A stretch of DNA of 39,911 nt, taken from the NCBI GenBank assembly GCA_014695175.1, contig JACJNV010000070.1:1-39911 (forward strand), in the 5' to 3' direction. The translations under genes and the position numbers were made by a program. Source of the DNA: Microcoleus sp. FACHB-DQ6 (GTDB taxonomy: Bacteria > Cyanobacteriota > Cyanobacteriia > Cyanobacteriales > Microcoleaceae). The notes beneath the pieces are model-generated. The model did no database searches and had not been told where the DNA came from. It worked only from the letters and a program-made list of their open reading frames with translations. Positions within the stretch are counted from its first letter, which is position 1, and every line of letters begins with the position of its first letter. Positions 1 through 39,911 of this stretch are shown in pieces.

Positions 1-34
1 TTTCCCGAATTTCAATCTTGGCAACTCCTGACAT
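1..34 (-). CDS. 5' end of a probable IS630-type transposase ORF (partial)
   Basis: Reading leftwards from an ATG at 34-32, the first eleven codons give MSGVAKIEIRE before the window ends. The purine stretch AAGAAAG just upstream could be a ribosome binding site. The N-terminus resembles the helix-turn-helix start of IS630-type transposases common in filamentous cyanobacteria, but eleven residues are far too few to prove it. The neighbouring truncated gene at 90-302 would fit an insertion at this point. No terminal repeat could be defined. Confidence is limited by the window edge. Confidence 0.3.
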   Translation of the reverse strand, partial: MSGVAKIEIRE

Positions 35-89
35 CTTTCTTTCTTATATTTGGGTACTAACTTACAACGCAGATACATACTAAGTGTAG

Positions 90-302
90 CACTATTTTAG
101 GAAACTGGTATTAGCACCTCACTTAGAAGGAATGAATCTCGACAGGCTGAGTCAAGAAACAGCGATGGATGAGACAAGTTTACAGGAAGCACTAAAAACT
201 CTCGAACGCCACGATGTGGTTCGAGAAGTTGATGGTTGCTACTATATTACTGTCGAACTCTTCCGCCGCTGGGTTCAGATGTCATTGGGAGGGAAGGGAT
301 AG
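90..302 (+). pseudogene. C-terminal remnant of a STAND/AAA ATPase-type protein
   Basis: An open frame without a good start runs from 90 and ends with TAG at 300-302. It contains an ATG at 132, which would give 56 residues. The translation includes LQEALKTLERHDVV, REVDGCYY and a terminal TVELFRRWV. That is the usual look of the winged-helix tail of cyanobacterial ATP-binding STAND/AAA proteins, where the last strand is followed by ELxRRWV. No ATPase core is present upstream, so this is read as the tail of a broken gene rather than a working small protein. The assignment rests on motif recall only. Confidence 0.4.
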
Positions 303-418
303 TTAGTTATCCCTTTGAGTATTCGGCGGTTGAAACCAATCCTACACAAACTCTCGTCCCAGCAGAGGGCGGCTAAGAGAGAAGCTATAAAATTAATATT
401 ACTACTAGGCCAAATATT

Positions 419-556
419 TACATTATTGGCGGCCCTAACGGTTCAAGTAAAACTACAGTTTTCCTGAAATTATTACCTAATTTTTTAGCTCGACATAATT
501 TCTCTCATATTGCTTTTCAGATAAATAGACCCGGGTTTTTTCAAATAAGCCAGTGA
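419..556 (+). pseudogene. N-terminal remnant of a zeta-toxin-like P-loop kinase
   Basis: The frame reads YIIGGPNGSSKTTVFLKLLP and then NFLARHNFSH before running into unrelated sequence and a TGA at 554-556. Zeta-toxin-family proteins of cyanobacteria start with a segment of the form IYIIGGPNGAGKTT followed by LLPNFL, so the match covers the P-loop and first helix. The Walker A glycine before the lysine is a serine here (GSSKT instead of GSGKT), which would be expected to hurt nucleotide binding. Only about 35 family-like residues remain and no start codon is evident. It is a decayed fragment next to another one. Confidence 0.5.
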
Positions 557-880
557 AGCGCAGCTATCCCCTAGGGCATCGCCCAACCTCAGACCGAAGT
601 CATCAAATAACCAATAACCACTAACAAATAAGATAACTAATGTCAAGAGTGTTTTTTCGGAAATATTAAAGCTTAAATAAAAATTGCTACTGACATTTGC
701 GAATTATAGCACTTTGTTCCAAGTATTTGAAAATGCTAAGTTAATTAAAGATTTTATAAAAGTGACGCATAAGTCTTTACATTCTCGCTCGCAATTTTGT
801 TATTCTATTAGAAAGTTTCATTCACTCAACTGAATTTTTGTACCCCAGTCCTACCCCTAAACAGAACGGCAGTTTCCACA
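557..880. other. AT-rich intergenic region upstream of the decarboxylase gene
   Basis: This stretch of just over 300 bases holds no convincing gene. It is AT-rich after about 600 and presumably contains the promoter of the 881 gene. I could not pick out a secure -10/-35 pair. No strong ribosome binding site precedes the 881 ATG (the last bases are CAGTTTCCACA). Confidence 0.5.
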
Positions 881-1819
881 ATGAGAATTTTAGTCACAGG
901 CGGTGCGGGTTTCCTCGGTTCCCACCTAATCGATCGCTTAATGGCCCAAGGACATGAGGTAGTCTGCCTGGATAATTTTTACACCGGGACTAAACGCAAT
1001 ATCCTCAAATGGCTGGACAACCCGTATTTTGAGCTAATCCGCCACGACATCACGGAACCGATTCGGTTAGAGGTAGATCAGATTTACCATCTGGCCTGTC
1101 CCGCTTCGCCGATACACTATCAGTACAACCCTGTCAAGACAATTAAAACCAACGTCATCGGCACGATGAATATGCTGGGGCTGGCTAAACGGGTGAAAGC
1201 AAGATTCTTTCTGGCTTCCACTTCCGAAGTGTACGGAGATCCTGACGTTCATCCGCAAACAGAAGATTATCGCGGCAACGTTAATTGTATTGGAATTCGC
1301 AGTTGCTATGACGAAGGGAAGCGAGTAGCTGAAACCTTATCTTTTGATTACCACCGTCAAAATGGGGTAGACATTCGAGTTGTGCGAATCTTCAATACCT
1401 ACGGCCCCCGGATGTTGGAAAATGACGGCAGAGTAGTGAGCAATTTTATTGCTCAAGCTTTGCGGAATCAACCGCTGACTGTATACGGCGACGGTTCCCA
1501 AACACGGAGTTTTTGCTACGTTTCTGATTTGGTGGAAGGATTTATTCGTTTGATGAATAGCGACCAAATCGGGCCGATGAATTTGGGGAATCCCGGCGAA
1601 TACACTATTTTGGAACTGGCAGAAAAAATTCAAAATATGATTAATCCAGGGGCAGAAATTATCTTTAAACCGCTGCCGGAAGACGATCCAAAACAGCGAC
1701 AACCGGATATTACTCGTGCTAAAACTTGGTTGGGGTGGGAGCCAACTGTGCCGCTGGATAAAGGTTTAGAGTTGACTGTAAAGGATTTTCGCGATCGCAT
1801 TGAGGGCAACCAAAAGTAG
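881..1819 (+). CDS. uxs: UDP-glucuronate decarboxylase (UDP-xylose synthase)
   Basis: This cytosolic extended SDR enzyme converts UDP-glucuronate to UDP-xylose with NAD+ recycled in the active site. The 312 residues begin directly with the Rossmann motif [12 protein letters not shown] (GxxGxxG at 7-13). TSEVYGDP follows at about 114-121 and the catalytic YxxxK is Y143-K147 ([11 protein letters not shown]). The [10 protein letters not shown] segment is also typical of UXS rather than of generic epimerases. The protein is soluble and lacks the membrane anchor of animal enzymes. The next gene makes its substrate, so the pair forms a UDP-glucose to UDP-glucuronate to UDP-xylose route, probably for exopolysaccharide or lipopolysaccharide. 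The gap of about 120 bases is filled by a heptamer repeat, so co-transcription is plausible but not shown. Confidence 0.92.
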
Positions 1820-1862
1820 AGACTCGGAGAAGGGAAGAGTGGGGCAGGGGAAAAATCTTCCT

Positions 1863-1904
1863 TATTCCCAATTCCCAATTCCCAATTCCCAATTCCCGAT
1901 TGCC
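1863..1904. repeat. Heptamer short tandem repeat (ATTCCCA unit)
   Basis: About five consecutive copies of a 7-base unit (CCCAATT register) lie between the decarboxylase and dehydrogenase genes, ending about 35 bases before the dehydrogenase start. Heptameric short tandem repeats are a known feature of filamentous cyanobacterial genomes. Copy number is likely to vary between strains. Confidence 0.85.
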
Positions 1905-1938
1905 ATCTAATTTTTTTACTAACTTTGAGGACATTTGT

Positions 1939-3327
1939 ATGCATGTTTGCGTCATCGGTACAGGATATGTTGGCTTAGTCACCGGCACTTGTTTGGCCCA
2001 CATCGGCCACCACGTGATTTGCGTAGACAACAACGAAGAAAAAGTTAAATTAATGAAGTCTGGACAGTCGCCTATTTTTGAACCCGGACTGTCTGAATTA
2101 ATGTCCTCTGCATCTGCGTCGGGCAATCTAGAATTTACTTCGGATTTAGCAGCAGGAGTGGCTCACGGGGACATTTTGTTTATTGCCGTGGGGACGCCTC
2201 CTTTGCCTACTGGGGAAAGCGATACTCGCTACGTTGAAGCGGTTGCTCGCGGAATTGGAGCTCACCTCGAGGGCGATTACAAAGTCATTGTCAATAAATC
2301 TACGGTGCCCATCGGTTCCGGGGACTGGGTGCGGAGGATTGTCCTCGACGGTTTGGCGGAACGTCAAAAAGCTCACACCAATGATGTGGCTACGGGTGAG
2401 GAAGTAGCCGCAAAAAAAGGTGTGGTATTTGATGTAGTTAGCAACCCGGAGTTTTTGCGGGAGGGCTGTGCTGTTTTCGATACTTTTAATCCCGATCGCA
2501 TTGTTCTCGGCAGCAACTCTCGGCGGGCGATGGATATGATGCTACAGTTATACCGGCCGATTGTCGATCGCAAGTATGCAGAAAATCCGTCTTTGCCGGA
2601 GGTTCCTGTGGTGATGACTGATATCAGTTCAGCGGAGATGATTAAGTACGCAGCTAATGCTTTTTTGGCTACGAAGATTAGCTTTATTAATGAAGTTGCT
2701 AATATTTGCGATCGCGTCGGTGCAGATATTACCCAAATATCGAAAGGTATCGGTTTAGATTCGCGGATTGGTAGCAAGTTTCTGCAAGCTGGCATTGGTT
2801 GGGGCGGTTCTTGTTTCCCGAAAGATGTCTCAGCTTTAGTTCATACTGCCGAGGATTACGGTTACGAGGCGCATTTGCTGAAAGCGGCAGTGGAAGTAAA
2901 CGAACGCCAGCGGTTGATTGCTATTGAAAAGTTGCAGCAAGTTTTGAAGATTCTCAAAGGTAAAACTGTCGGACTTTTGGGTTTGACTTTCAAGCCGGAT
3001 ACTGACGATTTGCGGGATGCTCCAGCGCTGAATTTAATCGACAATTTGAATCGGTTGGGAGCGAAAGTTAAAGCTTACGATCCGATTGTTTCTCAAACTG
3101 GGATGCGTCACGGTTTGTCGGGAGTTTTGGTAGAAACCGATCCGGAAAGACTGGCCGACGGTTGCGATGCTTTGGTGTTGGTGACTGACTGGGAACAGTT
3201 TCGTAATTTAGATTACGATAAAATGGCCAAGTTGATGAATCATCCGGTGATGATTGATGGCCGCAATTTCTTAGACAAGAAGGCTTTAGAAGCGGCTGGT
3301 TTCCAATATCTGGGTATTGGAAGGTAA
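1939..3327 (+). CDS. ugd: UDP-glucose 6-dehydrogenase
   Basis: This enzyme oxidises UDP-glucose to UDP-glucuronate with two NAD+. The ATG at 1939 is preferred over an upstream in-frame ATG at 1900: it is preceded by GAGG at 1927-1930 and opens straight into the NAD-binding motif MHVCVIGTGYVGL. The 462 residues fit the UDP-glucose/GDP-mannose dehydrogenase family. Visible motifs are AVGTPP (about 83-88), STVPIGSG (121-128), NPEFLREG (169-176) and the catalytic cysteine C292 in GWGGSCFPKD. The C-terminal UDP-binding domain contains LGLTFKPDTDDLRDAP. It lies just downstream of the UDP-xylose synthase, whose substrate it makes. An inverted repeat at 3340-3383 may close the transcription unit. Confidence 0.95.
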   Translation: MHVCVIGTGYVGLVTGTCLAHIGHHVICVDNNEEKVKLMKSGQSPIFEPGLSELMSSASASGNLEFTSDLAAGVAHGDILFIAVGTPPLPTGESDTRYVEAVARGIGAHLEGDYKVIVNKSTVPIGSGDWVRRIVLDGLAERQKAHTNDVATGEEVAAKKGVVFDVVSNPEFLREGCAVFDTFNPDRIVLGSNSRRAMDMMLQLYRPIVDRKYAENPSLPEVPVVMTDISSAEMIKYAANAFLATKISFINEVANICDRVGADITQISKGIGLDSRIGSKFLQAGIGWGGSCFPKDVSALVHTAEDYGYEAHLLKAAVEVNERQRLIAIEKLQQVLKILKGKTVGLLGLTFKPDTDDLRDAPALNLIDNLNRLGAKVKAYDPIVSQTGMRHGLSGVLVETDPERLADGCDALVLVTDWEQFRNLDYDKMAKLMNHPVMIDGRNFLDKKALEAAGFQYLGIGR

Positions 3328-3339
3328 AGGGTGAGCGTG

Positions 3340-3383
3340 AAGTTGCGATCGCCATTATATCTTGAGGATAGCGATCGCAACTT
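3340..3383. terminator. Inverted repeat built on GCGATCGC, between convergent genes
   Basis: AAGTTGCGATCGC at 3340-3352 pairs perfectly with GCGATCGCAACTT at 3371-3383 across an 18-base loop. It sits between the converging ugd and repeat-protein genes, where a bidirectional terminator is expected. It lacks a strong T tract, so it may simply be two HIP1 palindromes in opposite arms. Confidence 0.4.
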
Positions 3384-3436
3384 ATCCGTTAGATAGAATA
3401 AGTGCGATCGACTGCACCGATTCCCTATAATTATAC

Positions 3437-5542
3437 TCACTTACCTTTGTCTTTTTGCTGCTTTAGATAAGACTTAGCCCAAGCATACCGTCGGGAATCT
3501 TTCTTCAGCAGATAGTTTATCACTTCCCGCCGTTTATTCTCATCCTTGGCATTTTTGACAACCCGCTTCATTTCCGCATCCTGATCTTTGGGAGAAGCAC
3601 CGCGTTTAATTGCCTCATTAAACCAACGATCACCCTCTAACAATTCGCCCCGCTCAAAACAAATAGCTCCCATTAAAGTGTAAGGATGATGACTCTGAGG
3701 CTGATACTCAATCGCTTTTAGAGCGCACTTGTGTGCATCATCTAGTTTATCGATATCTCGGAAAGCACCGCCCCTAGTTGTTAGTAATGCTGACTTGAGT
3801 TTATTTTCTTTTATTTGGTTGAAGTCGAAATTTTCCGTCAGCTTCAATGCTCTTCTAGGTTTATCCGCCTTGCGCCAATGACTGCTGGCATTAGGCAAGT
3901 TCCATTTATTTCCAGTGCGCTGGTACTCCTGTTCGTAGAAAGTTGCTTCGTTTTTGTGGTAAGCAGTCCAAATCTTGCCAGAGAAAAGTTTCTGCCCTTG
4001 ATATCGTCGCTCTTCCTGCCACCCATAATAGCTATAGCTAGGTTGAGGTGCTTCAAGTTTATTCTCCTCCAGCCAAGCTACATCTATCTCCTCAAGTCGC
4101 TCTCCTTTATCCAGCTTTTGCAGAATTGCGTACAACGGACTCGAAGGTGATTTATCTTTATAGTTAGAGACATCATATTTCGACTTCAGAGCCGAAAATT
4201 CCCATTCTTGGGGAAAAGTAATTACGTCTTCACGTCCATTCTGTTTTGCCCAATCAATATCAGCCTCACTCAACTGCTCTCCCGACTTGATTTTCGACTT
4301 CAGACTAGCAGCACATTTGTCAAGAGCGATCGCGATCGTCTCAGTCAGCTTACGCTTTTTCAGAAAGTTAATATCTGGCTCACCTAGCTGACTTGCTGAA
4401 TCAATTTTTTTAAGAACTTTATACAGATGGCTAGAGAGGGATGAATCCTCATATTGGGTAGCTTTATACTTAATCTTCAGTTCAGCAAAGTGCCGATTAT
4501 TTTCAATTTCTACAACAATGCCAAGCGTTTCGCTCAGTTGATGCTCTTCTAGCCAATTAATATCTAATAAGCTCAACTGCTTATCCGCATCCAGCTTTTT
4601 CAGAATTTGATATAGCGGACTAAATAAAGATGAATCCAGATGTTTAGTTGCTTGATACTTAGTTTTTAGGTGAGAAAATACTGTTTGTTGTAAGGCTTCT
4701 CGTTCCTCAAAAATAGCAAGTGTTTCTGATAGATTTTCCTGTTTTAACCATTGAATATCTTTAGTGCTAAGTGGCTGGTTTTCGTCAATTCGTTTCAGGA
4801 TTTTATAGAGATTACTTGAGGGTAATGAATCCTGATTTTTAGTAGCTTTGTACATAAACTTCAGTCCAGCCAAGTGCTGCATTTTGCGAGAAATTTCTAT
4901 CGGTTCATAAAACCGATTCAATTTCATCCATATCACCTCTGAATCACTCAGTTGCTTTCCTCTGTCAATTTGACAAAGAAGGTCATACAGACGATTAGAG
5001 ATAGATGAATAGGAGCTACTGACTCGGTATTTTGTCGCTAGTTCAGCCAAGTGCCTCTCTTTATTTATTTTTTCTTGTTGCTCTCGTGCCAAAGCCAGCT
5101 TTTTTTCTTGTTGCTCTCGTGCCAAAGCCAGCTTTTTTTCTTGTTGCTCTCGTGCCAAAGCCAGCTTTTTTTCTTGTTGCTCTCGTTCCCTTTGTTGTTG
5201 TTGCTCTCGTTGCTGCTCTTTTTTCCAAATAAGCTTTACTTCTTGTTGCTCTAGTTCCAAAGCCATCCTTTCTTGTTTACTCAGTTTCTGACCTGAGTCA
5301 ACCTTCTTAAGAATTTTATAAAGAGGATTGGAGGGAGAAAGCTCCATTATCCATTCCCATTCTTTTAGAAAAAGAAGTTCGTCTGAAGTCAGGTTCACTC
5401 CTTCAGTACGCATATTCAGAAGTCCTCTCAAGGTCCAACATATACTAGAAAGAGGGACGCCTCGATATTTATTGGCTTTATTAGTTGCTTGATACTTAAC
5501 CAGGAGAAATGCAAATTCTTCAAAAAAACTTTCATCCTTCAT
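3437..5542 (-). CDS. Large repeat protein of unknown function with coiled coil and TPR-like tail
   Basis: I do not recognise a named family. Using the ATG at 5542 the product is 701 residues; an in-frame TTG at 5572 would add ten. It is built from a degenerate repeat of about 60 residues with the pattern LKxKYxAT, DSSxSSPLYKILKKID, LSxxDIxWL, LxET. Clear copies lie near residues 223-280, 288-346, 351-406 and 447-495, with weaker ones at 7-95, 164-213 and 409-432. Residues 95-164 are rich in Gln, Glu, Lys and Arg and should form a coiled coil, including a 33-bp tandem repeat (LALAREQQEKK units). The region 600-665 looks like a TPR pair (ALKAIEYQPQSHHPYTLMGA). There is no signal peptide or membrane segment, so a cytoplasmic scaffold is the best guess. 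No catalytic motif was seen. Confidence 0.75.
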   Translation of the reverse strand: MKDESFFEEFAFLLVKYQATNKANKYRGVPLSSICWTLRGLLNMRTEGVNLTSDELLFLKEWEWIMELSPSNPLYKILKKVDSGQKLSKQERMALELEQQEVKLIWKKEQQREQQQQREREQQEKKLALAREQQEKKLALAREQQEKKLALAREQQEKINKERHLAELATKYRVSSSYSSISNRLYDLLCQIDRGKQLSDSEVIWMKLNRFYEPIEISRKMQHLAGLKFMYKATKNQDSLPSSNLYKILKRIDENQPLSTKDIQWLKQENLSETLAIFEEREALQQTVFSHLKTKYQATKHLDSSLFSPLYQILKKLDADKQLSLLDINWLEEHQLSETLGIVVEIENNRHFAELKIKYKATQYEDSSLSSHLYKVLKKIDSASQLGEPDINFLKKRKLTETIAIALDKCAASLKSKIKSGEQLSEADIDWAKQNGREDVITFPQEWEFSALKSKYDVSNYKDKSPSSPLYAILQKLDKGERLEEIDVAWLEENKLEAPQPSYSYYGWQEERRYQGQKLFSGKIWTAYHKNEATFYEQEYQRTGNKWNLPNASSHWRKADKPRRALKLTENFDFNQIKENKLKSALLTTRGGAFRDIDKLDDAHKCALKAIEYQPQSHHPYTLMGAICFERGELLEGDRWFNEAIKRGASPKDQDAEMKRVVKNAKDENKRREVINYLLKKDSRRYAWAKSYLKQQKDKGK
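5074..5190 (-). repeat. 33-bp in-frame tandem repeat inside the repeat-protein gene
   Basis: The phrase CTTGTTGCTCTCG recurs at 5074, 5107, 5140 and 5173, a spacing of exactly 33 bases, so three near-identical units plus a partial one are present. On the coding strand each unit gives EQQEKKLALAR. The near identity points to recent slippage or unequal crossing-over, and the multiple-of-three length keeps the frame. Confidence 0.92.
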
Positions 5543-5751
5543 AACAGTTATCACAGCAATATTTTTACTCAAAACTCACAAAAATTAACACCTAACGCCT
5601 TCTCTCATTCCATCAAATCATGCGCCGCTAATTCACCCGGATAAAAGCGATCGCTCAAAATCTCTTTTTTTAACCAGTGATTATGAATAAATATTGTTTA
5701 CTGTCGATCGCCAACGTCTACAATGAGACAAATCAGTCGATCGCACTCCTG

Positions 5752-5782
5752 AGCGTAAGGTGCTCCGTGCTCACCTTACGCT
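5752..5782 (-). terminator. Hairpin downstream of the 156-residue gene
   Basis: AGCGTAAGGTG at 5752-5762 pairs with CACCTTACGCT at 5772-5782 over a 9-base loop, an 11-bp perfect stem. It begins about ten bases after the stop codon of the minus-strand gene ending at 5793, the right place for a terminator. No T run follows on the minus strand, so it may instead be a dispersed palindrome. Confidence 0.45.
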
Positions 5783-5792
5783 TGAAAACTGT

Positions 5793-6263
5793 TTAAAAAT
5801 TCTCCATCAAGGCTTTTTCTTGGGCGTAAACATCTCGTAGCTGTTGCAGTGCTGAGGCAGAAATTACCGATTTAACTGTAGCTACTAATTTGCCCCACTC
5901 AAGCAAGCTGTCAACTGAAACAGCGGCTTTGAAGTTGTACGTATAGAATTTAGTCCAAAATTCTGGTGCTTGTGTGCGTTTCCAGCGTTTGTACCATCCG
6001 ACAAAATCTTGAGCGCAGGGCCGTTTTACTTCTAAGATTGGGGGGAAATCGGCGTAGCTGACAAACCTGCTGATTCCTTGGGCGTGAACGTATACCATGC
6101 AGTGGCAGCATTCGATCCGGTATATCTGTTCGGCTGATATGTTGAATAAGAGTGCCACTGTTTCTTCGGTGACAAATCTCGATCGCGGATTGACGATCGA
6201 CGATTTGTGAATAATTTTTGATGCGCCGATCGCTGACGATCTTAGCTGATTTTCTGATATCAT
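5793..6263 (-). CDS. Conserved-looking hypothetical protein, 156 residues
   Basis: I do not recognise a family. The protein is soluble-looking, with no signal peptide or membrane helix. It has a Cys-His pair (IECCHCMVYVHAQGISRF) near residues 50-67 and an aromatic stretch FVGWYKRWKRTQAPEFWTKF near 87-106, then a helical C-terminus. The CCHC cluster could bind metal, but the spacing fits no finger I know. Coding is supported by its length free of stops and by a normal ATG. It is divergent from the HTH gene at 6430, with about 165 bases between them that must hold both promoters. Whether the HTH protein regulates it is an inference from position only. Confidence 0.6.
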   Translation of the reverse strand: MISENQLRSSAIGASKIIHKSSIVNPRSRFVTEETVALLFNISAEQIYRIECCHCMVYVHAQGISRFVSYADFPPILEVKRPCAQDFVGWYKRWKRTQAPEFWTKFYTYNFKAAVSVDSLLEWGKLVATVKSVISASALQQLRDVYAQEKALMENF

Positions 6264-6429
6264 TGTAGTTGCATCTGGTGGTGGTAGCTAAATCTATCTC
6301 TGCTAAGTGCGATCGACAGAAATTATCTGTCGGGATTAATTTTAACTGGCGATCGTCTTTAGTTTGCAGACCGGGGGCGATCGCTTTTTGATATATTATA
6401 CTAAATCCAAAATTTTGTAAATAGTGAAT

Positions 6430-6648
6430 ATGAGCAAAGGCTTAGTCAGATTGCGGGTTCGAGAGTTGGCTGCCGAGAAGGGATGGACGCTCAAGGAAGT
6501 TGCGGAGCGATCGGGCGTGGGCTACAGTACGATTAGCAATTATGCCCGTTCTCAGGGGATGGCAATGGTTGACTTTGCAGCCGTCCACAAGCTGGCTCGA
6601 ACTTTTGATGTGATGATTGAGGATTTCGTGGTAATCCTCGAAAAATAG
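6430..6648 (+). CDS. Small XRE/Cro-type helix-turn-helix regulator
   Basis: A 72-residue, single-domain DNA-binding protein. Residues 4-65 carry the five-helix XRE fold: VRELAAEKGWTLKEVAERSG followed by the recognition helix region VGYSTISNYAR and then ALARTFDVMIEDF-like packing (here LARTFDVMIEDFV). No second domain is present, so it is either a stand-alone repressor or an antitoxin-like factor. An in-frame GTG at 6424 is the alternative start, adding two residues. The ATG at 6430 is preferred on family grounds although no clear ribosome binding site is seen. No toxin gene adjoins it on the same strand; ppk follows after about 125 bases. Confidence 0.85.
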   Translation: MSKGLVRLRVRELAAEKGWTLKEVAERSGVGYSTISNYARSQGMAMVDFAAVHKLARTFDVMIEDFVVILEK

Positions 6649-6773
6649 TTGGAAGTTTTGCCTAAATTCAATGTTTGAGCGATCGACTAAAAGCAGATGC
6701 GAACAAATTCTTTAACCTGCGATACTAATTCACAGATGCGATCAACCGAGCCTCCCAAAGACTCCCTCAAACC

Positions 6774-8957
6774 ATGCCCAAGCCAAAAAAGACCCCCGCC
6801 AAAACCTACACTGAAATCAACCTCAGCGATCCTCAATATTACTTCAACCGAGAACAAAGCTGGCTAGAATTCAACAACCGCGTGCTCCACGAAGCCCTCG
6901 ACCCCCGCACGCCCCTCCTAGAAAGGCTCAAATTTCTCGCTATTTTTAGCTCCAACCTAGACGAATATTTTATGGTGCGCGTGGGCGCCCTCAAACAACA
7001 AGTACACGCAAAAGTCAGCAAATTGACCTCCGACGGCAGCACGCCCCAACAACAGCTAGATGCCATTAACAAGCGGCTTTTGCCGATGGTTACTCAGCAG
7101 CACTCGTATTTTGAGCAAACCCTGCGGCCGAAACTAGCAGCAAGCGAAATCTACATTCTCGACTACATTGACCTCAATCAAGAACAGCGCAATTACTTGC
7201 ACCGCTACTTCAAAGAACAAGTATTTCCCGTACTCACTCCCCTAGCAGTTGACCCCAGCCACCCATTCCCCTACCTTTCCAATCTCAGCCTCAATTTAGC
7301 AGTAGTAGTCAGAGACCCCGACACGCGGGAAGAATTATTTGCCCGCGTCAAAGTACCGCAGGTTTTGCCGAGGTTTTTGCCACTACCGGGGGATTTGCAG
7401 TGGCAGCAGAGGGGCAAATCACCTGTTTGGACTGGCGTGCCCCTAGAACAGGTGATTGCCCACAATTTAGAAGCTTTGTTTCCGGGGATGGACGTTGAGG
7501 AATATCACCCGTTCCGCATTACTCGCAATTCCGATTTGACGGTGGAGGAAGATGAGGCAGAGGATTTGCTGCTGGCAATAGAACAGGAGCTCCGCAAGCG
7601 CCGGTTTGGAGGTTCTGCGGTGCGGATGGAAATTCAAGCGATTATGCCGCCTGCGCTGCGAGATATGCTGATGGAGGAGCTGGATCTCGGTGAGCAAGAT
7701 GTTTACGTCGTAGAGGGGCTGCTAGGCCTCAAGGATTTGATGTCTTTTGTGGGCTTGCCGGTGCCGGAACTGAAAGACCCGCCTTGGACTCCGGTTGTGC
7801 CACCGCGCTTGCGGAACTCGGAATCGGCAAGGATTTTAGACAAATCGAGGTTGGATGCTGAAGATGGTGAGGATATTTTCACGACCATCCGGCAGGGGGA
7901 TTTGATGCTGCACCATCCCTATCACTCGTTTGCGGCGACGGTACAGCGGTTTATTACTGAGGCGGCGAACGATCGCTCCGTGTTAGCGATTAAGATGACT
8001 TTATACCGCACTTCTGGAGATTCGCCGATCGTCAGCGCCTTAATTCAAGCAGCGGAAAACGGCAAGCAGGTAGCCGTTTTAGTAGAGCTCAAAGCTAGGT
8101 TTGACGAAGAAAATAATATTAATTGGGCTCGCAAGTTAGAACAAGCTGGAGTCCACGTAGTTTACGGTTTGGTGGGACTCAAAACCCACACCAAGATTGT
8201 GATGGTAGTGCGTCGCGAGGACAGCTACATCCGCCGCTACGTCCACATCGGCACCGGCAATTACAATCCCAAAACAGCCGGATTGTATACCGATGTGGGT
8301 TTGTTGAGTTGTCGCGAGGATTTGGGATCGGATTTGGCGGATTTGTTTAATTATTTGACTGGTTATTCGCGGCAGGTATCTTATCGCAAATTATTGGTCG
8401 CACCTGTCAATATGCGCGATCGATTTTTAGCTTTAATCCGCCGCGAGGCAGAATTCTGCCGCTTGCAGGCCGAAGGCGGCATCGGTAGCTGCGGCCGCAT
8501 TGTCGCTAAAATGAACGCTTTAGTTGACCCTCAAATCATTGTTGCTTTGTACGAAGCTTCGCAAGCTGGAGTTAAAATTGATTTGATTATCCGGGGGATT
8601 TGCTGTTTGCGTCCCGGCGTTGAGGGTGTTAGCGAAAATATCCGAGTTATCAGTATTATCGGCCGCTTTTTAGAGCATTCTCGGATGTTTTATTTTTTCA
8701 ACGGTGGCAACGAAGAGGTGTATATTGGTTCTGCTGACTGGATGCAGCGCAATCTCACCAGACGGGTTGAGGCGATCGTTCACGTGGAAGACCCGACAAT
8801 TGCCAAGGAATTGCAAGAAATTTTGGGGGTAATGCTGGCTGACAACCGCCAAGCTTGGGATTTGCAGTCTGGGGGACACTACTCTCAGCGGCGGCCGCCT
8901 GCTAATTGCCCAGAAGTGAGCTCTCAGCAAATTTTGATGGATATGGTGATGAATTAG
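6774..8957 (+). CDS. ppk1: Polyphosphate kinase 1
   Basis: This enzyme reversibly transfers the gamma-phosphate of ATP to polyphosphate chains and drives phosphate storage. The 727 residues match the PPK1 family length. The N-terminal domain includes the conserved FNREQSWLEFNNRVLHEA (about 24-41) and SNLDEYFMVRVG. The phospholipase-D-like catalytic core contains KTHTKIVMVVRRE, with H472 matching the autophosphorylated histidine of E. coli PPK (H435). HIGTGNYNPKTA and a second histidine H635 in EHSRMFYFFNGG are also present. Everything expected for an active kinase is there. The neighbours give no specific pathway link. The ATG is preceded by a weak ribosome binding site; the first 15 residues are polar and variable, so the start is only moderately sure. 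Confidence 0.96.
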   Translation: MPKPKKTPAKTYTEINLSDPQYYFNREQSWLEFNNRVLHEALDPRTPLLERLKFLAIFSSNLDEYFMVRVGALKQQVHAKVSKLTSDGSTPQQQLDAINKRLLPMVTQQHSYFEQTLRPKLAASEIYILDYIDLNQEQRNYLHRYFKEQVFPVLTPLAVDPSHPFPYLSNLSLNLAVVVRDPDTREELFARVKVPQVLPRFLPLPGDLQWQQRGKSPVWTGVPLEQVIAHNLEALFPGMDVEEYHPFRITRNSDLTVEEDEAEDLLLAIEQELRKRRFGGSAVRMEIQAIMPPALRDMLMEELDLGEQDVYVVEGLLGLKDLMSFVGLPVPELKDPPWTPVVPPRLRNSESARILDKSRLDAEDGEDIFTTIRQGDLMLHHPYHSFAATVQRFITEAANDRSVLAIKMTLYRTSGDSPIVSALIQAAENGKQVAVLVELKARFDEENNINWARKLEQAGVHVVYGLVGLKTHTKIVMVVRREDSYIRRYVHIGTGNYNPKTAGLYTDVGLLSCREDLGSDLADLFNYLTGYSRQVSYRKLLVAPVNMRDRFLALIRREAEFCRLQAEGGIGSCGRIVAKMNALVDPQIIVALYEASQAGVKIDLIIRGICCLRPGVEGVSENIRVISIIGRFLEHSRMFYFFNGGNEEVYIGSADWMQRNLTRRVEAIVHVEDPTIAKELQEILGVMLADNRQAWDLQSGGHYSQRRPPANCPEVSSQQILMDMVMN

Positions 8958-9162
8958 TCAGTAGTCAGCAGTCAAATTTGCAGTTAGCAGTTGTCCGTTC
9001 TTGTTAGCTATTAAGCTGTAAGACATTTAATTTTCACTTTTTGGGCGGGCAAGATGCCCACCCCACAAGATTTTCACTAACATAACTATCCAAATTAAAT
9101 GCCCGACAACTAATGACTACTGACAACAGACAACTGACAACTGACTACTGACTACTAACTAC
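8958..9162. repeat. Intergenic repeat region with AGTCAGTAGT-type repeats and a palindromic element
   Basis: Both flanks (8958-8985 and 9107-9160) consist of short permuted units such as CAGTAGTCAGCAG and CAACTGACAACTGACTACTG, a common low-complexity filler in cyanobacteria. Between them, 9042-9077 holds a GGGCGGGCAAGATGCCCACC element, kin to the hairpin at 15744-15809. Outer arms CATTTAATTT (9024-9033) and AAATTAAATG (9092-9101) are inverted, so the whole 80-bp unit may be a small non-coding mobile element. No gene is seen here. Confidence 0.6.
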
Positions 9163-9333
9163 TTAACTGTTAAAAGTACGCTTAAATTCTTCTAAGAGAT
9201 CGTCAATTTCTTCGATCGCCTGAGCCACATCTATTCTCAGGGAACCCAAGTCCGATCGATCTAACAGCCGCACGAGGGATTCCCGTTTGCTCTCGATCTG
9301 TGCTACGCGCTCTTTGATTGTTTGTGCATCCAT
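9163..9333 (-). CDS. Small coiled-coil-like protein, 56 residues
   Basis: A short gene starts at ATG 9333 and ends at TAA 9165-9163. The product begins MDAQTIKERVAQIESKRESL and ends FKRTFNS. It is strongly amphipathic and charged, with heptad-like spacing of I, L and V, and has no membrane segment. AAAGG lies about 10 bases upstream of the ATG as a possible ribosome binding site. The acidic stretch AIEEIDDLLEEF near residues 39-50 looks like a real helix. I do not know its function. The coding call rests on its composition, start and binding site. Confidence 0.6.
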   Translation of the reverse strand: MDAQTIKERVAQIESKRESLVRLLDRSDLGSLRIDVAQAIEEIDDLLEEFKRTFNS

Positions 9334-9535
9334 GGTTTTTTGCCTTTGCTACTATTAACAAAAATATTTGACATTCCCCCCTGCGAACAGACGGAGATTC
9401 TTAATCCACCGACATACCTTTATGGGCAAATCCTTCACTGTTTTTATATGAGAAGTGATGAACCTGCTCAGGGTTTTTGGGTCTGTGTTATAGTTTGATT
9501 GTACATCAAAACTTCCCCCAAACTTCAGCAAAATT
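9334..9535. other. Intergenic, nothing recognised
   Basis: AT-rich gap between two minus-strand genes. It presumably contains the promoter of the 56-residue gene. I see no repeat or RNA gene. Confidence 0.4.
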
Positions 9536-9796
9536 TTAGCGCAAAAAAGGCGGACGTTTGGTATCTGCGGGTTTATTTTTCATCATTCCCGCTAAAAATC
9601 GCTTCAGGGCCTTCTCCCGGTTTTTCATAAAAGCAGCCCAAAATCCCGGTTGATATTCATCCATTGTCTTGGCTAGGGCCCAGACATCGATCGCTAAGAT
9701 ATTATAAAGCCTTTCATCTTCGCGTTTGAGCGAGTTAATCTGCTCCAAAACCGCCTTGTTTGCTCCAGCAGTTTGTTTGTCTTCGTCTTTAATCAT
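9536..9796 (-). CDS. Small helical hypothetical protein, 86 residues
   Basis: The open frame extends upstream to 10036, but the ATG at 9796 is taken as the start. From there the composition becomes protein-like (MIKDEDKQTAGANKAVLEQI), whereas the upstream extension is Arg/Ser/Cys-rich and looks like non-coding translation. The product is soluble, with a central segment NILAIDVWALAKTMDEYQPG (about residues 32-51) and a basic C-terminus (FLAGMMKNKPADTKRPPFLR). No family was recognised. It faces away from the DUF2854 gene, with a 320-base shared upstream region. Confidence 0.6.
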   Translation of the reverse strand: MIKDEDKQTAGANKAVLEQINSLKREDERLYNILAIDVWALAKTMDEYQPGFWAAFMKNREKALKRFLAGMMKNKPADTKRPPFLR

Positions 9797-10116
9797 GTCC
9801 GAAAAATGGTTGAAAGGGCAAGAGTGTCGATCGCGATCGCCACTCTGTATACTTTGATGATACTGCCGATCTCGATTGCCTTCTGGAACCAACGCCGCGC
9901 AATTAACACGGATATTTACCGATGGCGTGCCCGGGCGAGTCCGGCAGGATAAGCTTCTGAACCTAGAGACAAGACTGTGGATGCACACCGCTCCCGCGCT
10001 CATAGATGCTAGCAGTTTTTGCAGGTCTTTTGGCAAAAAAACTAAATTTATTCAAGACTTTTTGACAGATAATAATTAAAGTATATTATTTCTGTCCGAC
10101 TACTTACCTCACTAAT
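9797..10116. other. Divergent promoter region with a 26-bp near-palindrome
   Basis: This 320-base gap separates two divergent genes. At 9821-9846 there is an almost perfect palindrome (AGAGTG/CACTCT arms around CGATCGCGATCG), close to the start of the minus-strand gene. It could be an operator or just overlapping HIP1-type sites. Nothing else was recognised. Confidence 0.4.
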
Positions 10117-10668
10117 ATGTTACGCAAAATTTCTTTAGCAAACCTAGCCTTAGTTGTGGGCGGTATTATAGCAGCAGTCGGGTTCGGAGCCTACTTCACA
10201 GACAGACCTACCCTGAACCTAGCCGGTTTTTTTTATGGAATTCCGCTGTTGCTGGGAGGTTTGGCCTTGAAAGCGGCCGAACTCGAACCAGTGGATTTCA
10301 CCGAACCTACCTCTGGTGAAGTTCTCCTGCTGCGAGAAAGTCAGGCCACAGATACTCAAAACCAAGTCCGCAAAGATGTCACTCGATTTCGCTACGGCCA
10401 ACAAGCGCACTTAGATGATGCTTTGGAGCGCCTGGGCCTGGCCCCGACAGACGAGGAACGGCCCCTCCTGCAAGGGTTGCGGGAAGTTAATGTTGACGGT
10501 GCTTATGGGTTAATTCTAGAGTTTTATTCGCCGCTAATGCCGATCGAAGTCTGGGAAGAAAAGCAAGACAAAATAGCTACTTTTTTTGGACCTGGTTTGC
10601 GCGCCCAAGTCAGTCAAAAGGCTGGTGACAAAATTGAAGTGGCTCTCATTAAAAATACTCAAGCTTAA
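10117..10668 (+). CDS. DUF2854 family membrane protein
   Basis: The 183-residue product belongs to the DUF2854 family found in cyanobacteria and plastids; its biochemical role is not established. Two hydrophobic helices are visible near residues 8-27 (LALVVGGIIAAVGFGAYF) and 35-54 (LAGFFYGIPLLLGGLALKAA). A cytosolic or stromal-facing soluble domain follows, containing YGQQAHLDDALERLGLAP near 95-112. The GFFYGIPLLLGGLALKAAEL segment is the most conserved part of the family and is intact. It is monocistronic by appearance, with open intergenic stretches on both sides. Membrane location is inferred from the helices. Confidence 0.85.
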   Translation: MLRKISLANLALVVGGIIAAVGFGAYFTDRPTLNLAGFFYGIPLLLGGLALKAAELEPVDFTEPTSGEVLLLRESQATDTQNQVRKDVTRFRYGQQAHLDDALERLGLAPTDEERPLLQGLREVNVDGAYGLILEFYSPLMPIEVWEEKQDKIATFFGPGLRAQVSQKAGDKIEVALIKNTQA

Positions 10669-11083
10669 AGTAGTCTTAAGTTTTGAGTGCGTGAATTTTG
10701 AAGTCATCAATTAAACATTAATCTTGCATCAGCTTAGATACTGATTTTAGCGGCAGCTTGAAACCTGTCGCTATCAACATAAACTAAATCCGCAATTGGG
10801 CGAGCGCGCAAATTAGATTTTCCTTAATTACAATAATAGTTGAGAACCGATCGGCAATCTTACATCAGGAGAAGCACAAATGGTTTCGTCCGAGAGTAGG
10901 ATAGGTATTAGGGGCGCCAGAGCATCAGGGTTTGTCAGTTGCAGCTAAACAAGCGTCGAAGTGGATGATAGCAGTCTCAGTTGCAAATAACCCTGGCTCA
11001 GTCTAGAGTAGAATAAATGAGCAGGTTGAATCCGCAAAACTAGATTATTGACAACAATCTATAGGGAAAACAGGGAGACGCCA
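10669..11083. other. Intergenic region without recognised genes
   Basis: About 415 bases between two plus-strand genes. I saw no credible short gene, repeat family or RNA. The last 40 bases contain the ribosome binding site of the next gene (CAGGGAGA at 11071-11078). Confidence 0.4.
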
Positions 11084-11893
11084 ATGTCAGAGAACAGAGT
11101 GTCTATCACCGCCAAAGTACCTTTAACTGCTCAACAGCAGTGGGAAACTTTCATCGCCGATCACTGTGCACGTTGGCAAGGGATATTGGTTAGATATGAT
11201 GCCGCAGGGCAGGTTACCGATATTCTTGATTCTGTACGGCACTTAACTGCTTCTGAGGATCGGCAAACTGTCACCCATTCCCTCGACTTCAGGAGTCGGA
11301 TGACAGAAACAGTAAGGCAGAACCAATGGGTTTTGACCTCGGGTAATCCGCTGATTATCCATCCGATCGATCCAGAGGCTTATCTGCTTTTTAATCCCCA
11401 TTCTTCTGACATAATGGTTGGGGGCGATCGTACAGGTCAGGGATTCTATTTTGAGCCTTACCTCCTTGCATCAGGGAAAAGAACCAGTTTGGTAGTAATG
11501 TACACATCTGCCCCAGATAGCCCTCAGCCCAACAAGTTTTCATTCTTCAGAGAGATTAAGGAAGAGGTAGCGAAACCTTGGTGGTCCCAAGAAACTGACT
11601 GTAGGATCGATCGAGTCAACAGCCTCAAACTTCCGGCTCCAACCACAGGCGGGACCTATGTTTCATTGGATGAGATGGCTCAACTGCCAGTTCCTCCTCA
11701 ACCCAGTGAAATACAAGGCGATTTTCTACAAATCCAATTTCCCGATGCAATAGAGTTGGTTATTTCGAGCGATCGATTCAACACTCCCTATTATGCCTCC
11801 ATGCGTTGGACCCCAGATACCAATGATACACAGCGAAGCTGTACTTTAATCTACGAACAACCGGGTCAAAAGGCTGATGTATTCGCCATTTAA
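11084..11893 (+). CDS. DUF3598-like protein (lipocalin-type fold suspected)
   Basis: The ATG at 11084 is chosen because CAGGGAGA lies 6 bases upstream; an in-frame start at 11048 has nothing comparable. The 269-residue product opens with QQQWETFIADHCARWQGILV (about residues 15-34). This resembles the WExFLxxxGxWxGxFxR start of DUF3598 family proteins, which share a beta-barrel with CpcS/CpeS-type bilin lyases. A second part begins near 100 (DIMVGGDRTGQGFYFEPYLL) and ends in strand-like segments (ELVISSDRFNTPYYASMRW). No catalytic motif or membrane segment was seen. It converges on the SDR gene with only 5 bases between stop codons. Assignment is by recalled pattern, so moderate. Confidence 0.5.
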   Translation: MSENRVSITAKVPLTAQQQWETFIADHCARWQGILVRYDAAGQVTDILDSVRHLTASEDRQTVTHSLDFRSRMTETVRQNQWVLTSGNPLIIHPIDPEAYLLFNPHSSDIMVGGDRTGQGFYFEPYLLASGKRTSLVVMYTSAPDSPQPNKFSFFREIKEEVAKPWWSQETDCRIDRVNSLKLPAPTTGGTYVSLDEMAQLPVPPQPSEIQGDFLQIQFPDAIELVISSDRFNTPYYASMRWTPDTNDTQRSCTLIYEQPGQKADVFAI

Positions 11894-11898
11894 CAGGC

Positions 11899-12735
11899 TC
11901 AAATTTCCACTTCGGGATGAATTATCTGGTATCCTTCTGCTTTGAGCTTCTGATTCGATATGCGTCGATTATTCGATCGCTGTGGGGCATCTGACCCATC
12001 CCATTCTACTTCAGGTAACTCGTAGCGATCGCACACTTGTTTAAACAACTCACGAGCGGTGATGGGAACATCATTCACTAGGTTATAAACTCCTTGTAAT
12101 TGACGAGCGAGCGCCAACTCACTTGCTGATACAATGTCGTCGAGATGAATCCAGTTCGTGAAGTGATTGCCTGTGCCTGGGCGAGTTGTGCCTGCAACCT
12201 TACTTAACCGTTTCTCGAACTCGCGATCGGGTCCATAAATGGCTCCAAGGCGAAAGATACATACTTTCAAGTCTTGGCTGGATGCTGACAGCAAAACTTG
12301 CTCTGTCTCATGTAAAATCTCTCCATGTCTGTTAGCTGGTGCCACAGGTGAAAGTTCACTCACCCAGGCTCCATTACTATTGCCATACACCGCACCACTA
12401 CTGGTATATATGAGTTGTTTTATGTTGGGAAAATGCTTCAAGGTCAGAACAAGGTTGTTGGCCGTATGCAGGTATGTCTCCTCGTACATATCGGAATCTA
12501 CTTGGTGGTTTGCTGTAGGAGCGAGACTCAGGAAGACCACTTCTTGATTTTGCAGGATCGTCTGTAATGTCTCTTCATCGCAGCGCTTCAGGACGATCGC
12601 CTGGTTGGCAACTTTCTGTAATTCCCCAATCCGGTCTTGCGTTGTCGTCGTTGCAGTAATTACGTGACCCAGGTTCCGCCAATGCTGGGCAACGGCACTT
12701 CCAACATAGCCACAACCAATAATTATAGCGTTCAT
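11899..12735 (-). CDS. NAD(P)-binding atypical SDR family epimerase/dehydratase-like protein
   Basis: A 278-residue Rossmann protein starting with MNAIIIGCGYVGSAVAQHW (GxGxxG at 8-13). It has LIYTSSGAVYG near 108-118 and GAIYGPDREFEKRL near 168-181, the hallmarks of extended/atypical SDR sugar-nucleotide-type enzymes. The usual catalytic YxxxK is not present (the position reads HGEILHETEQ), so it may act as a reductase or NAD(P)-binding regulator, like the YeeZ-type group. Substrate is unknown. It stands alone on the minus strand, convergent with the 11084 gene and about 150 bases downstream of the DUF779 gene. Confidence 0.8.
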   Translation of the reverse strand: MNAIIIGCGYVGSAVAQHWRNLGHVITATTTTQDRIGELQKVANQAIVLKRCDEETLQTILQNQEVVFLSLAPTANHQVDSDMYEETYLHTANNLVLTLKHFPNIKQLIYTSSGAVYGNSNGAWVSELSPVAPANRHGEILHETEQVLLSASSQDLKVCIFRLGAIYGPDREFEKRLSKVAGTTRPGTGNHFTNWIHLDDIVSASELALARQLQGVYNLVNDVPITARELFKQVCDRYELPEVEWDGSDAPQRSNNRRISNQKLKAEGYQIIHPEVEI

Positions 12736-12892
12736 CCGTTTTTTTAACTTCTGATATAGAAGGCTCTAGATTGCATCCAAGATACCAATATATCAAAGTT
12801 ACAAAACTTTACGCACTGTTTTATTGGATTTGCATTCTGGGCATTTCCTGCTACTTTTTCTCCATATCATCCCTCTATTAGGGAACGCCGAG

Positions 12893-13240
12893 TTAATCAG
12901 CATTAACAAACAACCGGGAACGAGTAATAAAACGCTCTCCATCCGGCCCTTCCAGGGAAAAATCGCTGCCTCCGGGTCCCGATGCCACATCTATAATTAA
13001 CTGCGTGTGCTGCCAATATTTGTATTGCTGCGCTGCAATATAAAAGGGACAACCGCCTATTTCGCCCAGCAATACGTCACCATCACCGATTATCAATTCC
13101 CCGTTGGGATAGCACATGGGGGAACTACCGTCGCAGCAGCCGCCGGATTGGTGAAACATCAATTCTCCGTGTTGAGTTTTGAGATAGTTGATTAATTTTA
13201 AAGCTGCTTCTGTTGCGGTGACTTTTGCGATTGTTTCCAT
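12893..13240 (-). CDS. DUF779 protein, aldehyde dehydrogenase partner
   Basis: The 115-residue product shows the DUF779 cysteine pattern: SGGCCDGSSPMCYP at about 32-45 and LGEIGGCPFYI at about 58-68, followed by QHTQLIIDVASGPGGSDFSLEGP-type sequence (quoted in part). Families of this kind are repeatedly found beside acetaldehyde/aldehyde dehydrogenases. Here it lies 440 bases downstream of one on the same strand, separated by two 160-bp repeats. The cysteines may bind metal, but that is inference. Its exact role is not established. An overlapping minus-strand open frame at 12799-12990 is a shadow. Confidence 0.85.
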   Translation of the reverse strand: METIAKVTATEAALKLINYLKTQHGELMFHQSGGCCDGSSPMCYPNGELIIGDGDVLLGEIGGCPFYIAAQQYKYWQHTQLIIDVASGPGGSDFSLEGPDGERFITRSRLFVNAD

Positions 13241-13249
13241 TTTAGAATA

Positions 13250-13300
13250 AGAAAGAAGGAAGAAGGAAGATGGAAGATGGAAGAAGAAAAGTTTTTTATT
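13250..13300. repeat. Purine-rich GAAGAAGGAAGA tract
   Basis: A run of GAAGGAAGA-type units immediately upstream of the DUF779 start. The same low-complexity purine repeat appears at 29356-29417 and 34016-34051, always just outside coding regions. Confidence 0.75.
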
Positions 13301-13360
13301 CTTTCCTATTATCTCTTCCTAATAACTGACAACTAATGATATCAAATCCGCTCTTCATCG

Positions 13361-13680
13361 GAATTATTCATATCTCTCTTCTCTTCATCTGCGTGAATCA
13401 GCGTCAATCAATTGTCATCTGCGGTTAAGGAATTCTCTTTTTTTAACCGCAGATGAGGGCAGATAAACACAGATTGACGCAGATGAATTATATGAATTCC
13501 CGTTGTACAGGATTTGAGCAGAATTATTCATATCTCTCTTCTCTTCATCTGCGTGAATCCGCGTCAATCCATTGTCATCTGCGGTTAAGAAATTATTTTT
13601 TAACCGCAGATGAGAGCAGATAAACACAGATAAACGCAGATGAATTATATCAATTCCCGTTGTACGGGATTTGATATGAC
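13361..13680. repeat. Two tandem 160-bp palindromic repeat units
   Basis: GAATTATTCATATCTCTCTT begins at 13361 and again at 13521, so the unit is exactly 160 bases, and two units fill the interval up to the aldehyde dehydrogenase stop codon at 13681. Each unit is itself a long hairpin: TCATCTGCGG/TTAACCGCAGATGA arms with CATCTGCGTGAATC opposite GACGCAGATGAA-type sequence. The pair is bounded by inverted ends ATATCAAATCC (13339-13349) and GGATTTGATAT (13667-13677). The CCGCAGATG core is the same dispersed repeat seen at 39500-39541 and 39744-39785. No coding capacity. Confidence 0.9.
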
Positions 13681-15201
13681 TTAGAAGAAACCTAATGCTT
13701 TCGGGCTGTAGCTGACCAACAAATTCTTAGTTTGCTGGTAGTGATCCAACATCATTTTGTGATTTTCGCGACCGATACCAGATGATTTGTAGCCGCCGAA
13801 TGCTGCGTGCGCGGGATACAAATGATAGCAGTTTGTCCACACGCGGCCTGCTTGAACGGCGCGACCCATGCGGTAGGCGGTGTTGATGTCGCGAGTCCAA
13901 ACTCCTGCACCTAAACCGTAGAGAGTATCGTTGGCAATTTCTAATGCTTCGGCTTCGTCTTTGAAGGTGGTGACTGCTAATACTGGGCCGAAGATTTCTT
14001 CTTGGAAAATTCGCATTTTGTTATTTCCTTTGAAGACTGTTGGCTGGAAATAATAGCCGTCTTGCAAGTCGCCGGATAAGATGTTTCTTTCGCCCCCAAT
14101 CAGGCATTCTGCGCCTTCGGCGTGACCGATTTTGACGTATTCGGCGATTTTTTCCATCTGGTTGATGGAGACTTGGGCACCGAGGGCGGTTGTCGGATCT
14201 AAGGGGTTGTCTTGTTGGATTTGGCGGATGCGATCGATCGCCATTTCCATGAATCGATCGTAGATTGACTCCTGAATTAAGGCGCGGGAGGGACAGGTGC
14301 AAACTTCGCCTTGGTTGAAGGCGAACATCACAAATCCTTCGACTGCTTTGTCGAGGAATTCGTCGTCTTGGGCGCAGATATCTTCAAAGAAAATGTTGGG
14401 GGATTTGCCGCCTAGTTCTAGGGTGACGGGGATGACGTTTTGGGAGGCGTATTGCATGATTAGCCTGCCGGTGGTGGTTTCGCCGGTGAAGGCGACTTTG
14501 GCAATCCGGGGACTGGTGGCGAGGGTTTTGCCGATTTCGGCGCCGGGCCCGTTAATGACGTTGATTGCGCCGTCTGGTACTAAGTCGGCGATGATTTCCA
14601 TCAGTACCAAGATTGAGGCGGGGGTGGGGCCTGCTGGTTTGAGTACGACGCAGTTTCCGGCGGCGAGGGCTGGGGCGAGTTTCCAGGCGGCCATTAATAT
14701 CGGGAAGTTCCAGGGGATGATTTGTCCGATGACGCCTAGGGGTTCGTGGAAGTGGTAGGCGACGGTGGTTCCGTCGAGTTCGCCGATCGAGCCTTCTTGA
14801 GCTCGGATGCAGCTTGCGAAGTAGCGGAAATGGTCGATCGCCAGCGGTATGTCTGCGAGGCGGGTTTCGCGAATTGGTTTACCGTTGTCCCAGGTTTCGG
14901 CGATGGCGAGGCGATCGAGGTTTTCTTCGATTCGATCGGCTATTTTGTGCAAAACCCGCGCCCTATCGGCTGGGGAAGTCTTGCCCCACTTGTCTTTCGC
15001 TGCGTGGGCGGCATCCAGTGCCAATTCTACATCCTCCGCGCTCGATCGGGGGATTTGACAAATTGATTTTCCTGTAATTGGAGACAGGTTTTCCGAGTAT
15101 TTCCCTTTCACCGGTGGCACCCACTTGCCACCGATAAAGTTGTCGTAGCGAGGTTGAAAAATCGACTGACTGCCGGATTGAACAGGTGCTGCTACTACCA
15201 T
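13681..15201 (-). CDS. NAD(P)-dependent aldehyde dehydrogenase (AldB/ExaC type)
   Basis: The enzyme oxidises short aldehydes such as acetaldehyde to the acid. The 506 residues carry the full catalytic set: N165 in [14 protein letters not shown] (238-246), E262 in LELGGK, and C301 in [13 protein letters not shown]. The EEIFGPV motif sits near 395. The combination FTGETTTGR plus [11 protein letters not shown] is characteristic of the AldB/ExaC-like group, which matches the DUF779 neighbour downstream. The protein is cytosolic. The start ATG at 15201 gives [10 protein letters not shown] and is the only reasonable one. The stop codon abuts the 160-bp repeat pair. Confidence 0.94.
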
Positions 15202-16069
15202 TTTATTACCTGATTAAAAATTGTTTTCGCGGACGATTAAAATCTCTTGCATATCAACTATCGTTTATTTTCTGCAACATCGGTCATTTTATATACAAAA
15301 TTTTACATTTTTTCAAAATTTTGCAGTCCCTGTAGGGGCGGGTTCACCAACAATCTGAGGCTAAAACAAACCATCTCAAAAACCCGCCCCCACCAACGGT
15401 AAACACGATCAATTAACTGTGACGCACCTCTCCTTTGTGCTGCTATAAAATTATCCGATAGCTGATAGTAATTTTTGACGAAAGGGCTGGTTATGCCCAC
15501 CAACAAGGGAGCAGAAAGTGTCGCTGTGAGATATTTGCTAATTGCCCTATTGTTATCAGCAACCTCAATATAAATGCTCGGAGCATCGACTACCTCAGTG
15601 CCAATCAAAATCACAGGCTTAAATTTGATTGATTGCAACTTTTACAACTATTGAGCCGACTCTTATAAAACATCGCGTGAGTGAGGCTATTCATAAAAGT
15701 TTGATTGAGCTGAGATGTTGCACCATTATCAATCAGCTTTTTAGGAACAGGCAAGATGCCTGTTCCACAATAAATTCACTCTTTGTGGAACAGGCATCTT
15801 GCCTGTTCTTAAGGGTGCAAAATGTGAGATTTATCCGATCTGCATACCGCTCAATCTGTGGCAAATTGCCGAATTATTTCATCAGCTTGATGCCTAGCCG
15901 TCCGTCGCAAATAATCACGTTTTTTAAATTGGTACCCCGAAAGTCAAACCTTCGCAGCGTTTTATTGCTAAAATTTAAAAAATAGTAAATAAGTGCATTC
16001 ATCATTATCTATGTGACGATTTTGCATAATATTTATTAGCACCATAAGCAATAAGGGTTAAAACACTCA
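15202..16069. other. Long non-coding stretch with two families of palindromic repeats
   Basis: I find no convincing gene in these 870 bases. It contains a GGGGCGGGTT element near 15330-15350 with a facing AAACCCGCCCCC near 15377-15390. This is a common cyanobacterial dispersed repeat and explains the open frame read through it on the minus strand. It also contains the strong hairpin at 15744-15809 and an AT-rich leader before the phytochelatin synthase gene. Confidence 0.6.
15741..15812. repeat. Perfect 26-bp inverted repeat with self-complementary arms
   Basis: GAACAGGCAAGATGCCTGTT and following bases (15745-15770) pair perfectly with 15783-15808 across a 12-base loop, and pairing continues with one G-T through 15741-15812. 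Each arm is also palindromic by itself (AACAGGC / GCCTGTT around AAGAT), so the DNA can fold as one long or two short hairpins. A related arm with GGGC/GCCC in place of CAGGC/GCCTG occurs at 9042-9067. Confidence 0.93.
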
Positions 16070-17272
16070 ATGTCTGCTCAAGGGTTTTATCGTCGTTCAC
16101 TCCCCGATTCTGCTATTGCCTTTTCCTCGATAGAGGGAAGGCAAATTTTTCGAGAAGCGTTGGCATTGGGAGGTATGGAAGGGTATTTTGCTCTAGCGGA
16201 ACAGTTTCATACTCAAGCAGAACCCGCTTTTTGTGGATTGGGTAGTTTAGTTGTTGTTCTTAATGCCTTATCCATCGATCCGGGTCGCATTTGGAAAGGG
16301 GTGTGGAGATGGTATGGAGAGGAATTTTTAGACTGTTGCTTACCTCTTTCAGTCATTAAAGAAAACGGTATCACCTTTGATGAGTTTGTCTGTATAGCAC
16401 GTTGCAACGGTGCTGTTGTAAAACCTAACCGTTACCACCAAAGCAGCTTGGAAAACTTTCGGAAAGCAGTTGAGAAAGTGACTACGGCGTCTGGTGATAT
16501 TCATCTAGTTGTTTCCTACAGCCGAAAGGTATTGGGACAAACGGGTGATGGTCACTTTTCACCCATTGGTGGTTATCATCCAAAGCGGGATCTAGTTCTT
16601 CTGCTGGATGTTGCCCGTTTCAAATATCCACCTCACTGGGTTCCTCTGCCTTTGTTATGGCAAGCATTTGAACCTGTCGATCCCGTCACTAATCAATGTC
16701 GAGGTTATATTTTATTGCAGAAGAGTGAAAGGTTGCCAGAAACCTTTTTTCATGTTGCTTGTGATTTACATCAGTGGCGTAGTGTTGCTCTTTACTTTGC
16801 AGAAATACTCCCAGACATTCTGAGAAAAAAGCAACCTGATTCAATTGCTTCATTTGTCAGTACCATCCTGCACCATTTGCCTGTTGAATTCACAACTATG
16901 GTGAATACCTCGTCAGAGACGGCAGAGACACTTGAGAAATTACGGGCAGCTATTGAGTTAAATTCACTGTTTGATATTGTTCACCAATGCTTGTCAAGCG
17001 ATGACGGGGATGCAATGTCTGTTGTAGGGAAGTGGCCGCAACAGCCATTCGTAGCAGAGATAATAACAGCAATATTACTCTCCTGTCCCGAAACGCTCTA
17101 TGCAACTCTCAAACCCGAGTTACGACTGTGGTTTAGTGAGGTGCGCCACTTTGAGAAACTACTCCCTCCCTGGGATATAGAGATATCTAGATTGAGAGAA
17201 CAAATGTCAGCACTCCAGGAGTTTTACACTTTATATTCAAAGGGACATCAGTGTAATATCCCTCAGAGTTAG
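16070..17272 (+). CDS. pcs: Phytochelatin synthase, full-length plant-like form
   Basis: This gamma-glutamylcysteine dipeptidyl transpeptidase makes phytochelatins from glutathione for Cd/Zn/As detoxification. The papain-like catalytic domain is complete: C55 (QAEPAFCGLGSL), H162 (GDGHFSPIGGYH) and D180 (LLLDVARFKYPPHW). This spacing is nearly identical to the Arabidopsis enzyme (C56, H162, D180). DPGRxWKGxWRWY and LDCC are also as in plants. The protein is 400 residues, whereas classic cyanobacterial homologues are about 240 and end after the catalytic domain. Residues 220-400 are an extra C-terminal region with few Cys. It stands alone, without an obvious metal operon. The ribosome binding site is AAGGG at 16051-16055, rather far from the ATG. 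Confidence 0.93.
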   Translation: MSAQGFYRRSLPDSAIAFSSIEGRQIFREALALGGMEGYFALAEQFHTQAEPAFCGLGSLVVVLNALSIDPGRIWKGVWRWYGEEFLDCCLPLSVIKENGITFDEFVCIARCNGAVVKPNRYHQSSLENFRKAVEKVTTASGDIHLVVSYSRKVLGQTGDGHFSPIGGYHPKRDLVLLLDVARFKYPPHWVPLPLLWQAFEPVDPVTNQCRGYILLQKSERLPETFFHVACDLHQWRSVALYFAEILPDILRKKQPDSIASFVSTILHHLPVEFTTMVNTSSETAETLEKLRAAIELNSLFDIVHQCLSSDDGDAMSVVGKWPQQPFVAEIITAILLSCPETLYATLKPELRLWFSEVRHFEKLLPPWDIEISRLREQMSALQEFYTLYSKGHQCNIPQS

Positions 17273-17497
17273 CACCTACCGCATTTTGAACTCCCCAAAC
17301 CTCGCCTAACTACAAAAGTGAAAATTCCACAGAAAGATTTAATAATCTGATGCTGGTGCCGGTTGTGGAGGAAGATTCGCAGCGAAATATTAGGGTTGTG
17401 ACTGATGCGAATGAGGAATGGACAACGGAAAAAGTGGAAGTAGTGGTAAAAAAATGTAGGGCGTGCATCTGGCTGGCTGGCGGTTTTTGCCTAAATC
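17273..17497. other. Intergenic, possible decayed coding fragment
   Basis: A plus-strand frame around 17310-17505 reads protein-like (SENSTERFNNLMLVPVVEED, then RVVTDANEEWTTEKVEVVVK) but matches nothing I can name and has no proper start. It may be a gene remnant. The convergent WD40 gene ends at 17498. Confidence 0.25.
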
Positions 17498-20400
17498 CTA
17501 TTTGATTGACTGTTGACTGAGGTAATCAGCACACATCTGTTTATCCTCTTCTGTCACTTTCGGGTTGGTTTTTAGATAATCCCCGATCCAGTTGCAACCT
17601 AATGCCATTAGTTTATCGAAATCCCAAATCCACAGTTTGATGGTGTGGTCATCGCTAGCCGAAGCTAATGTTTTGCCATCGGGACTAAACGCAACGCTAT
17701 AGACCGTGCTGCTATGTCCAGTTAGGGTCGCCAACTCTTTTTGGGTTTGCAGATGCCACAGTTTGATGGTGTGGTCATCGCTAGCCGAAGCTAATGTTTT
17801 GCCATCGGGACTAAACGCAACGCTATAGACCGTACTGCTATGTCCGGTTAGGGTCGCCAACTCTTTTTGGGTTTGCAGATGCCACAGTTTGATGGTGTTA
17901 TCATTGCTTGCAGAAGCTAATGTTTTGCCATCGAGACTAAACGCAACGCTTATGACTATACTGCTATGCCCGGTGAGGGTGGCGAGCTGTTTTTGGGTTT
18001 GCAAATGCCAAAGTTTGATGGTGCTGTCATTGCTTGCAGAAGCCAAAGTTTTGCCATCGGGACTAAAGGCGACGTTATAGACCGTACTGCTATGCCCGGT
18101 GAGTGTCGCCAACTCTTTTTGGGTTTGCAGATGCCACAGTTTGATGGTGTTATCATTGCTTGCAGAAGCTAATGTTTTGCCATCGGGACTAAACGCGACG
18201 CCATAGACCATACTGTTATGCCCGGTGAAGGTTGCGAGCTGTTTTTGGGTTTGCAAATGCCACAGTTTGATGGTGCTGTCATCGCTGGCAGAAGCTAAAG
18301 TTTTGCCATTGGGACTAAAGGCAATTCTATAGACCGAATCGCTATGCCCGGTGAAGGTTGCGAGCTGTTTTTGGGTTTGCAAATGCCACAGTTTGATGGT
18401 GCTGTCATCGCTGGCCGAAGCCAAAGTTTTACCATCGGGACTAAAGGCAACGCTAAGAAACGAACTGCTATGCTCGGTGAGGGTGGCGATTTCTTTTTGA
18501 CTTTGTAGATCCCACAGTTTGATGGTATTGTCAGAGCTTGCCGAAGCCAATGCCTTGCCAATACCTGACTGGAAACTGTCACCAACGGGACTAAAGGCGA
18601 CGCTATAGACTGTACTGCTATGCCCGGTGAGTGTCGCGAACTCTTTTTGGGTTTGCAGGTTCCACAGTTTGATAGTCCTGTCAAAGCTGGCAGAAGCCAA
18701 AGTTTTACCATCGGGACTAAAGGCGACGCTATAGACCGTACTGCTATGCCCAGTGAGGGTGGCAAACTCTTTTTGGGTTTGCAGGTTCCACAGTTTGATA
18801 GTCCTGTCATCGCTGGCAGAAGCCAAAGTTTTGCCATCGGGACTAAAGGCGACGCTATTGACCCTAATGCTATGCCCGGCGAGGGTGGCGAACTCTTTTT
18901 GGGTTTCGAGGTGCCACAGTTTGATAGTCCTGTCAGAGCTGGCAGAAGCCAAAGTTTTACCATCGGGACTAAAGGCAACGCTATAGACCGAACTGCTATG
19001 CCCGGTGAGGGTGGCAAACTCTTTTTGGGTTTGCAGATGCCACAGTTTGATGGTGTCGTCATTGCTTGCAGAAGCCAAAGTCAAGCCATCGGGACTAAAG
19101 GCGACCTTATTGACCATACTTCTATGCCCGGTGAGGGTCGCGAGTTGTTTTTGGGTTTGCAAGTGCCACAGTTTGATGGTGTTGTCATTGCTTGCAGAAG
19201 CCAAAGTCAAGCCATCGGGACTAAGGGCGACGCTGTTGACCGTACTACTATGCCCTTGCAAACTATTGCGCTCTTTGACTTCGGAAATGGCTTGTTGCAG
19301 TGCAGCTATCACTTGCGGTTTGATGTCTTTTGTAGTCTCGACTGAAGCATCTAGTTGTTTGAATGCGTACCCTGCCTTCAATGCTTCCAGCAGTGCTTGA
19401 AATGTCTGTCCTGAACGAAATGATTGATTAGAAAAAGCAGTTTCCTGAATTACATTTGCTAAATTCTGGGCTTGAGTGACTTGATACATCGCAAATTGCT
19501 GTGCTTTAATTAGCGTCTGATTCGCCTCAGTCAAAATTTGATTTGCTTGTCTCTGTGTTTCTAACTCTCGTTCAACTTCCCGTTGTTGTACTTCCCGACT
19601 GGCATTTAAAAACTGATAATCTAAATCGCTCAAACTTTTATCTGCGGCCCAAGTTTGAGCATCTTGCAAGGCTTGACCCCGCAACAGTCGCGATTCATCT
19701 TTACAATCAGACTCTATCCAAGCTTTAAAACTTTCGCTATAAGGGCGGAGATTCGCTAATTGCTTTTCCACCCAATCTAGGTTAAAAACCGATTGATAAA
19801 TCCGGTTATAAACTTTCAGTTTGCCAGACTGCTTAACCACCAACCCAGTTAATCGTAGTTCCATTTGTTCGGGACTATCATCGGTCGCTATCTCATTGTG
19901 CTGCAAAATTTGCTGATATAGCCCCAATAACCTACTTGCCCGTTGTTCGCTGCGTAAAATGCGTCCTCGAATCGTTTTTAAATGTTCTGGATCATCCTGT
20001 CCTTCCCAATTCTCAATCACCTTTTCTCGGACTAAACTTTCTACCCACTCAGCGGGATTTTGAATTGGTGTATAATTTGCACAACCGAGCATTAGTTTAC
20101 AAACTCTTTGCGTTAAAAATGGCTGTCCACCAGTCCAATATAACACCGCTTCTAATAAAGCTTGAGAATTTTCTGGTTGAGTGTCTAACCCTACTGCCAA
20201 AGGTTGAGCTTCTGCTAATTGAAAGCCTGTTAACTCTATACCTCGACCAATATTAAACGGAGTGCGTCGCTTGTCTTGAATTAAATCTGATGGAGTGGCC
20301 ACCCCTAACATCGTAAATGTTAATCGACGATAGTCTGGTTGATCAGCTCGATTATTATAGCAATCACGAATCACAGCAAAAAAATCTTCTATTTTAAAAC

Positions 20401-20848
20401 TTAAACTGAGTAAGCTGTCCGATTCATCGACAAAAATTACTATGTTTTCTGAGATATTCTTGAGTAATACTTGTTCAATAAATTTACTAAATCGTTTAAC
20501 ATTCGATAGTAAGCTGTTCTGCTCCCACCATTCATCTAAATCAAAAACGTCATACAAATCTAATCGGCTGACGATGCTATCGATCACACCTGCATACCAC
20601 TCTTCTGGCGTAATATCTGAGGTGCCAATTTCTGTGATATCAATGCTACTACAAGCGATTCCCTCTGCTTGTAACCGCTGCATTGTCCGCACTCGCAGGG
20701 AGGATTTTCCCATTTGTCGGGAATTAAGAACATAGCAAAATTCTCCGGCTTTTAAAGCTTGATAAAGTTCTTCATCCGCCTTTCGAGTGACATAAGTTGG
20801 GGCGTTTGCAGGCAGACTCCCTCCCACTTGATATTGATAATCTTTCAT
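17498..20848 (-). CDS. STAND-type AAA ATPase with 13 WD40 repeats
   Basis: A 1116-residue modular signalling protein. Residues 1-370 form an AAA-like (AAA_35) ATPase, with Walker [10 protein letters not shown] near 43-51 and Walker [13 protein letters not shown] near 136-147. ATP-driven switching is expected from the family. A linker and coiled coil rich in Gln (about 390-470) follows. Thirteen WD40 units of 42 residues ([20 protein letters not shown], then [11 protein letters not shown]) run from about 528 to 1085. The tail [13 protein letters not shown] is typical of cyanobacterial WD40-STAND proteins. Blade 6 has a ten-residue insertion ([10 protein letters not shown]), and blade 13 ends in IWDFDKL. 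No effector domain precedes the ATPase, so it may signal to partners. It lies 160 bases downstream of the CHAT gene, separated by a duplicated copy of its own 5' end. Confidence 0.93.
17625..19262 (-). repeat. 126-bp tandem repeat array encoding WD40 blades
   Basis: Thirteen units of 126 bases, many almost identical over the [10 protein letters not shown] and [10 protein letters not shown] parts. The array is interrupted near 18555-18590 by 30 bases inserted in unit 6. High identity between units indicates recent amplification or gene conversion. Confidence 0.93.
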
Positions 20849-21009
20849 AGGTCTTTGTTAATTCATAGGTGGAAAATCAGATAATCAAAGTTCTTCATCC
20901 GCCTTTCTAGTGACATAAGTTGGGGCGTTTGCAGGCAGGCTACCTCCAACTTGATATTGATAATCTTTCATAGGTCATTGTTAATTCATAGGGGGAAAAT
21001 CAGAGAATC
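20764..21009 (-). repeat. 123-bp tandem duplication covering the WD40 gene's 5' end
   Basis: Positions 20764-20886 (first 28 codons plus leader of the WD40 gene) are repeated with few changes at 20887-21009. The upstream copy carries its own ATG (at 20969-20971) and the same start of the protein ([20 protein letters not shown]), but after KADEEL it meets a TGA created at the junction. The result is a 28-codon open frame ahead of the real gene. Its left end touches the stop codon of the CHAT gene at 21008. Confidence 0.92.
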
Positions 21010-23287
21010 AAGGAATCAATTTGTACAGTCGTACAGGTTCAGGAATTCCCTTTAAATGTAGCATTCCTAAGTCAATCACATTTAAAGGTGAGTGGGTTTT
21101 AACGACTTGATAAACTGTTTCAGAAATACAGATTCCTCCTGGCTCTGCTTTCCCTTCTAAACGAGCAGCTAAATTTACACCAGCCCCCCTGATATCATTA
21201 TTAAAAAAGAAGATTTCCCCCAAGTGAATACCAATCCGGTGTTGCAGGACATGACTCGGAGGTAAGGTTGTAGCAGCTTCGGCGAGACTTCGTTGTATTT
21301 CTAGGGCGCAGGCGACTGCTTTTACGGCACTTTCTGGAAAGCAAATTAATAAACCATCGCCCATTTCTTTAAGGACTTTGCCTTGATGTTTAGCGCAGAT
21401 GCCTCGGATGATGTTGAAATCTCGATTCACTAATTCTAGTGTCAGCTTTTGGTTGGCAACTGATAAAGCGGTGGAATTAACAACATCCGAGAACATAATA
21501 GCTGCTAAATTACTCTCTACGTGCAAGCTTGATTGGTTATTAGTTTGTTGCACAGGAGGAATATTCGGTTGGCGAGAGGCTAGGCGATCGCGAAAATATT
21601 GACGATACAAACCACAAAATGGCATTACAGCATTTCCCTGAAATTTGATCAACCCCATGCTTCGCAATTTAAAAGCCTCTCCGGTATTAATCTCTATAGG
21701 TTGTTCGCTGTTAATCACTTGTCTAATTGTTGCTGCTAGTTCTGCATCTGTTTCCAAGTTAACTAAATGCCGTCGTAAATGATCGTAGTAAGGGCCTTCT
21801 TCAGTAGGAGCGACTTTTAGCAAGCGCTCTAAGGTAATTCTCCCCCTGGCAACTTGGTAGAGAGCAACTCGAACTAAATAAGGATGACCGCCCACCATTT
21901 CCATCAGGTCACAAATCTCTTGATTTGACCAATTTAATCGGTGTCGATTCACTAAATCTGTTACCTGTCTCTGATTGAGTTCAGGTAAATCTATCGGCAA
22001 TCCCACGTTAAATGGCGACTGATTAATATTGAGAGGAATATAAACTTCTTGAGAGTGAGAAATAACTAACCTCAGCTTTTTCCAAATTTCCTCATTTTTT
22101 CCCCGCTCGTGCCAAGCTCGTAATAATCCAAAGAAGTCGGTGGCTATTTCGGAATGCTGAAAAATGCGATCGACTTCATCTAACCCTAAAACAACAGGCC
22201 GCTCGCTGTCCGATAGTAGATAGCGTTGGAAATACTTCGTGCTTTTATTTTTACTGCCGAGAACCCCTTTCCAATATTCTCCTAACCTGTCTTCTAAATT
22301 TAATTCATTGGTAATCTCACCACAAAACCACTGCAACAACTCATCAAGATTGGTGAGAAAACTGCCATCAGCCGATTGAAAGTTTAAATAAGCCGTTTGG
22401 TATCCCTGTTCCTTGGCGTGGTATAAAATTCGCTGCACTAAGGAAGTTTTTCCCATTTGCCGGGGGGCTTTGATTCGGATTAAAGCTCCGGGTTTGACAA
22501 TAGTTTGGTAGCACTCCGATTCAATGGGAGGCCGATCGATATATAGGGGTGAATCTAAACTAACAGAACCTTCTGGGTTGTCTAAGTTGGGCATAAAAAC
22601 GGGAGGTGCGGCGATCGATCGCGCATTTTCCACCACAGGCGACGAGTCCTCAACGATATCGCTAACAGAAGCATCGCCCGATCGCTCTGCTGCATCCAAC
22701 TCAGAAAAATCCGACTTCTTCTTTAATACCGGAGTAAGTTCTTCTGGAATGCCTGCCATGCTGATGCTAACGCAACCCAACTTATAGGCACGTTCGATCG
22801 ACTCCCCCGCCGCCAACGTATCGTAAAAACCTACAGCAAATTCTCGTGCGGCGTTATCTCCCACCGTTTGCTTCATGCCGATCACGTAGGGAATGTGACG
22901 TGCGATCGCCTCAGCTTGCACTTCTGAATAGCAAGCGTTGAGTATCACGCACTCCACGTACTCATTAAACGCCTCAAACAAAGCTGCCAAAGCTTTGGCA
23001 TTTACCAGCTTAATCTGCCCCATGCCATCTTCTAGGGCTAAACCCCCTTCTCCTGCACCATGCCCAGAGAAATGCACAATCTCTGGTTTATAATCTAATA
23101 CGGCTCGCTGCATTTCTCTTGGCGTCACCGCCCACTGTTGCTCCAGTTGAAAATTGTCGCCCTTTGTAGAGCGTTGCAACCCCTCTGCAATTTCCTTCGC
23201 CTCTTTCTGTAAGTCCACATGGGTGGTATTTTTGGGGTTGGCTGCCAAAAACAGGATCGTTTTTTTCTTTCTTGGGGTACTACTCAT
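21008..23287 (-). CDS. CHAT protease - STAND ATPase - class III adenylate cyclase fusion
   Basis: The ATG at 23287 is preferred because GAAGG lies 7 bases upstream; an in-frame GTG at 23302 would add five residues. The 759-residue protein joins three modules. Residues 10-180 are a CHAT caspase-like peptidase, with H76 in VHFSGHGAG and C119 in LNACYS as the dyad. Residues 240-560 are an AAA_35/STAND-like ATPase, with Walker A APRQMGKTS (274-282) and Walker B VVLGLDEVD (365-373). Residues 592-759 are a class III nucleotide cyclase with all six canonical positions: D601 (FSDVV), K640 and D644 (KEMGDG), D698, N705 and R709 (VNLAAR). Lys and Asp at the base-reading sites predict ATP as substrate, hence cAMP. 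There is no signal peptide or membrane helix, so it is cytoplasmic. It lies upstream of the WD40-STAND gene on the same strand and may be co-transcribed with it. Confidence 0.93.
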   Translation of the reverse strand: MSSTPRKKKTILFLAANPKNTTHVDLQKEAKEIAEGLQRSTKGDNFQLEQQWAVTPREMQRAVLDYKPEIVHFSGHGAGEGGLALEDGMGQIKLVNAKALAALFEAFNEYVECVILNACYSEVQAEAIARHIPYVIGMKQTVGDNAAREFAVGFYDTLAAGESIERAYKLGCVSISMAGIPEELTPVLKKKSDFSELDAAERSGDASVSDIVEDSSPVVENARSIAAPPVFMPNLDNPEGSVSLDSPLYIDRPPIESECYQTIVKPGALIRIKAPRQMGKTSLVQRILYHAKEQGYQTAYLNFQSADGSFLTNLDELLQWFCGEITNELNLEDRLGEYWKGVLGSKNKSTKYFQRYLLSDSERPVVLGLDEVDRIFQHSEIATDFFGLLRAWHERGKNEEIWKKLRLVISHSQEVYIPLNINQSPFNVGLPIDLPELNQRQVTDLVNRHRLNWSNQEICDLMEMVGGHPYLVRVALYQVARGRITLERLLKVAPTEEGPYYDHLRRHLVNLETDAELAATIRQVINSEQPIEINTGEAFKLRSMGLIKFQGNAVMPFCGLYRQYFRDRLASRQPNIPPVQQTNNQSSLHVESNLAAIMFSDVVNSTALSVANQKLTLELVNRDFNIIRGICAKHQGKVLKEMGDGLLICFPESAVKAVACALEIQRSLAEAATTLPPSHVLQHRIGIHLGEIFFFNNDIRGAGVNLAARLEGKAEPGGICISETVYQVVKTHSPLNVIDLGMLHLKGIPEPVRLYKLIP

Positions 23288-23302
23288 CAATGGAACCTTC
23301 AC

Positions 23303-23703
23303 GCTTAGGAGATACAGGCGCTTAACGACACTACCTCAGTCAGGGCGAGATATTTCTTGCCTTGACGGTATTTAAGCACAAACATCTTTATTTTTGTTGG
23401 TCAGTAAACTGACAGAAACGATCGCCCTGACTCAAGCATAACCAATCGACAAGGCGATCGCTACTCTCCAGTAATCATTTGAGCAACCTATTCCAGAAGT
23501 GCGATCGGCTTCCCCTTTTGCAGTCCTATTTCATAAATATCGAGATTCTTTATAGTTTTATTCTCATGCCATATCCAGGATTTTTTGATGATTATTATTG
23601 CCTAAATTAGTACATAAAATCTTCTATAATTCCGCATTTATTTAATCCACGTACTCAGAAAAAAAACGGTTTTTTTATCAACTCTGTGGATATCAACAAT
23701 GAT
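23303..23703. other. Intergenic region upstream of the CHAT gene
   Basis: Four hundred AT-rich bases with no credible gene. They should carry the promoter of the CHAT-cyclase gene and the terminator of the kinase gene (next entry). Confidence 0.5.
23645..23691 (-). terminator. Probable terminator after the 458-residue kinase gene
   Basis: ATCCAC (23645-23650) and GTGGAT (23686-23691) enclose an AAAAAAACGGTTTTTTT core (23659-23676). Read on the minus strand this is an A/T-rich hairpin ending in a T run, located 12 bases past the kinase stop codon. Confidence 0.45.
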
Positions 23704-25080
23704 TTATTTTAGTTTACTTAAACAATCCTTCAATTCTCCTACCAACCATTCTTTCTCAGCTTGCGGCAAAAATAAGCCAAAACAATAGTTACGCGACTTG
23801 GCGCGAATCCGGCAAAAACTAATCGATTTTTTGAGCAATGGCAGATGAATTCCGCTCAACTTTACCCGCTGGATATCTTGAGAACTGATTTGAATTGGTC
23901 TGATGAATAGACGAGAAGCAATCCTACTACACAAGCACCTACACAACCACATCAAAGCATAAAATAGGGTAAATGTTGTTATAGCCAGGAATGATATAAC
24001 GAAAAATTGGTCATATAATCTACGTAGCCAGTCGGCTGCAGCGTATTCAAACAAAGAATAGCGTATCTGTAGACCTATAAAAAATCCCAAAATCAAAGAG
24101 CAGGGAAGTAAAAATTTATAACTCAGATGAATGAACTGGAAAAACCACTTGAGTTTGCTAGGTGAACGATCGGGGTGTATCTTGATTAATAACCACCGTT
24201 TAGCGTCAATTAAAGTTATTCGGGATTGGGGCGATCGCTTAAACATTTTGTCTAGATTAATCCCGCTTGGCTGTTCCCCTCGCAATGCTAATAAAGCATC
24301 TTTTGCTGATTGAAATCGATCTTCAACTGCGGGTTCAATTATCTGATCTAACCACTCGGCAAACTCTGTAGAAATAGAGACGAGTTCGCGGAATTTTACC
24401 TTCAGCTTTTCTCTGGGTAAATCCGATGGAAATTTCTGGGTTAACAAGAAAAGTAGCGTGGTTCCCAATCCATACAAATCTGTTGACAATACAGCTTTTC
24501 CTCTGAATTGTTCTGGTGCCATGTAACCGTAGGTTCCGACAACGGTACTGCCTCCAGTAACGGTATGATGGTAAGTATTTTGAACTGCGCCAAAATCAAC
24601 TAGGAAGACTCGCCCATTTTTTTGCAGAATAATATTTTGAGGTTTAATATCTCGGTGGATCGCAGCAGGTAACAGCGATTGCAGGTAAGCTAGAATTTCT
24701 AGCAATTGATAGGCGATATGACGAACTTGAGCTTCATTTGGTTTCCAGCCATTTTCTATCAACTGTGCGAGAGATTTTCCCGGTGCGAGTTGTTGGGCGA
24801 TATAAAAACAACGATCTTGGGAAGTATCAACTTGAAAGTAGTCAATGTAGTGAGGAATTCCCGGATGATTCAATCCCGATAAAGTTTTTGCTTCTCGTTC
24901 AAATAACTCGATTTTCTTCCATTCAGTTGTCAGGCGCAGGGATAAAGCTTTGAGTGCAACTTTTTGATTGCTGTTTAAATCTACAGCAGCATAGGTGATT
25001 CCAACTCCGCCCTGTCCTAATTTGCCGAGAATGCGATATCTTTCAGCAATGATTTTTTCCGATTGTTGTAGTGTTTTCAT
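23704..25080 (-). CDS. Hanks-type Ser/Thr protein kinase with two C-terminal membrane helices
   Basis: A 458-residue kinase. The domain (about 14-270) is complete: glycine loop LGQGGVGITY, K44 in VALKAL, catalytic loop HRDIKPQN (142-149), DFG at 162-164 and APE at 188-190. It also carries the cyanobacterial signature FGAVQNTY plus GTYGYMAPEQF. After a linker, two hydrophobic helices lie near 325-345 (LLPCSLILGFFIGLQI) and 365-388 (FVISFLAITTFTLFYALMW). A C-terminal domain of about 65 residues (390-458) follows and is unknown to me. The kinase therefore sits on the membrane with the catalytic part in the cytosol. It is 29 bases downstream of the ankyrin kinase and is a clear paralogue of it. 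Confidence 0.93.
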   Translation of the reverse strand: MKTLQQSEKIIAERYRILGKLGQGGVGITYAAVDLNSNQKVALKALSLRLTTEWKKIELFEREAKTLSGLNHPGIPHYIDYFQVDTSQDRCFYIAQQLAPGKSLAQLIENGWKPNEAQVRHIAYQLLEILAYLQSLLPAAIHRDIKPQNIILQKNGRVFLVDFGAVQNTYHHTVTGGSTVVGTYGYMAPEQFRGKAVLSTDLYGLGTTLLFLLTQKFPSDLPREKLKVKFRELVSISTEFAEWLDQIIEPAVEDRFQSAKDALLALRGEQPSGINLDKMFKRSPQSRITLIDAKRWLLIKIHPDRSPSKLKWFFQFIHLSYKFLLPCSLILGFFIGLQIRYSLFEYAAADWLRRLYDQFFVISFLAITTFTLFYALMWLCRCLCSRIASRLFIRPIQISSQDIQRVKLSGIHLPLLKKSISFCRIRAKSRNYCFGLFLPQAEKEWLVGELKDCLSKLK

Positions 25081-25109
25081 ATTTTTGTGCCTGGGTTGAT
25101 TTTGGATAA

Positions 25110-27620
25110 TTAATAGGTTGCGCCGCGAGCTCTGAGTATTTTGGCTGCTGCTTCTCGGTCGGGGTTCCAGTTGGTTTCTGCTATCTTTAGGGGCGTGTCG
25201 CCATAGCAGTTTGTAGCGTTGATTGTTGCACCTTTAGCAATCAGTAATTTTAAGATTTCTACAGTGCCATAATGTGCGGCTTTGTGCAGGGGAGTTGTGT
25301 TACACATATCTCTATTATTAACATCTGCACCGTTTTTAATTAGCAGTGCAGCAATATCATTGTGTCCGATCGCGATCGCTTGATACAATGGAGTTTGACC
25401 GTTATCATTTCTAACGTTAACCCTTGCGCCATTAGCAATTAGCAGTTCAGCGATATCTTGAGAGCCTTGAGCAACAGCAAGATGCAGGGGAGTTTGAAGC
25501 AAGTTATTTTTGGCATTAACGAATGCACCTTTGGCAATGAGTTGTTTGGCTACATCCTCAAGTTTGAAATCGACAGCGATATGCAGTAAAGTTCTGCCTT
25601 CTTTGTCTTCACTATTAACATCTGGGTTTTTACGAATTAGCAGCGCCACTGTATCCTGAAGTTTCAGGTCTACGGCGATATCCAGTGGAGTTTTTCTTTG
25701 ATTATCCTGGATATTAATTTCTGCACCTTTAGCAATCAGCAATTTTAAGATTTTTACAGTGCCATAATGTGCGGCTTTGTGCAGCGGAGTTGTGCCAGAT
25801 CCATCTATATTATTGACATCTGTACCGTTGTTAATTAGCAGTGCAGCAATCTCATTGTGTCCGATCGCGATCGCTCGATACAATGGAGTTTGACCGTTCT
25901 CATTTCTAACGTTAACCCTTGCACCATTAGCAATTAGCAGTTCAGCGATATCTTGAGATCCTCGATCGACAGCTAGGTGTAACGGAGTATTTCCAGATTT
26001 GTCCCTAGCATTGACATCCAGCATTAGCAAAGCAGCAACTTCTTTTGTGGTTGCATAGTGCAGTGGAGTTCTTTTTTCACTGTCCAGAATCGCCACATTT
26101 GCACCGTCTTTAATTAGGTGTTGTACCCATTCCTTAAAACCTATTTCGGCTGCCTTATGTAATAAAGCTGTACTCTTGCCATTTCGGGCATTGTCTTCTT
26201 TGATGTTAATTTTTGCGCCTGCGGCGAGTAGTATCTTTGCGATCGCCTTCGATCGCGCCGTATGTAGAGGAGTCAAGCCATTTTTGTTTTTGGCATTGAC
26301 ATCCGCACCTTTAGCAATCAGCAACTTGGCCATTTCAGGCGATCGGGCAAAGAACAGAGGAGTTATATTAAAATATTGACTTCCTGTCCAGGCGTTAATA
26401 TCTGCACCTTTAGCAATTAGCGTCTGTGCCACTTTTATGCGATCGGATGCCGTAGCAAAGTGTAACGGGGTCCAGCCATATGGACTCTTAGCGTTGACAT
26501 CTGCACCTTTGGCAATTAACAATTCTGCCACCTCTTTTGAGCCAGCAAAGTGTAGTAAATTCTTGTTATTTACCCTGCTATTGGCACTAATGCCAAGATC
26601 CAGATAATGCCTAACAGTTTTAGGATCTCCCTGTTTGACAGCATTGACAACTGCATTGGGGGTAAATCCAATCCGGTTGAGGATGGGATATTTAAAGTGA
26701 TTGAAAACAGCAACAGTAGCAATAGCAGCAATTCCTATTTTGAGGCGTTTTTTCCATTGCGTCGGATTGGATTTAACGCTAGATATTCGAGGATTGCGAA
26801 GAGATTCAAGCGCTTCTTTTGCCGAGTTAAAGCGGTTTTCTAAATCGGACGCGATCATTTTTTTTAACCAATCGGCAAATGCTGAAGAAATCTGAATTTG
26901 AGAGCGAAAATCTTTCTCTAGTATATTTGTTGGTAATTCGGCCGGGGAACGGTGGGTTAGTAAATACAACAACGTCCCTCCTAAACCATATAAATCTGTT
27001 GCAGGTACGGCTTGTCCGAGAAATTGTTCTGGAGCCATATAACCATAGGTTCCAACTACGGTACTTCCTCGCATTAAAGTATTGTAATAAGTGTTTTGCA
27101 CTGCTCCAAAATCTACTAAGCAAACTTCCCAATCTTTTGGTTGGTGGGAATTGATGGGGGATTTGAAAACAATATTTTCGGGTTTAATATCCCGGTGGAT
27201 AACAGGTGGTGTTTGTGAATGGAGATAAACTAAAATCTCCAAAATTTGTGTGGCAATGCGTTGAATTTCGCCTTCGCTAGCGTGCCAGCCATATTCGACT
27301 AAACTTGCTAGAGATTGCCCTTCTGCCAGTTCTTGTACTATATAAAAACAACGGTTATCGGGAGTATCGACATAAAAATAATCCAAATAACGCGGAATTC
27401 CCGGATGATTCAATTTTGATAAAACATTGGCTTCTCGTTCAAATAGTTCCAGGACTTTCCAGTCATTCATCTTCTGTAAAGACAAAGCTTTGAGTGCGAC
27501 TCGCTGGTTTGTTTTGAGGTCAATGGCTTCGTAAGTTGTGCTACTCCCGCCTTCTCCAAGCAGATTTTTAATCTGATAGTGGTTGACTAAGTTATGGGGA
27601 ATTTGTGAAATAATATCCAT
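25110..27620 (-). CDS. Hanks-type Ser/Thr protein kinase with 16 ankyrin repeats
   Basis: An 836-residue protein. Kinase residues 14-275 show LGEGGSSTTY, K44, HRDIKPEN (142-149), DFG at 170-172 and APEQF (196-200), so activity is expected. A single hydrophobic segment near 294-306 (KIGIAAIATVAVF) separates it from 16 ankyrin units of about 33 residues (TPLHLAVxxGSQDIAELLIA pattern) spanning 320-836. Several early units (2, 4, 5, 7) are shortened. Units 8-10 and 13-15 are near copies of each other. The ankyrin domain would lie outside the cytosol if the segment spans the membrane; if not, it is a cytosolic target-recognition arm. It precedes the paralogous kinase by 29 bases, so the two probably form one transcript. 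Confidence 0.94.
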   Translation of the reverse strand: MDIISQIPHNLVNHYQIKNLLGEGGSSTTYEAIDLKTNQRVALKALSLQKMNDWKVLELFEREANVLSKLNHPGIPRYLDYFYVDTPDNRCFYIVQELAEGQSLASLVEYGWHASEGEIQRIATQILEILVYLHSQTPPVIHRDIKPENIVFKSPINSHQPKDWEVCLVDFGAVQNTYYNTLMRGSTVVGTYGYMAPEQFLGQAVPATDLYGLGGTLLYLLTHRSPAELPTNILEKDFRSQIQISSAFADWLKKMIASDLENRFNSAKEALESLRNPRISSVKSNPTQWKKRLKIGIAAIATVAVFNHFKYPILNRIGFTPNAVVNAVKQGDPKTVRHYLDLGISANSRVNNKNLLHFAGSKEVAELLIAKGADVNAKSPYGWTPLHFATASDRIKVAQTLIAKGADINAWTGSQYFNITPLFFARSPEMAKLLIAKGADVNAKNKNGLTPLHTARSKAIAKILLAAGAKINIKEDNARNGKSTALLHKAAEIGFKEWVQHLIKDGANVAILDSEKRTPLHYATTKEVAALLMLDVNARDKSGNTPLHLAVDRGSQDIAELLIANGARVNVRNENGQTPLYRAIAIGHNEIAALLINNGTDVNNIDGSGTTPLHKAAHYGTVKILKLLIAKGAEINIQDNQRKTPLDIAVDLKLQDTVALLIRKNPDVNSEDKEGRTLLHIAVDFKLEDVAKQLIAKGAFVNAKNNLLQTPLHLAVAQGSQDIAELLIANGARVNVRNDNGQTPLYQAIAIGHNDIAALLIKNGADVNNRDMCNTTPLHKAAHYGTVEILKLLIAKGATINATNCYGDTPLKIAETNWNPDREAAAKILRARGATY
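25228..25990 (-). repeat. 495-bp-offset segmental duplication within the ankyrin region
   Basis: The blocks 25228-25495 and 25723-25990 align with an offset of exactly 495 bases, equal to five 33-residue ankyrin units. The encoded units GSQDIAELLIANGARVNVRN and AHYGTV-ILKLLIAKGA recur nearly unchanged, so the array grew by copying a multi-unit block. Confidence 0.9.
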
Positions 27621-27825
27621 AGCATTATCCTGGGGTGATGAGTACCAAAAAACATTTTCTATTGGGATTTTTGTAATTCAAATTTTGAAAAATTTATGCA
27701 AGGTAAATTGAGTGTTTGAGTATATTTCAAACAAGTCAATAGAAAAGTCAATGACTGACTCTGTATATTTGCTTAAATTTCAATTACCGTATTTCTATGG
27801 ATAGCTTACCCAGGATTTTGGAGTG
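27621..27825. other. Intergenic, presumed promoter of the kinase pair
   Basis: AT-rich stretch upstream of the minus-strand kinases. No gene or repeat was recognised. Confidence 0.4.
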
Positions 27826-28033
27826 TCATATCACCTTTGGCGAAAATTTACGTACGGGATCTCGATCGTAATCGAGCCGATAATCATAGCCGGCGCGATC
27901 GTAAATGCCTGCAAGCAATTCCGGCAAATTAACAATAGGTTCTACATCTTCTTCGCGCAAAGGAAGTTGTCGGTCTTTTTGAGATGCTAGCCAACGTTCG
28001 TAGGCTTCTCTATCGCCACTTTCTCCCTCAGCG
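27826..28033 (-). pseudogene. C-terminal remnant of a DUF4058 family protein
   Basis: The minus-strand frame ends with TGA at 27828-27826 and reads GDREAYERWLASQKDR, then LPLREEDVEPIVNLPELLAG and IYDRAGYDYRLDYDRDPV. This is the closing segment of DUF4058 proteins (PLPL...EPxVDLQ...YDRAxYDLxIDY...P). Upstream it runs straight into a CCGCAGAGGACGCAGAGG-type repeat (28034-28056), read in frame as EDAEGAEGE, and then a stop codon. The N-terminal two hundred or so residues are missing. It is a truncated, presumably dead gene. Confidence 0.6.
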
Positions 28034-28058
28034 CCCTCTGCGTCCTCTGCGGTTAATC
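28027..28058 (-). repeat. Dispersed CCGCAGAGG-type repeat
   Basis: The reverse complement reads TTAACCGCAGAGGACGCAGA followed by GGGCGCTGAGG. The same element occurs on the plus strand at 36698-36733. It is a repeat seen across filamentous cyanobacterial genomes. Confidence 0.8.
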
Positions 28059-28283
28059 AAAAAAATTAGTGATTTTGGATACAATTCCCGGCTCAACAGT
28101 CGATCGAACGCCTCAATTTTCGATGGGGATCTAAAATTCACCTAAAGTTCGACGCCCGATCGCAAAACCCTTCCTAAGATAGAAGTTAGGGGTCGATCGA
28201 CCTAAAAGCCGATTCAGGGGCAAACGCCTTGCACCTGAAAATCCCCAACTAGCGAGCCGCAAGACAGGGAGGACATCAAAATC

Positions 28284-29354
28284 ATGGTAAACGCGCCGAC
28301 AGGGGAAGCCCGCCTGGGCCCGACCGAGCAGGTACAATCCTTAGACCGCGATTGCACAACCCTATCTCGTCACGTACTCCAGCAACTTCACAGCTTTAGT
28401 GCAGATGCTCAGGATCTCAGCGCCCTGATGAATCGCATCGGACTAGCTGCCAAGCTGATCGCAAGGCGGCTCAGCAGAGCCGGATTAATGGAAGATGCTT
28501 TAGGGTTTACAGGGGCTGTGAACGTGCAGGGAGAATCCGTCAAAAAGATGGATATCTATGCCAATGAAGTGTTTATCTCGGTATTCCAGCAAAGCGGACT
28601 TGTCTGCCGCTTGGCTTCCGAGGAAATGGAAAAACCCTATTACATTCCCGAAAATTGTCCGATCGGGCGTTACAGTCTGCTCTACGACCCCATAGACGGT
28701 TCTTCCAATCTTGACATCAATCTCAATGTCGGCTCAATATTCAGCATCCGCAAGCAAGAAGGGGACGATGAAGACGGTTCTGCTTCCGACTTGCTGCAAC
28801 ACGGACACAAACAAATAGCGGCCGGCTACGTACTCTACGGCCCGAGTACCATGCTGGTTTATTCGATCGGTCAGGGTGTTCATTCCTTTACCCTCGATCC
28901 CAGCTTGGGCGAGTTTATTCTAGCTAACGAAAACATTAAGGTTCCCGATCGCGGCCCGATTTACAGCGTTAATGAAGGCAACTTCTGGCAGTGGGAGGAA
29001 TCTTTGAGGGACTACATTCGCTACGTACACCGCAGCGAAGGCTACAGCGCCCGGTACGGCGGGGCTTTGGTGGGAGATTTCCACCGGATTTTATTCCAGG
29101 GAGGCGTGTTTTTGTACCCGGGAACGGTGAAAAACCCCGAGGGCAAATTGCGCTTGCTCTACGAATCGGCTCCTTTGGCGTTTTTGATGGAGCAAGCCGG
29201 CGGGCGCGCCAGTACAGGTATTCAAGACATCTTGGATGTAGTGCCGACCAAGCTGCACGAGCGATCGCCCTTGATTGTCGGCAGTAAAGAAAATGTAGCG
29301 ATGGTCGAGTCTTTTATTCAAGATCGAGCGCGCAATCCTAGAACAGTCCAATAG
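28284..29354 (+). CDS. fbp: Class I fructose-1,6-bisphosphatase
   Basis: It hydrolyses fructose-1,6-bisphosphate to fructose-6-phosphate, feeding glucose-6-phosphate back into the oxidative pentose phosphate cycle. The 356 residues carry the metal/substrate motif [20 protein letters not shown] (134-153), EGNFWQWEE near 231 and the C-terminal MEQAGGRAS near 302. GGGAGG at 28268-28273 lies 10 bases before the ATG. It heads the fbp-tal-zwf-opcA gene order that is conserved in cyanobacteria, with a 190-base repeat-filled gap to tal. A GGTCGATCGACC palindrome lies at 28192-28203 in its leader, possibly a regulatory site or only a HIP1-like motif. Confidence 0.96.
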
Positions 29355-29355
29355 T

Positions 29356-29510
29356 GAAGGAAGAAGGAAGAGGGAAGAAGGAAGAAGGAAGAAGGAAGAG
29401 GGAAGAAGGAAGAGGGTTTTAACTTATAACTTTCGACTCCCAATTACCAATTCCCCATTGCCAATTTTCAATTTTCAATTTTCAATTTTCAATTTCCAAT
29501 TTCCAAGTCC
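29356..29510. repeat. Purine tract followed by CAATTTT heptamer repeat
   Basis: 29356-29417 is a GAAGGAAGA-type tract and 29459-29510 consists of 7-base CAATTTT / CAATTTC / CCAATTAC-like units. Both lie between fbp and tal and are non-coding. Confidence 0.85.
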
Positions 29511-29545
29511 CAATTAACAGCTATCAAATTGTAGGAGTTACAGTA

Positions 29546-30700
29546 ATGACGGCAACGCCAACGAATCACCTGTTAGAAATCAAAGAAATTGGCCAAAGCA
29601 TCTGGATGGACAATTTGACTCGCGATCTCATCAAGTCTGGCGAACTCAAACAGATGATTGAAAGTCGGGGACTGCGCGGGATTACATCTAATCCGGCTAT
29701 TTTTGAGAAAGCGATCGCGGGTAATGTGATTTACGACGCGGATATCGAAGCGGGCATCCGGGCGGGTAAATCTGTAATGGAGATTTACGAATCTCTGGTA
29801 TTTGAAGATATCCGCAACGCTTGCGACATCTTCGCCCCGGTTTACGCAGAGTCGAAGGGTTTGGACGGCTACATTAGCATTGAAGTGCCACCGACGATCG
29901 CCAACGACACAGAAAGCACGATTAGCGAAGCCATACGCTATTACCAAGCCCTCGGCAAAGAAAACGTGATGATTAAGATTCCGGGAACCGCTCAAGGTTT
30001 GCCCGCAGTCGAGCGAGTCATCAGCGAAGGCATTAACGTTAACGTGACTTTACTGTTCTCGGTTGACAGCTACGTCGAAACCTTCTGGGCTTACATTCGC
30101 GGTTTGGAAGCGCGGGCGGCTAAAGGTTTGGATGTGAGCAATATTGCGTCTGTTGCCAGTTTCTTCTTGAGCCGGATCGACATCAATATCGATGGCAAGA
30201 TTGACGAGAAACTCAAAAATGTCACAGATATTTCCACAAAAGCTAAACTGGAAGCAGTGAAGGGGAAAATTGCGATCGCCAATGCGAAGATAGCTTACCA
30301 GAAGTATAAAGAGATCGTAGCGAGCGATCGCTGGCAAGCTTTAGCGGCCAAGGGAGCGAAAGTGCAGCGCTTGCTGTGGGCTTCCACCAGCACCAAAAAC
30401 CCCAACTACAGCGATGTCATGTACGTCGATGAACTAATCGGCCCCGACACCGTTAACACTTTGCCGCCGAACACCGTTGAAGCTTGTTTCGACCACTGCG
30501 ATGTCGCACCCCGGATTGAGAACAACGTTGCAGAAGCTTACACGCTGATCGAAAGTCTCAAAGATCCCGACATCGACATCAACTTGGACAAAGTGATGGC
30601 AGACTTGCTCTTGGACGGGATTGAGAAATTCGTCACCCCGTTCCAATCCCTGATGGATTCCTTGCAAGAGAAAGTGCAGAAGTTGTCACCCGTCGCCTAG
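29546..30700 (+). CDS. tal: Transaldolase
   Basis: It transfers a dihydroxyacetone unit between sedoheptulose-7-phosphate and glyceraldehyde-3-phosphate in the pentose phosphate pathway. The 384 residues match the long actinobacterial/cyanobacterial transaldolase type. IWMDNLTRDLI is near residues 19-29 and GITSNPAIFEKAI near 45-57. The Schiff-base lysine K144 sits in NVMIKIPGTAQG, and LLWASTSTKNPNYSD is near 278-292. GTAGGAG at 29531-29537 is the ribosome binding site. It is second in the cluster. The hairpin at 30786-30831 follows it and may separate it from zwf. Confidence 0.96.
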   Translation: MTATPTNHLLEIKEIGQSIWMDNLTRDLIKSGELKQMIESRGLRGITSNPAIFEKAIAGNVIYDADIEAGIRAGKSVMEIYESLVFEDIRNACDIFAPVYAESKGLDGYISIEVPPTIANDTESTISEAIRYYQALGKENVMIKIPGTAQGLPAVERVISEGINVNVTLLFSVDSYVETFWAYIRGLEARAAKGLDVSNIASVASFFLSRIDINIDGKIDEKLKNVTDISTKAKLEAVKGKIAIANAKIAYQKYKEIVASDRWQALAAKGAKVQRLLWASTSTKNPNYSDVMYVDELIGPDTVNTLPPNTVEACFDHCDVAPRIENNVAEAYTLIESLKDPDIDINLDKVMADLLLDGIEKFVTPFQSLMDSLQEKVQKLSPVA

Positions 30701-30785
30701 ACAGATATCTGTATCCTGAAAGGCAGAAGCATTTAGGAATCGGAATAGATAATTATTTTGGTTCTTAAATGCTGAGTTTTAAATC

Positions 30786-30831
30786 CTCTCTAGGAATTTT
30801 GAGATTAATGCCTCTCAGAGTTCCTAGAGAG
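30786..30831 (+). terminator. Hairpin between tal and zwf
   Basis: CTCTCTAGGAATTTTGAGA (30786-30804) pairs with TCTCAGAGTTCCTAGAGAG (30813-30831) with two mismatches and an 8-base loop. It lies 85 bases past the tal stop. There is no T run, so it could be an attenuating hairpin or a repeat. Downstream, 30857-30958 holds a short orphan frame (YEEPINSLTQQLAEMTANYH) of unknown origin. Confidence 0.4.
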
Positions 30832-30961
30832 CAAAATCATCTGCCTCCTCTAGCAGTATGAAGAACCGATTAACTCTCTCACCCAGCAACTAGCAGAAAT
30901 GACCGCAAACTATCATGATGTCTTGGCAGGGTTAACATCACTAGAACAAGGAAAATAAATA

Positions 30962-32491
30962 ATGGTAACGCTACTTGAAAATCCACTGCGGGTCGGTTTA
31001 CGAAAAGAACGGGTGCCGGAACCACAAATTCTGGTAATCTTCGGAGCTTCTGGGGATCTCACCCAGCGCAAACTGGTACCTGCAATTTATCAGATGAAGC
31101 GCGATCGACGCTTGCCACCGGAAACTACCGTCGTGGGAGTAGCCCGCCGCCCTTGGAGTCACGATTACTTCCGAGAGCAAATGCGCGAAGGCATTGAAGA
31201 ATTTGGCGGCGGCATTGGCAGTGAAGAATTTTGGCAAGATTTCGCTCAAGGTTTGTACTACTGTCCGGGCGACATTGACAACCCCGAAAGCTATCAAAAA
31301 CTCAAAGATTTCTTAGCCGAACTCGACGAAGAAAGGAGAACTCGCGGCAATCACATATTTTATCTCTCGGTTTCCCCGAACTTTTTCCCAGAAGCAATTA
31401 GGCAACTGGGCGCGGCTCAAATGCTGGTTGACCCAGCAAAACACCGCTTGGTAATTGAAAAACCCTTCGGCCGCGACTTGAGTTCGGCAAAAGCTCTCAA
31501 CCGAGTCGTGCAGCAGGTTTGCCAAGAACAGCAAGTTTACCGGATCGACCACTATTTGGGTAAAGAAACTGTTCAGAATTTAATGGTGTTCCGGTTTGCT
31601 AACGCGATTTTTGAACCGCTGTGGAATCGGCAATTTGTCGATCACGTACAAATTACAGTTGCAGAAACAGTAGGCGTAGAAGACCGGGCGGGTTACTACG
31701 AATCCTCTGGGGCGTTGCGGGATATGCTGCAAAACCACTTGATGCAGATTTTCTGTCTGACGGCGATGGAACCGCCGAACTCGCTCGACGCTGACAGCAT
31801 CCGCACCGAAAAGATGAAAGTTCTGCAAGCAACTCGCTTGGCAGATTTGCATAACTTGGAGTTCTCAGCGGTTCGCGGTCAATATTCCGCAGGTTGGATG
31901 AAGGGCAAACAGGTGCCAGGTTATCACGAAGAACCGGGGGTTGCTCCCAACTCGACAACGCCGACTTTTGTGGCGATGAAGTTTATGATTGACAACTGGC
32001 GCTGGCAGGGAGTGCCTTTTTACCTGCGAACCGGCAAGCGGTTGCCGAAAAAAGTTAGCGAAATTGCGATTCAGTTCCGCGAAGTTCCGCTGCTAATCTT
32101 TCAGTCTGCGGCCCAACAAACTACTCCTAACGTTTTGACGATGCGCGTGCATCCGAACGAGGGGATTTCGCTGAGGTTTGAGGCGAAAATGCCGGGGCCG
32201 GATTTGCGGACGCGGACGGTGGATATGGATTTCAGTTACGGTTCTTCCTTTGGGGTGACATCTTCGGATGCTTACGATCGACTGTTAATTGACTGTATGC
32301 TGGGCGACCAAACTTTGTTTACCCGTTCTGATGAAGTGGAAGAAGCTTGGCGGGTGGTCACGCCGGCGCTGATGGATTGGGAATCGTCCAACGAACAGGA
32401 GTTGGTTCCTAAATACGAAGCGGGTACTTGGGAACCGGCGGAAGCAGAACTGCTAATTAACAGAGACGGCCGCAAGTGGCGCAGACTTTAA
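30962..32491 (+). CDS. zwf: Glucose-6-phosphate 1-dehydrogenase
   Basis: It oxidises glucose-6-phosphate to 6-phosphogluconolactone with NADP+, the entry step of the oxidative pentose phosphate pathway used in the dark. The 509 residues show the nucleotide motif GASGDLT (28-34), the substrate-binding signature RIDHYLGKE (194-202) and EKPFGRDL (about 166-173). The last third carries the fold-typical RTGKRLPKK. The downstream opcA product is its allosteric activator. In cyanobacteria the enzyme is switched by thioredoxin, and several cysteines are available here, though I cannot say which form the disulfide. ACAAGGAAAA at 30946-30955 is the likely ribosome binding site. Confidence 0.97.
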
Positions 32492-32505
32492 AAGTCAGTC
32501 GATTT

Positions 32506-32534
32506 TAGATTTTAGATTTTAGATTTTAGATTTA
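32506..32534. repeat. Heptamer repeat GATTTTA between zwf and opcA
   Basis: Four copies of a 7-base GATTTTA unit in tandem, another short tandem repeat in the gaps of the pentose phosphate cluster. Confidence 0.85.
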
Positions 32535-32648
32535 GTGGACAGATGAATCTGACAGCTTAAACTAGGGTCTAAAATTTTGGGATCTCCAGGACTACTGAAC
32601 TAATGACCAATCACTGATGACTAAAAACCGACAAAGGAGAAAAAACCG

Positions 32649-34013
32649 ATGACGATGACACCGATGAAAGCTCCGCCTCTGGTTTCGCTGCAAAATCCTA
32701 AAGATGTGTCGATCGACCAAATAGAGGCCGAATTGAGTCAAATTTGGGAAAGTTACAGAGAATCAGGGTCAAAGGGCGATGTTCCGATCGCTAGTAGGGC
32801 AACAACTTTTACTTTTATAGTCTACGAACCCGAAGAAACTCAGCGGTTATTAGCGGATCTGGGGTTTTACGACGGGCCGGTGGACGGTATTACCGGGCCG
32901 ATGACGGCATCTAGCATCAGGGCGGCTCAAAAAGCTTACGGACTGCCGAGAACTGGCAAACCTAACGCTGAATTGCTGGCGACTTTGCGGGAAGAAGTAG
33001 CTCGCAAAAATTCAAAAGGCGAGGAGATGGGCTCCAGTGGTTTGGGTTCCGGGGGCTCGGGCGTGGCTGACGCGATCGTGGCTGCCAATCCCTGCCGGAT
33101 TATTGCTCTGTGCCCGACGGCGGGGGAAGATACAGGCGTGCAGGCTCAAGTGGCTGCTTATTGTCCGGTTCACAAGCGCACCACTGGCAATCTGATCTGC
33201 TGCGAGTACATTACGCTCCGGGGTACGGAAGCTGCTTTGGAACGGGTGAGCGGCATCGTGACGGCGTTGACTATCGCTGATTTGCCGACGCTGCTGTGGT
33301 GGAAAGCGAATCCTGATGCAGATCGAGGTTTGTTCCAGCGGCTGGCGGCAATTAGCAGTTCTGTGATTGTTGACTCTAGCAGCTTTGCCGACTCTGAAGC
33401 TGAATTGCTGTTGATGCACAGTCTGATCGAGGAGGGAATTCCGATCGCGGATCTCAATTGGCGCCGGCTGGCCGCGTGGCAAGAGTTGGCTGCTGAGGCT
33501 TTTGACGCCCCGGAACGCCGCGCTGCGATTCGGGAAATCGATCGGGTGACGATCGATTACGAATACGGCAATTCTACTCAAGCGCTGATGTATTTGGGCT
33601 GGCTGGCGAGCCGGCTTGAGTGGCGTCCTGTTGCTTTCAAACAAGAGGAGGGCGATTACCACATCAAGCGAATTAAATTCGTCGGGCCGGACGAACGAGT
33701 TGTGGAAGCCGAGGTGGCTGCTATTCCTACTGCTGATTCGGGCGATGTCCCGGGCGATTTGATTGCTCTGCGTTTGAATTCTACGAACGAAAAGGCTGAC
33801 TGCGGTACAGTTCTGTGTTCGGAAGCGGGCGGCTGTATGCGGATGGAAACGAAGGGTGGCGCTCAAACCGATCGGTTTAACCAGGTGAGTCCTCTGTTCG
33901 ATCAGGTGACGGAACACTTGCTGGGCCAGCACTTGCAGAGTTGGGGCCGAGATGTGCTTTACGAAGAAAGTTTGGCAGTGACGGCTCAAATGGTGAAGTT
34001 GGTTAAGCGGTAA
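32649..34013 (+). CDS. opcA: Glucose-6-phosphate dehydrogenase assembly/activator protein OpcA
   Basis: OpcA binds G6PDH and promotes its active oligomeric form in cyanobacteria. The 454 residues start with MTMTPMKAPPLVSLQNPKDV. Residues 62-117 resemble a peptidoglycan-binding-1 helical module (LLADLGFYDGPVDGITGPMT). The OpcA core follows, with the conserved AANPCRIIALCP (144-155) and WLASRLEWRPVAF. CAAAGGAG at 32631-32638 is a strong ribosome binding site. It is the last gene of the cluster. No secretion signal is present, so the PG-binding-like part probably serves protein contact instead; that last point is inference. Confidence 0.95.
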   Translation: MTMTPMKAPPLVSLQNPKDVSIDQIEAELSQIWESYRESGSKGDVPIASRATTFTFIVYEPEETQRLLADLGFYDGPVDGITGPMTASSIRAAQKAYGLPRTGKPNAELLATLREEVARKNSKGEEMGSSGLGSGGSGVADAIVAANPCRIIALCPTAGEDTGVQAQVAAYCPVHKRTTGNLICCEYITLRGTEAALERVSGIVTALTIADLPTLLWWKANPDADRGLFQRLAAISSSVIVDSSSFADSEAELLLMHSLIEEGIPIADLNWRRLAAWQELAAEAFDAPERRAAIREIDRVTIDYEYGNSTQALMYLGWLASRLEWRPVAFKQEEGDYHIKRIKFVGPDERVVEAEVAAIPTADSGDVPGDLIALRLNSTNEKADCGTVLCSEAGGCMRMETKGGAQTDRFNQVSPLFDQVTEHLLGQHLQSWGRDVLYEESLAVTAQMVKLVKR

Positions 34014-34324
34014 AAGAAGGAAGAGGGAAGAAGGAAGAAGGAAGAAGGATTGAGTTAATATTCAGTGGGGCAGGCAATGTCTGCCCTAGTTTTTTAGAAG
34101 TTGTGAGTTAGAAGTTATGAGTTTTGAATTAATAATGTTCTTTGACTCAAAACTATAAATTACTTCCAAAATCCCACGAAATTACCTCTCTTCTTCTCCT
34201 TCTTCCTTCGCGCTCTTCGCGTCTTCGCGGTTCGTTAAATAGGTATTATTTGAAAAGTTCAAGACCAATACTCATAACTTTATCATCGGGCTGCTTTCTG
34301 TATTTTTTGTGAATAATTTAAACT
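34014..34324. repeat. Repeat-rich gap between opcA and cobB
   Basis: It holds a purine GAAGAAGGAAG tract (34016-34051), TTAGAAGTTATGAG-type units (34094-34125) and a CCTTCGCGCTCTTCGCG...GGTTCG dispersed repeat at 34186-34238. The last is an inverted copy of the element at 35920-35972 on the other side of cobB. I see no gene here. Confidence 0.8.
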
Positions 34325-35923
34325 ATGACTTTAGTAATTGCTGGCGAACGCAGCGGGGCGGGAAAGACTACTGTGACGATCGCCCTTTTAGCTTTTTTAA
34401 TCCGTCGCGGCTTGAATGTTCAATCTTTTAAGGTTGGCCCGGATTACATTGACCCGATGTTTCATGCTTTTGTTACTGGTCGCCCCTGTCGGAATTTAGA
34501 CCCGGTATTAACGTCTGAATCTTATGTAAAAAAGTGTTTTTCTCGTCACATTCAAGATGTTGAGTGTGCCTTAGTTGAAGGGGTAATGGGGCTATTTGAT
34601 GGTGTTTCTCGGAAGAAAGAAGAAGAAAGTTCGGCAACGGATTTCGTAACGTATGTAACGGATAGAAGTTCGGCAACGATTGTACGAGATGTAAAGGATT
34701 TAACGGATTTAACGGATTTAAGGAAGCCAGAAGGAAAACAACACTATTCTATTTCCTTTGCTTCTACGGCTCATGTTGCTCATTTGCTGAATTTGCCGGT
34801 ATTGTTTGTGATAGATTGCAGCAGGCTCTCTGGTTCTGTGGCTGCGATCGCCCACGGTTTTCGTTCTTTTAACCCTGACCTTAAATTCGCTGGTTTGGTG
34901 CTGAATCGGGTGGCGAGCGATCGACATTTGGAGTTGCTTCAAAATGCTCTCAAACCGCTCAATTTACCGATTTTAGGCGTTTTGCGTAGGGATGAGGCTG
35001 TTACTATTCCCGATCGACATTTGGGTTTGATTCCTGCTGAGGAGTTGCCGAATCTTCATGCTGCGATCGATAAACTGGCTGATTTGGCTGCTGTTAGTTT
35101 TGACTGGGAGCCACTTTTGCCTTTGTTGGCTGCAACTCGAAATGAAGGGGGTGAGGGGTCTGAGCAACTTTCGGGTATGCACAGTCTCCCTTCGGTAATT
35201 ATAACTCAAAAAGATGATGTTGTCAACTCTTTGGAAAAACAATTTGGAGTGAGGATTGCGGTTGCGCGCGATCGGGCTTTTAATTTTTACTATCAGGACA
35301 ATCTTGATTTGTTGGAAGAGTTGGGTGCGGAGTTGGTGTTTTGGAGTCCCCTTGATGATGCTGTTTTTCCTGACAATGTGCAAGGGTTATATTTTGGTGG
35401 TGGTTTTCCCGAAGTGTTTGCTCAAAAATTGAGCGGTAATGTTTTAATTCGGGATGCGGTAAGAAGTGCGATTTTTTCGGGAATGCCGACTTATGCGGAG
35501 TGCGGCGGTTTGATGTATTTGTGCGATTCTATTGTAGACTTCGATGGCAATTCTTGGCCAGGGGTGGGAGTGTTGAAAACTGCTGCTGCGATGGGAAAGC
35601 GTTTGACGCTGGGATACCGAGAAGCTGTGGCGGTGAGGGATAGTTCGGTGTTAACTGCTCTTGATGAGGTTTGGGGACATGAGTTTCATCGATCGCATTT
35701 AACTGTGGAACCGAGTAATCCAGTTTATCACAGTTGGAGGTATGGCAAGCGGGGGGAAGTTGAGGCGGTTGCTGAAGGTTGGGGAGTTTGTCAGGTACAC
35801 GCTTCTTATTTGCATTTGCATTGGGGTGCTCGGCGTGATATTCCGGCTCGTTTTTTGCAGCAGTGTGCTGATTTTGATTGTAATGGTGTTTTGGGCGATC
35901 GATCTCAAGTAATATCTTTTTAA
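34325..35923 (+). CDS. cobB: Cobyrinate a,c-diamide synthase
   Basis: This ATP- and glutamine-dependent enzyme amidates the a and c side chains of cobyrinic acid in (pseudo)cobalamin synthesis. The N-terminal P-loop reads GERSGAGKTT (7-16), followed by VGPDYIDPMFH (37-47) and EGVMGLFDGVS (85-95). The C-terminal class I glutaminase domain has its nucleophile C393 in AECGGLMYL and ends with HxSYLHLH (here VHASYLHLHWG). At 532 residues it is longer than the usual 450-480. About 50 extra residues (96-146) sit between GLFDGVS and STAHVAHLL and are low-complexity and repeat-derived. The stop TAA is the first part of a downstream dispersed repeat. There is no other cob gene in the window. Confidence 0.93.
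   Translation: MTLVIAGERSGAGKTTVTIALLAFLIRRGLNVQSFKVGPDYIDPMFHAFVTGRPCRNLDPVLTSESYVKKCFSRHIQDVECALVEGVMGLFDGVSRKKEEESSATDFVTYVTDRSSATIVRDVKDLTDLTDLRKPEGKQHYSISFASTAHVAHLLNLPVLFVIDCSRLSGSVAAIAHGFRSFNPDLKFAGLVLNRVASDRHLELLQNALKPLNLPILGVLRRDEAVTIPDRHLGLIPAEELPNLHAAIDKLADLAAVSFDWEPLLPLLAATRNEGGEGSEQLSGMHSLPSVIITQKDDVVNSLEKQFGVRIAVARDRAFNFYYQDNLDLLEELGAELVFWSPLDDAVFPDNVQGLYFGGGFPEVFAQKLSGNVLIRDAVRSAIFSGMPTYAECGGLMYLCDSIVDFDGNSWPGVGVLKTAAAMGKRLTLGYREAVAVRDSSVLTALDEVWGHEFHRSHLTVEPSNPVYHSWRYGKRGEVEAVAEGWGVCQVHASYLHLHWGARRDIPARFLQQCADFDCNGVLGDRSQVISF
34610..34763 (+). repeat. Repeat-derived in-frame insertion in cobB
   Basis: This segment contains two copies of GAAAGTTCGGCAACG-like sequence (AGTTCGGCAACG at 34628 and 34669), GTAACGTATGTAACGGA, and a nine-base tandem GATTTAACG repeated three times (34696-34722). 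In the protein it gives DLTDLTDLRKPEGK and flanking residues with no counterpart in the family as I know it. Confidence 0.75.
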
Positions 35924-35972
35924 CGAACCGCGAAGACGCGAAGGACACGAAGGAAGAGAATGAAGAGGAAGC
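35920..35972 (+). repeat. Dispersed AACGAACCGCGAAGACGCG repeat overlapping the cobB stop
   Basis: TTAACGAACCGCGAAGACGC is followed by GAAGGACACGAAGGAAGAGA. The reverse complement lies at 34186-34238. The TAA at its start terminates cobB, so the repeat defines the gene's last codons. Confidence 0.85.
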
Positions 35973-36131
35973 AGAAGAGAGGTAATGTCTGTAGCGCTTT
36001 GGCAATAAATCTATTCTGTTTTTTGGGAAGTCGAAAAGCCTCTTCCTGGCTGCGCCCAAGGTATAAATCAAGTAGTCTTACTATTTATATTAGAATATTT
36101 ATAGCCGAGAAAGCTAGGGGTGTTGGGATTT

Positions 36132-36623
36132 ATGAGCGAATCAATTTCGACTAAGCAGTTGTCCGCACAATGGGTGACACCGGAGAATTTTCGGAGTTAC
36201 GGTCAAGTTATCTTTGCGGCTGTTGATGGCAAGTCTTTCGATGCTGAGGATGCTCAGTTAAACTTGCAAAATGGTGTTCCTAGATTTTACATTATGCGGC
36301 TGCAGAAGAAAGGTCGCAAGTTTAGCAAAATTACGCGGCACGTTCAATGTACTCAGTGTTTGGGTTCTTTGGAGGGGAAGGATTGGTTGATGGCGGTTGC
36401 GCCTCCTGGGGATAGGGATAAACCGAGTTTAGATGATATTGTTGCTTTTCGGATTCCGGGCAATTGTTTTATTAAGTTAGATGTGGGGACTTGGCACGCT
36501 GGGCCGTATTTTGATGCGGATTTTGTTGATTTTTACAATCTGGAATTGACCGATACTAATGTGGTTGACCATTTTAGCTTTGATTTTGTGAAAAATCACA
36601 ATCTGGAGTTTGAGATTGTCTGA
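36132..36623 (+). CDS. Ureidoglycolate lyase (AllA) family protein
   Basis: AllA-type cupins split ureidoglycolate to glyoxylate and urea in purine/allantoin breakdown. The ATG at 36132 follows AGGGG at 36116-36120; GTG 36120 and TTG 36123 are in frame but less likely. The 163-residue product shows PENFRSYGQVIF (17-28), HVQCTQCLGSLEGKDWLMAV with VAPPGD (72-95), and the signature VGTWHAGPYFDADFVDFYNL (119-138), as in AllA proteins. The first residues are polar. Its neighbour is a cytosine deaminase and an AtzG/AtzE-like pair follows, so a role in scavenging nitrogen from ureides is plausible. The exact substrate is not provable from sequence. Confidence 0.8.
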   Translation: MSESISTKQLSAQWVTPENFRSYGQVIFAAVDGKSFDAEDAQLNLQNGVPRFYIMRLQKKGRKFSKITRHVQCTQCLGSLEGKDWLMAVAPPGDRDKPSLDDIVAFRIPGNCFIKLDVGTWHAGPYFDADFVDFYNLELTDTNVVDHFSFDFVKNHNLEFEIV

Positions 36624-36697
36624 TGTTGGCGATTGGTAGTTGCGCTTTCTTTTTGGTGATTATTGTTATAGGTGGGTTTTTTGAGTAATATTTTTTT

Positions 36698-36735
36698 AAC
36701 CGCAGAGGGCGCAGAGGACGCAGAGGAGGAGAAGG
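36698..36735 (+). repeat. Dispersed CCGCAGAGGGCGCAGAGG repeat
   Basis: TTAACCGCAGAGGGCGCAGA continues as GGACGCAGAGG, the same family as 28027-28058 in the opposite orientation. It lies between the AllA-like gene and codA. Confidence 0.85.
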
Positions 36736-36836
36736 AGGGGGTTCGCAAGTGATTGGGGAATTCTTTTGGCCTCACTAGGCTGAATCGCAACGCCGGAAAG
36801 ATCAAGTTTACAAGTATTAAAATAGGTGCAATTGTT

Positions 36837-38102
36837 ATGCCTGAGCAAAAGTATAGCATAGTTCTGCGCGAATGTCGTTTGTTAGGTGCGGGCGATCGCC
36901 CAACGGTAGATATTGCTATTGAGAATGAGCAAATAGTCGCCGTTTCGCCTCGGATATCAGAACTTGGGGAACGCGAAATCGACATTCAAGGCAAATTAGT
37001 TAGTCCTCCCTTTGTGGAGTCGCACATTCATCTCGATTCGGCTTTGACTGCGGGGGAACCGCGATGGAATCAAAGCGGCACTTTGTTCGAGGGAATTCAA
37101 ATCTGGGGGGAACGAAAGCAAAGTTTAACTCTGGATGATGTCAAAAAACGGGCTGTTGAAACTTTAAGGCTGCAAGCGTCTCAAGGGATTTTGTTTGTCA
37201 GGAGTCACGCTGATGTTAGCGAACCGACGCTGACTGCTTTGCAAGGACTTTTGGAAGTTCGAGAACAAGTCAAAGATTGGATGACTCTGCAAGTTGTGGC
37301 TTTTCCCCAAGACGGGATTTACGGAAGTCCAGAAAATGACAAACTTTTAGAGAAATCTCTGGATATGGGTGCGGATGCTGTGGGCGGAATTCCGCATTAT
37401 GAGTTGACGCGGGAAGATGGGGTGAAGTCGGTTGAGCGAATTTTTGAACTTGCTGAAAAATACAATAGATTAATAGATGTTCACTGCGATGAAATAGATG
37501 ATGAACAGTCGAGATTTTTGGAGGTGGTAGCAGCTTGTGCGATTAGAAGCGGGGCTGGTTCGCGGGTGACGGCTAGCCACACGACGGCTTTCGGTTCTTA
37601 TAACAATGCTTATGCTTTTAAGCTGATGGGAAGTTTGGCAAAATCGGGAATTAATTTTATTGCCAATCCTTTAATTAATATCACTCTGCAAGGCCGCGCT
37701 GATACTTATCCCAAACGCCGTGGGGTGACGCGGGTTAAGGAATTGTGGCAGCAGGGATTGAATGTGAGTTTTGGCCACGACTGCGTGCAAGATCCTTGGT
37801 ATAGTTTAGGTACGGGAAATATGTTGGATGTCGCTCATATGGCGGTTCATGTTTGCCAGATGACGGGAATGGCTGAGATTGCAGCTTGTTTTAATATGGT
37901 GACTGTCAACGGTGCTAAAACTCTCAATCTGGGAGATGATAATTATGGGATAGAGGCGGGGAAACCTGCAAATTTGATTGTGTTGGATGCTGAGGATTGT
38001 TACGAGGCAATTAGGAGGCGCGCTGCAGTTCGGTATGTGATTTCGCGGGGAAAGTTGCTGGCGGAAACTGCACCTGCTAAAATTAGTTTTTATGGTATTT
38101 GA
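36837..38102 (+). CDS. codA: Cytosine deaminase
   Basis: This amidohydrolase converts cytosine to uracil and ammonia. The ATG at 36837 (MPEQKYSIVLRECRLL) is used; an in-frame upstream start at 36753 would add a non-family extension. The 421 residues track E. coli CodA closely: HIHLDS metal motif (about 63-68), WNQSGTLFEGIQIW, VVAFPQDGI, LIDVHCDEIDDEQSRF, TASHTTAF and GHDCVQDPWYSLGTGNM. The catalytic aspartate is D315. The next residue is C316, where E. coli has Asp (D314). Metal and catalytic residues are otherwise intact. It sits with the AllA-like gene and is probably part of a nitrogen-scavenging group. Confidence 0.93.
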   Translation: MPEQKYSIVLRECRLLGAGDRPTVDIAIENEQIVAVSPRISELGEREIDIQGKLVSPPFVESHIHLDSALTAGEPRWNQSGTLFEGIQIWGERKQSLTLDDVKKRAVETLRLQASQGILFVRSHADVSEPTLTALQGLLEVREQVKDWMTLQVVAFPQDGIYGSPENDKLLEKSLDMGADAVGGIPHYELTREDGVKSVERIFELAEKYNRLIDVHCDEIDDEQSRFLEVVAACAIRSGAGSRVTASHTTAFGSYNNAYAFKLMGSLAKSGINFIANPLINITLQGRADTYPKRRGVTRVKELWQQGLNVSFGHDCVQDPWYSLGTGNMLDVAHMAVHVCQMTGMAEIAACFNMVTVNGAKTLNLGDDNYGIEAGKPANLIVLDAEDCYEAIRRRAAVRYVISRGKLLAETAPAKISFYGI

Positions 38103-38128
38103 CAAACAATATTTGAAGCTGTTAAATT

Positions 38129-38440
38129 GTGAATCAAGGTGCTATTCCCGATGAGAGTCCGAGAAATTTACTAGAGCAATTGCTCCTGCAAGATGCTAAG
38201 GCTGGTAATTGTATAGTAATTCATTGCGGTACAGATAGATTGTTGGGGGATGCGCCGAGACTTATTGCTGTTTATGGCGGCGGAAATTCTGAAGATTGGG
38301 ATAAAATGACAAGTATTGAGGCTTTTGAAATTAATGGAGCTTCCGTACAAGTCCAGTGGTTTCGGAACAGTCAGACTCTTCAAGATGTGGAGTTTAAGTT
38401 CAAGCGACAGTATCCCAAAATTGCTCCTAAAAAATTGTAG
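38129..38440 (+). CDS. Hypothetical protein, 103 residues (GTG start)
   Basis: The GTG at 38129 is the only start; a stop lies two codons upstream. No clear ribosome binding site precedes it, which lowers confidence. The product has NLLEQLLLQDAKAGNCIVIH near residues 13-32 and ends in a basic KFKRQYPKIAPKKL. No family was recognised. It is followed after 11 bases by the next small gene, so the two could be one operon. Confidence 0.5.
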   Translation: MNQGAIPDESPRNLLEQLLLQDAKAGNCIVIHCGTDRLLGDAPRLIAVYGGGNSEDWDKMTSIEAFEINGASVQVQWFRNSQTLQDVEFKFKRQYPKIAPKKL

Positions 38441-38451
38441 GTCATCAAGTT

Positions 38452-38904
38452 ATGAAAATTCGTTGTATTGCTAATACGGGTGAATCTCTCCCTGATAAAT
38501 ATATAGATCCGCCACGCGGTTATACTAGAAAAGTGGAGTTACCACTAACTATAGGCAAGGAATATGTTGTTTATGCTATCCGAGAATGGCAAGGGACTAT
38601 TTGGTACTACATCTCCAATGATAATTACAGCTATTATCCTATCCATGATCCGGCACCGCTGTTTGAAGTGGTTGACAGCAGGGTTTCTAAGTATTGGCGG
38701 TTTGAACTTTCGCCCAATGGCTTGTTAATGATAGCGTTTGAACAGTGGTTTACCGATCCTTATTTTTATGATAAGCTAACGGATCAAGAAGAGGCGGAGG
38801 TTGAGATTTTTGATAAGGTTAAGGAATTGATGGATGCTGAGGATTTTGATTTGCCTCCGCTGGATGTGGCTGTTGAGAAGTTGCGGGAAACTGTCAGTGT
38901 TTGA
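38452..38904 (+). CDS. Conserved-looking hypothetical protein, 150 residues
   Basis: The product begins MKIRCIANTGESLPDKYIDP and continues with LPLTIGKEYVVYAIREWQGT and YPIHDPAPLFEVVDSRVSKY. This is a compact beta-rich N-terminal domain seen, as far as I recall, in uncharacterised bacterial proteins that resemble immunity-type proteins. A helical acidic C-terminus follows (LTDQEEAEVEIFDKVKELMD). No catalytic motif or membrane helix was seen. It lies 11 bases downstream of the 103-residue gene. A toxin/immunity relation is only speculation, as no toxin is recognised. Confidence 0.7.
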   Translation: MKIRCIANTGESLPDKYIDPPRGYTRKVELPLTIGKEYVVYAIREWQGTIWYYISNDNYSYYPIHDPAPLFEVVDSRVSKYWRFELSPNGLLMIAFEQWFTDPYFYDKLTDQEEAEVEIFDKVKELMDAEDFDLPPLDVAVEKLRETVSV

Positions 38905-38981
38905 GTTGGGAAATTAATTTTTACTAACTCGACTCGTCTACCGTCAAATAAACTTCAATAAAAAATAATTGAGTAAAACAC

Positions 38982-39437
38982 ATGAACGAAAATTGGGAAA
39001 ACAAAAAATACGATACACTAGACGATGATAATGATGTTGTATTATTAGGTCACGATACTTTTACGGTGGGTAGGTTTAAACAGTTAGCCAGTCTCAAGTT
39101 TGGTGAGAATTTTACTAAATCTTATGTAGTAACTGAATCTTACCATCGGTCAATAAGTAGTTTGATGAGTAATTTGCCGATTAACGAAGGAACAATAATT
39201 CCGGGAGGGGATATAAACTGGAGTTCCCCTCAAGAAGGAATCGATTGTCAAATTCTAAAGATTGGTGCCAAAGGTTGGCAAAAAGGAAAGGTTAAAATCG
39301 AAGTTAATAAAAATTTAAAGTCTGGGGGAACGCAGACCTGTATAAAGTTTTGTCCTGATGAACCAGTAGAGCAAAAATCGCCTTTAGATGATATCAGGCA
39401 ATCCGAGGAATACAAAAAACTGAGCAATAATAAATAA
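38982..39437 (+). CDS. KGK domain protein
   Basis: The 151-residue product carries the KGK domain known from cyanobacteria, named for the motif GWQKGK, seen here as KIGAKGWQKGKVKIEV at about 92-107. It also has the family's FCPDEP (123-128) and SPLDDIRQSEEYKKL near the C-terminus. The N-terminal part (DVVLLGHDTFTVGRFKQLAS) is the usual leading segment. The domain's function is not established. It is cytosolic by appearance. It is unrelated by position to the flanking nitrogen genes. Confidence 0.85.
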   Translation: MNENWENKKYDTLDDDNDVVLLGHDTFTVGRFKQLASLKFGENFTKSYVVTESYHRSISSLMSNLPINEGTIIPGGDINWSSPQEGIDCQILKIGAKGWQKGKVKIEVNKNLKSGGTQTCIKFCPDEPVEQKSPLDDIRQSEEYKKLSNNK

Positions 39438-39499
39438 CTGACTGCCCGATCGCGATTACAATACAATAATCGATCGCACCTATATCTGAATCTTAGATT

Positions 39500-39545
39500 T
39501 TCAACCGCAGATGAGGGCAGATGTACGCGGATGAACGCTGATGTT
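39500..39545 (+). repeat. CCGCAGATGAGGGCAGATG repeat upstream of the AtzG-like gene
   Basis: Units of CAGATGAGGG, CAGATGTACG, CGGATGAACG and CTGATG follow TCAACCG. The same family occurs at 39744-39785 and inside the 160-bp repeats at 13361-13680. Confidence 0.85.
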
Positions 39546-39561
39546 TTTTTGGGAGGGACTC

Positions 39562-39738
39562 ATGATAAATATAGAAGAATATGTCGATCGCACCGCTGAA
39601 CTGATAAACTTACCCTTAGACCCGGAACATCGTCCAGGCGTTGTGGTAAACTTCGAGAGAATAGCTGCGATCGCCCAACTCGTTACTGAATTCCCTTTAC
39701 CTCAAGCAATCGAAGCTGCGCCAGTGTTTGAACCTTAG
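39562..39738 (+). CDS. AtzG-like small subunit (DUF4089)
   Basis: The ATG at 39562 has GGGAGG at 39551-39556. The 58-residue product MINIEEYVDRTAELINLPLD continues to VVVNFERIAAIAQLVTEFPL. This matches the AtzG-like family: short proteins, GatC-like in fold, that pair with AtzE-type amidases (1-carboxybiuret hydrolase). The open frame to the left (from 39541) is only repeat sequence. The next gene is the expected amidase, 24 bases downstream, with a dispersed repeat filling the gap. Confidence 0.85.
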   Translation: MINIEEYVDRTAELINLPLDPEHRPGVVVNFERIAAIAQLVTEFPLPQAIEAAPVFEP

Positions 39739-39743
39739 ATTTT

Positions 39744-39785
39744 TAACCGCAGATGAGGGCAGATGAACGCAGATGAACGCAGATG
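39744..39785 (+). repeat. CCGCAGATGAACG repeat supplying the next gene's start codon
   Basis: TTAACCGCAGATGAGGGCAG is followed by two ATGAACGCAG units. One of these units contains the ATG at 39763 that opens the amidase frame. Confidence 0.85.
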
Positions 39786-39911
39786 TTTTTTAGAGAAGGC
39801 TGATGCGGTTGCTACGGCAGCGGCGGTTAAAAGTGGTAAGATTACAGCGACAGCGGTTGTGACTGCGGCATTAGAACGAATTGCCGATCGAGATAACGTC
39901 CTCAATTGCTT
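39763..39911 (+). CDS. AtzE-like amidase, N-terminal part (runs off the window)
   Basis: The frame is open from 39757 to the end of the window. Its only ATG upstream of the conserved part is at 39763, inside a dispersed repeat. The first residues (MNADERRCFLEKA) look non-native, while ADAVATAAAVKSGKITATAV and ALERIADRDNVLNC match the N-terminus of AtzE-type amidase-signature enzymes. The catalytic Ser-Ser-Lys triad lies beyond the window. Its AtzG-like partner is immediately upstream. Function as a 1-carboxybiuret or related amide hydrolase is inferred from family and pairing. Confidence 0.75.
   Translation, partial: MNADERRCFLEKADAVATAAAVKSGKITATAVVTAALERIADRDNVLNC

Follow-up and report, generated by a model that had tools for sequence, protein, structure and literature searches.

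STAND and NLR switches usually hold an effector, an ATPase and a sensor in one protein and fire a single effector. Among described bacterial systems, the nSTAND2 system is encoded by two genes; one of its ATPases has eroded motifs, and GT4 or HEPN domains make up most of its effectors (Kaur et al., 2021; PMC8195603). According to the accessible portions of PMC7159879 and PMC8195603, caspase-like peptidases and cNMP cyclases serve as modules of the VMAP, iSTAND, EACC1-caspase and TRADD-N systems. In EACC1 systems the cyclase displaces the caspase (Kaur et al., PMC7159879/PMC8195603, accessible portions), and a Gemmata massiliana TRADD-N protein provides a precedent for a single chain that carries both a caspase and a nucleotide cyclase (PMC8195603, accessible portion).

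The window, by which we mean the whole stretch of DNA analysed, is 39,911 nt long and covers positions 1 to 39,911 of contig JACJNV010000070.1 of Microcoleus sp. FACHB-DQ6 (GCA_014695175.1). Its gene A encodes a CHAT-AAA_35-class III adenylate cyclase protein, which appears to form the output half, or A half, of a two-gene module that recurs in cyanobacteria. The adjoining AAA_35-WD40 gene B, which an earlier note on this DNA had overlooked, is the presumed sensor half. In the general layout, A consists of one or more effectors, an AAA_35a ATPase and in some cases a cyclase or GGDEF domain, and B, often just downstream, consists of an AAA_35b ATPase followed by a sensor. A literature search, which most subscription papers lay beyond, found neither an A-B pair nor a CHAT-AAA_35-cyclase protein described, including in the accessible parts of PMC8195603, PMC7159879, PMC7517822, PMC3501461, PMC10907252, PMC4986451 and PMC10197012.

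Domains and distribution of the gene A protein

Gene A lies on the reverse strand at 21008..23302 and encodes 764 aa from a GTG start, or 759 aa from the ATG at 23287. Its CHAT domain (residues 18-172; 22787..23251) scores 52.4 bits against a Pfam cut-off of 24, the peptidase dyad of His81 (23060-23062) and Cys124 (22931-22933) is intact, and proteolysis is predicted. The AAA_35 type a ATPase (residues 243-571; 21590..22576) comprises a nucleotide-binding domain, helical and winged-helix parts, the winged-helix elements being recognised from secondary structure, with the P-loop APRQMGKTS at 22442-22468 and the Walker B motif LGLDEVD at 22169-22189. A disordered linker (residues 571-592) precedes the class III cyclase domain (residues 600-761; 21020..21505), in which D606, K645, D649, D703, N710 and R714 are intact. 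The Lys/Asp base-binding pair is the adenylate cyclase signature of class III cyclases, and in gene A it presumably argues for ATP as the substrate. Judged by its residues the adenylate cyclase is complete, and cAMP formation is predicted. The earlier note had placed a CHAT domain, a STAND-like ATPase and a cyclase on one polypeptide; a Pfam domain search finds all three above cut-offs, and every residue it had named is present (H76, C119, the P-loop, D601, K640, D644, D698, N705 and R709).

A GxP-type motif following the nucleotide-binding domain is a feature of STAND ATPases, and the motifs of gene A (GGHPYLV) and gene B (GGQPFLT) align to each other. A sequence search of solved structures with the ATPase profiles gave short matches, mostly to the P-loop, and the best 50 matches listed in a fold search with the model of the whole gene A protein are cyclases. 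The modelled ATPase of P0180, a single-chain protein with 67% identity to each of the window's two ATPases, A and B, matches the fold of CED-4, plant NLRs and Apaf-1, with archaeal ORC2 tying. By way of this model, with its 67% identical A half, the gene A ATPase is assigned an NB-ARC/STAND fold, and the STAND-type assignment of the earlier note gains additional backing.

Across 14 aligned three-domain proteins the dyad and all six cyclase residues are invariant. In the wider aligned set the CHAT dyad is His in 183/183 and Cys in 184/184 aligned letters, and the AAA_35a Walker residues are Lys in 240/241, Asp in 230/242 and Glu in 212/242. Compared with the orthologue at locus L122, gene A is best conserved in its cyclase domain (95% identity, against 94% for AAA_35 and 91% for CHAT). 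This conservation argues against a reading of either catalytic domain, cyclase or CHAT, as a relic or a purely nucleotide-sensing module without catalysis; we regard that reading as very improbable even though decay occurs in the family. The A-half cyclases of five related loci without CHAT (L145, L146, L147, L148 and L149) have lost one or more of the six metal-binding, base-binding and catalytic residues, and pseudo-cyclases seem, from these alignments, to occur among A halves.

A search of 5.8 billion proteins found the three-domain form at 77-94% identity, mostly in Microcoleus by source names, and in more distant proteins, for example from Planktothricoides, at about 56-61% identity; among the remainder of the 120 matches listed, CHAT-AAA_35 without a cyclase predominates. 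One three-domain match (P0023) is labelled as an Actinomycetota MAG, perhaps from a mixed bin. Within the order Cyanobacteriales, 61/388 genomes match a query of the AAA_35 tail plus cyclase at E 1e-28, and an AAA_35a-cyclase fusion is present in 28/388 by a reading of the match table that was checked on 29 fetched loci and the window. CHAT is also present in 11 of 30 AAA_35a-cyclase loci, so that the three-domain protein was found in 11 of 388 genomes. The gene is patchy, with the gene A triple in 3 of the 23 same-genus genomes among the matches listed. This recurrence, together with the residue conservation, rules out a chance or mis-annotated triple fusion. A phage origin of gene A is weakened by a search of 50,697 phage records, which gave a single weak match confined to the cyclase part.

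Gene B and its pairing with gene A

Gene B (17498..20848, reverse strand) encodes the presumed sensor half, of 1116 aa. Its AAA_35 type b ATPase (19784..20821) has an intact P-loop (NSRQMGKSS) and Walker B motif (VDESD), and its WD40 array (17594..19255) consists of 13 units of about 42 aa each. The units are near-copies, with a mean amino-acid identity of 79% over the 12 compared, and differ most in the residues at unit positions 5, 7, 8, 23 and 25. Against the L122 orthologue the array is 69% identical, the remainder of B 91% and gene A 91%, and against L121 the contrast is smaller (67% and 83% for the array and the remainder of B); these array identities are rough, with the repeat register set by BLAST. 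Internally conserved, diversifying WD40 repeats of this kind occur in fungal NLRs (PMC4986451, accessible part). At L121 two long B genes stand in tandem.

The A-B junction of the window is crossed by a 123-bp tandem duplication of 94% identity (20764..21009, reverse strand; copies 20764-20886 and 20887-21009), which places a truncated copy of the gene B start between the two genes. The A-B gap of 159 bases, compared with 29-36 in the five closest orthologous loci, is due to this local duplication.

The AAA_35 domains of the window's genome fall into two grades, high-scoring (A) and low-scoring (B), which often adjoin; the labels AAA_35a and AAA_35b are defined by profiles made from the genes of the window and their close relatives. 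The two types are paralogues (hhalign 99.7%, 326 columns, 22% identity). We examined placement in 80 named loci, the best 80 matches of a scan with CHAT patterns. Of 51 CHAT-AAA_35a genes followed by 1.5 kb of sequence or more, 45 have a B gene on their own strand no further than 1.5 kb downstream, B fragments counting as B; 3 further genes had too little downstream sequence. Upstream, on either strand, B was found for 0/48. Of these 45 gaps, 12 are overlaps and 11 further ones are shorter than 30 bases, which suggests translational coupling. B is downstream at 22/30 AAA_35a-cyclase loci and upstream at 1/28, and downstream at 8/11 CHAT-AAA_35a-cyclase loci, among them L137 with merely an 88-aa B fragment. 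A survey of 78 A matches taken independently of CHAT or cyclase content is less clean than the CHAT-selected loci, with B up to 1.5 kb downstream in 36, upstream or fused in 7, on the other strand in 2 and none in 33.

Presence across 78 genomes is matched, with both A and B in 27, A only in 1, B only in 0 and neither in 50. Over 58 pairs the two halves co-diverge (Mantel r 0.904, a figure to which common species history contributes), and their nearest neighbours agree in 36/58 pairs against about 1 in shuffles. The Walker A lysine of the A halves is also kept in 58/58 B halves, of which 4 gave no match to the Walker B pattern. Natural A-B fusions occur in both orders, P0180 being one, and other fused relatives run effector-A-B-sensor in one chain, an NLR layout. 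These data bear on whether A and B are simply neighbours of common origin that act separately, each as its own homomeric STAND switch. The Walker A motif intact in both genes, the 33 of 78 unselected A halves with no B nearby, and three cyclase-bearing A halves with CHAT that likewise have none would fit separate action; the fusions, one of them close to both window genes, the matched distribution and co-divergence, and the strongly one-sided placement of B stand against it, and we consider it unlikely. Some A-B pairs are plasmid-borne. On a plasmid of Nostoc sp. TCL26-01 (L195:841-9857), two consecutive pairs, one B with a terminal histidine kinase, adjoin a NACHT gene and ISAs1 transposase genes.

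Apparently interchangeable outputs and a proposed two-output switch

The N-termini of A halves carry CHAT, TIR, CHAT-TIR, kinase-TIR, HTH-TIR, a LuxR-type HTH, caspase-TIR, trypsin-TIR or no recognised domain, and the C-termini an adenylate cyclase, GGDEF or nothing, with the cyclase N-terminal in some. Among 29 high-scoring A-bearing proteins picked irrespective of effector, two of them B-A fusions, TIR was found in 9, cyclase in 3, and CHAT, trypsin and kinase in 1 each (E 0.01). B-type proteins end in WD40, TPR, GUN4, GAF, GAF-PAS-cyclase, periplasmic-binding or CHASE2 domains, with single cases of CHAT and histidine kinase. At three loci (L126:7992-12140, L139:7792-11310 and L143:7544-11017) the B halves end in GAF repeats, one in GAF-PAS-cyclase, and adjoin A halves with a cyclase and without CHAT; these B halves are possible small-molecule or light-sensing versions. 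AAA_35b proteins with CHASE2 (P0216-P0226 and P0228-P0240), several also with a class III cyclase, are probably a membrane-anchored branch of the B family. The window's own genome holds an AAA_35a-GGDEF fusion (L153:2302-4026), a c-di-GMP counterpart of the cyclase-bearing A half, with no B gene found within 1.5 kb downstream.

The earlier note had suggested that protease and cyclase are specifically coupled within the chain, with cAMP output tied to proteolysis or proteolysis gated by ATP or cAMP state. In one such scheme cAMP or ATP depletion would gate CHAT; in another, CHAT would cleave and release the cyclase. All catalytic residues of both domains are intact in the aligned three-domain proteins, and the disordered linker ahead of the cyclase might be where cleavage occurs. 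CHAT-TIR, caspase-TIR, trypsin-TIR and trypsin-TIR-AAA_35-cyclase proteins recur, which supports the pairing of a protease with a nucleotide-signal enzyme as a recurrent theme, more than an accident. Against direct coupling, CHAT-AAA_35 without a cyclase is commoner among the matches listed, AAA_35-cyclase without CHAT also exists, and both stand beside the same type of B gene. Moreover, the Pfam scan of the gene A protein found no cNMP-binding domain, and nothing in the analysis points to gating of proteolysis by cAMP. Since each output occurs without the other beside B, CHAT and cyclase look like parallel outputs, separable modules on one switch, which fits better than one output gating the other; direct coupling within the chain is, in our judgement, improbable. 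With natural A-B fusions at hand, and with forms that have CHAT alone, cyclase alone or both, the coupling question can be tested directly.

The history of the cyclase also bears on this question. In a FastTree phylogeny of AAA_35a the window triple falls within the CHAT-AAA_35 part, which suggests that its cyclase was gained there. A single origin of the cyclase fusion is not supported, as the same tree requires 9 cyclase-label changes, an approximate count in that 35/121 forks are open, N-terminal cyclases are included and some rows are cut by locus ends. The cyclase tree joins the window cyclase, whose clade also occurs on A halves of other clades, to the L128 and L140 cyclases; the ATPases of those two loci are placed elsewhere. 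These trees point to several apparent gains of the cyclase and to its exchange among A halves, a pattern that suggests interchangeable outputs and speaks against direct coupling.

We think it fairly probable that A and B together make up a split, NLR-like signalling ATPase whose assembly fires protease and cAMP outputs together. The AAA_35b-WD40 protein of gene B would detect a ligand through its beta-propeller, whereupon the ATPase domains of A and B would bind ATP and assemble together. Several A subunits would be brought close, their C-terminal cyclase domains would pair and make cAMP, and the N-terminal CHAT protease would be switched on simultaneously, giving a two-output switch, one output being proteolysis on the spot and the other cAMP that can diffuse. 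Class III cyclases work as dimers whose active sites each require two chains, and assembly by itself could therefore be enough to start cAMP production. The proposal draws directly on the domain content, intact catalytic residues, A-B pairing, co-divergence, natural fusions and NLR-type ATPase fold, and from these we infer oligomerisation, ligand sensing by the WD40 array, the order of activation and the biological trigger.

The purpose of the switch is viewed differently from its two ends: some B-half sensors favour an environmental response, and the effector set favours defence. In an environmental role, to which we give real if minority weight, B would read a tetrapyrrole, light or redox, or a metabolite, the cAMP made by A would tune physiology such as motility or carbon use, and CHAT would be a regulatory protease. 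Consistent with this are B halves with GUN4, three GAF domains, PAS or periplasmic-binding domains, AAA_35b proteins with CHASE2, and A halves bearing HTH or GGDEF. The window's genome is rich in cAMP machinery (34 PF00211 and 13 PF00027 matches), and the 19 Pfam-scanned window proteins are, two kinases apart, mostly metabolic. They include an OpcA-type glucose-6-phosphate dehydrogenase assembly protein (32649-34013, forward strand), which also matches peptidoglycan-binding PF01471; a 711-aa open frame (3437-5572, reverse strand) has no Pfam match at E 0.001.

The death or defence flavour that the earlier note had seen gains from the effectors of the relatives, since TIR, CHAT, caspase and trypsin resemble the conflict systems of Kaur et al. 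(PMC7159879 and PMC8195603, accessible portions). Against an environmental role also stand the near-identical WD40 array, which diverges faster than the rest of B, and the plasmid-borne pairs. The two serine/threonine kinase genes directly upstream of gene A (23704-25080 and 25110-27620, reverse strand), the second of which encodes a long ankyrin array, score 210 and 197 bits against PADLOC PD-T4-6 kinase models, perhaps through general kinase similarity. They also flank A-B at the two close orthologous loci L121 and L122, but as parts of the system they are disfavoured: L123-L125 retain the A-B pair, and a tblastn search at E 1e-40 of the 14 kb around these loci did not find the kinases.

More broadly, and only tentatively, the module may represent a large cyanobacterial family of split NLR-like receptors, in which two different STAND ATPases with intact motifs are encoded by adjacent genes and each output half combines a nucleotide-signal enzyme (TIR or cyclase) with a protease, be it CHAT, caspase or trypsin. 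One sensing event would then yield proteolysis on the spot together with a diffusible messenger, cAMP in this case, that would raise an alarm along the multicellular filament.

Comparison with known systems

SAVED-CHAT is a type III CRISPR effector that takes a cyclic oligonucleotide as input. The best solved sequence relative of the gene A CHAT domain, 8tl0, a 'CHAT domain-containing protein' (E 5e-13), may be SAVED-CHAT, and the PADLOC SAVED_CHAT model matches the domain (25.3 bits); unlike in SAVED-CHAT, the nucleotide enzyme of gene A, its cyclase, is an output of the same chain. Unlike Ma1120, Rv1900c and 3mr7, which we take to be class IIIc adenylate cyclases, the gene A cyclase is attached to a STAND ATPase and a CHAT protease. 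PADLOC PycC (Pycsar) matches to it are weak (best 39.7 bits), and no dedicated Pycsar-type effector gene was found among the window proteins scanned.

Like the VMAP, iSTAND, EACC1 and TRADD-N systems, as far as the accessible text describes them, the A-B family combines caspase-like peptidase and cNMP cyclase modules in multicellular bacteria; unlike in EACC1 systems, so far as described there, the CHAT and cyclase of the window flank one STAND ATPase. No MoxR-vWA, EACC1 or TRADD-N core is seen in the A-B system, and the Pfam scan of 19 window proteins (of 47 ORFs over 100 aa) found no MoxR or vWA partner gene. An Npun2340/2341 STAND family was reportedly named by Leipe et al. in 2004 after two consecutive Nostoc punctiforme genes. 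The name appears in PMC8195603, and this may be the A-B family itself, thus already named. Like nSTAND2 (PMC8195603), the A-B family has two genes, is mobile, and encodes two STAND ATPases with a variable effector on one. Unlike nSTAND2, both window ATPases keep Walker A and B, the effectors are CHAT, TIR and cyclase, and the Pfam family is AAA_35.

The A-B pair resembles NLR/AP-ATPase switches such as CED-4, Apaf-1, Dark and the plant TIR-NLR RPP1 in its ATPase fold and its effector-ATPase-WD40/TPR logic, in the TIR and caspase-like effectors of its relatives, and in a WD40 sensor as in Apaf-1. It would serve, in bacteria, as a model of how heteromeric NLRs assemble and of the joint launch of proteolysis and cyclic-nucleotide signalling. 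It differs from those switches in that its ATPases belong to the AAA_35 family, here mainly cyanobacterial, and in that effector and sensor are divided between two different, paired ATPases, with an output half that adds a cyclase and can thereby carry two catalytic outputs. Where a single-chain NLR holds effector, ATPase and sensor repeats together, the window distributes them over two genes, and its fused relatives bring them back into one chain.
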